Shown here: positions 1-64,000 of the stretch, piece by piece | Position numbering within the stretch: position 1 is the stretch's first letter | Layout: each line of letters opens with the position of its first letter | Assembly (NCBI RefSeq): GCF_003852235.1 | Contig: NZ_CP027732.1 | Span: 2,604,001 to 2,668,000 of the forward strand | DNA length: 64,000 nt | Source: Pseudomonas sp. R4-35-07 | Lineage (GTDB): Bacteria; Pseudomonadota; Gammaproteobacteria; Pseudomonadales; Pseudomonadaceae | Direction of reading: 5' to 3' | Program-made: the position numbers and the translations under genes | The notes under the pieces: generated by a model | The model's input: the letters and a program-made list of their open reading frames with translations, nothing else | Databases searched by the model: none | What the model was told of the DNA's origin: nothing

Positions 1-3000
1 TTCACCAGCCTGTACCCGTTGCAACTGCTGCCGGCCGCGACGTTGGCCGGCTCTCTGAAACAGATCAAGGAACAGCTGCGCGCTGTCCCGGCCAAAGGCC
101 TGGGCTTTGGCGCATTGCGTTACCTGGGCGATGCCGAGGCCCAGCGGGCATTGGCCGCGTTGCCGCGCCCACGCATCACGTTCAACTACCTGGGGCAATT
201 CGACGCCAGCTTCGACAGCGCTGAGCAAGCAGGGCTGTTCGCGCCGTCCGATGACGCCAGCGGTGCCGAGCAAAGTCCGGAGGCGCCACTGGGCAACTGG
301 CTGGAAATCAACGGCCAGGTGTATGGCGGCGAGCTGAAGCTCAATTGGAGTTTCAGCCAGGCCATGTTTGCCCAGGCGACTGTCCAGCAACTGGCCGACG
401 AGTACGCCGAGGAACTCAAAGCCCTGATCGACCACTGCTGCACGCCTGCCAACCAGGGCGTGACGCCCTCCGACTTCCCGCTGGCACAGTTGACTCAGCA
501 CCAGCTTGACGACTTGGCGCTGAACGCGGTCGAGGTCGAAGACTTGTACCCGCTGTCGCCCATGCAGCAAGGCATGCTCTTCCAGTCACTGTATGGCGAA
601 GGTTCGGGTGACTACATCAACCAGATGCGCATCGACGTGCACGGCCTGGATGTATCGCGCTTCCACCAGGCGTGGCAGGCGGCGGTCGAGCGTCACGAGA
701 TCCTGCGCAGCGGGTTTGTCTGGCAGACCGCGCTGGAGCAGCCGCTGCAGGTGGTCTACAAGCAGGCACGGCTGCCGTTTTTCGAGCTGGATTGGCAGAC
801 CCGCGAGGACACCGCCCAAGCTCTCGACAGCCTCGCCGAATCGGCACGGGCCCAGGGCTTTGTGCTGGAACAGGCCCCCCTGTTGAGCTTGACGGTGGTG
901 CGCACCGGCGCGTCGAGTTATCACTTGATCTACACCAACCACCACATTCTGATGGACGGCTGGAGCGGTTCGCAGTTGTTCGGCGAGGTGTTGCAACACT
1001 ATGCAGGTGAGCCGTTGCCGGCGCCGACCGGGCGTTATCGCGATTACATCGCCTGGCTGCAAGCCCAGCACAAGGCGCTCAGCCAGGCGTTCTGGAAAGA
1101 CCAGTTGATGAACCTGCAGGAACCCACGCGCCTGGCACGGGGCACACATGCCCAGCCAGACGCGAGCCTGGCGGTCAACGGTGAACATCGCCTGGCCCTT
1201 GACGCGCCGCAAACCGAACGCCTCAAGGCATTCGCCCAGCGCAACAAAGTGACCCTCAACACCCTGGTGCAAGGTGCCTGGCTGTTGCTGCTGCGCCAGC
1301 ACACCGGGCAAGCGACCGTGGCGTTCGGCGCCACGGTGGCGGGGCGCCCGGCGCAACTGCGCGGGATCGAACAGCAGGTCGGTTTGTTCATCAACACCTT
1401 GCCGGTGGTGGCGACCCCGGATGCGCAGATGTCGGTCAGCCAGTGGCTGCAGCAGATCCAGCAGCAGAACCTGAGCTTGCGTGAGCAGGAACACACGCCG
1501 TTGTTCGAGATCCAGCGCTGGGCCGGCCTGGGCGGCGAGGCGCTGTTCGACAGTATTCTCGTATTCGAAAACTACCCGGTGTCAGAGGCCCTGGAGCAGG
1601 GCGCACCGTCGGGGCTGCGCTTTGGCGCGGTGCACAGCCTGGAGCAGACTCACTACCCATTGACGGTCTTGTTGGCGCTGGGCGACAGCCTGGGCGTGGA
1701 GTTCAATTACGACCGCCATGCCTTCAGCGCGACGCACATCCAGCGCTTGGCCGAGCATTTCCAACAATTATTGCTGGCATTGGCCGACGATGCTTCCCAA
1801 CGCCTCGGTGCATTGCCGTCCATGGCTGCAGCCGAGCGCGAAACGGTGGTGCAGGCCTGGAACGCCACGGCGGTGGAGTATCCGCTGGATCAAGCGGTGC
1901 ACCAGTTGATCGAGGCCCAAGCGCAGCGCACACCCCAGGCCCCGGCCTTGGTGTTCGCCGGGCAGACCTTGAGTTATGCCCAATTGAATGCGCGGGCCAA
2001 TCGTCTGGCTCATCGCCTGATGGCTGCCGGCGTCGGCCCGGATGTGCTGGTGGGGCTGGCGCTGGAGCGTTCGATCGAAATGGTCGTCGGCCTGTTGGCG
2101 GTGCTCAAGGCGGGCGGTGCCTATGTGCCGCTGGACCCGGAATACCCGCGTGAGCGCCTGGCCTATATGCTGCAGGACAGCGGTGTGCAACTGCTATTGA
2201 CCCAGGCCCACTTGCAGGCGCAACTGCCGGTGCCGGCGGGGGTGCAAAGCCTGGTGCTGGAAAGCGGCGATGCCTGGCTGGACGCCTTCAGCGCCCACAA
2301 CCCGAACATCGCGGTGCAGGGCGAAAACCTCGCCTATGTGATCTACACTTCCGGCTCTACCGGCCAACCCAAGGGCGCCGGCAACCGCCATCGTGCGCTG
2401 ACCAACCGCCTGTGCTGGATGCAGGAGGCGTATGGGCTTGGCGCGAACGACAGCGTGCTGCAGAAAACCCCGTTCAGCTTTGACGTGTCGGTATGGGAGT
2501 TCTTCTGGCCGTTGATGACCGGCGCACGGCTGGTGGTGGCCGCACCGGGCGACCACCGTGACCCCGCCAGGCTGGTCAGCCTGATCAACGCGCAGCACAT
2601 CACCACGCTGCACTTCGTGCCGTCCATGCTGCAAGCCTTTTTGCAGGACGCAGACGTCGCCTCATGCCACAGCCTGCAACGCATTGTGTGCAGTGGTGAA
2701 GCGCTGCCCGCAGACGCTCAGCAGCAGGTCTTCGCCAAGCTGCCTCGCGCCGGGTTGTACAACTTGTATGGCCCGACCGAAGCGGCGATCGACGTGACCC
2801 ACTGGACCTGCGTCGAGGAAGGCCGCGACGCCGTGCCGATTGGCCGGCCGATCGCCAACCTGGCGTGCTACGTGCTCGACGACAACCTGGAACCGGCGCC
2901 GGTCGGTGTGTTGGGCGAGTTGTACCTGGGCGGTGTGGGCCTGGCGCGGGGGTATCACCGTCGCCCGTCGCTGACCGCCGAACGCTTTGTGACCGACCCG

Positions 3001-4488
3001 TTCGGCAGCGGCGCGCGCTTGTATCGCACCGGCGACCTGGCGCGTTATCGCGAGGATGGCGTGATTGAATACGCCGGGCGCATCGACCATCAGGTAAAAC
3101 TGAGGGGGCTGCGCATCGAGCTGGGTGAAATCGAAGCACGCCTGCTGGCGCTCGACAGCGTCCGCGAAGCGGCGGTGCTGGCCGTCGACGGCACGCATCT
3201 GGTGGGTTACCTGGTGCTGCAAACAACTCAGGAGGATTGGAAGGCGCAGGTGGTTGCGCACCTGGCCGAGCAGTTGCCGGATTACATGGTGCCGGCGCAG
3301 TGGGTGCTGCTGGCGCAGATGCCGCTGAGCCCGAATGGCAAGCTGGATCGCAAGGCATTGCCCAAGCCGCAGGCCCACTGCGCCGAGCAGTACCAGGCAC
3401 CGCATAGCGAACTCGAACGGCAGGTCGCGGCGATCTGGAGCGAGGTGCTGGACGTGGAGCGCGTGGGGCTGCACGACAACTTCTTCGAATTGGGTGGCCA
3501 TTCGTTGCGGGTCCTGATGCTCAAGGAGCGCATCCGCAAAGTCAGCGGCGTGAACGTGTCGGTCAGTCAGTTGATGCTTAACCCCACCGTAGCGGGTCAG
3601 GTCAGATGCGTGCAGGGCGATAGCCGCACGTCGTTGATCGTCAAGCTCAACCAGCAGACCGAAGGCACGCCGTTGTTCCTGTTCCACCCAAGTTTCGGCT
3701 CGGTGCATTGTTACACCGCAATTGCCCTGGCACTGCGCGAGCAGCGCCCGGTATTGGGGGTGATGTGTCGTGCCTTGGCCGAGGACGGCGCAGCGGTGCC
3801 GCACTGGCAAGTGATGGTCGAGGATTACACCGCACAACTGTTGACGGCCCAGCCTGAGGGGGCGTTCCGTCTGGCCGGTTGGTCGTTGGGGGGCAACCTA
3901 GCGATGGAAGTGGCGCACGGCCTGGAACAGGCGGGGCGTGACGTGGAGTTCGTGGGGTGGATCGACGCCGCACCGCCACAGTGGGTCAAACCCTACTGGG
4001 ACGCGGTGGACCTCGGGGACGATCGTGAGGTGTCAGCCAACGAGCGCCGCGCCGCTTTACTGGGCGTGATGTTCCCTGAGTTCGCCGACGCGATACAGCG
4101 CGCCTGGGCGCAGTGCCAGCGCGATGCCGAGGACGAAGCGGGACAATGGCAAGGGTTCGTGAGCTGGGCTGAGCAGGCTTTGGGTGAAACCTTTATCGCG
4201 ATCAAGGAGCAATTGCTGCACGGTAACGAAGCGCAGATTGCCTGGGACGTCGACCAGGCGCTGAGCGAACGGATGGTGGCGGCCGACTTCAAACCGATCA
4301 AGGCACCTGTCAGTTGCTGGTGGGCGTCCATGAGCCGGGCAGGGCGCTTCAGGGAACTGATCGAACAGCAGATGGCGACAGTGATCAGCCAGGGACGCAT
4401 CGAGCGTTCGGTGATGATCGAGACGGACCACGACGGCATTGTCGACAGTGCCGTGTTCATCCGCAGCTTGGCGGAAGCGATGGGGTAA
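1..4488 (+). CDS. pvdD: Terminal pyoverdine NRPS, partial: E-C-A(Ser)-T-TE
   Basis: Assembles and releases the C-terminal part of the pyoverdine peptide in the cytoplasm. The 5' end lies outside the window; the frame is open from base 1. Visible residues (counting from base 1): epimerisation motifs PAKGLGFG and FNYLGQFD (about 28-65), condensation domain with SPMQQGMLF (about 187) and HHILMDG (314-320), adenylation domain with YTSGSTG (782-788) and YGPTE (923-927), carrier site GGHS (Ser1168), and a type I thioesterase with GWSLGG (Ser1295), Asp1322 and His1477. Pocket residues D828 V829 W832 H871 V896 S898 L922 I930 D931 K1114 read as a serine code. An E domain just before the C domain implies a D-residue followed by L-Ser. 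This fits SBW25/ATCC 13525-type pyoverdine, which ends D-formylhydroxyornithine-Ser. The symbol follows the terminal synthetase of P. aeruginosa and may be assigned differently here. Confidence 0.95.
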   Translation, partial: FTSLYPLQLLPAATLAGSLKQIKEQLRAVPAKGLGFGALRYLGDAEAQRALAALPRPRITFNYLGQFDASFDSAEQAGLFAPSDDASGAEQSPEAPLGNWLEINGQVYGGELKLNWSFSQAMFAQATVQQLADEYAEELKALIDHCCTPANQGVTPSDFPLAQLTQHQLDDLALNAVEVEDLYPLSPMQQGMLFQSLYGEGSGDYINQMRIDVHGLDVSRFHQAWQAAVERHEILRSGFVWQTALEQPLQVVYKQARLPFFELDWQTREDTAQALDSLAESARAQGFVLEQAPLLSLTVVRTGASSYHLIYTNHHILMDGWSGSQLFGEVLQHYAGEPLPAPTGRYRDYIAWLQAQHKALSQAFWKDQLMNLQEPTRLARGTHAQPDASLAVNGEHRLALDAPQTERLKAFAQRNKVTLNTLVQGAWLLLLRQHTGQATVAFGATVAGRPAQLRGIEQQVGLFINTLPVVATPDAQMSVSQWLQQIQQQNLSLREQEHTPLFEIQRWAGLGGEALFDSILVFENYPVSEALEQGAPSGLRFGAVHSLEQTHYPLTVLLALGDSLGVEFNYDRHAFSATHIQRLAEHFQQLLLALADDASQRLGALPSMAAAERETVVQAWNATAVEYPLDQAVHQLIEAQAQRTPQAPALVFAGQTLSYAQLNARANRLAHRLMAAGVGPDVLVGLALERSIEMVVGLLAVLKAGGAYVPLDPEYPRERLAYMLQDSGVQLLLTQAHLQAQLPVPAGVQSLVLESGDAWLDAFSAHNPNIAVQGENLAYVIYTSGSTGQPKGAGNRHRALTNRLCWMQEAYGLGANDSVLQKTPFSFDVSVWEFFWPLMTGARLVVAAPGDHRDPARLVSLINAQHITTLHFVPSMLQAFLQDADVASCHSLQRIVCSGEALPADAQQQVFAKLPRAGLYNLYGPTEAAIDVTHWTCVEEGRDAVPIGRPIANLACYVLDDNLEPAPVGVLGELYLGGVGLARGYHRRPSLTAERFVTDPFGSGARLYRTGDLARYREDGVIEYAGRIDHQVKLRGLRIELGEIEARLLALDSVREAAVLAVDGTHLVGYLVLQTTQEDWKAQVVAHLAEQLPDYMVPAQWVLLAQMPLSPNGKLDRKALPKPQAHCAEQYQAPHSELERQVAAIWSEVLDVERVGLHDNFFELGGHSLRVLMLKERIRKVSGVNVSVSQLMLNPTVAGQVRCVQGDSRTSLIVKLNQQTEGTPLFLFHPSFGSVHCYTAIALALREQRPVLGVMCRALAEDGAAVPHWQVMVEDYTAQLLTAQPEGAFRLAGWSLGGNLAMEVAHGLEQAGRDVEFVGWIDAAPPQWVKPYWDAVDLGDDREVSANERRAALLGVMFPEFADAIQRAWAQCQRDAEDEAGQWQGFVSWAEQALGETFIAIKEQLLHGNEAQIAWDVDQALSERMVAADFKPIKAPVSCWWASMSRAGRFRELIEQQMATVISQGRIERSVMIETDHDGIVDSAVFIRSLAEAMG

Positions 4489-4500
4489 CCCGTATCCAAT

Positions 4501-4588
4501 GTGGGAGGGGGCTTGCCCCCGATTGCGGTGTCACAGTCAACAGATGTATTGACTGACACACTGCCATCGGGAGCAAGCCCCCTCCCAC
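4501..4588. repeat. REPIN (GI-type REP pair), copy 1 of tandem
   Basis: Two inverted copies of GTGGGAGGGGGCTTGC and its complement flank a variable loop. Lies between the convergent NRPS and fpvA genes and could end transcription from both sides. Identical to the copy at 4693-4780. Confidence 0.95.
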
Positions 4589-4692
4589 ATTTGGAGCTTC
4601 ATTACTCCGCCGATTGGGGAGCTTGCCGCAGTGCGATCAGAGTCCCAGCGATGCTGACCATTACGAGGCGGATCAGGACGGCATTATCCAAT

Positions 4693-4780
4693 GTGGGAGG
4701 GGGCTTGCCCCCGATTGCGGTGTCACAGTCAACAGATGTATTGACTGACACACTGCCATCGGGAGCAAGCCCCCTCCCAC
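4693..4780. repeat. REPIN (GI-type), copy 2 of tandem
   Basis: Base-for-base identical to the REPIN at 4501-4588. It stands 48 bases beyond the fpvA stop codon, so it is the copy in the original position. Confidence 0.95.
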
Positions 4781-4828
4781 ATTTAGAGCTTCATTACTCC
4801 GCCGATTGGGGAGCTTGTCGCCGTGCGG

Positions 4829-7270
4829 TCAGAAGTCCCAGCGGGTGCTGACCATCACGTTACGCGGCTCGCCGTAGGCGGCGGAGTTATAGAAACCGAC
4901 ATTGGTGTAGTAGGACTTGTCGAAGATATTGTTGAAGTTGACCGTCGCCGACAGGTTCTTGGTGACCTGGTAACGGGTCATCAGGTCCACCAGCCAGTAG
5001 GATTCCTGGGTGATGTCCTGGTTGGTTTCGAGCGGCCCGTTCCAGATCTCGTTCCAGCCCTTGGTCTGCCAGCGTACGCCGCCGCCGATGGTGAACTTGT
5101 CCAGGTCACCCTTGAGCTTGTAGGTGGTGTTCAGGTTGACCTGATGCTCAGGTTCGAAGGTGGAGATCTTCTTGTCGTCATCATCGCGCACGATCTTGTG
5201 GGTGTAGCCACCTTGCACTTGCCAGCCTGGGCTCAGTTCACCGGAGATTTCCGCTTCGTAGCCTTTGGTCACGGCCTTGGAGCCTTTGAACGCATAATTT
5301 TGCGGGGTCGGCGTCTGGTTGTTGTACGCATCGTCCGAGATCGCGCGGTTGGTCTCGTGCACTTCGAAGTAAGCGATGCTGGTGTTCAGGCGGCCCTCGA
5401 AGAATTCGCCCTTGAGGCCAATCTCGTAGTTTTGCCCTTCGTCCGGTTCCAGCAGTTTTTCGTTGCGATCCTTATAGGTACTTTCCTGCGGCTGGAAAAT
5501 ATCGGTGTAGCTGGCGTATGCCGAGAAGTTCTCGTTGAGGTCGTAGATCACCCCGGCGTACGGGATGAACCGGCCGGTTTCCTTGTAGGAAGGGTTATTG
5601 CCCGTCACATGGTAGTTGGCCACGCGCCCGCCGAGGATCACGTTCAGGTCATCCATCACGTTCAAACGTGTGGTCACGTAGTAGCCTGTCTGGCGGATGG
5701 TGTCGTCGATGTACTGCTGGGCCGGGCCGTAGATCGGCTTGGAGATATGGCCATTCCAGTTATAGAAATCGACTTTATTGCCCCCCGGCCATTCCGGCGA
5801 CCAGTAACCCTTGCCCTGCCAGCGCGAGGTACCGATCGAACCGCCCACCACCAGCTCATGTTCGCGGCCGAACAGGCTGAAAGGCCCGGTAGCGTAGAGG
5901 TCGGCGGAAGTGCTTTTGGTTTCGCCGGTGTATTTCTGCCCGTTGATTTCAGCGGTGCCATCGGCTGCCGGCTGGACGAACTGGATCGAACCGAGGTCGG
6001 CGTGATAGCCGTTGATCTTGTGGTCGAGCTGGAACTTGGTCACCCAGCCGTCGCCCAGGTCATGCTCGAGCATGGCGAACGCGGTACGGGTGTTCTGCTC
6101 CCAGGAACTCCAGGTGGTGCCATTGTTGTAGGAGCGCGGCATCTTGTTGATGCTGCCGTTGGAATTGACCAGCGGGAAGGAGCCGGACCAGCTCGAACCC
6201 TGCGGAACGTTGTCCTGGTAATCGAAGCCCACGGTCAGCATGGTGTCGGGGGACAGGTCGAATTCGGTGATGCCGTAGTAGGTTTCGGTCTTGCGCGAGT
6301 AGTGGTCCATGAAGGACTTCTTGTCCTGGTAAGCGGCGACCGCACGCCCACGCACATTGCCGCTGTCGGTCAGGGGGCCGCTGACATCCACTTCGCTGCG
6401 GTAGTTGTCCCAGGAACCGGCGCCCAGTTGCACGTGCCCTTTGAAATCCGCCGTTGGCTTCTTGCGGATCAGGTTGATGGTTGCCCCCAGGGAGCCTGCC
6501 CCATTGAGCAGGCCGGTAGCGCCCTTGAGCACTTCAACCCGGTCGTAGATCGCCATGTCGCTCAAGGTGTTGCCCGCCGAGTAACCGACGTTACGCACGG
6601 TGGACGGAATGCCGTCGTACTGGAAACTGTTGACCGAGAAACCACGGGAATAGTAGTTGGTACGGTCGCTGTCATAGGCCGACACAGTGATGCCCGGGGT
6701 GTGGCGCATCACGTCATCCATGTTGTTGAGGCCGAAGTCTTCGATGTGCTGGCGGGTGAGCACTGTGATCGACTGCGGGGTTTGCCGGGGTGTCAGGGTC
6801 AGGCGCGTGGCGGTGGCGATGGTGCCCGGAGTATAGGAACCCGAGCCTTCAGTGATGTTACCCAGGTAGTTGGCGGTTACCTCGGTCGGGCTCAGCTCCA
6901 GCCCGCCACCCGCGCTGGCAGCAGCCACGGTCAAGGTATTGCCGTTGAGGCTGTAGGTGGTCTGGCTGCCTGCCAGCAATGCATCGATGGCCTGCTGCGG
7001 CTGCAGCTTGCCCTTGATGGCCCGGCTGTTCTTACCCTGCACATCGCCAGGGCTGTACAACACTTGCACATTGGTCTGGCGCCCGAATTCCTGCAGCGCG
7101 CTCCCCAGCGGCTGGGCAGGAATGTTCAACTCGATCTCCTGGGCCTGTACATAGCCTGCAATCGGCAGCGACACCGCCAGTGCCAGGGCACTCGGAAGAA
7201 GGTTCATGTTCAGGGCCCTGCGCATGGATAACACTTTGCTCAGGGGGCTGAGACCGAGTCGTGCTGGCAT
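4829..7270 (-). CDS. fpvA: Ferripyoverdine TonB-dependent receptor FpvA
   Basis: Outer-membrane receptor that takes up ferripyoverdine and signals to the FpvR/PvdS/FpvI cascade. The 813-residue product has a signal peptide ending near YVQA. Next is an N-terminal secretin/TonB signalling domain (about 46-115, LNIPAQPLGSALQEFGRQ), then the plug (about 130-260, with RQTPQSITVLTR and DVMRHTPGITVSAYDSDR) and a beta-barrel ending in TRWDF, a typical C-terminal aromatic. Similarity to P. aeruginosa FpvA is evident throughout, including the start MPARLGLSPLSK, which supports the chosen ATG. It is transcribed after pvdE in the same direction with 109 bases between them, and lies tail to tail with the NRPS. 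A Fur-like box lies upstream. Confidence 0.97.
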   Translation of the reverse strand: MPARLGLSPLSKVLSMRRALNMNLLPSALALAVSLPIAGYVQAQEIELNIPAQPLGSALQEFGRQTNVQVLYSPGDVQGKNSRAIKGKLQPQQAIDALLAGSQTTYSLNGNTLTVAAASAGGGLELSPTEVTANYLGNITEGSGSYTPGTIATATRLTLTPRQTPQSITVLTRQHIEDFGLNNMDDVMRHTPGITVSAYDSDRTNYYSRGFSVNSFQYDGIPSTVRNVGYSAGNTLSDMAIYDRVEVLKGATGLLNGAGSLGATINLIRKKPTADFKGHVQLGAGSWDNYRSEVDVSGPLTDSGNVRGRAVAAYQDKKSFMDHYSRKTETYYGITEFDLSPDTMLTVGFDYQDNVPQGSSWSGSFPLVNSNGSINKMPRSYNNGTTWSSWEQNTRTAFAMLEHDLGDGWVTKFQLDHKINGYHADLGSIQFVQPAADGTAEINGQKYTGETKSTSADLYATGPFSLFGREHELVVGGSIGTSRWQGKGYWSPEWPGGNKVDFYNWNGHISKPIYGPAQQYIDDTIRQTGYYVTTRLNVMDDLNVILGGRVANYHVTGNNPSYKETGRFIPYAGVIYDLNENFSAYASYTDIFQPQESTYKDRNEKLLEPDEGQNYEIGLKGEFFEGRLNTSIAYFEVHETNRAISDDAYNNQTPTPQNYAFKGSKAVTKGYEAEISGELSPGWQVQGGYTHKIVRDDDDKKISTFEPEHQVNLNTTYKLKGDLDKFTIGGGVRWQTKGWNEIWNGPLETNQDITQESYWLVDLMTRYQVTKNLSATVNFNNIFDKSYYTNVGFYNSAAYGEPRNVMVSTRWDF

Positions 7271-7318
7271 GGATACTTTCTCTTCTAGGTTTTAAGTGGG
7301 CAGTTATACGTATCTATT

Positions 7319-7337
7319 GAGGTTAATTCTCATTACC
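7319..7337 (-). promoter_or_regulatory. Fur-box-like sequence upstream of fpvA
   Basis: The minus strand reads GGTAATGAGAATTAACCTC, matching 13 of 19 positions of the Fur consensus GATAATGATAATCATTATC. It lies in the pvdE-fpvA gap, about 50 bases before the fpvA start. I found no exact TAAAT-N16-CGT box here, so fpvA may use a different sigma factor (FpvI-type) or be read from pvdE. Confidence 0.5.
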
Positions 7338-7379
7338 ACTAGTGAGACGTTCCTACCTCGAAAAACCGGAAAATAAAAT

Positions 7380-9032
7380 TCACGCCGGTTCCATCTCGTG
7401 CACCACTTGGCCGGCGCGCAGGCGCACCAGTTGATCGGCGATGTCGAAATAACGGTCGTCGTGGCTGATCACGATGATGGTTTTGCCCAGGCGCTTGAGG
7501 TCCGGCAACAGCTCGGTGTAGAAGATTCGGCGAAAGGCGGGGTCCTGGTCGGCGGCCCATTCGTCGAACACCAGCACCGGGCGTTCTTCCAGCCAGGCGT
7601 TGACCAAGGCCAGGCGCTTGCGCTGGCCGGTGGAGAGGTCGGTGGTGCTGAACACACCGTCCTTGACACTGACCTTGTGCGCGATTTCCAGGCGTTCCAG
7701 GTATTTAGTGGCGCTGTCCAGGGATTGGGCGGCGCTGCCTTGCACCAGGTCGTCGAACAGGTAGTAGTCGGAAAATACCGTGGTGAACAGCTGGCGATAG
7801 TCGTCGCGTTCCGGGTCGGTGACCGCTTCGCCGTTCAGACGAATCTCGCCGGCCTGAGGCGGGTACAGGCCCAATAAAAGCTTGATCAAAGTGGTCTTGC
7901 CGCTGCCGTTCTCACCGACGATAAACACGATGTCGCCTTGTTTGATGCTCAGGTTGATCGGCCCCAGGTGGAACGGCTCGCTGCCTTCGACCGCTGGCGG
8001 GCTGTAGCTCACGCCGCGCAGCTCGAGGCTGTTGACCACCGGCTTTGGCGCTTCGCTGTCGTCCATCAACAGGTGCGGTTCCGGCGACGAGAAGCGTTCC
8101 GACAGCTCACTGATGCGGCCAAAGGCAATCTTGGCCTTGCCGACTACGGGCAGGTAACCGAGCAGGTGCTCCAACGGGCCTTTCATGTACAGCAGCACCA
8201 GCACGAACCCGGTGATTACGGTCGGATCCGGATTGGGGTTGTACGCCTGCATTGCCAGGGCCAGGCCGATGACCACGAAGAACAGCATCGAGCCAAACGT
8301 CTTGGCGAAGATGTAAATATTGACCGAACGCACCTGGATATCGCTGATGCGGTCGGCGGTTTCCTGGATGCGATGGGTGTTCATGCGAAACCGCCGTGGC
8401 CGGTGCATGCGCAGTTCCTTGGCGCCGGACGCGATCGCGTTGTAGTAACGCTGCAGCTCGTCTTCATGGCTGCGCGCCAGGTCGAAGCCCTGAATGCCTT
8501 TGCCGCCGGCGATGAATTGCACGGCGCTGCCGATAATGATCGCCACCACCATCATCAGGAACATCGGCACGGACAGGTAGGCCAGGTAGCCCAGGCAACC
8601 GAGAGTGACCGTGGCCGCGATAGCCAGGGGCGTGAACGCGAAGGAAAAGTCACTGATGGTATCGACGTCGTGGGTCAACACCGGAATCAGGCGGTGCGAG
8701 CGATACCGTTCGATCTGCCCGATGGGCGCCGATAGCACCTTTTCGCCCAGGTCCTTGCGCAGGGCGGCGATGATTCGTTGCCCGACGTAGTTGGTGCCGA
8801 TGTCGGAAATGATCGAACTGAGCAACGCCACCACGCACAACGCGGCAAAGGTCATCACCACGCCCTGGGTCATGCCGTCGGCCGAATGCAACGCATTGTT
8901 GATGGTGGCCAGCAGCAGGGTAATGGCCAGGCCGCCGACCATGCCGAGGGCGACGGAGACCGTCACGATGGCGCGAAAGGGCCGCAGCAGGGCGAGCAAA
9001 CCGTTGAAGGCGCCGCGTTTGGGGTCGGTCAT
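7380..9032 (-). CDS. pvdE: Pyoverdine precursor ABC exporter PvdE
   Basis: Inner-membrane half-transporter (permease fused to ATPase) that moves acylated ferribactin into the periplasm for maturation. Counting from the chosen start, about six hydrophobic helices fill residues 20-295. The ATPase has Walker A GENGSGKT (373-380), signature LSTGQ (466-470) and Walker B VLVFDE (486-491). I chose the internal ATG at 9032 (MTDPKRG), which gives 550 residues, close to P. aeruginosa PvdE; the longer frame adds 13 residues without family support. It is divergent from pvdF and driven by the minus-strand PvdS box at 9091-9114. Confidence 0.96.
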   Translation of the reverse strand: MTDPKRGAFNGLLALLRPFRAIVTVSVALGMVGGLAITLLLATINNALHSADGMTQGVVMTFAALCVVALLSSIISDIGTNYVGQRIIAALRKDLGEKVLSAPIGQIERYRSHRLIPVLTHDVDTISDFSFAFTPLAIAATVTLGCLGYLAYLSVPMFLMMVVAIIIGSAVQFIAGGKGIQGFDLARSHEDELQRYYNAIASGAKELRMHRPRRFRMNTHRIQETADRISDIQVRSVNIYIFAKTFGSMLFFVVIGLALAMQAYNPNPDPTVITGFVLVLLYMKGPLEHLLGYLPVVGKAKIAFGRISELSERFSSPEPHLLMDDSEAPKPVVNSLELRGVSYSPPAVEGSEPFHLGPINLSIKQGDIVFIVGENGSGKTTLIKLLLGLYPPQAGEIRLNGEAVTDPERDDYRQLFTTVFSDYYLFDDLVQGSAAQSLDSATKYLERLEIAHKVSVKDGVFSTTDLSTGQRKRLALVNAWLEERPVLVFDEWAADQDPAFRRIFYTELLPDLKRLGKTIIVISHDDRYFDIADQLVRLRAGQVVHEMEPA

Positions 9033-9090
9033 AAATACATCCCGGAGAGTGAAAAGAGGGGCTGGGCACACAGACCCTTACCCATGACAA

Positions 9091-9114
9091 ACGAAGTGTC
9101 GGCGCGACTATTTA
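9091..9114 (-). promoter_or_regulatory. Iron-starvation (PvdS) box for pvdE
   Basis: Minus strand: TAAAT (9114-9110), exactly 16 bases, then CGT (9093-9091), preceded by GC as is typical. This is the known PvdS sigma-factor promoter pattern. It lies about 60-80 bases upstream of the pvdE start. Confidence 0.88.
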
Positions 9115-9145
9115 GCCCGGCGTGCCGGGCGGTGCCGGCGAGGGA

Positions 9146-9169
9146 TAAATTGCGTGTGGGCTGGTTCGT
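9146..9169 (+). promoter_or_regulatory. Iron-starvation (PvdS) box for pvdF
   Basis: Plus strand: TAAAT (9146-9150), exactly 16 bases, CGT (9167-9169), about 60 bases before the pvdF ATG. It diverges from the pvdE box 32 bases away. Confidence 0.88.
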
Positions 9170-9229
9170 TCCTGTTGTGTAGGCGCACGGCTATTCATGC
9201 TGTACGTATTTTCTGCGAGAGCGAAACTA

Positions 9230-10057
9230 ATGACGAAAAAGAACCTGGTGTATGTGTGGTCCCTGAGAAATGCCGCCGCCGACAAGGCCGGGCAGCCGGT
9301 GGCCTACAAGGACCATGAGCGCTACATGAAGTCGGTGCTGGAATTTCTGGTGGGCTCGCTCAACGACACCTCGCTGGGCGATGCCTACAAACTGGTCGGC
9401 GTGGTGTATGACGATGATGAGCAAAACCCGCGGGATCAGGCGCTGGTCGCCGATTACGGGTTCGCTTACCAGTCTGGCCGCCAATGGTTGTACCCGGCCG
9501 ACTTGCGCGTGCAGGGCACGTTGGTCAACGACCTGCTGCTGAGCGTGCCGTCGACCTATCGCCGCCTGCCACGGGGCAGCGCTGAACATATCGCCGGCAA
9601 GCAGGATTTCGAACGACGCCTGCATGACACGCTGGTTGAATTGAACGCCGACCTCGTGGTGCTGGATGGCTTGCTGGTGATCCTCGATGACCTGGTGCGC
9701 CCAGGCGCGCCGTTTGCGCGGCGTATCATGAACATCCATCCGGGAATCACGCGTATCGAATCGCCGTACGAGCGCCGTGGTGCCTATGCCACGTGGAACG
9801 CGTTGTACGGCGCGCGCGGGCAGACGGTGGTGGACTGGGCGACCAAGGCCACCACACCTTCGGAGCCGCTGTACCTTACCGGAGCATCGTTCCACTATGT
9901 GGATAACGGTATCGATTCCGGCGAAGTGTTCCACGACGTATTGAAGACCGAGATTTCACCAGAGGACACGATCCTCGAACTGCGCTGGAACAACTTCAAC
10001 AACAGCCTGTTCCCGGCGTTGTATGAAGGCCTGGAACTCTTGGCCAAAAAAGGCTGA
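9230..10057 (+). CDS. pvdF: N5-hydroxyornithine formyltransferase PvdF
   Basis: Formylates N5-hydroxyornithine with formyl-tetrahydrofolate, making the hydroxamate residues that bind iron in pyoverdine; cytoplasmic. From the ATG at 9230 the product has 275 residues, as in P. aeruginosa. The catalytic triad of the formyltransferase fold is seen as Asn168 and His170 (in MNIHPGI) and Asp229 (in NGIDSGEV). The longer frame from 9197 adds 11 residues that lack family similarity. It has its own PvdS promoter and is divergent from pvdE. Its end faces pvdO, with a REPIN between. The presence of pvdF agrees with formylhydroxyornithine in the predicted peptide. Confidence 0.96.
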   Translation: MTKKNLVYVWSLRNAAADKAGQPVAYKDHERYMKSVLEFLVGSLNDTSLGDAYKLVGVVYDDDEQNPRDQALVADYGFAYQSGRQWLYPADLRVQGTLVNDLLLSVPSTYRRLPRGSAEHIAGKQDFERRLHDTLVELNADLVVLDGLLVILDDLVRPGAPFARRIMNIHPGITRIESPYERRGAYATWNALYGARGQTVVDWATKATTPSEPLYLTGASFHYVDNGIDSGEVFHDVLKTEISPEDTILELRWNNFNNSLFPALYEGLELLAKKG

Positions 10058-10071
10058 ATGCAATCCGAAAT

Positions 10072-10159
10072 GTGGGAGGGGGCTTGCTCCCGATAGCGGT
10101 GTATCAGTCGACATCTGCATTGACTGAATCACCGCTATCGGGAGCAAGCCCCCTCCCAC
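10072..10159. repeat. REPIN between convergent pvdF and pvdO
   Basis: GI-type inverted REP pair with arms GTGGGAGGGGGCTTGC and complement, and a second inner stem (CGATAGCGGT / ACCGCTATCG). It fills most of the 120-base gap between two converging genes and is a likely two-way terminator. Confidence 0.95.
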
Positions 10160-10177
10160 AGTGGATGCGTGTATGGC

Positions 10178-11050
10178 TTAGAGGTCGCGCACTACCCGAA
10201 ATCCAATCCAGTCACCGCGCGTCTGCGGGTAGATGTTGTTGCGGTTGCCGGAGCGGGAAAATACCGGCGCTTCGCCCCAGTCATTGCCGCGGATCTGGTA
10301 GGCCTCACAGTTCGGCTCCACCCAGGCACTGCCGTCAGTCGGTGCGCCGATGTAGTTGGCATGCTCGCAATCGGCAACCCGCTCGTACACGTTGCCGTGC
10401 ATGTCATACAGGCCAAACGCATTCGGCGGGTAGCTGCCCACCGGTGACGAATAGCTGTAGCCGTCCGCCGGGCCGTAGGTGTTGGCGTGCTGGGCGATGC
10501 TGTAGCCCTTGCCCTCGTCGAACGGGAAGGGGAACGGCCCGCTGGTGCCGGCACGGGCGGCGTATTCGCGCTGGGCCTCGCTGACCATGTGGTATTGCTG
10601 GCCGGTTTTCTTCGACAGCCAGCTCACGTAGCGCTTGATGTCGTCCATGTCCATGCACACGGCCGGCTGGCGAGGCCCCTGAGGGTAGCGCGGTTTACTG
10701 GCGATGCATTCGCGGCCGGGGCGATCGTCGCCGTTGGCGATGGTGACCCCGGTCTGGCGCACGTAGCTGTCCCACTCGCCGGCGGTGATCTGGAAGCGGC
10801 TCATGGCGAAGGGCTTGGCGAAGGTCACTTCATGCATCGGGCCTTCGTCGGGCTCGCGGCCGACTTCGTCTTCCGGGGTGCCCATGGTGAAAGTGCCGGC
10901 GGGCAGCACCACCATTTCCGGGCAGTCCTTGCAGTCCTTGAAGACTTTGCCCGGTTGCGGTGCAGCCGCCTGGGCCAGGCCAGGGAGCAGGGCGCCGCAC
11001 AGTGCGGTGAGTGCCAGGGCGGTCAGGGGGTTGAGTCGAAAGGGCATCAT
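10178..11050 (-). CDS. pvdO: PvdO, FGE-sulfatase-fold dihydropyoverdine oxidation protein
   Basis: Periplasmic protein of the formylglycine-generating-enzyme (SUMF1) family. Published work in P. fluorescens assigns it the last oxidation of dihydropyoverdine to the fluorophore. The 290-residue product has a Sec signal peptide ending near LAQAAA. The FGE-type core follows, with PEMVVLPAGTFTMGT (about 44-58), ANGDDRPGREC, AQREYAARAG, NAFGLYDMHGNVYER and the terminal GDWIGFRVVRDL. Two adjacent ATG codons (11050 and 11047) could start it. It is the last gene of pvdM-pvdN-pvdO, 30 bases after pvdN, and is presumably read from the pvdM promoter. Confidence 0.95.
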   Translation of the reverse strand: MMPFRLNPLTALALTALCGALLPGLAQAAAPQPGKVFKDCKDCPEMVVLPAGTFTMGTPEDEVGREPDEGPMHEVTFAKPFAMSRFQITAGEWDSYVRQTGVTIANGDDRPGRECIASKPRYPQGPRQPAVCMDMDDIKRYVSWLSKKTGQQYHMVSEAQREYAARAGTSGPFPFPFDEGKGYSIAQHANTYGPADGYSYSSPVGSYPPNAFGLYDMHGNVYERVADCEHANYIGAPTDGSAWVEPNCEAYQIRGNDWGEAPVFSRSGNRNNIYPQTRGDWIGFRVVRDL

Positions 11051-11080
11051 GTGAGCGTCTCGTTCAAATAAAAAAGGGGG

Positions 11081-12349
11081 TCACAGCCGCTGGCTCAGCA
11101 GCGCCATGAAGCGCTGGATTTCAGCCGAGCTGTTGAGCAGGCCGGGGGCGGTGCGAATGACCGGCCCGACATCGCGGTCCACCGCGTCGATCACCACACG
11201 GTTTTGCCGCATGTGCGCCGCTACTGCATCGCTGTCCTGGCCCTTGACCCGAAAGAAGGTAAAGCCCGCCGATAACTCCGGGCTGCGCGGCGTGACCAGT
11301 TCGATCTGTCGATGCGCCAGCAACTGTTCCTTAAGCTCGGTGTTGAGTGCGTGGATTCGCGCCTGCACCGGCGCCTTGCCCAGCTGCAGGTGCAACTTGA
11401 ACGCTTCGTCGGCGGCCCAGCGATGCTCGAAAGCGTGGTAGCCGCCGGGGGTCATGGTGGTGGCGAAATCCTTGTCTTCGGAAAAGGTCGGCACCATCGG
11501 CGTGACGTACCTGTTCTGGGCATCGCGTGCGCACACCAGGCCGGTACCGCGCGGCCCGAACATCCACTTGTGGGTGCCGGCGATAAAAAAATCGCAATGC
11601 ATGCCAGGGAAATCGAGGTCTTCCACGCCGAAGCCGTGCACACCGTCGACTACATAGAGGATGCGGTCGTTGTCGTCACGGTGGCGGTTGTGTTCAGTCA
11701 CCAGTCGGCCGATTTCGCCGATGGGCAATTTGACCCCGCTGCCCGACTGCACCCAAGTCATGCCCAACACACGGGTGCTGGGGCGGATATTGCGCTGGAT
11801 ATTGCCCAATACTTCATCGACTGACACACGGCTTGCGCTGTCGAACAGGCGGATACGGCGCACCCGGGTGCTTTCCTTGCGCACGCGAAAATCCAGCACG
11901 TTCTGTGTCGCGTAATGCTCATGCTCGGTGGTGAGGATTTCCTGGTCGGCGCGCACCTGGATCCCGCCGTAAATCATCGCCAGCCCCTCGGACGTGCTGC
12001 CGGTCAGGGCGATCTGCGGCGGCGTGGCGTTCAGGTAGCGACCGGCCCACTCACGCACCTGGCCTTCGCGTTTCCAGGTTTCCTGCAGGTCCCAGTCCAT
12101 CGCCAGGCCGGGGTTGCGGTCGATCTGCGCGCGGTAGCGCTCGATGGCCTCGCGCACCGGCCTGGGGTGCGAGGCCACCAGGAAGTTGGAAAAATGCAGG
12201 TAATCCGGGTCCTGGTCGAAAAGCTGCTTCAATCCCGTCCAGGGATCGTTGGTGGCGGCTGCCAGCACCTGCGGCATCAGCGCGGCGCCCAGCGGCAGGC
12301 TGGCGGCAAACACGCCGGCCTGCTTGAGAAAGGTGCGGCGGTCGGTCAT
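11081..12349 (-). CDS. pvdN: PvdN, periplasmic PLP-dependent pyoverdine-modifying enzyme
   Basis: Tat-exported aminotransferase class V-fold enzyme that acts on the glutamate side group at the pyoverdine chromophore, giving the succinamide form (published for P. fluorescens). The 422-residue product starts with a twin-arginine signal DRRTFLKQ and a hydrophobic stretch ending near VLAAAT. PLP-binding features include VVDGVHGFG and the Schiff-base lysine at 261 in GTHKWMFGPRG. The ATG at 12349 overlaps the pvdM stop as ATGA, which indicates translational coupling. The open frame extends 53 codons further into pvdM, but that part lacks a signal peptide and is a frame shadow. Confidence 0.96.
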   Translation of the reverse strand: MTDRRTFLKQAGVFAASLPLGAALMPQVLAAATNDPWTGLKQLFDQDPDYLHFSNFLVASHPRPVREAIERYRAQIDRNPGLAMDWDLQETWKREGQVREWAGRYLNATPPQIALTGSTSEGLAMIYGGIQVRADQEILTTEHEHYATQNVLDFRVRKESTRVRRIRLFDSASRVSVDEVLGNIQRNIRPSTRVLGMTWVQSGSGVKLPIGEIGRLVTEHNRHRDDNDRILYVVDGVHGFGVEDLDFPGMHCDFFIAGTHKWMFGPRGTGLVCARDAQNRYVTPMVPTFSEDKDFATTMTPGGYHAFEHRWAADEAFKLHLQLGKAPVQARIHALNTELKEQLLAHRQIELVTPRSPELSAGFTFFRVKGQDSDAVAAHMRQNRVVIDAVDRDVGPVIRTAPGLLNSSAEIQRFMALLSQRL

Positions 12350-13713
12350 GGGCTGACTTCGCGGTTGGCCAAGGGTTTGGCGGCTTTTTGCACCTGCTCC
12401 CATACCCGCAGGAAGTTGCCGCCCCACAGCTTGGCGATATCGGCTTCGGAATAACCACGCTGGATCAGTTCGGCGGTGACGTTGCGCACCTCGCCGACGT
12501 TCTCCCAACCCTGGAGACCGCCGCCGTCGTTGAAGTCCGAAGCGATGCCGACGTGGTCGATGCCGATCTTGCGCACGGTGTAGTCGATGGCATCCCCCCA
12601 GTCCTTGAGGGTCGCCTTGGGTTCTTCTTCGAGGATTGCGTACAACTCACTGGCGTATTGGCCGAAGCGCTGTTCGGGCCACGCGGCGATGATCGCGTCG
12701 CCCGGCATCAGGGCCATCGCCAGGTTCGGCAGGGGCGGCAGGTCGAAGCGCGCGCGCAGGGCGTTGAGCTTGTCCTGGGTCGGTTGGCTCAGGGGGCGCA
12801 GGTAGGCAGGAAAGCCCACCACCTGCACCACGCCACCGCTGTTTTTGATCAGCTGCAACTCCTTGTCGCTGAGGTTGCGCGGGATGTCCACCGACGCCCT
12901 GGGTGCCGAATGGGAGGCCACCAGTGGCGTACGGCTCAATTGCGCGACCTGCTCCAGAGCCTTGGTCGACATCTGCGACACGTCGATGATCACGCCCAGG
13001 TCGTTGAGGCGTTGCACCGCTTGCTGGCCGATGGGCGACAGGCCCTCGAGGGCGTCGGCGGTGTCATTGAAAAACGGCAGCGGGCGCGATGAGTCCGCCC
13101 AGGCGTTGTTGCCGATGTAGCTGAAACCGAACATGCGCATGCCGCGCGCCGCCCACAGGTCCAGCTGGTTCAGGTCGTTGCCCAGCGGGTAGGCGTTAAG
13201 CATGCTGATGAAAATCGCGAACTTGCCTTCGCCGTGCAGGCGGCGCATATCGTCCGGGGTATAGGCGATGCCGACCTGGTTGGGAAAGTCGCGGACCATG
13301 CCGGAGATAATCTTGTAGCGCACCTCCTGCTCGTGGCGGGCCTCTTCGACAAAGCCGTCGGTGGGTTTGTGCGGGGCGTTCGGGCCGTTCCAGATTTCCG
13401 GCCAGCCGAAAATGGTCAAGGCCGCACCGGACAAGCGGCCGCGCGCCGCCTTGGCCAGGTCGAACTGGCCGCTGCCGTCCTTGTCGGCTTCATTGCCGGC
13501 GGTGCCAAAATCCATGGGCACGGTGATATGGCTGTCGAACGACAACAGGCGATCCTGCATTTCGTTGGCTTGCTTGATCACCTCCAGCGGATAGCCGGCG
13601 TTACCCTTGAACCAGTGATCCCAGGCCAGCAGGCCGGCCCCGGCGGCGACGGCCAGTGCCAGCGGCAGGCCGATATATAGCGCCTTTTTCGAACGTGGTT
13701 TTGTCATTGCCAT
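12346..13713 (-). CDS. pvdM: PvdM, membrane-dipeptidase-like pyoverdine maturation protein
   Basis: Periplasmic, membrane-anchored member of the M19 (renal dipeptidase) family. Published work reports it is needed for PvdP to oxidise ferribactin, not for peptide cleavage. The 455-residue product has one N-terminal anchor (about 10-32). The usual HxD zinc motif is altered here: His62 is present but the Asp position is Thr64 (DSHIT). VASHSAPR and the late ASDFNDGG segment are retained. ATG at 13713 or 13707 could be used. It leads the pvdMNO operon from the PvdS box at 13748-13771, divergent from pvdP. Confidence 0.95.
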   Translation of the reverse strand: MAMTKPRSKKALYIGLPLALAVAAGAGLLAWDHWFKGNAGYPLEVIKQANEMQDRLLSFDSHITVPMDFGTAGNEADKDGSGQFDLAKAARGRLSGAALTIFGWPEIWNGPNAPHKPTDGFVEEARHEQEVRYKIISGMVRDFPNQVGIAYTPDDMRRLHGEGKFAIFISMLNAYPLGNDLNQLDLWAARGMRMFGFSYIGNNAWADSSRPLPFFNDTADALEGLSPIGQQAVQRLNDLGVIIDVSQMSTKALEQVAQLSRTPLVASHSAPRASVDIPRNLSDKELQLIKNSGGVVQVVGFPAYLRPLSQPTQDKLNALRARFDLPPLPNLAMALMPGDAIIAAWPEQRFGQYASELYAILEEEPKATLKDWGDAIDYTVRKIGIDHVGIASDFNDGGGLQGWENVGEVRNVTAELIQRGYSEADIAKLWGGNFLRVWEQVQKAAKPLANREVSP

Positions 13714-13747
13714 CTCAGTCAGTTGAGGCCGTTGCTATCAGGGAAGA

Positions 13748-13771
13748 ACGAGCGATGGCCCGGGAAATTTA
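13748..13771 (-). promoter_or_regulatory. Iron-starvation (PvdS) box for pvdMNO
   Basis: Minus strand: TAAAT (13771-13767), 16 bases, CGT (13750-13748), preceded by GGC. It lies 35 bases before the pvdM start. Confidence 0.88.
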
Positions 13772-13790
13772 GCCGGCGGCCCAGGGCCGG

Positions 13791-13814
13791 TAAATTTCCC
13801 CAGGTTGAAAACGT
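13791..13814 (+). promoter_or_regulatory. Iron-starvation (PvdS) box for pvdP
   Basis: Plus strand: TAAAT (13791-13795), 16 bases, CGT (13812-13814), 35 bases before the pvdP ATG. It mirrors the pvdM box: both are followed by TTCCC. Confidence 0.88.
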
Positions 13815-13849
13815 TCTAGCTCTGATTAAGCCGTTTCCTAAGGTAGACA

Positions 13850-15478
13850 ATGACGATCTCTCGACGTGGGTTCATCGCAGGCCTGGCGCTGACCGGCGCG
13901 GCCGTGCCTGCGGCCTTTTATGCCCATCGCGAGCTGACACGGGAAGACGAATTCCCGGTCACCCCCGGCGAAGCCACGGTCGATCTGGCCGACACCCAGG
14001 GCCAGCACTTGGCGAACACCTTGCGCGGCGTGTGGAACCTGCGCCTGGAAGGCCGTGATGCCGGCCTCAAGGGCCTGCCGTTGCAGGGCCTGCAATTGCT
14101 GCTGGATGTCGCACCCCGTGGGCGGGGCTTGCGCGGGTATCTGGACACCGCCGAGAACCTGCGTGGCGACGGCGAACCACGCTACCGTGTCTTGGGCGAT
14201 CTGCTGACGGGCGAGGGCGCGTTGCTTTATTGGCGGCTGATCGACCGTGATTCGGCAGCGGGCATTCCTGCCTACGAATTCAAGATGACCCTCGATGAAG
14301 TCTGGGCCGACTTCGGCAATGCCGGCAGCGCCACCCTCAGTGGGCAGATCCTCGACCTTGAGCGGCCGTTGGCATTGACCGAGCGCGACAACCGTTTTAT
14401 CGCCCACAAACAGCTGTTCCCCGAAGCCCGCCAGCGTATCGGCCTCAACGAGGCCCTGCTGGCGTGGCTGATTGCCCCCGAACATCGCCTATTTCACCAG
14501 CTGTGGCACGCCAGCCGTGACCAATGGCACAAACTCTCCGAGGAAAAACGCGAAGCCCTGCGCGGCATCGGCTGGCAACCCGGCCCGCGTGGCCAGGAGC
14601 GCGATGCGCGGGGCAAGCGCAAGGACCGTAACGGCTCGGGCATCGACTTCTTCTTCATGCACCGCCATATGCTCGGCACTGCCCGCTCCCTGCAGGACCT
14701 GCCGTCATGGCCGCATTTCCCCGCGCCGCAGCCGGCGCTGGAGCGTGATCGCCAGGGCTTTTTGCGTTACTTCGACAACCACGACGGCTTTGCGCTGCCG
14801 CCCTGCTGGTCGGCGCCGGACGACGCCGATTACACCCAGTGGGTCAGCGACATTAAGGCCGCCGAGACCTACCACAGCAATTTCCAGGTGTGGGAATCCC
14901 AATACCGCGACCCGCGCTACCTGGCCCGATTGACGCTCGGCCAATTGGGCTCGGAAATGGAATTGGGCCTGCACGACTGGCTGCACATGCGCTGGGCCTC
15001 GGTGCCGCGCGACCCGTCCAACGGCGCCCCGGTGCCGTTTGCCCGCGACCCTGCGGACTTTGCCGCGCGCTGGTACGCAGCGGAGAATGACTTTCTCGGC
15101 GATCCGTTTTCATCCCATGTCAACCCGGTGTTCTGGCACTTTCACGGCTGGATCGATGACCGTATCGAAGACTGGTTTCGCGCCCACGAACGCTTCAATC
15201 CCGGCGAAGTAACCCGGCTCGAGGTCAACGGCGTAGCCTGGTTTGCGCCGGGGCGCTGGGTTGAAATAGGCGACCCCTGGCTCGGCCCGGACACCCATGG
15301 CTGCAGCACCACGCCGGGGTTGCAGCAGGGGCGCTCGATGGAAATGGACCCGGAAATCATGAAACTGGCCCTGCGCATCACCTTCGGCGCCGATGAAGAA
15401 CGGCTCAAAGGCCTGTTCAAGCGCGTGCCGCAGCGGCCGTGGTACGCGCGGCACTTGAAGGTCAAGCGCGAAGCGTAA
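13850..15478 (+). CDS. pvdP: PvdP, periplasmic tyrosinase of chromophore formation
   Basis: Copper tyrosinase that oxidises ferribactin to dihydropyoverdine, closing the chromophore rings in the periplasm. The 542-residue product starts with a Tat signal (SRRGFIAG). Histidine clusters expected for the two copper sites are seen at HQLWH (216-220), FMHRHM (271, 273), LHDWLH (375, 379) and FWHFHGW (430, 432). The substrate-like C-terminal region after about 460 fits the lid described for P. aeruginosa PvdP. Divergent from pvdM and served by its own PvdS box. Confidence 0.95.
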   Translation: MTISRRGFIAGLALTGAAVPAAFYAHRELTREDEFPVTPGEATVDLADTQGQHLANTLRGVWNLRLEGRDAGLKGLPLQGLQLLLDVAPRGRGLRGYLDTAENLRGDGEPRYRVLGDLLTGEGALLYWRLIDRDSAAGIPAYEFKMTLDEVWADFGNAGSATLSGQILDLERPLALTERDNRFIAHKQLFPEARQRIGLNEALLAWLIAPEHRLFHQLWHASRDQWHKLSEEKREALRGIGWQPGPRGQERDARGKRKDRNGSGIDFFFMHRHMLGTARSLQDLPSWPHFPAPQPALERDRQGFLRYFDNHDGFALPPCWSAPDDADYTQWVSDIKAAETYHSNFQVWESQYRDPRYLARLTLGQLGSEMELGLHDWLHMRWASVPRDPSNGAPVPFARDPADFAARWYAAENDFLGDPFSSHVNPVFWHFHGWIDDRIEDWFRAHERFNPGEVTRLEVNGVAWFAPGRWVEIGDPWLGPDTHGCSTTPGLQQGRSMEMDPEIMKLALRITFGADEERLKGLFKRVPQRPWYARHLKVKREA

Positions 15479-15557
15479 GGCAGCCCGTCACAGGGTGAGG
15501 CGTCTTGCGGGTTTTACGCTGCAAACGTTGACGTCTAAGCGCCCATGCGCCACGATC

Positions 15558-15581
15558 AACTCAATTTTGGAAAATTGAGTT
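15558..15581. promoter_or_regulatory. 24-bp perfect palindrome before the Fic gene
   Basis: Arms AACTCAATTTT and AAAATTGAGTT are exact complements around GG. It ends six bases before the GTG start of the Fic gene and is strikingly AT-rich. The position suggests an operator; the Fic protein has a DNA-binding-like C-terminus, so autoregulation is plausible (inference). Confidence 0.6.
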
Positions 15582-15587
15582 TCAGTT

Positions 15588-16940
15588 GTGGCAAAGATCC
15601 ATAAACCCACTGATTTCGGCACGTTATTGAGTCGTCACGGCTTGCAGGTGTTCGAGCTTGCACGCATTTTCAAGGCAGTCGATGACAAAGGCCGGTATCT
15701 GCATTGGGATGAATTTCGCCGTTACCCCACACCCGGCGTCGATAAGGAAGCTGCATGGACCGCCATCAAGATGTCCCGGGCCTGTGCAAGCAAGACCCTT
15801 GAGCTCAAGAGCGAATGCGGTAGCGCTTTTTTCTTATGTTCCACGGATTTCAGTGATGCGGTGGTTCACGCCGTCGAGTCTGTGACCTCCAGCCTGGGCG
15901 GTGCAGCAGCAGCGTCTCCTCAGTACCGCGATAATGCTCAGTACCTGGTCGATTCATTGATGATGGAGGAGGCCATCTCCAGTGCCCAGCTGGAAGGTGC
16001 GGCGACTACGCGCAAAATCGCCAAGGACATGCTGGCCAAGGAGCGTGCGCCGCAGAATGATGATGAGCGGATGATCCTCAACAACTATCACCTGATGAAA
16101 CATGCCAAGTACAACCAGGGCGAAGCGCTGTCTGTCGCGTTGATCTGTGAGTTTCATGCCATCGCAACGGCGGGTATTGAAGAGGACGATGTTCGCCCTG
16201 GGCATATCAGGACGACCAACGATATTTTTGTTGGCGGCGCCGGGAATGAAATCATTCATCAACCACCTCAGGCCGCAGTGCTGCCGGACAGGCTCGAGGC
16301 GCTTTGCAGGTTTGCCAACGATCAGCATGACGGCCAAGGCGGCGCGCACTTTATCCATCCAGTGGTCAAGGCCATCATCCTTCATTTCATGCTGGGTTAT
16401 GAACATCCCTTCAGAGACGGCAACGGTCGGACCGCACGCGCTTTGTTTTATTGGTTCATGCTCAAAAGTGGTTATTGGCCCTTTGAGTACATTTCCATCA
16501 GCGCACTGCTTAAAGAGGCCCCCATGCAATATGGGCGTTCGTATATCCATACGCAAACCGATGGGTTCGATCTGACCTATTTCGTCATCTATCAGTTGCG
16601 AATCATCGAACGCGCAATGAACGAATTCATGTTGTATTTCGAGGGTAAAAGACGAGAAGCCGTAGAGCTGATGAGCTGGTTGGATGCCCTTGATTTAAAG
16701 GAGGGGTTGAATTACCGGCAGGGCCATTTTTTGAAAAAAGTGCTGCAACATCCTGGGCGCATTTATACGCCCAAGGAACTCACCCATGACTATGACATTT
16801 CGGAAAACACCGCACGCAAGGATCTTGAAAAGCTGGTCGGTATGAAACTTCTGTTCAAGGTACAGGAAGGAAAAAGTTTCCTATACATCGCGCGGGATGA
16901 TGCGCAGGCCAACTTGAAGAAGCTGACACCTGCGGGTTGA
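15588..16940 (+). CDS. Fic-domain protein with N-terminal inhibitory motif
   Basis: Fic enzymes usually transfer AMP from ATP onto hydroxyl groups of target proteins. The 450-residue product has the intact core motif HPFRDGNGR (273-281). It also has an (S/T)xxxE(G/N) inhibitory helix, SAQLEG (132-137), upstream of the core, so it is a self-inhibited Fic of the N-terminal-motif class. A Fic N-terminal-type domain lies ahead. Residues about 385-440 look like a winged helix (YTPKELTHDYDISENTARKDLEKL). The start is GTG at 15588; no strong ribosome site is seen because the palindrome occupies that region. No antitoxin partner gene adjoins it, so the inhibitory helix is built in. The target is unknown. 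Confidence 0.9.
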   Translation: MAKIHKPTDFGTLLSRHGLQVFELARIFKAVDDKGRYLHWDEFRRYPTPGVDKEAAWTAIKMSRACASKTLELKSECGSAFFLCSTDFSDAVVHAVESVTSSLGGAAAASPQYRDNAQYLVDSLMMEEAISSAQLEGAATTRKIAKDMLAKERAPQNDDERMILNNYHLMKHAKYNQGEALSVALICEFHAIATAGIEEDDVRPGHIRTTNDIFVGGAGNEIIHQPPQAAVLPDRLEALCRFANDQHDGQGGAHFIHPVVKAIILHFMLGYEHPFRDGNGRTARALFYWFMLKSGYWPFEYISISALLKEAPMQYGRSYIHTQTDGFDLTYFVIYQLRIIERAMNEFMLYFEGKRREAVELMSWLDALDLKEGLNYRQGHFLKKVLQHPGRIYTPKELTHDYDISENTARKDLEKLVGMKLLFKVQEGKSFLYIARDDAQANLKKLTPAG

Positions 16941-16946
16941 GCGCTT

Positions 16947-17489
16947 TCAAACCTGTTCTTCATCCCGCAACTGCCCGCTCATTGCATCGCAACTGCGCGC
17001 CCAGTCGCTCATCCATTGCGGCACCGGTGGCGAGGTCTCATCCAGGCCCAGCGCTTGCACGAACTCCGCGGGGGGCAGGGTGCCCTTGGAGGAGCGAAAC
17101 AGCCCGCGTATCACCACCACGCCGATGACCCGGCCATTGCTGACAAACCGGTGCTCCATCAGGCTCCACTTGTGGTCCCAGCCGAGCATGCGGGTATGCA
17201 CTTCGAATACTTCGAACAGCTTCAGCTCCCGGCGAAACTTGCCCCAGGTATCGCCCACGATCGGCACGGCTTTGTTGCGCAAGGCCACGCGAAACGCGCC
17301 CGTGCGCAGGACGAAATCCATGCGGGCCACATCCGCCAGGGAAAAATACCGGCCATTGGTGACATGCCGGTTGAAGTCCAGATCCAGCGGCCACACGCGC
17401 ATGCGCACCACGGTGGTGGCCAGGCCATGCGCCGGTGTGCGCCAGGGGCGACGCAATAACATGCGCAACAGTCGAAACCATAAATTCAT
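16947..17489 (-). CDS. Hotdog-fold thioesterase-like protein
   Basis: Probable acyl-CoA thioesterase-family (4HBT) protein of 180 residues; the substrate is unknown. The sequence RVWPLDLDFNRHVTNGRYFSLADVARMDF (about 31-59; hallmark D..NRHVTNG) matches the hotdog-fold active-site helix region, followed by VVIRGLF. The first 20 residues are hydrophobic and basic, so membrane association is possible. I chose ATG at 17489 over the TTG 15 bases upstream. It ends 6 bases from the Fic stop (convergent) and is divergent from the next AraC regulator. Confidence 0.8.
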   Translation of the reverse strand: MNLWFRLLRMLLRRPWRTPAHGLATTVVRMRVWPLDLDFNRHVTNGRYFSLADVARMDFVLRTGAFRVALRNKAVPIVGDTWGKFRRELKLFEVFEVHTRMLGWDHKWSLMEHRFVSNGRVIGVVVIRGLFRSSKGTLPPAEFVQALGLDETSPPVPQWMSDWARSCDAMSGQLRDEEQV

Positions 17490-17597
17490 AAGTACACCAG
17501 GCAATTGATCGATGCTGGCACTGTACTGACGTGGAATCGGCTAAGGTAGGTGCGCAAATGACTTATTTCATGCGAAAAGCGCAAGTGGGTTTCTAAA

Positions 17598-18557
17598 ATG
17601 CACATTACCTTGCTGCTGGCGGATCAATGTTCGGCGGCCAACGCTACCCTGGCCATGGAAATGCTCAGCGCAGCCAACTTGTTCGCCGACAATCCGCCCT
17701 TCGAGGTGGTAATGGCTTCCCTGGATGGCCAGGCGGTGACGACCTGGGGCGGGCAGCGCCTGCAGGTGCAATGTTCTCTGGCTGAAGTGATGCGCACTGA
17801 CTTGGTGTTGATCCCCGGTTTTCTGTTTACGTTGAAACAAGCCCTGCCGACGTTTGCCGCTTACGGGCCGTGGCTGCGCGAGCAACACGCGCAAGGCGCG
17901 GTGCTGGCCTCAATGTGCACGGCTGCCTTTTTGCTGGCCGAGTCAGGCCTGTTGCACGGTGCGCGCGCCACCACCCACTGGGCATTTGCCGCGTTGTTCC
18001 GGCGCCGCTATGCCCAGGTCAGCCTGGATGACGCACAGATTCTCTGCGAAGAAAACCGCTTGATCACCTGCGGCGGCGCGACGGCGGCGATGGACCTGAT
18101 GCTGCACCTGATCCGCCGCTTCGGCTCACCGGAGCTGGCGCATACCTGCAGCAAATACTTGCTGATTGACAACGTGCGCACCGAGCAATCGGTGTATGCG
18201 CTGTGGTCGTTGCCCAAAAGTCACGGCGATGGGGAAATACTGCGGGTGCAGCATTGGCTGGAGCAGCACTTCGCCCAGCCGGTGGTGATCGATGACGTGG
18301 CGCAGCGCTTCGGCTTTGGCGTGCGCAATTTCAAGCGCAGGTTCAAGGACGCCACCGGCTATACGCCCATCGGCTACCTGCAAACGCTGCGCCTGGAGCG
18401 GGCCAAGCAGATGCTTGAATCGACCCGCATGACCCTCGACAGCATCACCTACGCCGTCGGTTATGAAGACAGCAACTCGTTTCGGCGCCTGTTCCAGCAA
18501 CGGGTGGGCATGTTGCCCGCCGCGTATCGGAGGAAATTTCTGGTTGCCGCGTCCTGA
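17598..18557 (+). CDS. GlxA-family AraC transcriptional regulator
   Basis: Predicted transcription factor with an N-terminal DJ-1/PfpI-like (class I glutamine amidotransferase-like) domain and a C-terminal AraC double helix-turn-helix; 319 residues. The DJ-1-type nucleophile elbow is seen as ASMCTAAFLLAESG (about 103-116). The AraC domain spans about 212-312 with FGFGVRNFKRRFKDATGYTP and the second helix pair through YEDSNSFRRLFQQRVGM. The family often responds to amino-acid-derived or quaternary amine ligands; no ligand can be deduced here. It is divergent from the thioesterase gene. Confidence 0.9.
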   Translation: MHITLLLADQCSAANATLAMEMLSAANLFADNPPFEVVMASLDGQAVTTWGGQRLQVQCSLAEVMRTDLVLIPGFLFTLKQALPTFAAYGPWLREQHAQGAVLASMCTAAFLLAESGLLHGARATTHWAFAALFRRRYAQVSLDDAQILCEENRLITCGGATAAMDLMLHLIRRFGSPELAHTCSKYLLIDNVRTEQSVYALWSLPKSHGDGEILRVQHWLEQHFAQPVVIDDVAQRFGFGVRNFKRRFKDATGYTPIGYLQTLRLERAKQMLESTRMTLDSITYAVGYEDSNSFRRLFQQRVGMLPAAYRRKFLVAAS

Positions 18558-18580
18558 GCGCCTGAATCAGAGACGAAAAA

Positions 18581-18603
18581 AAACCGGCTGATCAGGCCGG
18601 TTT
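18581..18603 (-). terminator. Rho-independent terminator of the repeat-protein gene
   Basis: The stem AAACCGGC / GCCGGTTT encloses a 7-base loop. Read on the minus strand it is followed by a run of eight T, the classic intrinsic terminator form, 25 bases after the repeat gene stop. It may also stop plus-strand readthrough from the AraC gene. Confidence 0.85.
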
Positions 18604-18627
18604 GGGGTGTCCCTTCAACAGCAGGGG

Positions 18628-18975
18628 TTATACCTGGTTGCTCAACAAACGATCCGCACCGCCTTCAGCCAAGCCACGTTCCTGCAAACGATCCGCACCG
18701 CCTTCAGCCAGGCCACGTTCCTGCAAACGATCCGCACCGCCTTCAGCCAAGCCACGTTCCTGCAAACGATCCGCACCGCCTTCAGCCAGGCCACGTTCCT
18801 GCAAGCGATCTGCACCGCCTTCAGCCAGGCCGCGTTCCTGCAAACGGTCCGCACCACCTTCGGCAACGCGGGTTTCAATCAGACGTTCCGCGCCGCCTTC
18901 AGCGACTACCGGGTGGGCGAAAGCGTTTGCAGCCAGTACCGAGAAAGCGAGGCTAAGCAAGAGTTGGCGTTTCAT
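18628..18975 (-). CDS. Secreted protein of seven 13-residue repeats
   Basis: A 115-residue protein of unknown function. Residues 1-20 form a Sec signal peptide (MKRQLLLSLAFSVLAANAFA). From residue 25 to the last residue the protein is exactly seven 13-residue units. Units 2-6 are identical (AEGGADRLQERGL); unit 1 (AEGGAERLIETRV) and unit 7 (AEGGADRLLSNQV) vary. The ATG at 18975 has GGAG 12 bases upstream; the frame extends upstream but without a signal peptide. It ends at a strong terminator, so it is a single-gene transcript. The many Arg, Asp and Glu residues and absence of Cys suggest an extracytoplasmic, perhaps helical or disordered protein. The repeat unit keeps all six frames open, so other readings are shadows. 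Confidence 0.8.
   Translation of the reverse strand: MKRQLLLSLAFSVLAANAFAHPVVAEGGAERLIETRVAEGGADRLQERGLAEGGADRLQERGLAEGGADRLQERGLAEGGADRLQERGLAEGGADRLQERGLAEGGADRLLSNQV
18631..18903. repeat. 39-bp coding tandem repeat, seven units
   Basis: Seven in-frame 39-bp units within the secreted repeat protein. The inner ones differ only at a few positions; an alternating CCAAGCC/CCAGGCC difference suggests part of the array grew by 78-bp steps. Such arrays expand and contract by slippage or recombination, so copy number probably varies between strains. Confidence 0.9.
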
Positions 18976-19091
18976 GAGTGTGTGCTCCGAGTGTCTTGGT
19001 TGGGTGCCGTTTGGCATGGGTTTGATGTTACGCGTCGCAGTTTTTAAGAGAACTTCATTGCGCTGATGGTGACTATCGATGCCAACAATGG

Positions 19092-19814
19092 TCATGGCAT
19101 CTGCGGCAGTTCGTTGGGGCGCAGGTCGAACACCAGCACCTCGGCGTCTTCGCCATGGCTCAGGCGAATCTCGCGCTCGTCCCGTACCCGCACACCGTCG
19201 CCTTCCTGCAAGCGCTGGCCATTGAGCTCGACGCTGCCGCGTGCCACATGGATGTAGGCGTAGCGATCCGGCGCCAGGTCCAGTTGCGCGCTTTCATCGC
19301 CATCGAACAACCCGGCGTACACCCGCGCATCCTGGCGAACGTTCAACGAACCGTCGGCGCCATCCGGCGAGATGATCAACTGCAGGCGCCCGCGTTTTTG
19401 CGCTTCACTGAAGTGCTCCTGCTGATAGCGCGGCTTGGCCCCGGCTTCGTTGGGCACGATCCAGATTTGCAGGAAGTGCACGCCCTGGCGCTGGCTGTGG
19501 TTGAATTCACTGTGGGCCACGCCGCTGCCGGCACTCATCAGCTGCACATCACCGGGACGGATCACCGAGCCGGTGCCCAAAGTGTCCTTGTGTTCCAGGG
19601 CGCCTTCGAGCACATACGAGAAGATTTCCATGTCGCGGTGCGGGTGTTGGCCGAAGCCTTTGCCGGCGGCGACGCGGTCATCGTTGATCACCAGCAGGTC
19701 GGAAAAACCTTGCTCCTTGGGGTTCCAATAGTTGGCGAAGGAGAAGGTGTGGAATGACTTCAACCAACCGTGATTGGCGGCACCGCGTTCGGAAGCTTTG
19801 CGAAGGGTCAGCAT
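19092..19814 (-). CDS. Pirin-family cupin protein
   Basis: Bicupin of the pirin/YhhW family; members include quercetin 2,3-dioxygenases and proteins without a known substrate. The 240-residue product has the N-terminal cupin metal site HPHRDMEI (about 57-64), a further His and Glu in AGSGVAHSEFNH (about 95-106), and the characteristic start MLTLRKASERGAANHGWLKSFHTFSFANYW. It is transcribed away from the GlxA-type regulator at 19994, which may control it (inference from the shared promoter region). Confidence 0.88.
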   Translation of the reverse strand: MLTLRKASERGAANHGWLKSFHTFSFANYWNPKEQGFSDLLVINDDRVAAGKGFGQHPHRDMEIFSYVLEGALEHKDTLGTGSVIRPGDVQLMSAGSGVAHSEFNHSQRQGVHFLQIWIVPNEAGAKPRYQQEHFSEAQKRGRLQLIISPDGADGSLNVRQDARVYAGLFDGDESAQLDLAPDRYAYIHVARGSVELNGQRLQEGDGVRVRDEREIRLSHGEDAEVLVFDLRPNELPQMP

Positions 19815-19918
19815 GGTCCAGTCCTCAAGTGAGCGCGGGCTGCGAAATGCAGGGCGCTTGCGTTGAGAAGAAGGTTAATGGTTAACCGTAAATTCATTAA
19901 GAAGATGAAAATTGAATA

Positions 19919-19941
19919 ACTGTCATCTCTGAGTTGACAGT
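19919..19941. promoter_or_regulatory. Inverted repeat in the pirin/GlxA divergent promoter
   Basis: ACTGTCA and TGACAGT are separated by nine bases, so the half-site centres lie 16 bases apart. It stands 53 bases before the regulator start in a 178-base divergent gap. It could be an operator; no direct evidence. Confidence 0.35.
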
Positions 19942-19993
19942 AAAGTCATGCCATAATGCTCGTCGCCTTTCTACTTGATGGACATTCCCACCT

Positions 19994-20944
19994 ATGAAAA
20001 CCGTGGCCATGGCGCTGTTCCCGGACTTCCTGCTGCTCGACATGGCCGGGCCGCTCGAAGTGTTTTCGATTGCCAACCGCTACCTGCCGGCGGCCGACCA
20101 CTACCGCATCCTAACCATCGGTACCGAACCCGGGCCGTTGCGTGCCTCCAATGGCGTGATGGTCCAGACCGACCTGCTGCTGGAGCAGGCCCAGGCGAAC
20201 TACGACCTGCTGCTGGTACCGGGCGGCCCAGGTGCCTATAACGAATGCCATCCTGCGCTGCTGCCCTGGCTGAAGGCGGTGGCGCCACGGGCCCGGCGTT
20301 TCGGTTCGATCTGCACCGGCGCCTTTGTGCTCGGGCATGCCGGCTTGCTTGACGGGCACCGCGTGACCACTCATTGGCACTACACCGAGCGCCTGATCAA
20401 GGCGTTCCCCTACGCCATGGTCGAGACCGATCGCATCTACCTGCAGGACCGGCGCCTGATCACCTCGGGCGGCGTCACTGCCGGTATCGACCTGGCCCTG
20501 TCGATTGTCGCCCAGGACCATGGCAAGCAAGTGGCGGTGGATGTGGCCAAGGTGTTGCTGGTGGTGATGAAGCGTCAGGGTGGCCAGGCCCAGTTCAGCC
20601 CGATGACCGCCGCCGTGGCGCCCCAGGAAACCGCGATCACTCGTGTGCAGCACCATGTGCTGGCGCATCTGGATCAACCCTTTACCATCGAGTCCATGGC
20701 CGAGCTGGCTGGCATGAGTGCGCGCCACTTTGCGCGGCTGTTCGCCAAGGAAGTGCAGATGACGCCCATGGCGTTCCTGCAAGGCGCGCGCATCGACCGC
20801 GCCCGGCAGTTGCTGGAAACCACCGATTTGCCGCTCAAGACCGTGGCCTTCCACGCCGGCTTCGGCAGCGTGCGGCATATGCGCTTTTTGTTCAGTGAAA
20901 AGCTCGGCCTGAACCCTACCCAATACCGACAACAGTTCAGTTAA
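19994..20944 (+). CDS. GlxA-family AraC transcriptional regulator
   Basis: A second regulator of the DJ-1/PfpI plus AraC architecture; 316 residues. The N-terminal domain has LLLVPGGPGAY (about 73-83) and the nucleophile elbow GSICTGAFVLGHAG (about 101-114), more like active DJ-1 family members than the copy at 17598. The AraC domain lies at about 217-314 (MSARHFARLFAKEVQMTPMAFL, then LPLKTVAFHAGFGSVRHMRFLFSEKLG). It diverges from the pirin gene. Alone, the sequence does not show the inducer. Confidence 0.9.
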   Translation: MKTVAMALFPDFLLLDMAGPLEVFSIANRYLPAADHYRILTIGTEPGPLRASNGVMVQTDLLLEQAQANYDLLLVPGGPGAYNECHPALLPWLKAVAPRARRFGSICTGAFVLGHAGLLDGHRVTTHWHYTERLIKAFPYAMVETDRIYLQDRRLITSGGVTAGIDLALSIVAQDHGKQVAVDVAKVLLVVMKRQGGQAQFSPMTAAVAPQETAITRVQHHVLAHLDQPFTIESMAELAGMSARHFARLFAKEVQMTPMAFLQGARIDRARQLLETTDLPLKTVAFHAGFGSVRHMRFLFSEKLGLNPTQYRQQFS

Positions 20945-21093
20945 CGACACAATGTCCGTCTGAGGCACCCGATTGTCCGTATCGCTCCCTGTGCCGGGAT
21001 TGTCCTGTCATCCCTAGCTGGCAAGATAAGCCCGAGCCCACGGAAAAGGATGCGCAGGCACTCAAGCACGGGTGTTTCAGCGCGGTTACGGAC

Positions 21094-22545
21094 ATGAATG
21101 ATTCTGCGGCGGTGAGCTTCGGCCCCTACACCTTTCATCGGCACCAGCGCCTGGTCAGCAAGGCCGGTTGGCCGGTGCCGCTGGGCGGGCGCGCGCTGGA
21201 TATTCTCGCGGTGTTGCTGGAAGCACCGGGGCAATTTATCAGCAAGGCGACGTTGATCGAGCGGGTCTGGCCCAATAGCGTCGTCGAAGACAATAACCTG
21301 CGCGTGCACATTGTCGCGTTGCGTCGCGCCCTCGACGGGCAGCGTGTCATCCTCAACCACCCGCAGCGTGGCTACTGCTTCGCCGCGCCCGTGCAAGGCA
21401 CACTGCCGACGGTGCCGGCACAGCACAACCTGGTGGCACGGCTCAGCCCGGTGCTCGGTCGCGATGAGCTGGTGGCTGTGCTGGTGCGGCGCATCGCCGG
21501 GCAGCGCCTGTTGACCCTTACCGGGGTGGCCGGCATCGGCAAAAGTACGCTGGCCCTGGCCCTCGCCGAACGCGTGGTGCCCCGCTATCGCGACGGGGTG
21601 TGGTGGGTCGACGTGACCGGCCTGCAAACCCCGGGCGAACTGCTCGGCCATCTGGCCACGGTATTACAGCTGAACCCCGCCGACAGCCTCGACGAGCTGG
21701 CCCGACAGTTAGCCTCGCGCCAGTTGTTGCTGGTACTCGATGGGGCCGACCTGCTGCTCGGTGCCTGTCGCACGCTGGTGCGTACATTGGGCGAAAGGGC
21801 ACCGCAGGTCAGCGTGCTGATCAGCAGTCGCGAAGCCTTGCTGGCGCCTGGTGAATGGGTGGTGCGCGTGCCCCCGCTAAGCGTGCCGTCACTGTCGGCG
21901 TTGGTCAGTGTCGAGCAGGCCATGGCCTGTCCTGCGGTGCAACTGTTCGTCACACGGGTACGCGCCAGCCAGCAGGGGTTTGTGTTGCGGCCTCAGGAGC
22001 TGGCGCCGTTGCGTGAGATTTGCCGGCGGCTGGACGGCATCCCGTTGGCCCTTGAACTGGCCGCCGCCCAGGTCGACGCACTTGGCATCGGCGGTGTGCA
22101 GCAGCAATTGTGCATGGGCTTGCACGGGCTGAGCCGCGGGCGTCGCACCGCGGTGGAACGCCATCGTTCGCTGGCTGCTGCGCTGGACTGGAGCTATGCG
22201 CGCCTGAGCCTGCCGGAGTGCTGGCTGTTCCTGCAGCTGGGCTTGTTCAAGATGGCGGTGACCCTGCCCACCTTGAACGAAATGGTGAGCGGCACCGAGC
22301 TTGAACACGCCAACCTTTCCCACCTGCTGGCGCGTCTGGTGAATATGTCGCTGCTGAGCGTCGAGCCCGGCCTGGGCCCGACGCGCTATCGCCTGCTCAA
22401 CTGCGTGCGCAGCTACGCCCTGGCGCAACTGCGTGACCCGCTTCAGGTAGCGCGCTTGCAACAAGGCTACGGGGAGTGCCTGGGCGCGTTTTCAGGCCGG
22501 CCGTTTGTCCTGCAACTCGTCGAGCAGGCGGCGTACGCGCAATAG
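21094..22545 (+). CDS. Winged-helix/NB-ARC ATPase regulator, C-terminally short
   Basis: Predicted transcription regulator of 483 residues. An OmpR-type winged helix lies at about 8-98 (VSKAGWPVPLGGRALDILAVLL; SVVEDNNLRVHIVALRRAL; RGYCFAAP). An AP/NB-ARC-like ATPase follows, with Walker A GVAGIGKST (about 147-155), LLLVLDGAD as Walker B, and the GIPLALELAAAQ motif. The family pattern continues with a long TPR-like sensor half, as in the 923-residue neighbour, but here the frame ends after the ATPase module. Its last 54 bases overlap, in antisense, the end of the convergent paralogue. It probably lost its C-terminal half by deletion. It may still bind DNA; function unknown. Confidence 0.82.
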   Translation: MNDSAAVSFGPYTFHRHQRLVSKAGWPVPLGGRALDILAVLLEAPGQFISKATLIERVWPNSVVEDNNLRVHIVALRRALDGQRVILNHPQRGYCFAAPVQGTLPTVPAQHNLVARLSPVLGRDELVAVLVRRIAGQRLLTLTGVAGIGKSTLALALAERVVPRYRDGVWWVDVTGLQTPGELLGHLATVLQLNPADSLDELARQLASRQLLLVLDGADLLLGACRTLVRTLGERAPQVSVLISSREALLAPGEWVVRVPPLSVPSLSALVSVEQAMACPAVQLFVTRVRASQQGFVLRPQELAPLREICRRLDGIPLALELAAAQVDALGIGGVQQQLCMGLHGLSRGRRTAVERHRSLAAALDWSYARLSLPECWLFLQLGLFKMAVTLPTLNEMVSGTELEHANLSHLLARLVNMSLLSVEPGLGPTRYRLLNCVRSYALAQLRDPLQVARLQQGYGECLGAFSGRPFVLQLVEQAAYAQ

Positions 22546-25263
22546 ATCCTGGGTGGCGAAGCCTTCGGTAAATCGAGCGTAGAGGGGGTTCAGCAAGTCG
22601 ATGCCTGCCTGCTTGCGCCCTTGCTGTTGCCAGAGTTGCGCCAGGGAGCCCGCACACCGCAGCTCCCAGGCCAGGGCGCCTTGCTGGCGTGCCAGGTCGA
22701 GGGCTTCGAGCAGCAGCGTTTGCGCGCCCTGGGTATCACCTTGCAGCGCTGCCTGCCCGGCATAGACCCGCAGGATCTCCGGGGCACACCAACCCGCCGC
22801 GCCACTGCGCGCCCGTTCGAGACCTGGCTCATCGACGTGGCGCATGCCGAAGGTGACCAGGGTGTCCTCGATCAGCCCCAGGCCCTGTAAATCCCCGTTG
22901 CACAGGATGCCGGCGTAATGCCCGGCCCAGGTCTGGAACAGTTGCACCGAATGCGTGTGGGACTGCTCCAGCAGCAGACTTTGCAGGTTTTGCGCATCGT
23001 CTTCGGCACCGTTGTAGCGGGCGATCACCACACCGGCCAGGGCCAGGGTGTAGCAGATCGACGTACCGTGGTTAATCTGCAGCGCCAGTTCCAATGCCTG
23101 GCTGGCGGTGCGCCAGGCGCGCTCGGGAAAGCCCTGCAACCAGAGGATTCGCGCCAGCACGGTCAGGGACGCGACGCTCTGGTCGTATTGCACGCCGACG
23201 CCATGGGCGAAGCGGTTCACGTGGGCGCTGTGGCTCATGCGCTGCAGCACTTGCTCGGCCTGCTGTCGGGCCAACGCTTGATGGCCGGTGTAATGCTGGG
23301 CCAGGGCGCGCAAGCGTTGGGTGCTCAGGTCCAGCAGCGGCTCGGTGCGCGGGTCGAGGCGATCGAACTGCCTGCTCTGTTCCAGCGCTTGAACATAGCG
23401 CCCGGCGCACAGGTTCGCCGCCATGTGCCCGGAAACCGCACGCAACTGGCCGGCCAGGTCCTGGCGCTCTTCAGCCAGGCGTGCGGCCCCGACAAACGCG
23501 GCGATGGTCTGGGGCGCGGCGCCCACGGCGTGGTAGGAGAGGCTGCCCAGAGCCAACTGCAGCTGCAGGGCCAATTGCGTGCAGGGCGCTTCGACCTGAC
23601 CGATCAGGGCCAGTGCCTTGTCCACATAGCCGGCGTGCTCGCGCAGCAGCGACAGTTCCTGCCACAGGGGCATCGCACTGACCGTCAGGCGAATCGCCAG
23701 CAAGTGCCCGGCAGTGTCGGCAAAGCCCCAGTCGAGGGCGGCGCGCACGTCTTCACGCAGTGGAGCATAGCGGTCGATCCAGGGCTGTGTAGCAATCAAT
23801 TCCCAATCGCCCTGGGCCTGTTCCATCAGGGCCAGGCAGCGTGCCGCGTGGCGCTCGCGGGTGGCTTGCAGCTCGCCGGCGAGGCTGAGCTTTTCCAGGG
23901 CATAGGTGCGGGTGATATCGAGCAGGCGATAGACCATCTCGTCCTCGCTGGCGTCCACGTTCAGCAACGACTTGGCCACCAGTTGCGTGATCGAGCCCAG
24001 CACTTCGGCCGGGGCGATGTGCTCCCCGGCGATCACCGCCGCCGCGCTGACCAGGCTGAAGCCGCCGCGAAACACCGCGAGCCGGCGCAGGCAGATTTTT
24101 TCGCAGTCGGTGAGCAGGTCAAAGCTCCAGTCGAGCGTGGCCCGCAGGGTTTGCTGGCGGGGCAGGGCGCTGCGCCGACCGCGGGTCAGCAGGCGGAAGT
24201 TATCTTCCATCTGCACCAAGAGTCCCGCTAAGCCAAAACGCTCGATCTGCGCGGCCACCAGCTCAATCGCCAGGGGAATGCCGTCCAGGCGCTGGCAGAT
24301 ATCGATCGCCAGCGGCAGTTCGGCGTCGCTGAGGGCAAAGCTGTCTTGATGGGACATGGCGCGCTCGATCAGCAGCTGCATGGCCGGGTAACCCAGGGCC
24401 TGGGCGCGGTTGCCGGTGGCAGGCGGGCAAGTCAGCGGTTCGAGGCGTTGCACGTATTCACCTTCGGCGCGCAGGGCTTCGCGGCTGGTGGTGAGGATGT
24501 GCAGGTGCGGCGCATGGCGCAGCAGGGTTTCGCTGATCAGGGCGATGTCGTCGAGCAGGTGTTCGCAGTTGTCGATCACCAGCAGCATCTGGCGTGCCTG
24601 CAGGCTGCGGGCAAAGCCGGCCAGCGGCGCATGCTCGCCAGGCGGGACGCCGAGTAGGGCGGCGAGGTTGGGCAGGATCATCGAGGCGGCACTGAGCGGC
24701 GCCAGGTCGAGCAGGTGGATGCCGTCGCGGTAATGGCCGATCAGCAACTCCGCTACGCGCAGGGCGACGGTGGTCTTGCCGATGCCGCCGGCACCGGTAA
24801 GGGTGATGAAGCGTTGCTGCGGCAATTGCTGCACCAGCGCGTCGATCAGCGCCTGGCGGCCGAGCATGCGCGTGCGCCGCAGCGGCAGGTTGTGGCTTGG
24901 GCGTGGGGGTGCGCCGTCAGTGGGTAGCGTCATCGGTTCGATGCTCAGTGGCGCGACAAAACTGTAGCCGCGCTGGGCGACCGTGACGATATAGCGCTGC
25001 CCGGCCTGGCCGTCGCCCAGGGCCTTGCGCAACGCGGCCATGTGCACCCGCAAGTTGCCGTCTTCCACCACGCTTTTGGGCCAGACCCGTGCGATCAGCT
25101 CCTGCTTGCTCACCACATTGCCGGCGTGCTCGAGCAGGATCAGCAGAATATCCACCGCCCGCCGTCCCAGGCGCAGCGGGCGACCGGCCTCCAGCACCAG
25201 GCGCTCGCGCGGATGGATGCGGTAGGGGCCGAAGTGCACGGCCTGGTCGCTCAAGTCATTCAT
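22492..25263 (-). CDS. Winged-helix/NB-ARC/TPR-type regulator, full length
   Basis: Large signal-integrating transcription regulator of 923 residues. An OmpR-type winged helix lies at about 10-107, with the same layout as the neighbour at 21094. The NTPase domain has Walker A GAGGIGKTT (about 158-166), QMLLVIDNCEHLL and GIPLAIELVAAQIERFG. A helical C-terminal half of about 450 residues (ERHAARCLALMEQ onward) resembles TPR-containing MalT/SARP-like sensors. What it controls cannot be told. It converges with its truncated paralogue and faces a short AraC gene upstream, also on the minus strand, 58 bases away. Confidence 0.88.
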   Translation of the reverse strand: MNDLSDQAVHFGPYRIHPRERLVLEAGRPLRLGRRAVDILLILLEHAGNVVSKQELIARVWPKSVVEDGNLRVHMAALRKALGDGQAGQRYIVTVAQRGYSFVAPLSIEPMTLPTDGAPPRPSHNLPLRRTRMLGRQALIDALVQQLPQQRFITLTGAGGIGKTTVALRVAELLIGHYRDGIHLLDLAPLSAASMILPNLAALLGVPPGEHAPLAGFARSLQARQMLLVIDNCEHLLDDIALISETLLRHAPHLHILTTSREALRAEGEYVQRLEPLTCPPATGNRAQALGYPAMQLLIERAMSHQDSFALSDAELPLAIDICQRLDGIPLAIELVAAQIERFGLAGLLVQMEDNFRLLTRGRRSALPRQQTLRATLDWSFDLLTDCEKICLRRLAVFRGGFSLVSAAAVIAGEHIAPAEVLGSITQLVAKSLLNVDASEDEMVYRLLDITRTYALEKLSLAGELQATRERHAARCLALMEQAQGDWELIATQPWIDRYAPLREDVRAALDWGFADTAGHLLAIRLTVSAMPLWQELSLLREHAGYVDKALALIGQVEAPCTQLALQLQLALGSLSYHAVGAAPQTIAAFVGAARLAEERQDLAGQLRAVSGHMAANLCAGRYVQALEQSRQFDRLDPRTEPLLDLSTQRLRALAQHYTGHQALARQQAEQVLQRMSHSAHVNRFAHGVGVQYDQSVASLTVLARILWLQGFPERAWRTASQALELALQINHGTSICYTLALAGVVIARYNGAEDDAQNLQSLLLEQSHTHSVQLFQTWAGHYAGILCNGDLQGLGLIEDTLVTFGMRHVDEPGLERARSGAAGWCAPEILRVYAGQAALQGDTQGAQTLLLEALDLARQQGALAWELRCAGSLAQLWQQQGRKQAGIDLLNPLYARFTEGFATQDLLRVRRLLDELQDKRPA

Positions 25264-25321
25264 GGCTGCACGGGTTCAGGGGTCAGGGAGGGGCCAGCAT
25301 ATTCCAGGTGCATCAAGACCA

Positions 25322-25783
25322 CTAGGCGGCGATCACCTCGGGTTTGGGGCGCGAGTGGTGGTTTCGCCAGGTCATCGGGTTTACGCCTTCGCTGCGGGTG
25401 AACATATGACAGAAGTGCGCCTGGTCGCAGAAGCCACATTCCAGGCTGATTTGCGTGAGGCTCAGGGACGAGCTGGTGATCAGTTCCTTGGCGCGCAGGA
25501 TGCGCTGCTGGCGAATCCATTCCTGGGGCGAGACGCCCGTGGAGCACTTGAATGCGCGGGAAAAATGGCTGCGCGACAGGGCGCATGCCTGGGCCAGCTC
25601 GGCAATGCTCAGGCTTTCGCCGAGGTTGGCGAGAATCAGTTGCTTGGCGATACGCTCGCGCCGGGGGCATAGGCCTCCGGTGGCGGATAAACGAGGGGCA
25701 TATTGCTCGAGTCGGGCCATGACAAATATCCGCAGTCGATGGGAGCGTTCCCGGTGAATGGATGCAGTGTAGACGCCGCTCAT
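25322..25783 (-). CDS. Short AraC-family regulator
   Basis: AraC-type transcription factor with almost nothing but the DNA-binding domain: 153 residues from ATG 25783, or 132 from ATG 25720. Both helix-turn-helix units are visible (LSIAELAQACALSRSHFSRAFKCSTG and LSLTQISLECGFCDQAHFCHMFTRSEGVNP). No ligand-binding domain is encoded, so activity is probably set by expression level. The open frame runs upstream under the divergent LysR gene, but that part is antisense shadow. It is divergent from the LysR gene at 25925. Confidence 0.85.
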   Translation of the reverse strand: MSGVYTASIHRERSHRLRIFVMARLEQYAPRLSATGGLCPRRERIAKQLILANLGESLSIAELAQACALSRSHFSRAFKCSTGVSPQEWIRQQRILRAKELITSSSLSLTQISLECGFCDQAHFCHMFTRSEGVNPMTWRNHHSRPKPEVIAA

Positions 25784-25924
25784 CTTGTTGCCGGACCGCC
25801 TGGCTGACGAGTTAATCGTTGTTAATTTCGCCAGGTGCGAGCGTGGAAAAGACAGCACAGGTATGCAATCCAGAGCGTTCCGGGCATGCTTTCCTGACCC
25901 TCTGCACACCGTTTGGATACCGCC

Positions 25925-26833
25925 ATGAACCGCAACGACCTGCGCCGCGTCGACATGAACCTGCTGGTGATTTTCGAAGCGCTGATGTTCGAAAAAAACC
26001 TGACCCGGGTCGCCGAAAAACTCTTTATGGGCCAGCCGGCGGTGAGTGCGGCACTGGGCCGCCTGCGCGACTTGTTCGACGACCCGTTGCTGCTGCGCAA
26101 CGGTCGCGGCATGGAACCCACGCCACGGGCGCTGGCGATACTCAAGGAACTGCAACCGGCCATGGACACCATTTCAGGCGCCGTCAGCCGCGCCAAGGAT
26201 TTCGACCCTTCCACCAGCTGCGCGGTGTTTCGCATCGGCCTGTCCGACGATGCGGAGTTCGGGTTGTTTCCGCCATTGCTCAGTCGCCTGCGCGAAGAGG
26301 CGCCGGGCATCATCGTGGTGGTGCGCCGGGCCAACTTCCTGCTGATGTCGTCGCTGCTGGCCAGCGGCGAAATCTCGGTGGGGGTGAGCTACACCACGGA
26401 ACTGCCGGCCAATGCCAAGCGCAAGAAGCTGCGGGACATTCCCTGCAAAGTGCTGCGCGGCGATGATGGCGAGGCGCCACTGACCCTCGACGATTATTGC
26501 GCCAGGCCCCATGCGATGGTGTCGTTCTCGGGCGACCTGAGCGGCAATATTGACCTGGACCTGGCACGCATCGGACGTTCGCGCCGGGTAGTGCTGGCGG
26601 TGCCGCAGTTCAGCGGGTTGCGTGCGCTGTTGGCAGGCACGCAGATCATCGCGACCGTGCCGGATTACGCGGCCTGCGCCTTGACCGAAGGCACCCGCCT
26701 GCGAGCCGAGGACCCGCCGTTTGCGATCGATGCGGCAGAGCTGTCGATGGTGTGGAGCGGGGTGCATGACAATGACCCGGCCGAGCGGTGGTTGCGCGGG
26801 CGGATTGCGGAGCATATGGCGGCGGCGAACTGA
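25925..26833 (+). CDS. LysR-family transcriptional regulator
   Basis: DNA-binding regulator of 302 residues: N-terminal winged HTH (about 9-68, FEALMFEKNLTRVAEKL and AVSAALGRLRDLF) and a periplasmic-binding-like sensor domain (about 95-300). The start at ATG 25925 gives the usual MNRNDLRRVDMNLL opening of the NodD/PcaQ-like branch. It stands divergent from the short AraC gene; 132 bases downstream begins the ABM/amidohydrolase operon in the same direction, which it may control (inference). Confidence 0.9.
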   Translation: MNRNDLRRVDMNLLVIFEALMFEKNLTRVAEKLFMGQPAVSAALGRLRDLFDDPLLLRNGRGMEPTPRALAILKELQPAMDTISGAVSRAKDFDPSTSCAVFRIGLSDDAEFGLFPPLLSRLREEAPGIIVVVRRANFLLMSSLLASGEISVGVSYTTELPANAKRKKLRDIPCKVLRGDDGEAPLTLDDYCARPHAMVSFSGDLSGNIDLDLARIGRSRRVVLAVPQFSGLRALLAGTQIIATVPDYAACALTEGTRLRAEDPPFAIDAAELSMVWSGVHDNDPAERWLRGRIAEHMAAAN

Positions 26834-26845
26834 CTGCCAGATCAA

Positions 26846-26875
26846 ATGTGGGAGGGGTTAAGCCCCCTCCCACAT
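26846..26875. terminator. Compact REP-derived hairpin after the LysR gene
   Basis: ATGTGGGAGGGG and CCCCTCCCACAT pair exactly around a short loop. It keeps the outer arms of the local GI REP but lacks the usual inner sequence, as if a REPIN had lost its centre. It can act as a terminator between the LysR gene and the next operon. Confidence 0.75.
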
Positions 26876-26965
26876 AAAAGCCAAACAGCACATACATCCA
26901 ATTCCCCGCCGTCCCAGCTCGGCAAACTTCCCCCATCGCTCAATGCCCTGGGGAAACACCCAATC

Positions 26966-27556
26966 ATGGACCCAACACCCAACACCAGCCCCGACGAAGT
27001 CGTCACGCTGGTCGTCAAGCACCGGGTCAAGCCCGGCCGCGAAACCGAGTACGAAGCCTGGCTGCGCCGCATCGTGCGCATTGCCGGCGAGCGCCCCGGC
27101 CACCTTGGCGTCGACGTAGTGCGCAGCCAGCAGGGCGGCATGGCGCTGTTTACCTGCGTACTGCGCTACCGCTCCACCGACGCCCTGGAGTTGTGGCTCG
27201 AGTCGCCACAACGTCGGGCCCTGATCGATGAAGCGGCGCCAATGCTGGCCGACGGCGACCAGACTGAAATCGGCGGCGCCAATGAATTCTGGTTCGCCCC
27301 CCAGGCCGACGGCGCCGCCAAGCCGCCGCGCTGGAAGCAAGCGGTGGTGAGCCTGTTTGTGATCCTGCCGCAAACCCTGCTCCTGCCGTTTATCTGGGGG
27401 CCGATCCTGCGGTTGCACCCGTTTCTGTCCAACTACGTGGTCTCCACCTTCCTGGTCACCCTGACCATCGTGCTGCTGGTGGTTTACCTGCTGATGCCGG
27501 CCGCCACCCGCCTGTTTGCTCCCTGGCTTGAAGCCTCTGAAAAGGAAACCCTATGA
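26966..27556 (+). CDS. ABM-domain protein with two C-terminal membrane helices
   Basis: A 196-residue protein: residues about 14-110 form an antibiotic-biosynthesis-monooxygenase (ABM) ferredoxin-like domain (VTLVVKHRVKPGRETEYEAWL; HLGVDVVRS; ALFTCVLRYRS). This is followed by two hydrophobic helices (about 128-150 and 156-180), so the domain is tethered to the inner membrane. The substrate is unknown; some ABM proteins of this form have no shown activity. ATG at 26966 was chosen because the upstream frame merely reads through the REP-like hairpin. Its stop overlaps the start of the amidohydrolase gene (ATGA). Confidence 0.85.
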   Translation: MDPTPNTSPDEVVTLVVKHRVKPGRETEYEAWLRRIVRIAGERPGHLGVDVVRSQQGGMALFTCVLRYRSTDALELWLESPQRRALIDEAAPMLADGDQTEIGGANEFWFAPQADGAAKPPRWKQAVVSLFVILPQTLLLPFIWGPILRLHPFLSNYVVSTFLVTLTIVLLVVYLLMPAATRLFAPWLEASEKETL

Positions 27557-29391
27557 ACGCCGATCTGATTCTGTTCAATGGCCAGTTCCACACCGTGGAC
27601 CGGGAAAACCCACGCGCCACCGCCGTCGCCATCCGTGACGGACGCTTCGTCGCCGTGGGCACTGACGGTGAAGCCATGGCCCTGCGCGGTAGCGGCACCC
27701 AGGTCATCGACCTCAAGGGCCGCACCGTGATTCCCGGCCTCAACGACTCGCACCTGCACCTGATCCGTGGCGGGCTGAACTACAACCTCGAGTTGCGTTG
27801 GGAAGGCGTGCCGTCCCTGGCCGATGCCTTGCGCATGCTCAAGGATCAGGCCGACCGCACCCCCACGCCGCAGTGGGTGCGCGTGGTGGGCGGCTGGAAC
27901 GAATTCCAGTTTGCCGAAAAACGCATGCCGACCCTGGAGGAGCTCAACCAGGCTGCGCCGGACACGCCGGTGTTCGTGCTGCACCTGTACGACCGCGCCT
28001 TGCTCAACCGGGCCGCGTTGCGCGTGGCCGGTTACACCAAGGACACGCCGAACCCACCAGGCGGCGAGATCGTGCGCGACAGTAACGGCAACCCCACCGG
28101 CATGCTGGTGGCGCGGCCCAACGCGATGATCCTGTATTCCACGCTGGCCAAAGGCCCGAAACTGCCCTTGGAATATCAAGTCAACTCCACCCGCCAGTTC
28201 ATGCGTGAACTCAATCGCCTGGGCCTGACCAGCGCCATCGATGCCGGCGGCGGTTTCCAGAACTATCCCGACGACTACGCGGTGATCGAGCAACTGGCCA
28301 AGGACCAGCAGTTGACGGTGCGCATCGCCTACAACCTGTTCACCCAGAAGCCCAAGGAAGAGCTCAGCGACTTCAAGAATTGGACCGGCAGCGTCACCCT
28401 GCACCAGGGCGATGACTACCTGCGCCACAACGGCGCCGGCGAGATGCTGGTGTTTTCGGCTGCCGACTTCGAAGACTTCCTCGAGCCGCGCCCGGACCTG
28501 CCGCTGACCATGGAACAGGAGCTGGAGCCGGTGGTACGCCATCTGGTGGAACAGCGCTGGCCGTTCCGCCTGCACGCCACGTACGACGAGTCGATCTCGC
28601 GCATGCTCGACGTGTTCGAAAAGGTCAACCGCGACATACCGTTCAATGGCCTGCCGTGGTTCTTCGACCACGCCGAAACCATCACCCCGAAAAACATCGA
28701 GCGCGTGCGCGCCCTGGGCGGCGGCATTGCGATCCAGGACCGCATGGCATTCCAAGGCGAATACTTCGTCGAGCGTTACGGTGCCAGGGCCGCCGAAGCC
28801 ACGCCGCCGATCAAGCGCATGCTCGCTGAAGGCGTACCGGTGGGCGCGGGCACCGATGCCACGCGGGTGTCGAGCTACAACCCGTGGACCTCGCTGTACT
28901 GGATGGTCAGCGGCCGCACCGTCGGTGGCCTGGAGCTGCATGCCGAGGGCTTGCCGCGCCTCACCGCGTTGGAACTGTTTACCCACGGCAGCGCCTGGTT
29001 TTCGTCCGAGCAGGGCAAGAAAGGCCAGATCAAGGTCGGCCAACTGGCAGACGTGGCAGCGTTGTCGGCGGACTTTTTCAGTGTCGATGAAGAAGCCATC
29101 AAGTGGATCGAATCGGTACTGACCGTGGTCGGCGGCAAGGTCGTCTACGGCGCCGGTGACTTCGAAGATTTCGCGCCACCGCGCGTTCCGGTACTGCCGG
29201 ACTGGTCGCCGGTGGTCAAGGTGCCGGGGCACTGGCGCCCCAGCTCACCGCTGCAAGCTCAAGTTCACCAGTGCAGCGGCCCGTGTGGCGTGCATTCCCA
29301 CAGCCATGAAAAAGCCCGTCTTTCCAGCGTGCCGGTCAGCGACTTCCAGGGTTTCTGGGGTGCGTTTGGCTGTTCGTGCTTTGCCTTCTGA
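27553..29391 (+). CDS. YtcJ-like metal-dependent amidohydrolase
   Basis: Predicted hydrolase of the amidohydrolase-3 family, 612 residues; the substrate is unknown. Metal-site signatures are DSHLHL (about 66-71), RLHATYDESISR (about 337), WFFDHAET (about 372) and GAGTDATRVSSYNPW (about 433). The last 60 or so residues, with CSGPCGVHSHSHEKAR and CSCF, are unusual for the family; the Cys/His-rich tail might bind a metal. The start overlaps the ABM gene stop, so the two are translationally coupled. It is followed 27 bases later by the isochorismatase-family gene. Confidence 0.88.
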   Translation: MNADLILFNGQFHTVDRENPRATAVAIRDGRFVAVGTDGEAMALRGSGTQVIDLKGRTVIPGLNDSHLHLIRGGLNYNLELRWEGVPSLADALRMLKDQADRTPTPQWVRVVGGWNEFQFAEKRMPTLEELNQAAPDTPVFVLHLYDRALLNRAALRVAGYTKDTPNPPGGEIVRDSNGNPTGMLVARPNAMILYSTLAKGPKLPLEYQVNSTRQFMRELNRLGLTSAIDAGGGFQNYPDDYAVIEQLAKDQQLTVRIAYNLFTQKPKEELSDFKNWTGSVTLHQGDDYLRHNGAGEMLVFSAADFEDFLEPRPDLPLTMEQELEPVVRHLVEQRWPFRLHATYDESISRMLDVFEKVNRDIPFNGLPWFFDHAETITPKNIERVRALGGGIAIQDRMAFQGEYFVERYGARAAEATPPIKRMLAEGVPVGAGTDATRVSSYNPWTSLYWMVSGRTVGGLELHAEGLPRLTALELFTHGSAWFSSEQGKKGQIKVGQLADVAALSADFFSVDEEAIKWIESVLTVVGGKVVYGAGDFEDFAPPRVPVLPDWSPVVKVPGHWRPSSPLQAQVHQCSGPCGVHSHSHEKARLSSVPVSDFQGFWGAFGCSCFAF

Positions 29392-29418
29392 TTGTCACTA
29401 CCCAAAGGAGTTACCCGC

Positions 29419-30036
29419 ATGACTTATTCGCGCTTGAACAAAGATGATGCTGTTGTACTGCTGGTCGATCACCAGACCGGCCTGATTTCGCTGGTGCAGG
29501 ATTTCTCCCCCAACGAATTCAAGAACAACGTACTGGCCCTGGCCGACGTGGCGAAGTTCTTCAACCTGCCGACCATCCTGACCACCAGCTTCGAAAGCGG
29601 CCCCAATGGCCCGCTGGTACCGGAACTCAAGGCGCTGTTCCCGGACGCGCCGTACATCGCCCGCCCTGGCCAGATCAACGCCTGGGACAACGAAGAGTTC
29701 GTCAAGGCTGTCAAGGCGACCGGCCGCAAGCAGATCATCATTGCCGGTGTCGTAACCGATGTGTGCGTCGCGTTCCCGACCCTGTGTGCCCTCGATGAAG
29801 GCTTTGAGGTGTTCGTGGTCACCGACGCCTCCGGCACCTTCAACGAAACCGTGCAACAAGCCGCCTGGGCGCGCATGACTGCGGCCGGTGCGCAACTGGT
29901 GAACTGGTTCGCCGTGGCCTGCGAGCTGCAGGTTGACTGGCGCAACGACATGGAAGGCCTGGCCAACCTGCTGTCACCGCGCATCCCCAACTACCGCAAC
30001 CTGATGAACAGCTACTCGGCGTTCACCGCCAAGTAA
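29419..30036 (+). CDS. YcaC-like isochorismatase-family hydrolase
   Basis: Cysteine hydrolase of 205 residues in the isochorismatase-like superfamily, close in pattern to E. coli YcaC. The expected triad parts are seen: Asp in LLVDHQTG (about 16), a Lys in the central region, and Cys in GVVTDVCVAFPTLCA (about 117). ATG 29419 follows AAAGGAG at a good distance. It is third in the ABM-amidohydrolase-isochorismatase operon; together these look like a degradation module for an amide or related ring compound (inference). Confidence 0.9.
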   Translation: MTYSRLNKDDAVVLLVDHQTGLISLVQDFSPNEFKNNVLALADVAKFFNLPTILTTSFESGPNGPLVPELKALFPDAPYIARPGQINAWDNEEFVKAVKATGRKQIIIAGVVTDVCVAFPTLCALDEGFEVFVVTDASGTFNETVQQAAWARMTAAGAQLVNWFAVACELQVDWRNDMEGLANLLSPRIPNYRNLMNSYSAFTAK

Positions 30037-30064
30037 CTCGTCCTCAAACCTGTCGGTAATCCCT

Positions 30065-30152
30065 GTGGGAGGGGGGCTTGCTCCCGATAGCGGTGTATCA
30101 GTCAGCTTATCTGTTGCTGACGCACCGCTATCGGGGGCAAGCCCCCTCCCAC
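30065..30152. repeat. REPIN after the amidohydrolase operon
   Basis: GI-type inverted REP pair; the left arm has one extra G (GTGGGAGGGGGGCTTGC). Lies between the isochorismatase gene and a LysR gene. Confidence 0.93.
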
Positions 30153-30233
30153 ATTTGCCTGTGTTCACATTTTGATTTGTGGTGCTGCGACCAACCGGTT
30201 ATAAAACAGCCCATCGTCCACCGAGAAGCGACA

Positions 30234-31115
30234 ATGAACCCTTTCGAAGACATGCGCCTGTTCTGCCAGGTCATGGAATCCGGCAGTTTCACCGCCGCCG
30301 CCGAGCAACTGGGCCTGTCCAAGCAGTTTGTCAGCCGCCGCCTGATCCAGCTCGAGGATCGCCTCGGCGTGCGCCTGCTCAACCGCTCCACGCGTCGCCT
30401 GGATGTCACGCCTCTGGGCCAGAGTTACTACGAATCCGCCTTGCGCCTGCTCAGTGATGTGGAGCAAGTGGAGCAGGGCATTGCCGGTCAGAACAGCGAA
30501 CCGCGCGGCACCATTCGCCTCAGCGCGCCGTTGTCGTTTGCCATGGCGCATCTGGGTTGCCTGTTGCCGCTGTTCTTGCAGCGCTATCCCGAGGTGGCGG
30601 TGGAAGTCGACCTCAGCGACCGCCCGGTGGACCTGATAGGTGAAGGCTACGACCTGGTGCTGCGCATCGGCACCCTGGAAGATTCCACCTTGATCGCCCG
30701 TCGCATCGCCAGCATCCCACGGGTCTACTGCGCCAGCCCCGACTACCTGGCCCTGCGCGGCACACCGCAAAAGCCCGATGACCTCGCCGCCCACGATTGC
30801 CTGCCCTACGGCCACGGCCGCCACGTGCAATGGCGCTTCAAGGGCAAGCTGCAAGCGCTGAACGTGAGCGGGCGCATGCGCGTCAATAACGGCGACCTGC
30901 TGCGTGACACCGCGATTGCCGGCCTGGGCGTGACCTACCTGCCGACCTTTATCGTCGGCGACGCGTTGAAGGACGGCCGCCTGGTCAGCGTACTGGACGC
31001 GTTCGCCCCCGAAGCCCTGACCTTATCGGCGGTGTACCCCCAGCATCGGCAGAGTTCGCGGCCGGTGCAGGCGTTGGTCGAGTTCCTGCGCGAACGCCTG
31101 GCTAGCGGCTGCTGA
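30234..31115 (+). CDS. LysR-family transcriptional regulator
   Basis: Regulator of 293 residues: winged HTH at about 5-63 (FCQVMESGSFTAAAEQLGLSKQFVSRRLIQLEDRLG) and a substrate-binding-like domain with the family features RLSAPLSFAMAHL and GYDLVLRIGTLEDSTL. The ATG at 30234 is used; the frame upstream translates the REPIN and is not coding. Its 3' end overlaps the end of the convergent AraC gene by 14 bases. Confidence 0.9.
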   Translation: MNPFEDMRLFCQVMESGSFTAAAEQLGLSKQFVSRRLIQLEDRLGVRLLNRSTRRLDVTPLGQSYYESALRLLSDVEQVEQGIAGQNSEPRGTIRLSAPLSFAMAHLGCLLPLFLQRYPEVAVEVDLSDRPVDLIGEGYDLVLRIGTLEDSTLIARRIASIPRVYCASPDYLALRGTPQKPDDLAAHDCLPYGHGRHVQWRFKGKLQALNVSGRMRVNNGDLLRDTAIAGLGVTYLPTFIVGDALKDGRLVSVLDAFAPEALTLSAVYPQHRQSSRPVQALVEFLRERLASGC

Positions 31116-32139
31116 ACAACTGACGGATCAGGCTGGGCGTGCTGCCGGTCCAGCGCTTGAACGCGCGCCGAAAGTTCGCCGCATCGTTGAAGTTCAGGTA
31201 CGCGGCGACTTCATCGTTGCTCAAGCCTTTGACCTGATACAGGTGCAACGCCATGTGCTTGCGTACCCGGTCCACCTGTTGCTGAAAGCCGGTGTCGTGC
31301 TTGTGCAGCTTGCGCTTGAGGGTCGCCGGGCTCATGGCGAAGGCCAGTGCGGCCTGTTCCAGGCTCGGCGGCTGGCGCACGTGCTCGCGCAGGTAGTCAT
31401 GGAGGCAGTCGAGAAAGCTGGCGGCAAAGCCCAACTGGTCGATCTGCTCGCGGGCGTGCTGGCGCGCCACCTGGCCTGCCGTGGCCGAGGCACCGGGCCA
31501 GGCGCGGGTCAGGTACTCGCGCGGCAGGCACATCATGTCCAACGGACGTTCGAAGCGCGTGTGTTCGCCCAGGTGCACCCAGTATTGCTCCACATAGCGC
31601 GGCTCGGCGTGGCTGAAAGCGCACACCCACGGCAGGCGCTGGCCGCTGAGCCATTGGCTCATGGCCACCAGCGAGGTCATGCTCGCCTCCAGCACAAAAC
31701 GCCAGTGCTCGCCGGCGCCGCAACTGTCCCGCCAGTACAGGTAGGCATGGTGCTCATCCAGCTCCAGGTCCAACGTAACCAGCGGGCTGAGCAGCACCTG
31801 TTGCTGGATCAGGATCTCCAGCGCCTGGTGCAGATTCTGCGCATGCCCGAGGGCATGGCTGGCCGCGCCATAGTGGCCGGGCAGCAAGCGTTGGCCAAAC
31901 AGGAAACTGCTGTCATCGGCGTCCAGCAGTTTGCGGCTGTTGCCGATCACGTCGAGGAACTGCCGGGGGCTCAAGCGGGCGTTGCCGGCCAGGATGTCTT
32001 CGTGGAACAGCCCGGTGCCGCGCAGCAGGCGATGGCTGTCGATGTCCCGAGACAACGCCAGGTCGATCAACGTGGCAGGTTGGTAATGGCCGGGAATGAA
32101 GCGGCTGTCGCTTTCATACCAGCTGGCTTTGACGGCCAT
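31102..32139 (-). CDS. AraC-family regulator (OruR/ArgR-like layout)
   Basis: A 345-residue regulator with an N-terminal ligand-binding domain of the arabinose-binding type found in the OruR/VirS group (FIPGHYQPATLIDLALSRDIDSHRLLRGTGL onward). A C-terminal AraC domain follows (about 240-340; AMSPATLKRKLHKHDTGFQQQ and YLNFNDAANFRRAFKRWTGSTPS). Its ATG at 32139 lies one base past the stop of the upstream degenerate-GGDEF gene, so the two are co-transcribed and probably coupled. It overlaps the convergent LysR gene by 14 bases. Confidence 0.9.
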   Translation of the reverse strand: MAVKASWYESDSRFIPGHYQPATLIDLALSRDIDSHRLLRGTGLFHEDILAGNARLSPRQFLDVIGNSRKLLDADDSSFLFGQRLLPGHYGAASHALGHAQNLHQALEILIQQQVLLSPLVTLDLELDEHHAYLYWRDSCGAGEHWRFVLEASMTSLVAMSQWLSGQRLPWVCAFSHAEPRYVEQYWVHLGEHTRFERPLDMMCLPREYLTRAWPGASATAGQVARQHAREQIDQLGFAASFLDCLHDYLREHVRQPPSLEQAALAFAMSPATLKRKLHKHDTGFQQQVDRVRKHMALHLYQVKGLSNDEVAAYLNFNDAANFRRAFKRWTGSTPSLIRQLFSSR

Positions 32140-32140
32140 C

Positions 32141-33055
32141 TCAAGCGCTTTTCGCAAGGGGTTGCTTGGCCCGCGCCAGCGCCAGGTTCAGGCGCCTGAG
32201 CAGATCGTGGGGCGGCTCGTCCAGGGCCATTACCACCGCCGTGGTCGCCGCCAGTTGCAGGCGTTCGCCCTGCAGCCGGGTTTTGTGCGCCAGGCTCTGC
32301 ACCGCTTGCTGCAACTCCAGCGCCAACCCCTGAGCCTGGCGCTCGCCGGTGTTGGCCAGCAGCACCACAAAGCGGTCGCCCGCCAGGCGGCACAGCAGGT
32401 CCTGGCGGCGCAGGTTGAGCAACAGCACATGGCTGACCGCCTGCAGTACCGCATCGCCCTCGGCATGCCCGTAGGCCTGGTTGATGGCGGCAAAGTGGTC
32501 CAGGTCCAGGGCCAGCAGCGACAGCGGTTGCTGCTGGTCGCGGCTGTCGTGCAGGCTGCTTTCGAGCTGGCGCTTGAGGTAGTCGGCACCGGCCAGGGGC
32601 GTGAGTTTGTCGAACAGCCGATGCTCGCGGAACAGGCGCTCGCGCTTTTCCATCTGTGCACTGATCGCCAGTTGTTCGCGGTGCCAGTGGTAGATGCCGA
32701 TCGTCAGCAGGATCATGCCCACCGGCATCGGCCCCGACTCCAGCCAGTGGTCCCAGGTGATGCTGTCGGGCAGGCGAATGAACTCGTCGAGGCTGTCGAT
32801 CCACCAGGAAAAGAAGATGCACGACAGGCCCAGTGCCAAGTAGTTGGTGACTCGCCCGGCGGGGCGGCTTTTCAGTACCAGGCCGAGCCATATCAACGCG
32901 AGCAGCGCCGAACCGCCTTCACCGACGATATCCAGCCACACCCACTCACTGAGGCTTTTGAGCTCGCCGCAGGCCAGGTGCAGGATCAGCCCGAGGTTGG
33001 CAGCGATCAGCAGCAGGGCGAGCTTCCAGCGATGGGGTTTGAGCACGCAGAACAT
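32141..33055 (-). CDS. Membrane protein with degenerate GGDEF domain
   Basis: A 304-residue inner-membrane protein with five or so N-terminal helices (about 12-125), a short linker, and a diguanylate-cyclase-like domain (about 145-300). The fold markers LTPLAGADYLKRQL and LALDLDHFAAINQAYGHAEGD are present. The catalytic GG(D/E)EF signature is replaced by AGDRF (225-229), so cyclic-di-GMP synthesis is unlikely. It may act as a nucleotide or ligand sensor. It sits directly before, and probably coupled to, an AraC regulator, which suggests a membrane input to that regulator (inference). Confidence 0.85.
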   Translation of the reverse strand: MFCVLKPHRWKLALLLIAANLGLILHLACGELKSLSEWVWLDIVGEGGSALLALIWLGLVLKSRPAGRVTNYLALGLSCIFFSWWIDSLDEFIRLPDSITWDHWLESGPMPVGMILLTIGIYHWHREQLAISAQMEKRERLFREHRLFDKLTPLAGADYLKRQLESSLHDSRDQQQPLSLLALDLDHFAAINQAYGHAEGDAVLQAVSHVLLLNLRRQDLLCRLAGDRFVVLLANTGERQAQGLALELQQAVQSLAHKTRLQGERLQLAATTAVVMALDEPPHDLLRRLNLALARAKQPLAKSA

Positions 33056-33174
33056 GGGTGCGGGTCCTTGGATGGTCCAGTCGTGAGCGCCAGCACAGCA
33101 GATGCATGTGACGGTTGGATGACGGTGGAGGAGGGTCGGATCAGCTCACATCAAAGGGCGATGAAAATCAAAAT

Positions 33175-33261
33175 GTGGGAGGGGGCTTGCTCCCGATAGC
33201 GGTGCATCAGTCAGAGCTATTGGGGCTGACACACCGCTATCGGGGGCAAGCCCCCTCCCAC
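33175..33261. repeat. REPIN between the GGDEF-like gene and the phytase locus
   Basis: GI-type inverted REP pair, arms GTGGGAGGGGGCTTGC and complement, in a divergent intergenic region. Confidence 0.94.
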
Positions 33262-33344
33262 AGGGGATCTTCACAGGTCATATCAGCTCATTTGCACCGG
33301 CAGTACCGCGCTGAACCCCGGTTTACGGGCCTTCACACCGAGTT

Positions 33345-33362
33345 CTGTCACAGAACCGTCAT
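33345..33362 (+). promoter_or_regulatory. Pho box (PhoB site) before the receptor-phytase operon
   Basis: CTGTCAC (33345-33351), four bases, CCGTCAT (33356-33362). Each is a 6/7 match to the PhoB half-site CTGTCAT, with the standard 11-base period. TAGCTT at 33373-33378 is a fair -10 at the spacing typical of PhoB-activated promoters. This places the receptor and probably the phytase under phosphate starvation control. Confidence 0.75.
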
Positions 33363-33435
33363 CCCCCACCCCTAGCTTGCCCTTCCAGTTGCCGGGCCCC
33401 TTGCCTGGCGCCAACGGATTCTTGGGGAGGGTTTC

Positions 33436-35940
33436 ATGTACAAGCGCACCGGGCTCGTCAGCTTTACGCTTACCGCCTTGGCCCTGGCGATCACCTGCGA
33501 GCGGCTCAATGCTGCCGAGACCGAGCATGTCGAGGTGGTCGGCCAAGCCGCCGCCATCGGCAGCGCCCTCAAGGAACAGCGCAGCTCCGACAGCATCAAG
33601 AGCGTGGTGCATGCCGACGGTGTGGCGCAGTTGCCGGACGAGAACGTCGCCGAAGCGGTGCAGCGCCTGCCGGGAGTCAGTGTGGAGCGCGACCAGGGCG
33701 AAGGCCGGTTCGTCAGCGTGCGCGGCCTGGGCCCGGACCTCAACAGCGTGACCATCAACGGCACCCTGGTGCCGTCGCCCGAGAGCGAGCGCCGCGCCGT
33801 GGCCCTCGACGTACTGCCCTCGGAACTGGTGCAGTCGCTGTCGGTGATCAAGACCCTCACGCCGGACATGGACGCCAACTCCCTTGGCGGCACCGTCGAC
33901 GTGAAGAGCCTGTCGGCGTTCGACCACAAGGGCCTGTTCTATACCGGCAGCACCGAGGCCAGCTATGACAAGAACACCGCCCAGACCAGCCCGAAATTCT
34001 CCGGCGCCGCCAGCAACCGTTTCAGCCTCGGCGACGGTGTCGACAACTTCGGCGTGGCCGCGGCCCTCAGTTGGCAGCAGCGTGATTTCGGCTCGGACAA
34101 CGTCGAGACCGGCGGCGCCTGGGATTTCAGCAACGGCGCCAGGCTCAACGAGTTCGAACAGCGCGACTATGACATCCGCCGCGAACGCGCCGGTGGCGGG
34201 CTGAACTTCGACTACAAGCCCGATGACCTGAGCAGCTACTACCTGCGCACCCTCTACAGTCGCTACAAGGACACCGAAACCCGCAACGCCGCCAGCCTCG
34301 AATTCGCAGACCCCCAGGCGCCGGGCGAACTGGGCGAGGCCGAGGGTAAGCGCAAGCTGAAGAACCGCGAGGAAACCCAGCAAATCCAGTCCTACGTGTT
34401 CGGCGGCGAACGCATGCTTGGCCTCTGGACCTTGAGCGGCCAGGCCGGCTACAGCCGCTCCAGTGAAGACAGCCCGGCGCATATTGCCGGGGCCACGTTC
34501 GACGGCGGTGACTTTGCCGACAGCGGCTTCTACGACACGGCCAAGCCACGCCCGATCATTGGCAACAGCTTCTACGACCCCGGCAGTTTCACTCTCGACA
34601 AGGTTGACTGGGAAAAACAGCACACCCAGGACACCGAGAAAAACCTGCGCCTGGACCTGGCCCGCGACTATGACCTGAGTGGCTACGCCTCCCAGTTCAA
34701 GTTCGGCGGCAAGGTCAGCCGGCGCCACAAGGACAACGACCTGGAGGCCTGGGTCTACAAGGACCTGGATGAACAGGGCCTGACTGACGAACAGCTCAAC
34801 CTCAGCCAATTCCAGAAGGGTAATGTCGACTACCGCCTTGGCCGTTTCGGGCCGGGTATCAGCGCGGGTAACATCCGCCAACTGATCGGCGGCCTCAACC
34901 GCGATGACTTCTACGACCCCACCGAATCCCGGGTCAACGACTTCACCATCCACGAAGACATCAACGCCGGCTACCTGATGAACACCGTCGATATCGACGA
35001 CTGGCGCTTCATCGCCGGGATGCGCTACGAGGGCACCGAGTTCGACGCCAAGGGCACCGGCGCCACGGACGGCCAGTTCAGCGCCACCGAGACCAAGCGC
35101 CGTTATCACCACTGGCTGCCGGGCCTGCATGCGCGCTACCAGATCGACAAGAACACCCAGGTGCGCGCTGCCTGGACCAAATCCGTGGTGCGCCCGACCT
35201 TCGGCCAACTGGCCCCCGGTTTCGTGATCGACGATGACGAGGCCACCTTCGGCAACCCGGACCTCAAGCCCCTGGAATCGAGCAACCTGGACCTGGGCAT
35301 CGAACACTTCATGGGCCGCGCCGGTACCGTGTCGGCGTTCGTGTTCTACAAGGACATCCAGAATTTCGTTTACAACACCGACGTCGCCGGCACTGGTGCC
35401 TGGGCCAACTTTGCCGAGGCGCACACCTTCGCCAACGGCGACAGCGCCAAGCTGTATGGCCTGGAACTGGCTTACTCGCAAAAATTCGACTGGCTGCCCG
35501 CGCCATGGAACGGCCTGCTGATCGGCGCCAACAGCACCTTCAGCCGCTCCAGCGCGGATATCGAGGGCTTCGACAGCGCCAGTGGCGGTAACCGCAAGCG
35601 CAACATCAGCCTGCCCAACCAGTCGGACACCGTCGGCAACCTGATGCTGGGCTGGGAAGATGACAGGTTCAGCCTGCGTGTTTCGGCCAACTACAAGTCG
35701 GCCTACCTGTACGAGCTGGCGTCGATCAACGACAAGGCCCACGACCTGCATGTGGATGCGCAGACCTTCGTCGATTTCAGCGCGCGCTATTCGCTGAGCA
35801 AAAACCTGCAAGTCAGCTTCGAGGCGCAGAACCTCACGGATGAGTCGTACTTCGTCTACACCGGCCACCGCAGCTACAACGGCCAGTACGAGGAATACGG
35901 GCCTACTTACAAGCTGGGCCTGACCTTCACCCATTTCTAA
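33436..35940 (+). CDS. TonB-dependent receptor linked to phytase
   Basis: Outer-membrane transporter of 834 residues resembling the large TonB-dependent receptor group typified in Xanthomonas and Caulobacter (TIGR01782-like). A signal peptide ends near RLNAAE, followed at once by a TonB-box-like EHVEVVG. The plug (about 45-165) has VAEAVQRLPGVSVERDQGEGRFVSVRG and NSLGGTVDV, and a barrel ends in LGLTFTHF. No N-terminal signalling domain is present, so it does not use a FpvA-type surface signalling route. It follows a Pho box and precedes a phytase and TolQ/TolR/TonB-like genes. The substrate is likely a phosphorylated compound such as an inositol phosphate or its calcium complex (inference). 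Confidence 0.92.
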   Translation: MYKRTGLVSFTLTALALAITCERLNAAETEHVEVVGQAAAIGSALKEQRSSDSIKSVVHADGVAQLPDENVAEAVQRLPGVSVERDQGEGRFVSVRGLGPDLNSVTINGTLVPSPESERRAVALDVLPSELVQSLSVIKTLTPDMDANSLGGTVDVKSLSAFDHKGLFYTGSTEASYDKNTAQTSPKFSGAASNRFSLGDGVDNFGVAAALSWQQRDFGSDNVETGGAWDFSNGARLNEFEQRDYDIRRERAGGGLNFDYKPDDLSSYYLRTLYSRYKDTETRNAASLEFADPQAPGELGEAEGKRKLKNREETQQIQSYVFGGERMLGLWTLSGQAGYSRSSEDSPAHIAGATFDGGDFADSGFYDTAKPRPIIGNSFYDPGSFTLDKVDWEKQHTQDTEKNLRLDLARDYDLSGYASQFKFGGKVSRRHKDNDLEAWVYKDLDEQGLTDEQLNLSQFQKGNVDYRLGRFGPGISAGNIRQLIGGLNRDDFYDPTESRVNDFTIHEDINAGYLMNTVDIDDWRFIAGMRYEGTEFDAKGTGATDGQFSATETKRRYHHWLPGLHARYQIDKNTQVRAAWTKSVVRPTFGQLAPGFVIDDDEATFGNPDLKPLESSNLDLGIEHFMGRAGTVSAFVFYKDIQNFVYNTDVAGTGAWANFAEAHTFANGDSAKLYGLELAYSQKFDWLPAPWNGLLIGANSTFSRSSADIEGFDSASGGNRKRNISLPNQSDTVGNLMLGWEDDRFSLRVSANYKSAYLYELASINDKAHDLHVDAQTFVDFSARYSLSKNLQVSFEAQNLTDESYFVYTGHRSYNGQYEEYGPTYKLGLTFTHF

Positions 35941-35959
35941 CCCACACCTCGGTCGAAAT

Positions 35960-36047
35960 GTGGGAGGGGGCTTGCTCCCGATAGCGGTGTGTCTGGCAGC
36001 ACATACATTGACTGAACCACCGCCATCGGGAGCAAGCCCCCTCCCAC
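35960..36047. repeat. REPIN inside the receptor-phytase operon
   Basis: GI-type inverted REP pair between two same-strand genes. It could lower readthrough from the receptor to the phytase or stabilise the upstream message. Confidence 0.95.
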
Positions 36048-36084
36048 ATTGGATCTTCATCGTATTTAAAGGATTTGTTTGTCC

Positions 36085-37944
36085 ATGAGAATTTGCAAGC
36101 TGTTGCTGTTGATGGCGCTGTCAGGCCAGGTGTTAGCAGTTGACTTGGCCCTGTCTCCCTGGGCGCCGGGGTTGACTGCTGAGGCTGTCGCCTTCCTGCC
36201 CAACGGCACCCAACGCCTCGCCGCCAGTGCCCGCGACGGCCTGTTACTGCTTGACGATAAAGGCGCCGAGCTGGCCCGATTCAAGGGTAATTTCAGCAGC
36301 CTCGACACACGCACCGTCGGCACTCAAACGCTGGTCGCCAGTCTCGACAACCATCGCCAACAGACCTTGCTGATCAGCCTGGACAGCGCCGGCAAAACCT
36401 GGGGCAAACCCCTGTACCTGCCGACCCGCGATTACCCGGTGAATGGCCTGTGCCTGTACCGCGATTCGGCGGCCAACCTGTTTGTGTTCCTGGTGGGCGA
36501 GGAGGGCAAAGGTGAGCAATGGCTGGTGGGCAACGCCGCGACGCTGCTGGCCCAGGCGCAGCGTGTACGCGGGCTGCCGCTGCCGCCATCGGCGCAGTTC
36601 TGCCAGGTGGACGATGCGGCCGCGCGCCTGGTGGTGAACGAGACCAATATCGGCTGGTGGGCCTACCCGGCGCACCCGGAAGCCGCGGTGAAACGCACGC
36701 CCGTTGCGCTGTTCGATGACCCCAGGCGCGAAGCCGGCGCCATGGCGCTGGTGCCGGGTGGAATGGTGGCCCTGGACCCGAAAACCGCGCAATTGCATCT
36801 GTTCCAGCAAACCGGCGAACGTTGGGTCGAGCAGTCGAGCCTGAGCTTGCCGGGCCTCAAGGAGCCGGAGCAAGTGGCGATCCACGGCCGGCAGTTGCTG
36901 GTGCGCGATGACGACAGCGGCCAGCTCTATCAGGGCCGCCTCGACTGGCAGGCCACGCCGGTGCCGGCTGCCCCGGTGCTGCCGCAGGTCGGCGCATTGC
37001 GCCAGACCGAACCCGTGAGCCGCCAGGGCGATGCGGCGGATGATCCGGCGATCTGGATTCACCCGCACACCCCCGCGAAAAGCCGTGTGCTGGGCACCAA
37101 CAAAAAACAGGGCCTGCTGGCCTACGACCTCAACGGCAAGCTGTTGCAGGAACTGGCCGTGGGGCGCCTGAACAACGTCGACGTGCGCCCCAACTTCAAG
37201 CTTGGCGCACAGACCGTCGACCTCGCCGTCGCCAGCAATCGCGATCGCAACAGCCTGAGCCTGTTCAGCATTGACCGACAGAGCGGCGAGCTGCAGGCAG
37301 CCGGCGAAGTGCCGACGCCGCTCAAGGAAATCTACGGCATCTGCCTGTTCCAGCCCGCCAGCGGCGAGCTCTATGCCATCGCCAATGGCAAGGACGGCAC
37401 CTTCCTGCAATACCGCCTGAGTGCGCCGGCCGGGCGTGTGCAAGGCGAGTTGGTGCGCCAGTTCAAGGTCGACAGCCAGCCGGAAGGCTGCGTGGCCGAT
37501 GACCAACGCCAGCGCTTGTTTCTCGGGGAAGAAGACGTCGGCGTGTGGGCGGTGGATGCGCGTGCCGACCAGCCGGCCACCCTGGCCAGCGTGATCAAGG
37601 TGGGTGCGCAGTTGCATGCGGACGTCGAGGGCCTGGCGCTGTATCAGAGCCCCGCGCGGGGTTACCTGGTGGTCTCCAGCCAGGGCAATGACAGCTACCT
37701 GGTGCTCGACGCCGAACCGCCGTTCGCCGTGCGAGGGGCGTTTCGCGTCGGTTTGAACGCCGCCGCCGGCATCGATGGCGCCTCGGAAACCGACGGCCTC
37801 GAGGCCACTGCCGTCAACCTGGGTGGGCCGTGGAGCCAAGGCATGCTGGTGGTGCAGGACGGGCGCAAGCGCATGCCCGAGCAAGCCCAGAATTTCAAGT
37901 TCGTGCCCTGGGACGAGGTGACCCGCGCATTGAAATTACCTTGA
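36085..37944 (+). CDS. Dual-domain beta-propeller phytase (3-phytase)
   Basis: Secreted calcium-dependent phosphatase that releases phosphate from phytate. The 619-residue product has a signal peptide (MRICKLLLLMALSGQVLA). Residues about 20-305 form an incomplete propeller domain, and about 310-619 form the complete catalytic one. The latter shows the family hallmarks GDAADDPAIWIHP, TNKKQGLLAYDLNGK, GRLNNVDVR, QPEGCVADDQ and LFLGEEDVGVW. Tandem phytases of this type are known in which the N-terminal half assists the C-terminal half. ATG at 36085 follows AAAGGA. It lies between the receptor and the energiser genes; the Pho box at 33345 suits its role. Confidence 0.92.
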   Translation: MRICKLLLLMALSGQVLAVDLALSPWAPGLTAEAVAFLPNGTQRLAASARDGLLLLDDKGAELARFKGNFSSLDTRTVGTQTLVASLDNHRQQTLLISLDSAGKTWGKPLYLPTRDYPVNGLCLYRDSAANLFVFLVGEEGKGEQWLVGNAATLLAQAQRVRGLPLPPSAQFCQVDDAAARLVVNETNIGWWAYPAHPEAAVKRTPVALFDDPRREAGAMALVPGGMVALDPKTAQLHLFQQTGERWVEQSSLSLPGLKEPEQVAIHGRQLLVRDDDSGQLYQGRLDWQATPVPAAPVLPQVGALRQTEPVSRQGDAADDPAIWIHPHTPAKSRVLGTNKKQGLLAYDLNGKLLQELAVGRLNNVDVRPNFKLGAQTVDLAVASNRDRNSLSLFSIDRQSGELQAAGEVPTPLKEIYGICLFQPASGELYAIANGKDGTFLQYRLSAPAGRVQGELVRQFKVDSQPEGCVADDQRQRLFLGEEDVGVWAVDARADQPATLASVIKVGAQLHADVEGLALYQSPARGYLVVSSQGNDSYLVLDAEPPFAVRGAFRVGLNAAAGIDGASETDGLEATAVNLGGPWSQGMLVVQDGRKRMPEQAQNFKFVPWDEVTRALKLP

Positions 37945-37991
37945 GCTGTCATCACCCAGTCACGCGTATTTAATCGAATAGGAGCTTCACC

Positions 37992-38684
37992 ATGCATGCG
38001 ACGATGGAACATATGACGATCTGGAGCTTGATCAGCGACGCCAGCCTATTGGTCAAGGCGGTGATGATCACCTTGCTGTTGGCATCGGTGATCAGTTGGT
38101 ACCTGATCATCCGGCGCGGCAGTGTGCTGCGGCGCCTGGAGCGGCAGTTGCACGCCTTCGTGGTGCGCTTTCGCGCCGCATCGGATCTGCAACCGCTGTA
38201 TCGCGACGCTGTGCAGGCGGGTGAGGGCGGTGTGGCGCCGATTTTTATCGCCGGCCTGCAGGAATACCAGCACCTGCACCACCACGATCCCGCAGTGCTC
38301 GAAGGCGTGGAGCGCGCCTTGCAGGTGGCGATCACCGAGCAGGAGCTTGAGCTGGAAAAGGGCCTGCAGTTTCTCGCGACAGTGGGCTCGGTCAGCCCCT
38401 ACATCGGCCTGTTCGGCACGGTGTGGGGCATCATGAATTCCTTCCTCGGCTTGTCCCAGGTGCAACAGGCCACGTTGTCGACGGTGGCGCCGGGCATCGC
38501 TGAAGCCTTGATTGCCACGGCCATCGGCCTGTTCGCGGCGATCCCGGCCGTGATCGCCTATAACCGCTTTGCCGCGCGCAGCCAGAGCCTGCTCACCCGT
38601 TACTACGCCTTCGGCAACGAACTGCAAGTGCGCCTGCACCGTGCCCTGCGCGGTACCCCGATCAACTTGGCCGTGGCCGCCTGA
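37992..38684 (+). CDS. TolQ/ExbB-family proton-channel protein
   Basis: Inner-membrane subunit that couples the proton gradient to TonB/TolA-type proteins; 230 residues with three membrane helices (about 18-40, 130-155, 172-195). The conserved TolQ-type region TVGSVSPYIGLFGTVWGIMNSF and APGIAEALIATAIGLFAAIPAVIAYNR is nearly identical to TolQ, more so than to ExbB. It starts 47 bases after the phytase with AGGAG ahead, and is followed by TolR-like and TonB-like genes, so the three form a dedicated energiser. It is unlikely to be the housekeeping tolQ, since pal, tolB and ybgC are absent. Confidence 0.9.
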   Translation: MHATMEHMTIWSLISDASLLVKAVMITLLLASVISWYLIIRRGSVLRRLERQLHAFVVRFRAASDLQPLYRDAVQAGEGGVAPIFIAGLQEYQHLHHHDPAVLEGVERALQVAITEQELELEKGLQFLATVGSVSPYIGLFGTVWGIMNSFLGLSQVQQATLSTVAPGIAEALIATAIGLFAAIPAVIAYNRFAARSQSLLTRYYAFGNELQVRLHRALRGTPINLAVAA

Positions 38685-38699
38685 ACAAGGAGCGAACCG

Positions 38700-39146
38700 A
38701 TGTTGACCAGGCCGCAACGCAAGCACGGGCCCAAGGCCGAGATGAACGTGGTGCCTTACATCGACGTGATGCTGGTGCTGCTGGTGATCTTCATGGTCAC
38801 CGCGCCGATGCTGACCCAGGGCGTGAAGGTCGAACTGCCCAAGGTCGCCGCCGAGGCGCTGGCCACTGACACCCGCCAGCAGATCCTCACGCTGTCGGTG
38901 CAGGCGGACGGCGGTTACTACTGGAACCTGGGCGGCGAGCTCGACACCCGCAACCAGACCGACAGCGCCGTGAGCCTGGAAGAAATGGGCGCCAAGGTCA
39001 TGCAGGTGGTGGCGGCGCGCAGCGACACCCAGGTGTATATCCGCGCGGACGACAACGCGGGGTACGGCCGCGTGGTGGCGGCCATGGCGGTGTTGCAGAA
39101 GGGCGGTGTCAGCAACCTGGGGCTGGTGACCGAGGCCCCGCAATGA
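38700..39146 (+). CDS. TolR/ExbD-family protein
   Basis: Inner-membrane, periplasm-facing partner of the TolQ-like channel; 148 residues. One N-terminal helix carries the essential acidic residue (NVVPYIDVMLVLLVIFMVTAPM; Asp about 22), followed by a periplasmic domain ending VSNLGLVTEAP. It lies 15 bases after the TolQ-like gene, and its stop overlaps the next start (ATGA), so the module is translated together. Confidence 0.92.
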   Translation: MLTRPQRKHGPKAEMNVVPYIDVMLVLLVIFMVTAPMLTQGVKVELPKVAAEALATDTRQQILTLSVQADGGYYWNLGGELDTRNQTDSAVSLEEMGAKVMQVVAARSDTQVYIRADDNAGYGRVVAAMAVLQKGGVSNLGLVTEAPQ

Positions 39147-39892
39147 CGGCGATGATCATGCACAGCCCGACACAGGCGCGGGCGCCACACAGCGACGGGA
39201 TGTGGCGCGTCAGTCTCGCGGCAGGCCTCGCCGTGGCGCTGCATGTGGCGGTAGTGGCGGCACTGATGCTGGGCTGGTCGCCGGAGAAACTGGTGGCGGA
39301 CGCGCCACGGGTGATGCATACGCAACTGGTGATGATGCCGGCGCCGGCGCCTGAGCCTGTAGCGCTCGCATTGCCTGAGCCGGTTGCGGTCCCGGTACCG
39401 GTACCGCCCAAACCGACGGTTGACCCGCAGATCCAGGCGCAGAAAATCGAGAAGGCCGCTCTGGCGCGCAAACGGGTCGAAGCGCAGAAAATCGAGCGGC
39501 AACAGCAGCGCCAGGCCACCGAGCAACGCAATCGGGAGATGGAACAGCAACGCCTGAACCAAGAGCGTGTAGCGTCCGAGAAAGCCCAAGTTGCTGTACC
39601 GGCACCCACTCCGGCGTTCGACAGCCGCCAATATCAGCCCTTGAGCAAGGAAGCGCCGGACTACCCGGAGCGCGCACTGGACAAAAATATTGAAGGCGAC
39701 TGTTCGGTGGAGTACACCGTCAATACCCAGGGCCGCGTGGAAAATCCCAAGGTGCTGGACGGCTGTCACCCGTTGTTTATCCGGCCTTCACTGGCGGCGG
39801 CGAATACCTTTCGCTATCAGCCCAGGGTCGTCGACGGCCAGCCAGTCGCCGTGCCGGCGGTGCGCAACACCTTCCACTACCGCATCAAATAA
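39143..39892 (+). CDS. TonB-family energy transducer with TolA-like middle
   Basis: Periplasm-spanning protein of 249 residues that transmits energy to an outer-membrane receptor. A cytoplasmic stretch of about 20 residues precedes one membrane helix (about 24-45). A proline-rich part (about 60-95, PAPAPEP and PVPVPPKP) and a charged Gln/Arg/Glu coiled segment (about 98-150) follow. A TonB C-terminal domain lies at about 165-249 (APDYPERALDKNIEGDCSVEYTV) with two cysteines that could pair. The helical middle recalls TolA, matching its TolQ/TolR-like partners. Most likely it serves the receptor at 33436. Confidence 0.9.
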   Translation: MTAMIMHSPTQARAPHSDGMWRVSLAAGLAVALHVAVVAALMLGWSPEKLVADAPRVMHTQLVMMPAPAPEPVALALPEPVAVPVPVPPKPTVDPQIQAQKIEKAALARKRVEAQKIERQQQRQATEQRNREMEQQRLNQERVASEKAQVAVPAPTPAFDSRQYQPLSKEAPDYPERALDKNIEGDCSVEYTVNTQGRVENPKVLDGCHPLFIRPSLAAANTFRYQPRVVDGQPVAVPAVRNTFHYRIK

Positions 39893-39911
39893 TGGCTGAC
39901 ACCGAATCAAT

Positions 39912-39998
39912 GTGGGAGGGGGCTTGCTCCCGATGGCGGTGTGTCAGTCTCTATATCAATGACTGACCCACCGCTATCGGGAGCAAGCCCCCTCCCAC
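39912..39998. repeat. REPIN between convergent TonB-like and dehydrogenase genes
   Basis: GI-type inverted REP pair in a 118-base gap between converging genes; a probable two-way terminator. Confidence 0.95.
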
Positions 39999-40010
39999 AT
40001 TTAAACGGCG

Positions 40011-40955
40011 TCAGGCGTTAGCGAGATTTGCCAATTCGATGCCCGAAACATAGCGCTCCAGATTGGCCAGAAACGTATCGGCAATCTCATTGCGGCTATT
40101 GGTCGAAATCGCCGACGTATGCGGCGACAACCGCACCCTCGGATGGCTGTACAACGGATGCCCATCCGGCAACGGCTCCGGCTCGGTCACGTCCAGTGAC
40201 GCCAGGCCGATCTGGCCGTTATCCAGCGCTTCCAACAATGCTTTTTGATCCAGCAACCCACCGCGCGCGATATTGATCAGGTGCAGCCCCGGTTTGGCGC
40301 TGCCCAGCACGTCACGGTTGATGATGTGCCGCGTGGCCTCGGTCAGCGGTGCTGCCACCACCAGGTGGTCGGCACGGGCGAACAGGTCGTGGATGTCCTT
40401 GGCGGCTTCTACACCCACGCCAAACGGTGTCAGGCTCTGCCGCAACGCGACGACATTGATGCCCAGGGCCAGGGCTTTCTGCGCTAGGCTTTGACCAATC
40501 GCGCCGAAGCCGAGGATGCCCAGGGTGGTGCCCTTGAGTGGGCGCAGGGCGGTGAATTGCCATTGCGCGTCTTTCACCCAAATGTCCGGCAAATGCTTGG
40601 ACGCGGCAAAGATCGCCGCCAGGGCGAACTCGGCGAGGTTGTCGGCGGCGCTGCCCCGTGAGGTGGTGACGGGAGGGCCGTTGAACAGCCAATGCGGGTA
40701 GAAGTCGATGCCCGATGACACCAGGTGCACCCATCGCGCGCCGTACGGCCAGCCCGGTGGTGGCGTGTCCGGTGCAGTGTAGCCGCGCACATTGATAGGG
40801 CGCAGCAGCAGGATATTCGCCTGGGGCGGCAGGTCGCTCGGTACGCCGGCGGGTACGCCGATCACCTGGGCGTGGGGGTGCCGCGTGGCCAGACGTGCGC
40901 GGATTACGTCGTTGTAGTCCTCGTCCAACTGGCTGGCAATAATCAGCTGACTCAT
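40011..40955 (-). CDS. D-isomer-specific 2-hydroxyacid dehydrogenase
   Basis: NAD(P)-dependent reductase of 2-oxo acids, 314 residues. The Rossmann motif is GILGFGAIGQSLA (about 145-157). Catalytic residues typical of the family are visible: Arg in NIARGGLLD (about 231), Glu in DVTEPEPLP (about 260) and His in LSPHTSA (about 279). The substrate is unknown. Its ATG overlaps the stop of the upstream flavoenzyme gene (ATGA). It is the last gene of the putative sulfur operon running from 46847. Confidence 0.92.
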   Translation of the reverse strand: MSQLIIASQLDEDYNDVIRARLATRHPHAQVIGVPAGVPSDLPPQANILLLRPINVRGYTAPDTPPPGWPYGARWVHLVSSGIDFYPHWLFNGPPVTTSRGSAADNLAEFALAAIFAASKHLPDIWVKDAQWQFTALRPLKGTTLGILGFGAIGQSLAQKALALGINVVALRQSLTPFGVGVEAAKDIHDLFARADHLVVAAPLTEATRHIINRDVLGSAKPGLHLINIARGGLLDQKALLEALDNGQIGLASLDVTEPEPLPDGHPLYSHPRVRLSPHTSAISTNSRNEIADTFLANLERYVSGIELANLANA

Positions 40956-42121
40956 GTGCGTTCCTTCTGGCGTTGGGCGAACACCGCTTTACCGACGCCT
41001 TGCAGCACGGCGTCGTTCTGCGGCGTGTGGACGCGACTGCACAGCACATCGCGGTAGTGCCGTTGCAGTGGGCTATGCCGTGACAGGCCGGGGTTGCCCG
41101 AGGCCTCGATAGCCAACTCGACCGCGCGGATAGCGTTGCCAGTCACCAGGTACTTCAATTGCGCTGCATTGGCGGCCGGCGTGTGGCCGTCGGCGGCGGC
41201 ATCGAGCAGGCTGCGGTTGGCAAACAACAGGGTATCGATATGGCCGACGGTCTCCTGGAAACGCGGCAAGGTGGACAGCGCTGCGCCGAGATTCGACGGC
41301 TGGCGTTCTTCGAGCCAGTTCACCAGCCAGTCCCGCGCGGCCTGGGCCACGGCGTCGTACACCGAGGACAGCAGCACCGACATCCACAGCAAGCCCTCGC
41401 CATCCAGCTCCGGCTGCGGCGCGCTGCGCGGGCTGACGCTGACGGCGTGGTCCAGCGGCACCAGCACGTTGTCGAGCACCACTTCATGGCTGCAGGTGGC
41501 GCGCATGCCCAGGTGATCCCAGGTGTCGATGATGCTCACGCCGGGGCTGTCCTTGGGCACCAGCCAGGCGCCTACCAGCGGGTCGGCATCGTCGCTGCGC
41601 GCCCACACGCTGAACCAGCTCAGGCCATGGCTGCCGGTGGAGTAGATTTTGCGCCCGCTGATGCGCCAGCCGTCGGCGCTGCGTACGGCGGTGGTCGCCG
41701 GCAAGCCGCCACGGGCCGGCGTGCCGAGGTCGGGCTCGACGCGCAGGGCATTGATCAGCGCGCCATGGCGCACCGCGTCTTCGCCGACGCGCACACGCAA
41801 GTGCCGGGGCCAGGTCTTGCTGTCCTGCAAGCGGCTGTGCTGCAGGTATTGCATCACCAGGATCAGCGCGGTGGAGGGCTCGCCCTTGGCAATCGCGCTG
41901 ATGGCCTTGCGCGCCAGGGGCAGGCTGGCACCGCCGCCGCCGAGGGCGCTGGGCACGGTGAGGGCGATCAGACCGTGTTCATGCAGTCGCTTGAAATTAT
42001 CGTGGGGGAAGGCGCCGCTTTCATCATAAAGGTGGGCAGTGCTGGCCAGCTCGGCGCTGAGGCGTTCGAGCAGAATGTCGAAATCGACGGCCTCCACAGC
42101 GCGTAAAGATGATTGAGTCAT
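40952..42121 (-). CDS. Acyl-CoA-dehydrogenase-like flavoenzyme (SfnB/DszC type)
   Basis: Flavin-dependent oxidase or monooxygenase of the acyl-CoA dehydrogenase fold, 389 residues. The order of parts fits the SfnB/DszC-like group often found near sulfur-scavenging genes: an N-terminal helical domain (HEHGLIALTVPSALGGGGASL), a beta domain (GRKIYSTGSHGLSWFSVWAR, then GMRATCSHEVVLDNVLVP) and a C-terminal helical domain (about 245-385). ATG at 42121 was chosen because the longer frame reads through the REPIN. It overlaps the dehydrogenase start. The exact substrate is not known. Confidence 0.9.
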   Translation of the reverse strand: MTQSSLRAVEAVDFDILLERLSAELASTAHLYDESGAFPHDNFKRLHEHGLIALTVPSALGGGGASLPLARKAISAIAKGEPSTALILVMQYLQHSRLQDSKTWPRHLRVRVGEDAVRHGALINALRVEPDLGTPARGGLPATTAVRSADGWRISGRKIYSTGSHGLSWFSVWARSDDADPLVGAWLVPKDSPGVSIIDTWDHLGMRATCSHEVVLDNVLVPLDHAVSVSPRSAPQPELDGEGLLWMSVLLSSVYDAVAQAARDWLVNWLEERQPSNLGAALSTLPRFQETVGHIDTLLFANRSLLDAAADGHTPAANAAQLKYLVTGNAIRAVELAIEASGNPGLSRHSPLQRHYRDVLCSRVHTPQNDAVLQGVGKAVFAQRQKERT

Positions 42122-42141
42122 GAATATGTACTCGGTCAAAT

Positions 42142-42229
42142 GTGGGAGGGGGCTTGCTCCCGATAGCGGTGGTTCAGCCAGTGGATGTACCGCCTGACAG
42201 ATTGCCATCGGGAGCAAGCCCCCTCCCAC
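42142..42229. repeat. REPIN inside the sulfur operon
   Basis: GI-type inverted REP pair that fills most of the gap between two same-strand genes (monooxygenase stop at 42241, flavoenzyme start at 42121). Confidence 0.95.
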
Positions 42230-42240
42230 AGGGGATGGTG

Positions 42241-43581
42241 TCAGGCCAGGGCTTTTTCGGGGGCTTCAACCACGCTGTAGCGGTTGGCCGGTACCTCCAG
42301 TCCTAGGTTGTCGCGCAACGTCTGACCGCTGTACTCGGTACGAAACAACCCACGCTGCTGCAGCACCGGCACCACCAGCTCAGTGAAGTACTGCAAGCCG
42401 TCGGGCAGCACCGAGTTGATGATGAAGCCATCGCTGGCTCCCTCTTCGAACCAGCGCTGGATCGCATCGGCGACCTGCTCCGGCGTGCCGACGAAGTCGC
42501 GCTTGGGCCGCGAGAACCGCAGCGCCACTTCGCGCAGGGTCAGGCCTTCGTCCCTGGCCAATTGCTTGATGCGTTCGGAACCGCCTTTCTGGCTGTTGGC
42601 GCCCAGGTCGCCGAGTTCCGGGAACGGTGCGTCAAGCGGGTATTGGCTGAAGTCATGATCGTTGAACGGACGGCCGAGGGCGACGATGGCATCTTCGACG
42701 GTGACCAGTTCCACCGCCTGCTGATAACGGCTTTCCACTTCGGCGGCATCGCGCCCGACAATCGGGCGGATACCCGGCAGAATCGACAGGCTGTCGGGGT
42801 CACGCCCGAAGCCCTTGGCCCGGCGTTTCAAGTCGGCGGTATAGGCTTTGCCCTCGTCGACAGTCTCCACATGCACAAAGATCGCATCGGCATTCTGCGC
42901 GGCGAAGTTGCGCCCGTCTTCCGAGGTACCGGCCTGGAAAATCACCGGCTGGCCCTGGCGCGAACGCGCAATATTCAGCGGGCCCTTGACCGAGAAAAAT
43001 TCGCCCTGGTGGTTAAGCGCATGCAACTTGTGCGGGGTGAAGAATTCGCCGCTGTGCTTGTTATAGGCAAAGGCGTCGTCTTCCCAAGAGTCCCACAGGC
43101 CCTTGACTACATTCAGGTGTTCCTTGGCGATGCGGTAGCGCACGGCGTGAGGCGGGTGTTCGGCTTTGCCGAAGTTATCGGCGGTGCCGCTCAGCCACGA
43201 AGTGACCACGTTCCAACCGGCGCGGCCACCGCTGATATGGTCCAGCGAGGCAAACTGGCGCGCCACCTGGTAGGGCTCGGTGTAGCTGACGGTCACGGTG
43301 GCAACCAGGCCGATGTGCGTGGTCAGCGCGGCCAGGGCCGACAGGATGGTCAGCGGTTCAAACCGGTTGAGGTAGTGCGGGCTGGATTTGGCGTGGATAT
43401 GCAGGCTGTCGGCGATGAACACGAAGTCGAACCGGGCGGCTTCGGCCAGTTCGGTCTGCTGTTTGTAAAAGCCGAAATTCGTGCTGGCGTTGGGTTGCGC
43501 CTGCGGGTGGCGCCATTCGCCCCAACCGTGGCCGACACCGTGGACCATGGCCCCGAGTTTCAATTGACGTGGCTTGCTCAT
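42241..43581 (-). CDS. NtaA/SnaA/DszA-family FMN-dependent monooxygenase
   Basis: Bacterial-luciferase-type monooxygenase of 446 residues that would use reduced FMN and oxygen. Typical features are the N-terminal HGVGHGWGEWRHP, FIADSLHIHA, ASLDHISGGRAGWNVVTSW (about 114-132), GQPVIFQAGTSEDGRNFAA (about 225) and the C-terminal GASDGFIIN. Members cleave C-N or C-S bonds in chelators, sulfones and similar compounds. ATG at 43581 follows AAGGAGCAGAAC. It lies 10 bases after the SsuA-like gene and a REPIN precedes the next gene. A flavin reductase is not seen in the window. Confidence 0.92.
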   Translation of the reverse strand: MSKPRQLKLGAMVHGVGHGWGEWRHPQAQPNASTNFGFYKQQTELAEAARFDFVFIADSLHIHAKSSPHYLNRFEPLTILSALAALTTHIGLVATVTVSYTEPYQVARQFASLDHISGGRAGWNVVTSWLSGTADNFGKAEHPPHAVRYRIAKEHLNVVKGLWDSWEDDAFAYNKHSGEFFTPHKLHALNHQGEFFSVKGPLNIARSRQGQPVIFQAGTSEDGRNFAAQNADAIFVHVETVDEGKAYTADLKRRAKGFGRDPDSLSILPGIRPIVGRDAAEVESRYQQAVELVTVEDAIVALGRPFNDHDFSQYPLDAPFPELGDLGANSQKGGSERIKQLARDEGLTLREVALRFSRPKRDFVGTPEQVADAIQRWFEEGASDGFIINSVLPDGLQYFTELVVPVLQQRGLFRTEYSGQTLRDNLGLEVPANRYSVVEAPEKALA

Positions 43582-43591
43582 GTTCTGCTCC

Positions 43592-44566
43592 TTAGCGCGA
43601 TGCTTGGGAATTGGGGGCACGCTGGGCGTTGAAGCTCTTGTCGAAGCCTTGCGACACGTCGATGTGCCGGCTCAACAGGCCTTCCTTCTGGTAGGTGTCG
43701 GCGGTGGCTTGCAGGCCGCTGATCACCGCGTCGTCAATCTGCACCGGGGACAGGTGGGTGTCCTTGGCCACTTCAATGTGCACCGCCAACGGCAGGCCGG
43801 TGATTTTGGCCTGGGCGGCGGCGTATTCGTCGGGGTGCTTGTTGGCCCAGGCGTAGGCCCGGTCGACGCGGGCGACAAAGTCATCCAGTTGCACGCGCTT
43901 GTCGGCAATGGCCTGGGCGGTGGCGGCGAAGTACAGGTGGTTGCTCAGCAGGTTCCTGCCGCTGACCAGCACCCGGGCGTTGCTTTGTGAGGTGACCACG
44001 GTGGTGTACGGGTCCCAGGTCGCCCAGGCATCGGCGGTGCCGTTATCCAGCACCAGGCGGGATTCGGCGGGCAGCAGGAAAATGAACTGCACATCCTTTG
44101 ACGTCAGGCCGGCGCTGGCCAGCGCCTTGATCGCCAGGTAATGGCCGATGGAGCCGCGCCCGGTGACGATTTTCTTACCCTTGAGGTCGGTTGCGGTCTT
44201 GATCGGCGAATCCTGGGGCACCAGCAACGCGGTGGTATTACGCCCTTCGGCGTGGATGATGCTGATCACTTTGAGCGACGCACCGGCGCCGAGGGCGAAC
44301 ACATAGGGCGCATCGCCCAGGGCGCCGACATCCACCGCACCGGCATTCAGCGCTTCGCCCAGGGGCGAGGCCGAGGGGAATTCCGACCACTTGATCTCGT
44401 AGGGCACGTTTTTAGTTTCGCCGGAGGCTTCCAGCAGCGCCTTGATCGTCGACTTCTGGTTGGCCACGCGCAAGGGTTGCAGGTCGGCGGCGTGGGCATT
44501 GGCAAGCAGGCCGAGCGCCAGGGCGCTGCCCAGCAGCAGGCGTGTGAGGCGAGTAGTGAACAGCAT
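43592..44566 (-). CDS. SsuA-like sulfonate ABC transporter binding protein
   Basis: Periplasmic solute-binding protein of 324 residues in the aliphatic sulfonate/nitrate/taurine class. A signal peptide ends at ANAHA (about 26). The SsuA-like core follows, with LRVANQKSTIKALLEASG, WSEFPSASPLGEALNAGAVDVGALGDAP and TDLKGKKIVTGRGSIGHYLAIKAL. The permease and ATPase (ssuBC) are not adjacent, so it must use a transporter encoded elsewhere. It lies 83 bases after the rhodanese gene on the same strand. Confidence 0.92.
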   Translation of the reverse strand: MLFTTRLTRLLLGSALALGLLANAHAADLQPLRVANQKSTIKALLEASGETKNVPYEIKWSEFPSASPLGEALNAGAVDVGALGDAPYVFALGAGASLKVISIIHAEGRNTTALLVPQDSPIKTATDLKGKKIVTGRGSIGHYLAIKALASAGLTSKDVQFIFLLPAESRLVLDNGTADAWATWDPYTTVVTSQSNARVLVSGRNLLSNHLYFAATAQAIADKRVQLDDFVARVDRAYAWANKHPDEYAAAQAKITGLPLAVHIEVAKDTHLSPVQIDDAVISGLQATADTYQKEGLLSRHIDVSQGFDKSFNAQRAPNSQASR

Positions 44567-44649
44567 GGGACAAACTCCAGGCGTTGGGTAAAGGAAGGTA
44601 CCTCCGCCTGGAGAAGGGGTCGGATATCCGGGAACGGTGCTGCGGTGGA

Positions 44650-46233
44650 TCAGATCACGTAGAAACCGTGGGTGCCGTCGCGGGCCAGTTGCTCGACCAG
44701 GCCGAATTCCCAGTCCAGGTAGGCCTGCATGGCTTCCCGTGGGTTATCAGTGCCTTCATACGGGCGGCGGTAGCGGTCGATACGGGGTGACGCCAGGTGC
44801 GTTTCGCCTTCCTCCAGCGGCAGTTGCGCGGCGATCCAAGTGGCGGTGCCGCCCTCCAGCAGGAACACTTGTTTGCCGGTCAGGGCTTCGACCTCGGGCA
44901 CCGCCAGGCGCGCCAACTGGCTGCTGCCGCAGGTCAATACGTAGCGCTGCGCGCGGGGCACCTTTGCCAGCGCCTCGGGCAGTTGCGCACGCACCGCCCA
45001 CCAGGCACCGGGGATATGGCGCTTCACGTAATTGGCGCTGGCGGTGAAGTCCAGCACCAGCGTGTCGCCATGTTCGAGCCAGTCGGCGAGGGTGTGCGCG
45101 CTGATCAGTTCGGCCTGGGGTGGCGCGGGCACCGGCGCGACCCAGGCGCCGTGTTCGCTGAAATGCGCGGCGTGTACCTCGTCGAGCACATAGACGTCCC
45201 AACCCAGTTGGGCGAGCCAGGAGGCCGACATATTTGCACGCACGCCGTCATCGTCCACCAGCACCAGGCGCGCACCACGCACGCTGGCGACATGGTCGGT
45301 TTCCTGCACCAGTTGCCCGCCCGGTGTGGAGCGGGCGCCGGGCAGGTGGCCGGCCTCGAATTCTTCCGGGGTGCGGACATCGAACAGGTAGGTGGTGCGT
45401 GTCGCGTCCTGCTGCCAGCGTTGCAGATCATCGAGGGTGGCACGGCCGACGCGGGCCTTGTCGGCCACGCCGCGGGCCTTTTGGGCAGCGATCAGGCGAT
45501 GTTCCTCTGACGTCGGCGCGAAGCGGCGTGCTTGACCATGGGCGAGTGTCTGCCCGGCCAGGGTCCAGCCGATGGTGCCGTTGCGCAGCGCCGACACCGG
45601 GTTGGCCACGCCAGCATTGATCAATGACTGGGTGCCGATAATGCTGCGGGTACGCCCGGCGCAGTTGACGATAATGCGCGTGGCCGGATCCGGGGCCAGT
45701 TCACGGGCGCGCAGCACCAGTTCGGCACCGGGCACGCTGATGCCGGTGGGAATGCTCATGGTCTGGTATTCATCGAAACGCCGGGCGTCGAGCACCACCA
45801 CATCGGCCTGGCTCTCGAGCAGCGCCTGGACTTCCTCGGCCGCCAGGGACGGCGTGTGGCGCTGGCTTTCCACCAGTTCGCCAAAGGCCTTGCTCGGTAC
45901 GTTGACGTCGATAAACAGCTCGCCACCGGCCTGGCGCCAACCCTCAAGCCCACCTTCCAGCAGGCTGACCTGGGTGTAACCCAGCGCAACCAGGCGTTCG
46001 GCGGCGCGCTCGGCCAGGCCTTCACCGTTGTCATACAGCGTGACCTGGGTATCGCGGCGTGGAATGCGCGCATACACCTCCAGTTCCAGCTTGGACAGGG
46101 CAATGTTTGCGGCAAACAGCGGGTGGCCTTCGGCGAACGGCGCTTCCTCGCGCACGTCTACCAGGGCGACTTCCTCATGGTCCAACAGGGCCTGGCGAAT
46201 CTGGGCGTAGCTGCGGGTCGATACGGTGCTCAT
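44650..46233 (-). CDS. Four-domain rhodanese-like sulfurtransferase
   Basis: A 527-residue protein made of four rhodanese modules. The second (VNCAGRTRS, Cys191) and fourth (LTCGSSQLA, Cys435) keep the catalytic cysteine. The first (LYDNGEG, Asp69) and third (VDDDGVR, Asp328) have Asp at the cysteine position, so active and inactive modules alternate. The likely role is handling sulfane sulfur from thiol degradation. Its start overlaps the stop of the thiol dioxygenase gene (46230-46233). No signal peptide, so it is cytoplasmic. Confidence 0.93.
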   Translation of the reverse strand: MSTVSTRSYAQIRQALLDHEEVALVDVREEAPFAEGHPLFAANIALSKLELEVYARIPRRDTQVTLYDNGEGLAERAAERLVALGYTQVSLLEGGLEGWRQAGGELFIDVNVPSKAFGELVESQRHTPSLAAEEVQALLESQADVVVLDARRFDEYQTMSIPTGISVPGAELVLRARELAPDPATRIIVNCAGRTRSIIGTQSLINAGVANPVSALRNGTIGWTLAGQTLAHGQARRFAPTSEEHRLIAAQKARGVADKARVGRATLDDLQRWQQDATRTTYLFDVRTPEEFEAGHLPGARSTPGGQLVQETDHVASVRGARLVLVDDDGVRANMSASWLAQLGWDVYVLDEVHAAHFSEHGAWVAPVPAPPQAELISAHTLADWLEHGDTLVLDFTASANYVKRHIPGAWWAVRAQLPEALAKVPRAQRYVLTCGSSQLARLAVPEVEALTGKQVFLLEGGTATWIAAQLPLEEGETHLASPRIDRYRRPYEGTDNPREAMQAYLDWEFGLVEQLARDGTHGFYVI

Positions 46234-46847
46234 AGGGCAGGGCTCTTTTCTTTGGACAGGTCCCAGATATTCGGGAGGTAGGCGTTGGAATAACCGGAGA
46301 TAAACAGCTTCTCGCTGCCGTCGGGCTGATACACCGCCCGACGCACCGCGCCGATGTTGGCGCCGTACACATGAATGCTGATGGACACCTGGTCGTCGTG
46401 GGCATTGCTCACCTGATGGATATCACCGATCTTGGGCGACACCGCTTCGACCTGGCCCGGCAGCAGTTGCCCTGGCGTGCCTTCGGCAACCAGGGCGCCA
46501 CCAGGCGCCCGGGCAAAACCCTGGGAAAATTCCGCACCGCGCAACATGCCGATCAGCCCCCACACCCGATGATCATGAATCGGCGTGCGTTGCCCCGGCC
46601 CCCACACAAAGCTGACGATGCTGAAACGCTGGCGCGAATCGGCATGCAGCAGAAATTGCTGGTAGCGCTCGGGGTCGGGTTGGGCGAATGCGTCCGGGAG
46701 CCAGTCATCATGGCTGACCAGTTGCGCCAGCAGCTTGCCGCCACGGTGCAGCAGGTCGCCCTCGCGCGGGTTGCCGTCGATCAGCTCAGCCAAGGCGCCG
46801 ATAAAGGCGCGTAATCTCTCGGGGTGTTGGGCCTGGCTCATGAACAT
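46230..46847 (-). CDS. Cysteine dioxygenase-family thiol dioxygenase
   Basis: Non-haem iron cupin that oxidises a thiol (cysteine or 3-mercaptopropionate) to a sulfinate; cytoplasmic. The 205-residue product has the iron ligands His91 and His93 in PIHDHRVWG and His144 in GDIHQVSN. The crosslinking Cys of mammalian cysteine dioxygenase is not present; the position before the His pair is Pro. Either ATG 46847 or ATG 46841 may start it; GGA lies closer to the latter. It is first in an operon with the rhodanese, divergent from a LysR gene. Confidence 0.9.
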   Translation of the reverse strand: MFMSQAQHPERLRAFIGALAELIDGNPREGDLLHRGGKLLAQLVSHDDWLPDAFAQPDPERYQQFLLHADSRQRFSIVSFVWGPGQRTPIHDHRVWGLIGMLRGAEFSQGFARAPGGALVAEGTPGQLLPGQVEAVSPKIGDIHQVSNAHDDQVSISIHVYGANIGAVRRAVYQPDGSEKLFISGYSNAYLPNIWDLSKEKSPAL

Positions 46848-46910
46848 TCCATTCGCGGTAGTTGATGGGCTTATCTAAGCATAATGTTCGTTGTTAATAT
46901 GCTATTTTTT

Positions 46911-46925
46911 AATGATTAGCTTATA
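46911..46925. promoter_or_regulatory. AT-rich motif shared with the aldolase promoter
   Basis: AATGATTAGCTTATA here and AATAATTAGCTTAGA at 48096-48110 match at 13 of 15 positions. They sit in the two promoter regions on either side of the LysR gene at 47055. A related sequence, GCTTAGAT, is on the minus strand at about 46873-46880. These may be regulator sites. Confidence 0.4.
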
Positions 46926-47054
46926 GCTGTAAGTAATTTAGAATCGTCCTGTATAGCGTTAGACGTTATTGATCACAGCACGGGCTATCCAGACCGGGTG
47001 GCGCCAACTATGCTTGGCGCACATCTTAACGACTGTTCTCTATGTGCGGCCCAA

Positions 47055-47960
47055 ATGAAAATTGACGATATCGATGCCTTTGTCGAAGTGATTCGTTGCC
47101 AGTCCATCAGCCATGCCGCCGAGTCGTTGCAGTTGACCCAGCCGGCCATCACCCGTCGCGTGCAGAACTTCGAGCAGGCGCTGGGGGTTGAGCTGTTCGA
47201 CCGCAACACCAAACCACTCAAGCCAACGCGGATCGGCACCCGGGTGTATGAGCAATGCCGCTCGATCCTGCGCGAGATGGACGCGCTGCGCGAGCTGGTC
47301 GCCACTGACGCACCGCCCAGCGGCGTACTGCGCCTGGGCGTACCGCAGACCATCGGCGACGTGGTGCTGCTCGATGCGCTCAAGCACCTGCGCAGCGAGT
47401 ACACCGACCTGCGCGCCCAGGTGGCGACCGGGTGGGGCAGCCAGTTGGTCGGCAAGATCGAGCGCGGCGAGCTGGATGCGGCGGTGGCGTTATTCCCGGC
47501 GGGAAAGATTTTTCCGGACAACATCGTTGGTGAGTCGATCGGCAAGATGGACCTGGTGGTGGTGTGCGCCACGGCGCAACTGCCGAAAAAACCGTGCAAG
47601 CTGGCCGACGTGTACCAGCACGGTTGGATCCTCAACCCGGACGGCTGCGGCTTCCGCGCCGGTCTGCAACGTACCCTGTCGGACCAGGGCCTGGCCTTGC
47701 GGGTGAACCTGGAAACCTTCGGCACCGAGTTGCAATTGGGGCTGGTGGCGGATGGGCTGGGCCTTGGCCTGGTGCCGCGCCCGTTGCTTGCGCGCAGTGC
47801 CCATCGCGAGCAACTGGCGGTGATGCCGTTGAAGGACTTCAAGCCGGTGATGGATTTATGGCTGATCTATCCGCACTTTCTTGGCAACCTGCAAGGGCCG
47901 GTGGATGCGTTTGGTCAGTGGGTGGCCGATTCCCTGCACAAGATCCGCAACGCTGCCTGA
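47055..47960 (+). CDS. LysR-family regulator beside the sulfur operon
   Basis: A 301-residue regulator from ATG 47055 (a GTG 57 bases upstream would add 19 residues that lack LysR similarity). The winged HTH is at about 1-60 (DAFVEVIRCQSISHAAESLQLTQPAITRRVQNFEQALGVELFDR), with a sensor domain from about 90 (GVLRLGVPQTIGDVVLLDAL). It is divergent from the dioxygenase-rhodanese genes across 207 AT-rich bases, so it is the likely controller of that operon. Confidence 0.88.
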   Translation: MKIDDIDAFVEVIRCQSISHAAESLQLTQPAITRRVQNFEQALGVELFDRNTKPLKPTRIGTRVYEQCRSILREMDALRELVATDAPPSGVLRLGVPQTIGDVVLLDALKHLRSEYTDLRAQVATGWGSQLVGKIERGELDAAVALFPAGKIFPDNIVGESIGKMDLVVVCATAQLPKKPCKLADVYQHGWILNPDGCGFRAGLQRTLSDQGLALRVNLETFGTELQLGLVADGLGLGLVPRPLLARSAHREQLAVMPLKDFKPVMDLWLIYPHFLGNLQGPVDAFGQWVADSLHKIRNAA

Positions 47961-47966
47961 ACCCCT

Positions 47967-48053
47967 GTGGGAGGGGGCTTGCTCCCGATGGCGGGGTTTC
48001 AGTTAAAGATGATTTGACTGATCAACCGCTATCGGGGGCAAGCCCCCTCCCAC
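47967..48053. repeat. REPIN after the LysR gene
   Basis: GI-type inverted REP pair 7 bases after the LysR stop, before the aldolase promoter. Confidence 0.95.
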
Positions 48054-48095
48054 ATTGGTCAGGTGTTGTCGGCGTGGGATTTTATAAAAATTAAT

Positions 48096-48110
48096 AATAA
48101 TTAGCTTAGA
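48096..48110. promoter_or_regulatory. AT-rich motif upstream of the class II aldolase gene
   Basis: AATAATTAGCTTAGA, the partner of the motif at 46911-46925, 80 bases before the aldolase start in a short AT-rich stretch. Confidence 0.4.
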
Positions 48111-48189
48111 TTAAAATGTGCTTTTTATTATTTTTGCGCATCGCCTAGGCTGGCCGGGAAGTCCTTAAGGCCATCCAGGAAGTTTTGCC

Positions 48190-48984
48190 ATGAGCAGCGT
48201 CACCTCGCTATCGAGCGTCTCCAGTACCGTCCGCCAACGTGTCACGCCAGAGGAATGGGAGGTGCGCGTCAAACTGGCCGCCGCCTATCGGCTGGCGGCC
48301 TTGTACAACTGGACCGACCATATCTACACGCATTTCTCCGCCCGTGTACCGGGCCCCGAGGAACATTTCCTGATCAACGCCTTCGGCCTGCTGTTCGATG
48401 AAATCAGCGCCTCCAACCTGGTCAAGGTCGACCTCGACGGCACCCTGGTCGATGACCCCACCGGCCTTGGCATCAACTACGCCGGTTACGTGATCCACAG
48501 TGCCATCCATGGCGCGCGCCACGACCTGCAGGCGGTGCTGCACACCCATACCCGCGACGGTATTGCGGTGTCCGCGCAGAAGGACGGGTTGTTACCGATC
48601 TCCCAGCATTCCATCGCGTTTTCCGGACGCGTGGCCTATCACGGCTACGAAGGCGTGGCCCTGGACCTGGACGAACGCGAGCGGCTGGTGGCGGACCTGG
48701 GCGACAAGAGCGTGATGATCCTGCGCAACCATGGGCTGTTGACCGCAGGCATCAGCGTGGAGCATGCGTTTCAGCAGCTGCAGGGGCTTGAGCGCGCCTG
48801 CAACATCCAGATCGCGGCGCAGGCAGGCGGGAATGCGGAACTGGTATTTCCACCGGCTGAAGTGGTGGCCAGGGTCGAGGAGCAGGCCAAGGTCTTCAGC
48901 AGCGGCGAAGGGCCTGGGGTAACGCGGCATTGGAATGCGTTGATCCGCAAGTTGGAGCGTAGCGATACCGACTACAAGAATTGA
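48190..48984 (+). CDS. Class II aldolase/adducin-family protein
   Basis: A 264-residue metal-dependent enzyme fold. The zinc site is visible as HTHTRDG (about 118-124) and the later His in RNHGLLTAG (about 181). The family contains aldolases (fuculose-phosphate type) and decarboxylases; the substrate is unknown. It is preceded by a LysR gene and an AT-rich motif also seen by the thiol dioxygenase operon, so both may belong to one regulon (inference). Confidence 0.9.
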   Translation: MSSVTSLSSVSSTVRQRVTPEEWEVRVKLAAAYRLAALYNWTDHIYTHFSARVPGPEEHFLINAFGLLFDEISASNLVKVDLDGTLVDDPTGLGINYAGYVIHSAIHGARHDLQAVLHTHTRDGIAVSAQKDGLLPISQHSIAFSGRVAYHGYEGVALDLDERERLVADLGDKSVMILRNHGLLTAGISVEHAFQQLQGLERACNIQIAAQAGGNAELVFPPAEVVARVEEQAKVFSSGEGPGVTRHWNALIRKLERSDTDYKN

Positions 48985-49008
48985 GCCGTCGCCGGTCTGG
49001 ATGCAGCA

Positions 49009-49030
49009 GGGGAGCAAGCCCCCTGCGCAT
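49009..49030. repeat. Degenerate single REP
   Basis: Resembles the right half of the local REPINs (GGAGCAAGCCCCCT) with a changed arm end (GCGCAT for CCCACAT). It lies between the convergent aldolase and transketolase genes. Confidence 0.7.
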
Positions 49031-49039
49031 TGAGAGGGG

Positions 49040-51097
49040 TTACTCAGCCCGGTTGTGCTGGAGCTGCTGCTTGGCCAGCTTCACCACATTTTCCTTAGTG
49101 AACCCGTACTTTTCCTGCAACTTCGCCAGCGGCGCCGACGCGCCAAAGCTGTTCATCACCACTTTGGCGCCGGTCTGCCCGACGTAGCGGTCCCAGCCCA
49201 ACGGGCCGGCCTGTTCCACCACCACACGCGCCTTCACCGCCGGCGGTAACACGCTGTCGCGGTAGGCCTGGTCCTGGTCTTCGAACAGTTCCCAGCTGGG
49301 CATCGACACCACCTGCGCGGCAATCCCTTCGTCCGTGAGTTGTTCGTAGGCGGCGACCGCCAGGCTGACTTCACTGCCCGTGGCGATCAGGATCACTTCA
49401 GGCTTGTCTGCGCCGGCCAGCACGTAGGCGCCCTTGGCCGCACCGGAGGCGGCGGCATAGCGGCTGCGATCCAGCGTCGGCAGCGGTTGGCGCGACAACA
49501 CCACGCAGCTTGGCCGATCGGTCTGCGCCAGCGCCACCTTCCACAACTCCAGGGTTTCGTTCGCGTCCCCTGGGCGCAGGGTCAGCAGGCCCGGGGTTGC
49601 GCGCAGTTGGGTCAGGTGTTCGATGGGTTGATGCGTGGGGCCGTCTTCGCCGACGCCGATCGAGTCATGGGTAAACACGAAGACCACCGGCAACTCCATG
49701 ATCGCCGCCAGGCGGATCGGCGGTTTCATGTAGTCGCTGAACACCAGGAACGTCGAGGTGTACGGCCGCAGGTAGGACAGCGCCATGCCGTTGGCAATTG
49801 CGCCCATGGCGTGCTCGCGAATGCCGAAGTGCAGGTTGCGCCCGCTGTAGTCATCGGCACTGAAACGGCCGGCGCCGTCGAAGGTGAGGTTGGTCTTGGT
49901 CGAGGGCGACAAATCCGCCGAGCCGCCGAGCAACCAGGGGATGTGTTGGGCGAAGGCGTTCAGAACCTCGCCTCCGGATGCACGGCTGGCGACACCCTTG
50001 GCATCGGTCGCAAAGCGCGGCAGGTCGGCCTGCCAGTGCTCGGGCATTTCTCCGGCGCGCATGCGCTGCAGTTCATCGGCGCGTTGCGGGTCGAGGGATG
50101 ACAAGGTCTGGTTCCACTCGGCATACAGCGGTTCGGCACGCTCATGCAGTGCGTCGCGCAACGTGGTCCGTGCTTCATCGGGCACCAGGAAACTGGAATC
50201 CTCTGGCCAGCCATACGCGGCTTTGGTCAGGCGAATTTCATCCTCGCCCAACGGCTCGCCATGGGCAGCAGCGGTGTTGTGTTTGTGCGGCGAGCCGTAG
50301 CCGATCACGCTGTCGACCACGATCAGGGTCGGCGCGCCGGTATTGGCCTTGAAGGTTTCCAGCGCCACGCTCAGGGCCTGCAGGTCATTGGCATCGGTGA
50401 CATGCACGGTGTGCCAGCCATACGCCTGGAAACGCTTGATCACATCTTCACTGAAGGCCAGTTCGGTGTGGCCCTCGATGCTGATGGTGTTGTTGTCGTA
50501 GATCCAGCACAGGTTATCCAGCCGCAAATGCCCGGCCATCGACGCCGCTTCGCTGCTGATGCCTTCCATCATGTCGCCGTCACCGCACAGGGTGTAGACG
50601 TCGTAGTCGAACAGCACCTGGCCGTCGAGGTTGAACCGCTGGGCCAGCCAACGCTCGGCCATCGCCATGCCCACGCTGTTGGCGCAGCCCTGGCCCAGGG
50701 GGCCGGTGGTGGTTTCCACCCCGGTGGTCATGCGGTACTCGGGGTGGCCCGGGGTTTTGGAACCCATCTGCCGGAACTGCTTGATGTCGTCCAGGCTGAC
50801 CGCCGGTTGCCCGGAGCGCTTGCCGTGGGCATCGATTTCCACCACGCCGGCCAGGTGCAGCAGCGAGTACAGCAGCATCGACGCATGCCCCACCGACAAC
50901 ACGAAGCGGTCGCGGTTGGGCCAGTCAGGATGCTCCGGGTGGTAGCGCAGGAAGCGACTCCACAGCGTGTAGCCCACCGGCGCCAGGCCCATGGGCGTGC
51001 CGGGGTGGCCCGAGTTGGCCTTCTGCACGGCATCCATGGCCAGGGTGCGGATCGTGTTGATGCATTGCGTGTCGGCAGCAGTGGCAGTGTGATTCAT
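49040..51097 (-). CDS. tkt: Transketolase
   Basis: Thiamine-diphosphate enzyme of the pentose phosphate pathway, 685 residues. It moves two-carbon units between sugar phosphates. Seen: SGHPGTPMGLAPVGYTLW (about 28-45), the TPP-binding GDGDMMEG (about 155-162) with Asn in YDNN, and the second domain with NLHFGIREHAMGAIANGMAL and FTHDSIGVGEDGPTHQP. I chose ATG 51097 (MNHTATAADTQCINTIRTLAMDAV) with GGGAGA upstream; the frame runs 36 codons further without family support. No metabolic neighbour genes adjoin. A second copy may exist elsewhere, as is common in pseudomonads. Confidence 0.96.
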   Translation of the reverse strand: MNHTATAADTQCINTIRTLAMDAVQKANSGHPGTPMGLAPVGYTLWSRFLRYHPEHPDWPNRDRFVLSVGHASMLLYSLLHLAGVVEIDAHGKRSGQPAVSLDDIKQFRQMGSKTPGHPEYRMTTGVETTTGPLGQGCANSVGMAMAERWLAQRFNLDGQVLFDYDVYTLCGDGDMMEGISSEAASMAGHLRLDNLCWIYDNNTISIEGHTELAFSEDVIKRFQAYGWHTVHVTDANDLQALSVALETFKANTGAPTLIVVDSVIGYGSPHKHNTAAAHGEPLGEDEIRLTKAAYGWPEDSSFLVPDEARTTLRDALHERAEPLYAEWNQTLSSLDPQRADELQRMRAGEMPEHWQADLPRFATDAKGVASRASGGEVLNAFAQHIPWLLGGSADLSPSTKTNLTFDGAGRFSADDYSGRNLHFGIREHAMGAIANGMALSYLRPYTSTFLVFSDYMKPPIRLAAIMELPVVFVFTHDSIGVGEDGPTHQPIEHLTQLRATPGLLTLRPGDANETLELWKVALAQTDRPSCVVLSRQPLPTLDRSRYAAASGAAKGAYVLAGADKPEVILIATGSEVSLAVAAYEQLTDEGIAAQVVSMPSWELFEDQDQAYRDSVLPPAVKARVVVEQAGPLGWDRYVGQTGAKVVMNSFGASAPLAKLQEKYGFTKENVVKLAKQQLQHNRAE

Positions 51098-51271
51098 AAA
51101 ACCGGTCTCCCTCGGGTGGCGATCTACAGTGGAGGGCAGGGCACGGCAAAGGTTTGATTCCATCGCCTGGGTTACGACGAACGGAGAGGGTTTGACCTTG
51201 AACATGACAAGACCCCTGGGAATGGGCTAGTTTCAAGAGGTAGGCCATTGATCAACTTGTGGAGGTACGCC

Positions 51272-51496
51272 ATGCCAGTGAAACACGACCTGTATCAGGA
51301 CTTGGGGATGAGCAAGGAAGCTGTTCACGAACGCAGGGCGAGTGACAAGCGTCTGGACTCGTTGCTCACGAAATATGATGTTGCCGACGGCAAGGTGCTG
51401 GAAGCCGAGTCGCGCAAAGCTGATGACTCGGAGGTCGAGGTGCTGAAGAAGGAGCGCTTGTTGATCAAAGATCAAATTGTCGAGAAGTTGGGTTAA
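51272..51496 (+). CDS. YdcH-like (DUF465) small protein
   Basis: A 74-residue charged, mostly helical protein in the pattern of the YdcH family (DLGMSKEAVHERRASDKRLDSLLTKYDVADGKVLEAE; then VEVLKKERLLIKDQIVEKL). The function is unknown. ATG 51272 follows an excellent GGAGG site. It is divergent from transketolase and ends at a hairpin. Confidence 0.85.
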   Translation: MPVKHDLYQDLGMSKEAVHERRASDKRLDSLLTKYDVADGKVLEAESRKADDSEVEVLKKERLLIKDQIVEKLG

Positions 51497-51512
51497 ACAT
51501 AACCCGTCACCC

Positions 51513-51538
51513 GTGGCGAAGGTGCTTGCTCTCGCCAC
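51513..51538. terminator. Hairpin after ydcH-like gene
   Basis: GTGGCGA and TCGCCAC pair around GGTGCTTGCTC-type loop sequence. It looks like a decayed REP of another class than the GI elements and can end transcription here, at the left edge of the AT-rich island. Confidence 0.55.
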
Positions 51539-51601
51539 AACCAGCCTGTTGCACTCGAATGTGCACATTTGTTCAGAATTGTTTGCAGGACACGCTCAAG
51601 C

Positions 51602-52855
51602 TCACTCCTTATGATGCGCCCCGTCCACCCGGCTCTGGGGCTTTTCGCGGCGCAAGGATTGCGTTGTTGAGCCGGGCGGACACTCTCGAAATTCAGGTGA
51701 TACGTTGTAGAATCGGTCTGCAGAAAACGCCGCTAAAGACACATATGGTTTTAGCCCAACCGCCATGCAGGCAAGCGCATCACCGATAGCAGGCGCAAAT
51801 TTGAATCCGTGCCCCGAGCATGCGGATGCGAAATAAGTCGATTTCAACACTTGGGATTCCCCGATCAGAAACGACTCATCAGGACTAAGCGTATAGAAGC
51901 AGTTTTTTGCTTGGATAGGCGAACGCTCCAACTTGGGAAAAAGGCCTCCAACCACCTGCGATATCTCGTCTAAATGTCTTTTGTGTACGGGAATATTTTT
52001 CCAGTTAGGAGCAGCTGGCGTCTGTTGCCTGTTGTGAAAACCGATTTTTACACCAGGCTCGTTGCTAAGGATGGATGGCACACCGTAGAGGAGGGCTCCA
52101 TCCTGATGTTCATATAAGAAAATGGGGAACTGATCTGACGAGAAAAGATTACCAAAACCCGTTTTTGGTTTGAACCAAAATACGGGAATCTGACGCGGCT
52201 CTATATAGCGTTTGAGCTCCGGCAGGAGGTGAGTGCCAATCCAGGGTCCTGCTGTGACTATTACGGCTTTTGCAGAGTAGGTTCGCCCGCTTCGAGTGCT
52301 TAAGCGCATCTCCAAACCGCTGGTTTCCAAGCCTGTAACGCTGTTACCAAATTCGATGATGGCGCCCTGGTGTACAGCCTCGTTGAGCATCCCTAATCTG
52401 GCTTCGCAGGCCGATATTGCATAGGCTCCGGGCTCAAATACCGTCTGCGACCCATCCGATACATTGAATGCGGGAAAATGGGACCTGGTTTCTGATTCGC
52501 TCCACACAGCATGTTCTATCTCTCCCTTCCTTGCGGTTTCAATGCTCCCTGCTACCACGTGGCTGGACTGATGCCCAACGAAAATTCCCCCTGTGCGAAA
52601 AAGCAGCTTTTGCTGTATTAACTTTTCCAATTCCTTCCAGAGCAAATCGGATTGGTTCAATAATGGCAGGTACTTTTCGCCCTCCCAATAAGCGCGACGG
52701 AATATGCGAGAGTTTCCATGTGACGACCCGTAGCTGTGAGTGGGGCTCGATGCGTCAATTCCAAGTACTCGAGTGCATTTCGAAGCGACTCTCCACAATG
52801 CAGATGCGCCCATGATTCCCAAGCCAATTACGATAACGTCGTAAGTGTTCCTCAT
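51602..52855 (-). CDS. Sarcosine/N-methyltryptophan-oxidase-like flavoenzyme
   Basis: FAD-dependent oxidase of 417 residues resembling monomeric sarcosine oxidase and SolA, which oxidise secondary or N-methyl amines. The FAD motif GLGIMGAS (about 11-18) is followed by YGSSHGNSRIFR (42-53). Cys319 in NCFYTLSPDESFLIG matches the cysteine that binds flavin covalently in this family, and SACSGHGFKFAPAIG closes the site. Composition is clearly more AT-rich than the flanks. It is last in the island operon, 15 bases after the transporter. Acting on the cluster's own product or a precursor is possible (inference). Confidence 0.88.
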   Translation of the reverse strand: MRNTYDVIVIGLGIMGASALWRVASKCTRVLGIDASSPTHSYGSSHGNSRIFRRAYWEGEKYLPLLNQSDLLWKELEKLIQQKLLFRTGGIFVGHQSSHVVAGSIETARKGEIEHAVWSESETRSHFPAFNVSDGSQTVFEPGAYAISACEARLGMLNEAVHQGAIIEFGNSVTGLETSGLEMRLSTRSGRTYSAKAVIVTAGPWIGTHLLPELKRYIEPRQIPVFWFKPKTGFGNLFSSDQFPIFLYEHQDGALLYGVPSILSNEPGVKIGFHNRQQTPAAPNWKNIPVHKRHLDEISQVVGGLFPKLERSPIQAKNCFYTLSPDESFLIGESQVLKSTYFASACSGHGFKFAPAIGDALACMAVGLKPYVSLAAFSADRFYNVSPEFRECPPGSTTQSLRREKPQSRVDGAHHKE

Positions 52856-52870
52856 GTTTAGAAATCCCCG

Positions 52871-53770
52871 TTATTCTTTTGGCGAGCGGGTAGGTAGGCT
52901 GTCGTAAGCCAGAAGGCAGACTAATACGCCCGTGGTGGAGATGATTAAGGTCAGAGACAAAGTAGGAATATTTTTCCCATTGGTTATCAGGCCAATGGCT
53001 AGCAGTGTCAGTGGAAGTATGAACTGCAAAAAACCTGTCAGGGACAACGGAATTTTTCCGGTGGCGAACGAGAACATCAGTAGCGGCGTGACTGACACCG
53101 CTCCGGCTAACCAAATAAGCGGAGCTGAGCGATATGACACTTCACTCGGCCATATGATTGGGAAATCGAAGATCCAGACGGCAACTACAATACAACTGCT
53201 CAAGAAAACAGTTTCCAGGAACAGGCCGGTCACTGCATTTAAAGGTGTGTATTTTTTTAGGTAGGTGTACACGCCCCATGTTGCAGCGATCAATAGATAA
53301 ACCGAATGGTTCAGCTTTTCAGTGAACGTTATCAAAAGCAATATCGCGACGAGTGCGATAGCGATAGACAGGGTTTTGATCGCTGAAAATTGCTCATGAT
53401 AGATCAGGGCTCCCAATGTGATAGGTATGAACGGCGCCAATAAGTAGCCGATTCCGCTTTCCAAAATATATCCGTTGATTGAAGCCGCCATGAATGTGGC
53501 CCAATTAACGGCAATAAAAATAGAAGCGGTGCCGTGCAGAGCTATTAGTTTGGCTGTCAGTTGGTTTGCCTGGCCAAGGCGTCGAAAAATTAGAAGAAGT
53601 GCACTGAGAATCAAGCAGGACAGGACAATCCTATAGGCAACTAGTGTTGCAGAGGATAATCCGTCAAGCGCCCTCCAATAAAGAGATGACGCTCCTAGCA
53701 TTAAATTCGCGAGCGCCGACAATGCGATTGCCGTAAAACGCCTTGTAGAAGGTGCTGGTTGTATAATCAT
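52871..53770 (-). CDS. DMT-superfamily (EamA/RarD-like) transporter
   Basis: Inner-membrane protein of 299 residues with about ten hydrophobic helices in two EamA halves (first about 15-145, second about 155-290), the usual drug/metabolite exporter layout. Segment YRIVLSCLILSALLLIFRRL and the gap WATFMAASINGYILESGIGYLLAPFIPITLGALIYHEQ resemble RarD-like members. It sits between a methyltransferase and a flavoenzyme, so exporting the small molecule made by this cluster is plausible (inference). AT-rich composition. Confidence 0.88.
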   Translation of the reverse strand: MIIQPAPSTRRFTAIALSALANLMLGASSLYWRALDGLSSATLVAYRIVLSCLILSALLLIFRRLGQANQLTAKLIALHGTASIFIAVNWATFMAASINGYILESGIGYLLAPFIPITLGALIYHEQFSAIKTLSIAIALVAILLLITFTEKLNHSVYLLIAATWGVYTYLKKYTPLNAVTGLFLETVFLSSCIVVAVWIFDFPIIWPSEVSYRSAPLIWLAGAVSVTPLLMFSFATGKIPLSLTGFLQFILPLTLLAIGLITNGKNIPTLSLTLIISTTGVLVCLLAYDSLPTRSPKE

Positions 53771-53865
53771 GATTTTTATTTGGGATAGTAGAATTCAACG
53801 ATTTCGTAAGACCAGAAAATTATGCCGTGTTTGTCGACGGAATATGCAGCTAAGTCTTGATTTGC

Positions 53866-54630
53866 CTACTGTTCGAATTCGCTTTTTAAAAGTTTGCTCG
53901 TGGCCTGCCAATGATCAGAGTAATAAAGAAGTGGGAGTGTATGGCGTTCCATGAGTCTGTAAGCCAGCGGCGGAGCACCGTGATGCCTTTCCCTGTACCC
54001 GTTCAATACATCACGTATTCCCACTAAAGAATTAAGCCCCACAATGGCCGTTCCCGTGGGTGCCAGGTATTTGGGAAGATTATCAAGAAAGCGGGCGATG
54101 ATTTGCTCTCCGTAGAACATTGCTTCCAGAGGTAACTGTCCCGTCGGCTCGATGATGTCCAAGCGCTGGGTGAGCGAAGGTGAGGGAGTTCGCCAGCCAG
54201 GCGGGTTAAAGGTGATTGTTTCAAATTGTCTTTCGGGCAGATTGCTGAACAGGTCGCCAATACAAAAAGAAATGGCTGGCTGCTTGAAGTTTATGTGTTC
54301 GTGAAGTTTTGCCTGTTCAATGGAGTATGGGGAGATGTCCGTGGCAAAAATGTCTTGAACTCCAAGTTTGCGCGCCAATAGCGCATGGACGCCGCTGCCT
54401 GTCCCGACATCCAGGAAGCTGTTGTTTGATCTGCTGGAGCTGAGTGAACGTAACAGATAACAGCCGAGCCTCACGCCCGCGAGGCTTACTCTGAAAACGG
54501 TGGGCGAATGTATGAAGTCAAGTTGTTGGCCAAGTCCATAATAAATGCTGTAGCTGTCGCTCAGACAATTCGATTTATCAAAATCTAAATAGTGCTGTCC
54601 TGCTAGCCCATGATCAATAAGTCCTTGCAT
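53866..54630 (-). CDS. SAM-dependent methyltransferase
   Basis: Class I methyltransferase of 254 residues. Motif I is FLDVGTGSGVHALLARKLG (about 93-111), followed by ATDISPYSIEQA and the NPPG motif (ITFNPPGWRTP, about 153-163). The NPP(Y/F/G) type is common in N- and protein-glutamine methyltransferases. The substrate is unknown. ATG at 54630 has AGAGGTGA at good distance; a GTG at 54639 that overlaps the preceding stop is the other choice. It follows directly on the split reductase genes, AT-rich like its neighbours. Confidence 0.85.
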   Translation of the reverse strand: MQGLIDHGLAGQHYLDFDKSNCLSDSYSIYYGLGQQLDFIHSPTVFRVSLAGVRLGCYLLRSLSSSRSNNSFLDVGTGSGVHALLARKLGVQDIFATDISPYSIEQAKLHEHINFKQPAISFCIGDLFSNLPERQFETITFNPPGWRTPSPSLTQRLDIIEPTGQLPLEAMFYGEQIIARFLDNLPKYLAPTGTAIVGLNSLVGIRDVLNGYRERHHGAPPLAYRLMERHTLPLLYYSDHWQATSKLLKSEFEQ

Positions 54631-54635
54631 ATCTA

Positions 54636-55061
54636 TCACCTCTGACCCAGTTCCATCGAGCGAGCGCAGGATATTTTGAGACCTCCTATGATGGCGGCTC
54701 GTACTCCGTGCTGATTAAACCAATCAATTGCTCGCTCTGTCGTTCCACCTGCAGTCATCACTTTTTCACATAGATTAATCGCAGGTTCCTTGCGTTGCTC
54801 CAAAATTGCCGTGGTTCCGCGTAGCAGCTGGAGAATTATTGAGGTAGCACTTGATTTATCGAAGCCAGCCGAAATAGCATATTCTGTGAGCGCCGCGGCG
54901 AAGTAGGCAATGTAAGCGGGGCCGCCGCCAACGAGAGCTGTGGCGCTATCCAGCAAAGCCTCATCTTTTAACTCCAGTAAATTTCCAAGCTTGGCGAGAA
55001 GTTGATTAACCACGATATTGCTTGCAGTCGTTGTCTCAGTCGCGGCAATTAAAACGGTCAT
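54636..55061 (-). CDS. ProC-like reductase, C-terminal half (frameshifted gene)
   Basis: C-terminal dimerisation part of a pyrroline-5-carboxylate reductase-like enzyme, 141 residues as an own frame. It shows ATALVGGGPAYIAYF and VMTAGGTTERAI, matching the P5CR signatures TALSGSGPAY and VTSPGGTT. Upstream of its ATG the same frame reads TIPNLPCGVNEG, the conserved motif that belongs just before; so the natural gene continues into the N-terminal half by one shift near 55095-55105. The ATG overlaps the stop of the first half as ATGA, so it might still be made by re-initiation. Confidence 0.8.
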   Translation of the reverse strand: MTVLIAATETTTASNIVVNQLLAKLGNLLELKDEALLDSATALVGGGPAYIAYFAAALTEYAISAGFDKSSATSIILQLLRGTTAILEQRKEPAINLCEKVMTAGGTTERAIDWFNQHGVRAAIIGGLKISCARSMELGQR

Positions 55062-55438
55062 TCCTTCATTAACGCCGCACGGAAGATTGGGTATAGTTCG
55101 ATAGATTTGCGAGTTTTCAAGCGGGCTGTGAGTTCGCGGATACGAATTCCAGCCATAACTGAAATGACGATGCCAGCATACTGTCCGATGCGAGCATTAT
55201 TTTCCAGGAACCTCAGGAAAGCCTGAGGTGGGATCGCTAGAAAGATAACGTCAGCTATTAAAGGAGTTGGTAGTTCTTCCAGCGTTGAAATACCTGCATT
55301 TTTGATATCGTTTCGGCGAGTAGCGTCGGGCTCGACGACAGTTATCAGCATGTCTGCACTGGATCGCTTTAAACCAAATGCGATCGCACTGCCCATATGC
55401 CCGCCACCGATGATCATGATATTCATTGCTGCTGACAT
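55058..55438 (-). CDS. ProC-like reductase, N-terminal half (frameshifted gene)
   Basis: NAD(P)-binding half of a pyrroline-5-carboxylate reductase-like enzyme, 126 residues. Rossmann motif MIIGGGHMGSAIAFGL (about 8-23), DVIFLAIPPQAFLRFL and GIVISVMAGIRI are in the right order. After RKSI the frame departs to ELYPIFRAALMKE and stops, whereas the +1 reading gives TIPNLPCG as expected of ProC. One base appears missing around 55095-55105. ATG 55438 has a strong GGAGGGG site. This is the first gene of the island operon. A housekeeping proC would be expected elsewhere. Confidence 0.8.
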   Translation of the reverse strand: MSAAMNIMIIGGGHMGSAIAFGLKRSSADMLITVVEPDATRRNDIKNAGISTLEELPTPLIADVIFLAIPPQAFLRFLENNARIGQYAGIVISVMAGIRIRELTARLKTRKSIELYPIFRAALMKE

Positions 55439-55586
55439 GACTATCCCCTCCGGCGCTATTAAACTGCTGGGTTGGCTAAATATCAGCTTCGTATGGAGTC
55501 GGAGTTATATCAAATCATTGGCTTCCTAAAATGGTGTAGGGCGTTTCTGGTGGTTACTGGTTCAGCGAGCCGAGCCGACATCCCCT

Positions 55587-56963
55587 TTATTCCCGCAGCG
55601 TGCTCATGCACTCATCCATCGAACGCTGCTGCGTCTCGCCATACAACTGCAACTCGTCAATCGTGCTCCGGCCCAGCGCCTGCTCAAACTCGGGCTTGTT
55701 CGAATTGGCCGCGTAGTGACTCTGCGCCGCATCGCCCAGGTTCGACTGAAAAATCCCCGCCGCGCTCACCGGCAGGAAGTCCTCGTACACCAGCGGTTCC
55801 ACCTCTACATGCCCTGCGCTGATCAATGCCTCCAGTGTGCGCGGTTGGTCGGACTTGCCGCGGGCCGCCAGGCCTTTTTCAGTGGGGAAATAGCGGAAGT
55901 ACGCCAAGCCTTGTTCACGCATTTGCGCGTGGTCGTCCGGGAATGCCTGGAAGTGCTGCGCCATTAATTGCTCATAACGTGCGGCGTTGGATTCGTTGGG
56001 GAAGGCGCCCAGTTCATCGCGGGCGGCATTCAGCAGTTGGTCGTACAGGGCGCGCCCCTTGGGGGTGAGCGCGACGCCGCGTTGTTCGATTTCGCCGAAG
56101 CGTGCGCTGTGGCTGCCCTGGGCATCGGTAAAGCCTATGGATTCGTCGAGGGCCTTGAAGCTGGTCTGGCGTAGCAGGATCGGGCACTTGCGTCGAGGTG
56201 GGCCTTCGATCACGGCTTTGGGGGTGATGCCGTGGCCGGGCATGGCCGCTTGCACCTGGTCGATGTCCAGGGTGCGCGGGGTGAGGTGATTGATGTGCGG
56301 GCCTCTGAAGGCCACCACGTCGGCGATCAGGCGATGCTGGTCGCTGAGTTGCCGATACTGCGCGGCCGTGACGGTGGCGGTGGGGTGCCAGCGAAACGTC
56401 TCCAGCGCCTGGCGAATGAATTCCTCGGCGTCAGAGGCTCCGAGGCCGCCGTGTTTTTCCGCCTGTTCGATCAGCGCCAGGGCGCCGGGGGTGAAGATCG
56501 AGCGCTTGGCCAGGGCGGTTTCGGCGAAGCTGCGCAGCGCCGGGCTTTCGATCAGCTCCAGGCGCAGCAGCGAGGTGAACACGCGAAACGGGCTGGTTTG
56601 CAGCGACTGTTCGTGGACGGCGCGAAAGGCCGTGGAATGGACCGGCACGCCAGCCGGGGTCAGATCGTAATAGCCCACCGGTTGCATGCCCATGACCGCG
56701 AACAGACGGTTGATGGTCGCCAGTTCCGCAGCGGTGCCCAGGCGGATCGCACCGTGGCGCTCCATGTCCAGACGCTGGGTCTCGCCGGTACGGCGCAGGT
56801 GCTCGGCCAGGCCCGGGTTGCTCTCCAGCACCTGTGCGTTGGTCTGAGCCACCAGGCTCATCAGCGCGCCGTACAACGGCACTTCATCCCTGTACATATC
56901 GGACATCGCCCGGGAAAAGCCCTTACGGATTTCGTCGGGGCTGACATGTGCGGTACCTGGCAT
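55587..56963 (-). CDS. hglS: 2-oxoadipate dioxygenase/decarboxylase HglS
   Basis: DUF1338/VOC-type non-haem iron enzyme that converts 2-oxoadipate to 2-hydroxyglutarate in lysine (D-lysine) catabolism. The 458-residue product has the metal ligands known from P. putida HglS: His70 in MERHGAIRLG, His226 in PHINHLTPR, and a Glu in FGEIEQRGVAL (about 293). Cytoplasmic. It diverges from the GH63-like gene; no other lysine pathway gene lies in the window. Confidence 0.92.
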   Translation of the reverse strand: MPGTAHVSPDEIRKGFSRAMSDMYRDEVPLYGALMSLVAQTNAQVLESNPGLAEHLRRTGETQRLDMERHGAIRLGTAAELATINRLFAVMGMQPVGYYDLTPAGVPVHSTAFRAVHEQSLQTSPFRVFTSLLRLELIESPALRSFAETALAKRSIFTPGALALIEQAEKHGGLGASDAEEFIRQALETFRWHPTATVTAAQYRQLSDQHRLIADVVAFRGPHINHLTPRTLDIDQVQAAMPGHGITPKAVIEGPPRRKCPILLRQTSFKALDESIGFTDAQGSHSARFGEIEQRGVALTPKGRALYDQLLNAARDELGAFPNESNAARYEQLMAQHFQAFPDDHAQMREQGLAYFRYFPTEKGLAARGKSDQPRTLEALISAGHVEVEPLVYEDFLPVSAAGIFQSNLGDAAQSHYAANSNKPEFEQALGRSTIDELQLYGETQQRSMDECMSTLRE

Positions 56964-57161
56964 AGAAAAATTCCTGAAGGCTGAGGCGAGGTGTGTGGCT
57001 TTCCCTGGATTTTGTTGGGCCCAAGAGGCGCGTGCAAACGAAGTTTCCTCTGGACTTCATTCTGCAAATGAATGAGGTGACGCCCCTATGCAGTCTTCAT
57101 GTGCATCCGGGCGGCATTGGGTTCTACACTGCTGCTCATCAGACCGGCGATGGAGGACTCA

Positions 57162-59798
57162 ATGACGGCCGCACCCACACACCGAATGCTCAACACCCTC
57201 GAAGGTCAACGCCTGGCGACGGAGCATGCAGAAAGCTGGCGCGAATGGGGGCCGTACCTGAGTGAACGCCAATGGGGCACCGTACGCGAGGACTACAGCG
57301 CCGACGGCGACGCCTGGGCCTATTTTCCCCATGAACATGCCCGCAGCCGCGCCTACCGGTGGGGCGAGGATGGCTTGGCCGGTTTCAGCGACAAGGCGCA
57401 ACGCTGGTGCCTGGGCCTGGCGCTGTGGAACGAACGTGACGCGATCCTCAAGGAGCGCCTGTTCGGCCTCGATAACGCCGAGGGCAACCACGGTGAAGAC
57501 GTCAAGGAACTGTACTTTTTCGTCGATGGCGTGCCGAGCCATGCCTACATGCGCATGCTCTACAAATACCCCCATGCAGCGTTTCCCTACGCCGACCTGA
57601 TCGCCGAAAACGCCCGCCGTGGGCTGGCTGACGCTGAGTATGAAATCCTCGATACCGGCGTGTTTGACGATAACCGCTACTGCGACGTCAGCGTTGAGTA
57701 CGCCAAGCATCAACCCGACGATATTTTCATGCGCATCACTGTGCACAACCGTGCCGAGCAACCCACGCGTCTGCAGGTATTGCCCCAGCTGTGGGCGCGC
57801 AATGACTGGAGCTGGACCTTCGGCGCCCCCAAGCCCGGCTTGACCCTGGACGGTGACCGCGTGCGAGCGCGTCATCATGAGCTGGGCGACCGCCATCTCA
57901 GCGCCTGGGGCCAGGACGGCGTGGAATGGTTGTTTTGTGAAAACCAGACCAACCTCCCCAGGCTGGGTGGGCCGGCGGCGCCGGGGCCGTTCAAGGACGG
58001 TATCAACGATTACGTGGTCGGCGGTGTGCAAGGCGCGATTCGCCGAGATACGGGCACTAAGGTGGCGGCGCGGTTCGTCCTGGAACTGGCGGGTCAGGAG
58101 CGCAAAGTCCTGTACCTGCGCTTTGCCCCTGTGGACGCGCCCGAGGTCAACGCGCGCAAGCTGTTCGAACAGCGCCGCCAGGAGGCCGACGATTTCTATG
58201 CGGCACTGCAACAGGGCATCGCCGACGACGATGCACGCAATGTGCAGCGTCAGGCCCTGGCCGGGTTGTTGTGGTCCAAGCAGTTGTACTATTTCGACGT
58301 GAACCAGTGGCTCGACGGCGACCCGGCCCAGCCCGCGCCGCCGCCCGAGCGCCTGCATTTGCGCAATACCCATTGGCGGCACCTGTCCAATTTCGACATT
58401 CTCTCCATGCCCGACACCTGGGAGTACCCTTGGTATGCCTCGTGGGACCAGGGCTTCCAGGCGATAGCGATGGCGCTGATCGATCCCGGCTACGCCAAGC
58501 AACAACTGCTATTGCTGGTGAAGGACCGCTTCATGCACCCCAATGGCCAACTGCCGGCTTATGAGTGGCGCTTCGACGATGCCAACCCGCCCGTGCATGC
58601 CTGGGCCAGCTGGCGCGTGTATCAGCAGGACAAGGCGTTGACCGGTGTGGGCGACCTGGACTTTCTGGAGCGGATTTTCCACAAACTGCTGCTGAATTTT
58701 TCCTGGTGGGTCAACCGCAAGGACGCCGAGGGCCGCAACCTGTTTCAGGGCGGCTTTCTCGGGCTGGACAATATCGCCCTGTTCGACCGCTCTGCCGCGC
58801 TGCCACCGGGCTATCAGCTGGACCAGGCGGACGGCACGGCGTGGGTGGCCGCCTATGCGCTGGACCTGATGCGCATCGCCCTGGAGCTGGCCAAGCGCAA
58901 TGGCGTGTACGTGGATATCGCGGTGAAGTTCTTCGAGCACTTCCTGTACATCGCCGGCGCCATCAACCGCGTCGACGACAGCGCCGACGGGCTGTGGGAT
59001 GAGCAGGATCTGTTTTTCTACGACGTGCTGCACCGCCCCGATGGCGAGAGCGAACCGGTACGCCTGCGTTCCATCGTCGGGCTGATGCCGTTGTTTGCAG
59101 TGCTGGTGCTGGAGCAGCGCGAGCATGAAGGCCTGACGGGCTTGCGTGAGCGGCTGTTGGGCTTCATGCACCATCGGCCGGACCTGGCCAGGCTGGTATC
59201 ACGCTGGAACGAACCGGGACAGGGCAATCGGCTGCTACTGGCATTGCTGCGCGGCGAACGCACCAAGGATCTGCTGCGGCGCATGCTGGATGACGATGAG
59301 TTCTTGTCGGCATTTGGCGTGCGCTCCTTGTCCAAGGCTTTCGCCGAGCAGCCCCTGGCCCTGAAGATGAATGGCAACACCCTGTGCGCCAGTTACCAGC
59401 CCGGCGAATCCGATTCACGTTTGTACGGTGGCAACTCCAATTGGCGCGGGCCGTTGTGGATGCCGGTCAACTACATGCTGATTGAGTCGCTGCGCGAATT
59501 TCATCGCTATTACGCGGATAACTTTTCGGTGGAATACCCCAAGGGCAGCGGTTATCTGTCATCCCTGGAGGAAGTGGCCAACAGCCTCAGTCAGCGCCTG
59601 ACCGGGTTGTTTCTAAGGGACGAAGATGGCCTGCGCCCGTCCATGGCGGCGTATGCGCAGTTGGAGGCGGACCCGCTCAGCCGTGACCTGGTGTTGTTCC
59701 ATGAGTATTTTCATGGGGAGACCGGCAGGGGGTTGGGGGCGTCGCACCAGACGGGGTGGAGTGCGCTGGTGGCGTTGTTGCTGCAACCTGAAAACTAA
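57162..59798 (+). CDS. GH63-like glucosidase (MGH1-type)
   Basis: Large glycoside hydrolase of 878 residues with an (alpha/alpha)6 catalytic domain of the GH63 type. Seen in order: an N-terminal beta-rich part (about 1-380), then THWRHLSNFDILSMPDTWEYPWYASWDQGF (about 410-440), FQGGFLGLDNIALFD, GTAWVAAYALDLM, and YGGNSNWRGPLWMPVNY near 760. No signal peptide, so it is cytoplasmic. The substrate may be an alpha-glucoside such as a glucosylglycerate or mannosylglycerate-type solute (inference from the bacterial family). ATG 57162 has GGAGG ahead, the best of several starts. Confidence 0.85.
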   Translation: MTAAPTHRMLNTLEGQRLATEHAESWREWGPYLSERQWGTVREDYSADGDAWAYFPHEHARSRAYRWGEDGLAGFSDKAQRWCLGLALWNERDAILKERLFGLDNAEGNHGEDVKELYFFVDGVPSHAYMRMLYKYPHAAFPYADLIAENARRGLADAEYEILDTGVFDDNRYCDVSVEYAKHQPDDIFMRITVHNRAEQPTRLQVLPQLWARNDWSWTFGAPKPGLTLDGDRVRARHHELGDRHLSAWGQDGVEWLFCENQTNLPRLGGPAAPGPFKDGINDYVVGGVQGAIRRDTGTKVAARFVLELAGQERKVLYLRFAPVDAPEVNARKLFEQRRQEADDFYAALQQGIADDDARNVQRQALAGLLWSKQLYYFDVNQWLDGDPAQPAPPPERLHLRNTHWRHLSNFDILSMPDTWEYPWYASWDQGFQAIAMALIDPGYAKQQLLLLVKDRFMHPNGQLPAYEWRFDDANPPVHAWASWRVYQQDKALTGVGDLDFLERIFHKLLLNFSWWVNRKDAEGRNLFQGGFLGLDNIALFDRSAALPPGYQLDQADGTAWVAAYALDLMRIALELAKRNGVYVDIAVKFFEHFLYIAGAINRVDDSADGLWDEQDLFFYDVLHRPDGESEPVRLRSIVGLMPLFAVLVLEQREHEGLTGLRERLLGFMHHRPDLARLVSRWNEPGQGNRLLLALLRGERTKDLLRRMLDDDEFLSAFGVRSLSKAFAEQPLALKMNGNTLCASYQPGESDSRLYGGNSNWRGPLWMPVNYMLIESLREFHRYYADNFSVEYPKGSGYLSSLEEVANSLSQRLTGLFLRDEDGLRPSMAAYAQLEADPLSRDLVLFHEYFHGETGRGLGASHQTGWSALVALLLQPEN

Positions 59799-59800
59799 AT

Positions 59801-59887
59801 GTGGGAGGGGGCTTGCTCCCGATGGCGGTGTCTCAGCCAGCTCACCTGTCACTGATACATCGCTATCGGGGGCAAGCCCCCTCCCAC
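59801..59887. repeat. REPIN between convergent GH63-like and SCP2 genes
   Basis: GI-type inverted REP pair starting two bases after the GH63-like gene stop. Confidence 0.95.
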
Positions 59888-59921
59888 ATTGGATCTTCAT
59901 CAAATTCAGGTTGTGCCTGAA

Positions 59922-60236
59922 TCAGGAAGGAAACAGCTCGCTCAGCTTCATGGCCAGCATCATGTCGCCTTCGGTGCGCAGTTTGCCGCCCATGAAGGCC
60001 TGCATGCCGTCGGTGGAGCCGTCGACGATGCCTTCCAGGGTTTCGCTGTCCATCACCAGGGTCACCTGGGCGTCCGGGTTTTCACCTTCCTGCAGTTCGC
60101 AGGTCTTGTCTTTTACCACCAGCGAAAAGTTCTTGGTGTCGTCGATACGGAAACCGAATACCAGGTCCAGGCCTTCAGCGGCGCTTGGGTTGAATTTGGC
60201 TTTCATTGCTTCTACGGCTTTAGCTACGTCAGTCAT
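59922..60236 (-). CDS. SCP2 sterol-carrier-like protein
   Basis: A 104-residue single-domain protein of the SCP2 lipid-transfer fold, covering the domain from the start to LSELFPS. Conserved pattern: LVFGFRIDDTKNFSLVVKDKTCEL, DAQVTLVMDSETLEGIVDG, and GMQAFMGGKLRTEGDMMLAMKL. It binds hydrophobic ligands in known relatives; the role in bacteria is not clear. 56 bases after the histidine phosphatase-family gene, same strand, probably one transcript. Confidence 0.92.
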   Translation of the reverse strand: MTDVAKAVEAMKAKFNPSAAEGLDLVFGFRIDDTKNFSLVVKDKTCELQEGENPDAQVTLVMDSETLEGIVDGSTDGMQAFMGGKLRTEGDMMLAMKLSELFPS

Positions 60237-60292
60237 GGTTTCGATCCTTTAGGGTAGAGTCCAGTGACCTTGGGGTCACGGTTGGCCGCACT

Positions 60293-61003
60293 TCATCGGA
60301 AAGTGATGAACTGCGGCGCCTTCAACAGCTGCAAGTGGGTATGACTGTTGAAGGAAGCCAGTGCCACCTCGCGACCACGGAATTTCAGTTGATTGAGCGA
60401 GGTGTTGACAATTTGCCAGTTCAGTTCGAATGCCTGGGCGGCCGGCATACGGGTAATCAGGTGGAGCAGGGCGGTGATGGTGCCGCCGGAGGTGAATACC
60501 GCGATCTTGTGCGAGTTGTCGGCCGCTTCAAGGATGCGCTGCAAGCCGCCCTGGACACGTTCGACAAACCCCAGCCAGCTTTCCAGCCCCGGTGGATCGT
60601 AGGTGCCGGCCAGCCAGCGCTCGATGATCAGGGCGAAGATGCGCTGGAATTCGCTGCGGTTCTGCGCACCATTGCGCAGGATGTGCACGGCGTCGGGTTC
60701 GGCGCCTAGCAGGTCGGGGAGCAGGCCGCGAATAATCGCCTCGCCGTCGAATTCGTTGAACGCGCTGTCGATTTCCAGCGGCGGAACGGGCAGGCCGAGG
60801 GCGCTGTATTGATCGAATGTGGCGGTGGCGGTGTGCTGCTGGCGGCGCAGGTCACCCGACAGGCAGCGATCGAACGTCAGCCCCAGGTCGGCCAGGTGGC
60901 GACCGAGTACTTGGGCTTGTTCCACGCCGACGGGCGACAAGACGTCATAGTCGTCTGCACCGAAGGAGGCCTGGCCATGTCGAATCAGATAGATGCTGCC
61001 CAC
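60293..61003 (-). CDS. Histidine phosphatase-fold protein with altered active site
   Basis: Phosphoglycerate-mutase-like protein of 236 residues. The RHG signature with the phospho-acceptor His is intact (LIRHGQASFG, about 6-15), with the downstream Arg and Glu region SGDLRRQQHTA. The second catalytic His, normally in SHG, is replaced: VFTSGGTITALL (about 169-180). Activity may be reduced or altered. The substrate is unknown. Upstream of the SCP2 gene in the same direction; divergent from sohB. Confidence 0.88.
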   Translation of the reverse strand: MGSIYLIRHGQASFGADDYDVLSPVGVEQAQVLGRHLADLGLTFDRCLSGDLRRQQHTATATFDQYSALGLPVPPLEIDSAFNEFDGEAIIRGLLPDLLGAEPDAVHILRNGAQNRSEFQRIFALIIERWLAGTYDPPGLESWLGFVERVQGGLQRILEAADNSHKIAVFTSGGTITALLHLITRMPAAQAFELNWQIVNTSLNQLKFRGREVALASFNSHTHLQLLKAPQFITFR

Positions 61004-61195
61004 GTCCGTTTTCCCGGTACGTTGAAAGTCTGGCGAGGTTATGAGGATGCCCGCGAGCTGTCAATGAAAAAACATACGCTTGTTTTAAAAGCCTGTTAGA
61101 GGTGCGCTGGTGGCGGTTTGGGCACTGGTCCGCGGGCATTGGCGCCGGTATGCTGGGCCATCCGCGCCTGGCGCAGTGCATTCTTAAGGAGACAT

Positions 61196-62221
61196 ATGGA
61201 TTTTTTGGCCGAATATGCGAGCTTTCTGGCGAAGACCGTCACCCTGGTGGTCGCTATTCTGGTGGTGCTGATCAGCTTCGCGGCGCTGCGCAGCAAAGGG
61301 CGTCGCAAATCCGCTGGCCAGTTGCAGGTCAGCAAGCTGAACGATTTCTACAAGGGCTTGCGCGAGCGCCTGGAATCGAGCCTGCTCGACAAGGACCAGC
61401 TCAAGGCCCTGCGCAAATCCGAAAGCAAAGCCGAAAAAAAGCACGGCAAGAAGAAGCCCGAGCCTAAAGCGCGGGTATTCGTGCTGGATTTCGACGGTGA
61501 CATCAAGGCCTCCGCCACTGAAAGCCTGCGCCATGAAATCACCGCACTGCTGAGCCTGGCCACGCCCAAGGACGAAGTGGTGCTGCGCCTGGAAAGCGGC
61601 GGCGGCATGGTGCACAGCTACGGCCTGGCCTCTTCCCAACTGGCGCGTATTCGTCAAGCGGGCGTGCCATTGACCGTGTGCATCGACAAGGTCGCGGCCA
61701 GCGGCGGCTATATGATGGCGTGCATCGGCGAGAAGATCATCAGCGCCCCGTTCGCGATCCTCGGTTCCATCGGCGTGGTCGCGCAGTTGCCCAACGTCAA
61801 CCGCCTGCTGAAAAAGCATGATATCGACTTCGAAGTGCTCACCGCCGGCGAATACAAGCGCACGCTGACGGTGTTTGGCGAAAACACCGAGAAAGGGCGC
61901 GAGAAATTCCAGGAAGACCTGGACATCACGCACCAATTGTTCAAGAACTTCGTCTCGCGTTATCGCCCGCAGTTGGCAATTGACGAGGTAGCCACCGGAG
62001 AAGTGTGGCTGGGTGTTGCTGCCCTCGACAAGCAACTGGTCGACGAACTGCAGACCAGCGACGAATACCTGGCCACCAAGGCCAAGACTGCCGAGGTGTT
62101 CCATCTGCACTACGCCGAGCGTAAAAGCCTGCAGGAGCGGGTAGGGCTGGCGGCCAGTGGTTCGGTGGACCGGGTGTTACTGACCTGGTGGAGCCGGCTG
62201 ACCCAGCAGCGGTTCTGGTAA
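61196..62221 (+). CDS. sohB: SohB, membrane-anchored S49 protease
   Basis: Signal peptide peptidase A-type serine protease of the inner membrane facing the periplasm; 341 residues. An N-terminal membrane helix (about 9-31) is followed by a charged linker (KKHGKKKPEP) and the S49 core: VFVLDFDGDIKAS, RLESGGGMVHSYG (about 137-149), the Ser nucleophile in DKVAASGGYMMAC (about 174) and Lys in AGEYKRTLTVFGENTEKGREKF (about 222). ATG 61196 follows AAGGAG. The role is turnover of membrane or periplasmic peptides. Confidence 0.95.
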   Translation: MDFLAEYASFLAKTVTLVVAILVVLISFAALRSKGRRKSAGQLQVSKLNDFYKGLRERLESSLLDKDQLKALRKSESKAEKKHGKKKPEPKARVFVLDFDGDIKASATESLRHEITALLSLATPKDEVVLRLESGGGMVHSYGLASSQLARIRQAGVPLTVCIDKVAASGGYMMACIGEKIISAPFAILGSIGVVAQLPNVNRLLKKHDIDFEVLTAGEYKRTLTVFGENTEKGREKFQEDLDITHQLFKNFVSRYRPQLAIDEVATGEVWLGVAALDKQLVDELQTSDEYLATKAKTAEVFHLHYAERKSLQERVGLAASGSVDRVLLTWWSRLTQQRFW

Positions 62222-62235
62222 TCCACTACCAACTC

Positions 62236-62349
62236 GATCGCTCCCACGCTCTGCGTGGGCGCGCATCCCGTGACGCTTTGCGTCACCCTCGCGCAGGCGG
62301 GACGCGGAGCGTCCAGGGCTGTATTCCCACGCGGAGCGTGGGAACGATC
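62236..62349. repeat. 114-bp palindromic repeat of another class
   Basis: The ends are inverted copies: GATCGCTCCCACGCTCTGCG at the left and, read from the right on the other strand, GATCGTTCCCACGCTCCGCG. Inner short palindromes (GTGACGCTTTGCGTCAC, GGACGCGGAGCGTCC) can form extra stems. It fills the gap between the convergent sohB and dhaL and does not share the GI REP core; it looks like a different dispersed repeat of pseudomonads and a likely terminator. Confidence 0.85.
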
Positions 62350-62354
62350 ACCGG

Positions 62355-62999
62355 TCAGTTCAAGCGGAGCTGGATGGAATCCGCCAGCCGCGTGAGGATC
62401 AGGCAGCACGACACCGCCCCAGCATCCAGCGCCCCGAGCGAGCGTTCACCCAGGCGACTGGCCCTACCGATCTTCGCCACCAGGTCCCTGGTCGAATCAC
62501 GCCCCTGGGAAGCAGCGCTTTTCATCGTCTCCAGCGCCGCGTTGAACGAAGCCCCATTGGCATGCGCTCGCTCAAAGGCTTGCACCGCCGGAATCAGGGT
62601 GTCCATCAAACACTTGTCACCCACCCCCGCCTCGGTAATGTCCTGCAACGACGTCAGGCCGCCGCGCAGCAAGCGGGCGAAGGTGGCGGCGTCGATGTCT
62701 TCACTGCCGCGCACTTCGTCGGCCATGCCGATAAACAGGCTGCCATACAACGGGCCCATCGAACCGCCGATGCCCTCCATCAGGCTCAGGGTCAGTTCGT
62801 CCAGGGCTTCGGCCAGGGTCAGTTGGCGACCTTCAAGCGCGCGCCCGCAGTGGGCAAAACCCTTGGCCATGTTGATGCCGTGGTCACCGTCGCCAATCGC
62901 ACCGTCGATTTCGCTGAGGTAGTCACGGTTGGCCACGATCACGCTGACCAGGTCGGCGACGATGGCGCTGCCGTCGTGGCTGGAAAAATGCTCACTCAT
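62355..62999 (-). CDS. dhaL: Dihydroxyacetone kinase subunit DhaL
   Basis: Nucleotide-binding subunit of dihydroxyacetone kinase, 214 residues, that transfers phosphate to the sugar held by DhaK. Metal- and ADP-binding signature AIGDGDHGINMAKG (about 34-47) is intact, then GGSMGPLYGSLFIGMA (about 78-93) and GVGDKCLMDTLIPA. It starts three bases after dhaK. Whether it uses ATP or a PTS partner (DhaM) cannot be told; none is in the window. Confidence 0.93.
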   Translation of the reverse strand: MSEHFSSHDGSAIVADLVSVIVANRDYLSEIDGAIGDGDHGINMAKGFAHCGRALEGRQLTLAEALDELTLSLMEGIGGSMGPLYGSLFIGMADEVRGSEDIDAATFARLLRGGLTSLQDITEAGVGDKCLMDTLIPAVQAFERAHANGASFNAALETMKSAASQGRDSTRDLVAKIGRASRLGERSLGALDAGAVSCCLILTRLADSIQLRLN

Positions 63000-63002
63000 G
63001 GT

Positions 63003-64000
63003 TCACTCCGCCTGGGTCATGCCGATGGAACGGCAGGGTTGGTCGATCAGGGTTTTCAGCTCCGCGTCCAGGCCGAGCAGGGTCAGGGTCACGCCCATCA
63101 TTTCCAGGGAGGTGAAGTAGTTGCCGACATAGCAACGGTGAATCTTCAAACCCTTTGACGTGAGCTGGCGTTCCACCTCGGCATAGAACACGTACAGCTC
63201 CATCACCGGCGTGGCGCCGAGACCGGAGACCAGCACCACCACGCTGTCGTCCTGGCTGAAGTCGCGGTCTGCGAGAATGGGGGCGAGCATGCGCTCGGCC
63301 ATGGCTGCGGCGGACTCGATGGGTATCACTTCGATGCCCGGTTCGCCGTGATGGCCGATGCCCAGCTCCATCTGGCCGTCGGGGATCTGGAAGTTCGGCT
63401 TGCCCACTGCAGCGATGGTGCACGGCGTGAGGCCGATGCCGATCGAGCGACAGTGGTCGACGGCTTTTTGTGCGACGCGAATCACACCGTCCAGGTCGTA
63501 ATGCTGGGCGGCGGCGGCTCCGCCGATCTTCCACATGAAGATTTCCCCGGCCACGCCGCGCCGCTTGGCGATATCCGCCTGCGGGGCGGAGGCGACGTCG
63601 TCGTTGGCGACCACGGTGCGAATACGCATGTCTTTACTGGCGGCCATTTTCATCGCCAGCTTCACATTCATGTTGTCACCCGCGTAGTTGCCGTACAGGC
63701 AGGCCACGCCCGCGCCATGGTCGGCGGCGCGGAAGGCGTCGAAAAAGCTCTTGGCGGTGGGCGAGGAGAAAATCTCACCGACCGCCACCGCATCCACCAG
63801 GCCCGGGCCGACGTAGCCGAGAAAGGCCGGTTCATGCCCGGAACCACCGCCGGTGACAATGCCGACACGACCCTGGGCCGAGGGTTTGGCCTTGACGATG
63901 ACTCGTGGGTTGGCTTCGTACTGGCGCAGTTCAGGGTGCGCGACCAGGACGCCGCGCAGCATGTCTTCGACCACTTGGTCCGGATCGTTGATGACTCGAT
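63003..64000 (-). CDS. dhaK: Dihydroxyacetone kinase subunit DhaK, partial
   Basis: Substrate-binding subunit that forms a covalent hemiaminal bond between dihydroxyacetone and a histidine, seen here in GIGHHGEPG. Other markers are GRVGIVTGGGSGHEPAFLGYVG, YAGDNMNVKLAMKMA and VSGLGATPVMELYVF. The frame stays open to the window edge and reads VINDPDQVVEDML there, so only the first few residues are missing. It lies three bases before dhaL, one operon. Confidence 0.94.
   Translation of the reverse strand, partial: RVINDPDQVVEDMLRGVLVAHPELRQYEANPRVIVKAKPSAQGRVGIVTGGGSGHEPAFLGYVGPGLVDAVAVGEIFSSPTAKSFFDAFRAADHGAGVACLYGNYAGDNMNVKLAMKMAASKDMRIRTVVANDDVASAPQADIAKRRGVAGEIFMWKIGGAAAAQHYDLDGVIRVAQKAVDHCRSIGIGLTPCTIAAVGKPNFQIPDGQMELGIGHHGEPGIEVIPIESAAAMAERMLAPILADRDFSQDDSVVVLVSGLGATPVMELYVFYAEVERQLTSKGLKIHRCYVGNYFTSLEMMGVTLTLLGLDAELKTLIDQPCRSIGMTQAE

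Follow-up and report, generated by a model that had tools for sequence, protein, structure and literature searches.

The window analysed here, a stretch of 64,000 nucleotides from Pseudomonas sp. R4-35-07, contains a locus of six genes (table 1): one for a GGDEF-family membrane protein on the reverse strand and, diverging from it, five on the forward strand which encode a TonB-dependent receptor (TBDR), a phytase, a TolQ-like protein (QL), a TolR-like protein (RL) and a TonB-family protein, the last three forming a putative energiser. The cluster is larger than the interval 33345..39892 to which it was first confined, and the divergent GGDEF gene belongs to it too. The five flanking open reading frames that were scanned encode LysR and AraC regulators, a 2-hydroxyacid dehydrogenase, an acyl-CoA dehydrogenase and a luciferase-like monooxygenase.

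Table 1. Features of the locus, numbered from the first letter of the window
Feature	Position	Strand	Remarks
GGDEF-family membrane protein, 304 aa	32141..33055	-	A-site AGDRF, I-site RRQD; divergent from receptor
Pho box CCGTCATCCAACCGTCAC	33108..33125	-	1 mismatch; 53 to 70 bp upstream of GGDEF start
Pho box CTGTCACAGAACCGTCAT	33345..33362	+	0 mismatches; starts 91 bp upstream of TBDR ATG
Putative -10-like TAGCTT	33373..33378	+	10 bp after Pho box, in conserved CCTAGCtTGC block
TonB-dependent receptor, 834 aa	33436..35940	+	Plug, TonB_dep_Rec, TIGR01782
Dual-domain beta-propeller phytase	36085..37944	+	PF02333 on C-terminal half
Pho-box-like site CTGTCATCACCCAGTCAC	37946..37963	+	Upstream of energiser; 1 mismatch to relaxed pattern, 3 to stricter pattern
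TCGAAT	37974..37979	+	10 bp downstream of energiser Pho-like site
QL, TolQ-derived predicted proton channel subunit	37992..38684	+	TIGR02796, tree
RL, TolR-derived subunit	38700..39146	+	TIGR02801, tree
TonB-family protein, TolA-like charged middle	39143..39892	+	PF03544, TIGR01352

The receptor combines the plug (PF07715) and barrel (PF00593) of its class and scores 634 bits with TIGR01782 (cut-off 310), which bears out its initial identification; a putative TonB box, TEHVEVVG, was recognised by eye after the signal peptide. It lacks an N-terminal extension found in its relatives, which is itself no known sigma-signalling domain. Activity as a beta-propeller phytase is predicted for the next gene product from a PF02333 match over the propeller (293 bits, E 3.9e-87, profile positions 33-357 of 375), and its residues 302-613 align with residues 10-331 of the Bacillus phytase 3amr (E 1.5e-71). 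Since its N-terminal half (residues 39-197) resembles its own C-terminal half (25% identity, E 1.6e-9), the label of dual-domain phytase used in the preliminary description holds. By eye the N-terminus is of Sec type, and the enzyme may reside in the periplasm or at the outer membrane.

The affinity of the energiser was judged from profile scores and trees. QL reaches 248.7 bits with the tolQ model TIGR02796 (cut-off 221) and 166.9 with exbB, below the cut-off of 206.2, and it fails a stricter model of enterobacterial-type TolQ (207 vs 403); RL scores 138.5 with TIGR02801 (cut-off 127.3) and 72.7 with ExbD_1, short of the 152.95 demanded for ExbD. The PRK models of TolQ and TolR are passed by neither. 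In trees that took 21 of 83 QL rows and 21 of 83 RL rows, QL forms a single clade (100/99) joined to the TolQ of Pseudomonadaceae (97/93), and RL another (99/94) joined to their TolR (97/96), so that recruitment from the Tol branch, proposed earlier together with the matching of the channel to TolQ rather than ExbB, is well supported; the trees place QL and RL as duplicates of the housekeeping TolQ and TolR of this family. Model scores and tree together rule out that QL is a renamed ExbB. The best 120 of 8000 matches in a protein search with QL are close relatives, those named by their source being Pseudomonas TolQ. A separate locus of ybgC-tolQ-tolR-tolA-like order (names by eye) holds the genome's own TolQ and TolR, which rules out that the energiser is its sole TolQ-TolR pair.

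The third gene, whose ATG overlaps the RL stop by 4 bp, encodes a protein that scores 31.6 with TIGR01352 (cut-off 27.1) and 24.8 with the full-length TolA model (cut-off 59.45), the latter match spanning residues 28-149 and agreeing with the TolA-like middle reported before. Thr143 and Thr176 of QL and the transmembrane Asp22 of RL are kept in 83/83 sequences, the transmembrane His34 of the TonB protein in 81/83, residues to which we presume roles in the energiser. A Tol-Pal operon has TolA, TolB and Pal; here the third gene is of the TonB family, and neither TolB nor Pal occurs among the five neighbouring frames scanned. By these predicted products the energiser is filed as Tol-derived and not as a Tol-Pal system. 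Four other TonB_C matches exist in the genome, one of which occupies the place of TolA in the tol operon.

Co-occurrence across strains was one of the tests to which the preliminary description had put its reading, and the reading survived: among 398 Pseudomonas genomes, 129 have the phytase and 128 the receptor, the two sets being identical (128/398) except for one marginal phytase match (G087; 34% identity, E 3.1e-4) without a receptor counterpart. In G038 and G076 only part of the phytase is matched, and in G286 and G380 it is matched in pieces. The order and direction TBDR-phytase-QL-RL-TonB are kept in all 80 Pseudomonas loci fetched, a part of the approximately 128 phytase-bearing genomes picked for identity spread and contig room, and the linkage of receptor, phytase and energiser is upheld. 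In a sample of 80 out of 269 phytase-less genomes, a TolR-like query (E <= 1e-20) hit a single protein in 78, nothing in two and never two proteins, with the 53-63% identity expected for housekeeping TolR; in this sample, therefore, genomes without receptor and phytase have no energiser either.

With regard to regulation, Pho boxes are defined in the part of a review devoted to them as two 11-nt direct repeats with seven conserved bases each (PMC4415409). Such repeats lie upstream of the receptor promoter, where the two half-sites of 11-base period described previously fit the pattern without mismatch. The Pho-like box before QL, the box of the GGDEF gene and that gene itself had been overlooked. 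Scanning the window with up to three mismatches yielded 8 matches against 4.85 expected, a number reached by 14 of 100 shuffles; matches of this kind being near chance, only the sites with 0 or 1 mismatch stand out. Within 160 bp upstream of the receptor, a site scoring at least 13/16 is present in 79 of 80 Pseudomonas loci (score 12 in the remaining one), and over 77 loci this box carries 1.67 bits per column, vs 0.53 for the left flank and 1.13 for the right; the TAGCTT block is conserved by column in the same number of loci. The box of the GGDEF gene scores at least 13/16 in 63 of 71 loci. That of the energiser is the weakest of the three, with at least 12 in 58/80 loci, at least 13 in 38/80 and less than 12 in 22/80. 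The sets for column conservation kept 77 (TBDR), 73 and 70 of 80 loci, those for the GGDEF and QL boxes having been filtered at a minimum score of 11, which raises their conservation figures.

In 15 loci outside Pseudomonadaceae, both divergent promoters carry a Pho site that beats shuffles (p 0.001-0.038), and two of these loci have the identical 18-mer of the window; conservation across loci, including these, rules out chance as the source of the Pho box. Scans for sigma-70 promoters and terminators performed no better than chance. Elsewhere in the genome the same pattern stands upstream of genes for an OlsB-like acyltransferase, an acid phosphatase and a PstC-like protein. Searched with the relaxed pattern, the genome shows 17 sites, vs 8 for a reversed control; only 3 of the 14 sites outside the locus are tied to phosphate genes, frames having been listed for all 14 and families scanned for four neighbours, the fourth of which (L142) is a LysR gene not preceded by its Pho-pattern site. 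Pho-type control of the locus is a supported prediction, and PhoB may bind the boxes.

The divergent neighbour matches PF00990 with 114 bits and has, by eye, about four membrane helices at its N-terminus, with no other recognised domain. The GG(D/E)EF motif of active diguanylate cyclases is replaced by AGDRF (83/88 and 73/74 sequences, in two sets that overlap in genomes), and the active site is apparently dead; the RxxD I-site, five residues before the motif, is kept in 87/88 and 74/74, and the protein may bind c-di-GMP. A divergent orthologue stands at most 1.2 kb from the TBDR match in 71/80 Pseudomonas loci, and in 73/80 among the named loci, which are the best 80 of at least 573, share genomes with the genus set and have their seven misses cut at a contig edge. 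The nine misses of the genus set comprise three partial TBDR matches (L047, L059, L075), one contig edge (L073) and five genes farther off (L104, L107, L108, L110, L111). A random neighbour is ruled out by the identical divergent position and own box across families. In two of the 80 phytase-less genomes, L269 and L270, the GGDEF orthologue survives intact and has its Pho-box-like site, together with a TonB C-terminal match of 36 residues (69%) in L269 and a short match, seen by eye, in L270; both are read as having lost the operon, so the GGDEF gene can outlive it. At E <= 1e-50, a search of the class with the GGDEF profile failed to detect at least one genome that has the phytase (G409).

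Outside the genus, 40 phytase loci were examined from 39 of 43 PF02333-bearing genomes (G606, G1134, G1049 and G1068 being left out): in 21 the phytase is preceded by a full-length receptor of the same direction, which the other 19 lack, and 27 have no GGDEF match. The energiser is absent beside the receptor-phytase pair in the 15 assessable loci outside Pseudomonadaceae. Loci with the pair and no energiser next to it occur in Gilvimarinus, Cellvibrio, Thalassolituus, Ferrimonas, Endozoicomonas and Pseudomaricurvus. Because the same pair occurs in these six genera with no adjacent energiser, to call the system self-contained, as had been done, is too strong; the GGDEF gene is an older partner of receptor and phytase than the energiser. 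The earlier reading thus stands for Pho-type control as predicted from sequence, for gene linkage and for Tol origin, and falls short in its claim of self-containment and in missing the GGDEF partner.

What could such a locus do? This widespread Pseudomonas cluster probably allows phytate to be captured and broken down by the cell. We consider it reasonably likely that the whole is a Pho-controlled locus for scavenging phytate with a receptor, a phytase, a dedicated energiser and a GGDEF-family protein, a model built on gene content, order and co-occurrence, on the conserved boxes, on the descent of QL and RL from the Tol branch and on residues conserved in channel and TonB. Under phosphate scarcity, PhoB would act on the three Pho boxes and switch on receptor and phytase, energiser and divergent membrane protein. 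The receptor would then most likely carry phytate over the outer membrane, either complexed with metal or as an inositol phosphate already dephosphorylated in part, and the Sec-exported phytase would, at either of the two sites named above, free phosphate that Pst takes up. Having TonB in place of TolA beside the duplicated TolQ-TolR pair, the energiser should drive the receptor and not Tol-Pal.

This pairing has a rival, in our judgement fairly unlikely, in which the energiser serves as a second TonB system for general use, or supports the envelope during phosphate starvation, and merely shares Pho control. It would agree with the receptor-phytase pairs lacking an energiser, with the separate Pho-like box before QL, with QL and RL passing the TIGR cut-offs for TolQ and TolR, and with the four other TonB_C matches, since the receptor could use another TonB. 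Yet no second TolR-type copy was found in the 80 phytase-less genomes, and the third gene has a TonB C-terminus, scores under the TolA cut-off and has neither TolB nor Pal among its scanned neighbours. The receptor itself might sense phytate or import another ligand, such as a phytate-released metal or a siderophore, with the phytase working outside the cell. Phytate chelates metals, which would suit this alternative. A paper on P. fluorescens also mentions, in the part bearing on this point, loci for phytase secretion (PMC7343187). We nevertheless find it unlikely in view of the upstream receptor in 21/40 outside-genus phytase loci, the Pho type of the boxes, the five scanned neighbouring frames that encode neither sigma nor anti-sigma factors, and the receptor's lack of its relatives' extension, no known sigma-signalling domain in any case. 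Import of inositol phosphates, with phytate as the presumed ligand, stays an inference here as in the preliminary description.

Against Pho control stands one paper which, in the section concerned, reports no evidence for PhoBR regulation of the SBW25 or DSM4166 phytases and argues that expression responds to phytate, not via PhoBR (PMC5082522); the SBW25 phytase may be another gene, and the phoBR-mutant data presented there come from P. putida BIRD-1. The review cited above likewise notes, in its relevant part, that confirmed Pho boxes occur in genes without obvious phosphate regulation (PMC4415409). The locus could, on these grounds, lie outside PhoB control, its boxes serving another regulator or being relics and phytate being the inducer. 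This we hold to be quite improbable, for at three promoters, and in more than one family, the boxes keep their position while the sequence around them diverges; moreover, in the pertinent passages, a Flavobacterium phytase and its adjoining receptor are induced by low phosphate (PMC8115612) and PhoB of Caulobacter controls a phytase and TonB-dependent receptors (PMC11208175).

In evolutionary terms, we may tentatively go further, with a proposal that is more doubtful than the model of Pho-controlled scavenging: the GGDEF neighbour would be a catalytically dead, Pho-controlled membrane sensor which detects c-di-GMP by way of its I-site and acts as a gate on phytate capture; with receptor and phytase it would make up an ancestral module of three in part of the Gammaproteobacteria, and Pseudomonadaceae would later have copied TolQ-TolR and re-paired them with TonB as a private motor. 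If true, a Tol motor would have been converted into a motor for nutrient uptake. Phytate is the main phosphorus store of plants and a large pool of soil phosphorus not readily usable by them, and many of these bacteria are root-associated. The locus offers a directly testable route of phytate uptake, a natural experiment in how a TonB motor is made from a Tol motor, and a possible tie of c-di-GMP signalling to phosphate starvation and the use of phytate.

Adjacency of receptor and phytase, with phytate as predicted ligand, is already published. A receptor adjoins a phytase, as here, in Citromicrobium, where phytic acid was proposed as its ligand (PMC3400609), and in Flavobacterium johnsoniae, where both genes (Fjoh_1367/1368) are induced by low phosphate (PMC8115612); for Shewanella SO2523, a primer table names a 'TonB-dependent phytase receptor' (PMC5955497). 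The portions of these three accounts dealing with the genes make no mention of a dedicated energiser or a divergent GGDEF gene, and a targeted search of the open-access literature found no paper on either. The energiser resembles ExbB-ExbD-TonB in having channel, partner and TonB in one gene run, a TonB_C domain and the conserved transmembrane His, Asp and Thr, but differs in that its channel pair descends from a TolQ-TolR duplicate. It resembles TolQ-TolR-TolA of Tol-Pal in the identity of QL (60%) and RL (57%) to the genome's own TolQ and TolR, whereas its partner is TonB and the scanned neighbours include neither TolB nor Pal. The GGDEF-family protein, finally, is like the c-di-GMP receptors with degenerate GGDEF domains, a class which we take to be of the PelD type, in keeping RxxD and losing the catalytic motif, and differs from them in its membrane N-terminus of about four helices (by eye) with no other recognised domain; it may bind c-di-GMP.

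The preliminary description proposed a receptor, a phytase and a Tol-type energiser under Pho-box control, and its gene calls were correct, all five genes being identified by Pfam and NCBIfam profiles (see table). The TolQ-derived subunit of the energiser (QL) scores above the TIGR cut-off for TolQ and below that for ExbB; the third protein, following the TolR-derived RL, has a TonB C-terminus and a TolA model score under the cut-off. Solved Bacillus phytases align with the second half of the phytase, which has 25% identity to the first half of the same protein. The flanking ORFs are unrelated: those on one side encode LysR and AraC regulators, those on the other 2-hydroxyacid dehydrogenase, acyl-CoA dehydrogenase and luciferase-like monooxygenase. 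The cluster therefore extends from 32141 to 39892, the divergent GGDEF gene included.

Features of the phytate locus (window coordinates)
Feature	Position	Strand	Remarks
GGDEF-family protein	32141-33055	-	PF00990 domain downstream of membrane segment
Paired REP-like repeat (TGTGGGAGGGGGCTTGCTCCCGAT...)	33168-33273		before receptor
Pho box	33345-33362		0 mismatches to pattern
TonB-dependent receptor	33436-35940		Pfam/NCBIfam
Paired REP-like repeat (TGTGGGAGGGGGCTTGCTCCCGAT...)	35953-36059		between receptor and phytase
Phytase	36085-37944		PF02333 in second half
TolQ-like channel (QL)	37992-38684		Pfam/NCBIfam
TolR-like partner (RL)	38700-39146		Pfam/NCBIfam
TonB	39143-39892		Pfam/NCBIfam
Paired REP-like repeat (TGTGGGAGGGGGCTTGCTCCCGAT...)	39905-40010		after TonB gene

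Within the genus, phytase (129/398 genomes) and receptor (128/398) occur in the same genomes, bar one marginal phytase match, and the five-gene order is kept in all 80 Pseudomonas loci examined. Among 80 sampled from the 269 phytase-less genomes, 78 have one TolR-type gene and two have none, and only two retain a GGDEF orthologue. In these two (L269 and L270) the GGDEF gene is intact with a Pho-box-like site; a clear TonB C-terminal remnant lies beside it in L269, a doubtful one in L270. In G359 (L047), G286 and G316 (L059) the receptor match consists of two overlapping pieces in different frames, which may reflect a broken gene or the assembly.

The comparison beyond the genus covered 40 phytase loci, drawn from 39 of the 43 matching genomes. 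Of these loci, 21 have a full-length, co-directional receptor upstream of the phytase; in the others the receptor match is co-directional but partial or weak (three), divergent (eight, five of them partial) or absent nearby (eight). A divergent GGDEF match accompanies 13 of these phytases (two weak or atypical, L210 and L214), and the energiser only two, both from other Pseudomonadaceae genera. All of the named loci (best 80 of 573) have the receptor-phytase pair. In 73 of them the GGDEF gene is there as well, the remaining seven ending at a contig edge; 63 have the energiser. Two of the 17 without energiser (L277, L323) are cut at the contig end; the other 15 extend at least 2.9 kb past the phytase, and lack the energiser at this locus: five Gilvimarinus, three Cellvibrio, a gammaproteobacterial, a Saccharospirillaceae and a Thalassobium MAG, Thalassolituus, Ferrimonas, Endozoicomonas and Pseudomaricurvus. 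By this distribution, the GGDEF gene is the older partner of the receptor-phytase pair, and the energiser looks like an addition of Pseudomonadaceae. The four non-Pseudomonadaceae receptors scanned (L276, L284, L333, L271) have an N-terminal extension of CarboxypepD_reg type, which is missing from the window receptor. One contig titled Sphingopyxis MAG (NORP11; L345) carries a Pseudomonadaceae-like cluster including the energiser and is possibly mis-binned.

QL (tree of 38 rows) and RL (37 rows) each form a single clade joined to Pseudomonadaceae TolQ or TolR, represented by three rows each. Long outgroup branches make the deep placement of ExbB/ExbD unsure, and ExbD rows in the RL tree are not all on one side, while the join to Pseudomonadaceae TolQ/TolR is unaffected. 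Judged from these sequences, QL and RL would most simply have arisen by one duplication of the TolQ-TolR pair. The TolR-type Asp and two TolQ Thr (83/83 each) and the TonB His (81/83), which we take to be required for proton-driven work, are kept. The genome of the window has a further TonB system at 5687363-5688984, with an ExbB-like gene (40% to QL) and a TonB_C gene nearby.

The glutamate of the GGDEF motif is required for catalysis. In two sets of the divergent protein the motif reads AGDRF (83/88 and 73/74 sequences), with the RxxD inhibitory site retained (87/88 and 74/74); because the catalytic glutamate is lost, the protein is probably not a cyclase but a receptor for c-di-GMP. Its profile (E <= 1e-50) matches two of 234 class genomes, G607 and that of the window. 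Both carry the phytase, as does G409, which gave no match.

As to Pho control, a relaxed pattern finds 17 sites in the whole genome vs eight with the reversed control, so that single matches are weak evidence. Three of the 17 lie inside the phytate locus. Outside it there are 14, three of which stand upstream of genes for an OlsB-like acyltransferase, an acid phosphatase and a PstC-like protein, the OlsB and PstC profile scores being below model cut-offs. Across Pseudomonas loci, sites scoring at least 13 of 16 occur in the receptor promoter in 79/80, in the GGDEF-gene promoter in 63/71 and in the energiser promoter in 38/80 (58/80 at 12 or more), and box columns are more conserved than flanking ones. 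Both divergent promoters also carry a site that beats dinucleotide shuffles in 15 non-Pseudomonadaceae named loci of the best 80 of 573 (p = 0.001 to 0.038 per locus, floor 0.001, non-independent since the loci are related; a sixteenth, L277, is cut and was left out). The exact 18-mer of the window precedes the receptor in Thalassolituus alkanivorans (L284) and a Thalassobium MAG (L314). Against Pho control counts PMC5082522, which reports no evidence that PhoBR regulates the phytases of SBW25 and DSM4166, and suggests that they respond to phytate instead. The conserved boxes and this paper could be reconciled if the protein stays out of the medium; they would also agree if both signals had to be present.

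In the open-access literature, where absence is weak evidence, nothing related was found on phytate with TolQ and TonB, nor any description of the GGDEF neighbour in the papers examined on phytase with diguanylate cyclase. Already known are the receptor-phytase adjacency and phytate as predicted ligand, both in PMC3400609; the adjacency also appears in PMC8115612, and a gene listed as 'TonB-dependent phytase receptor' in PMC5955497.
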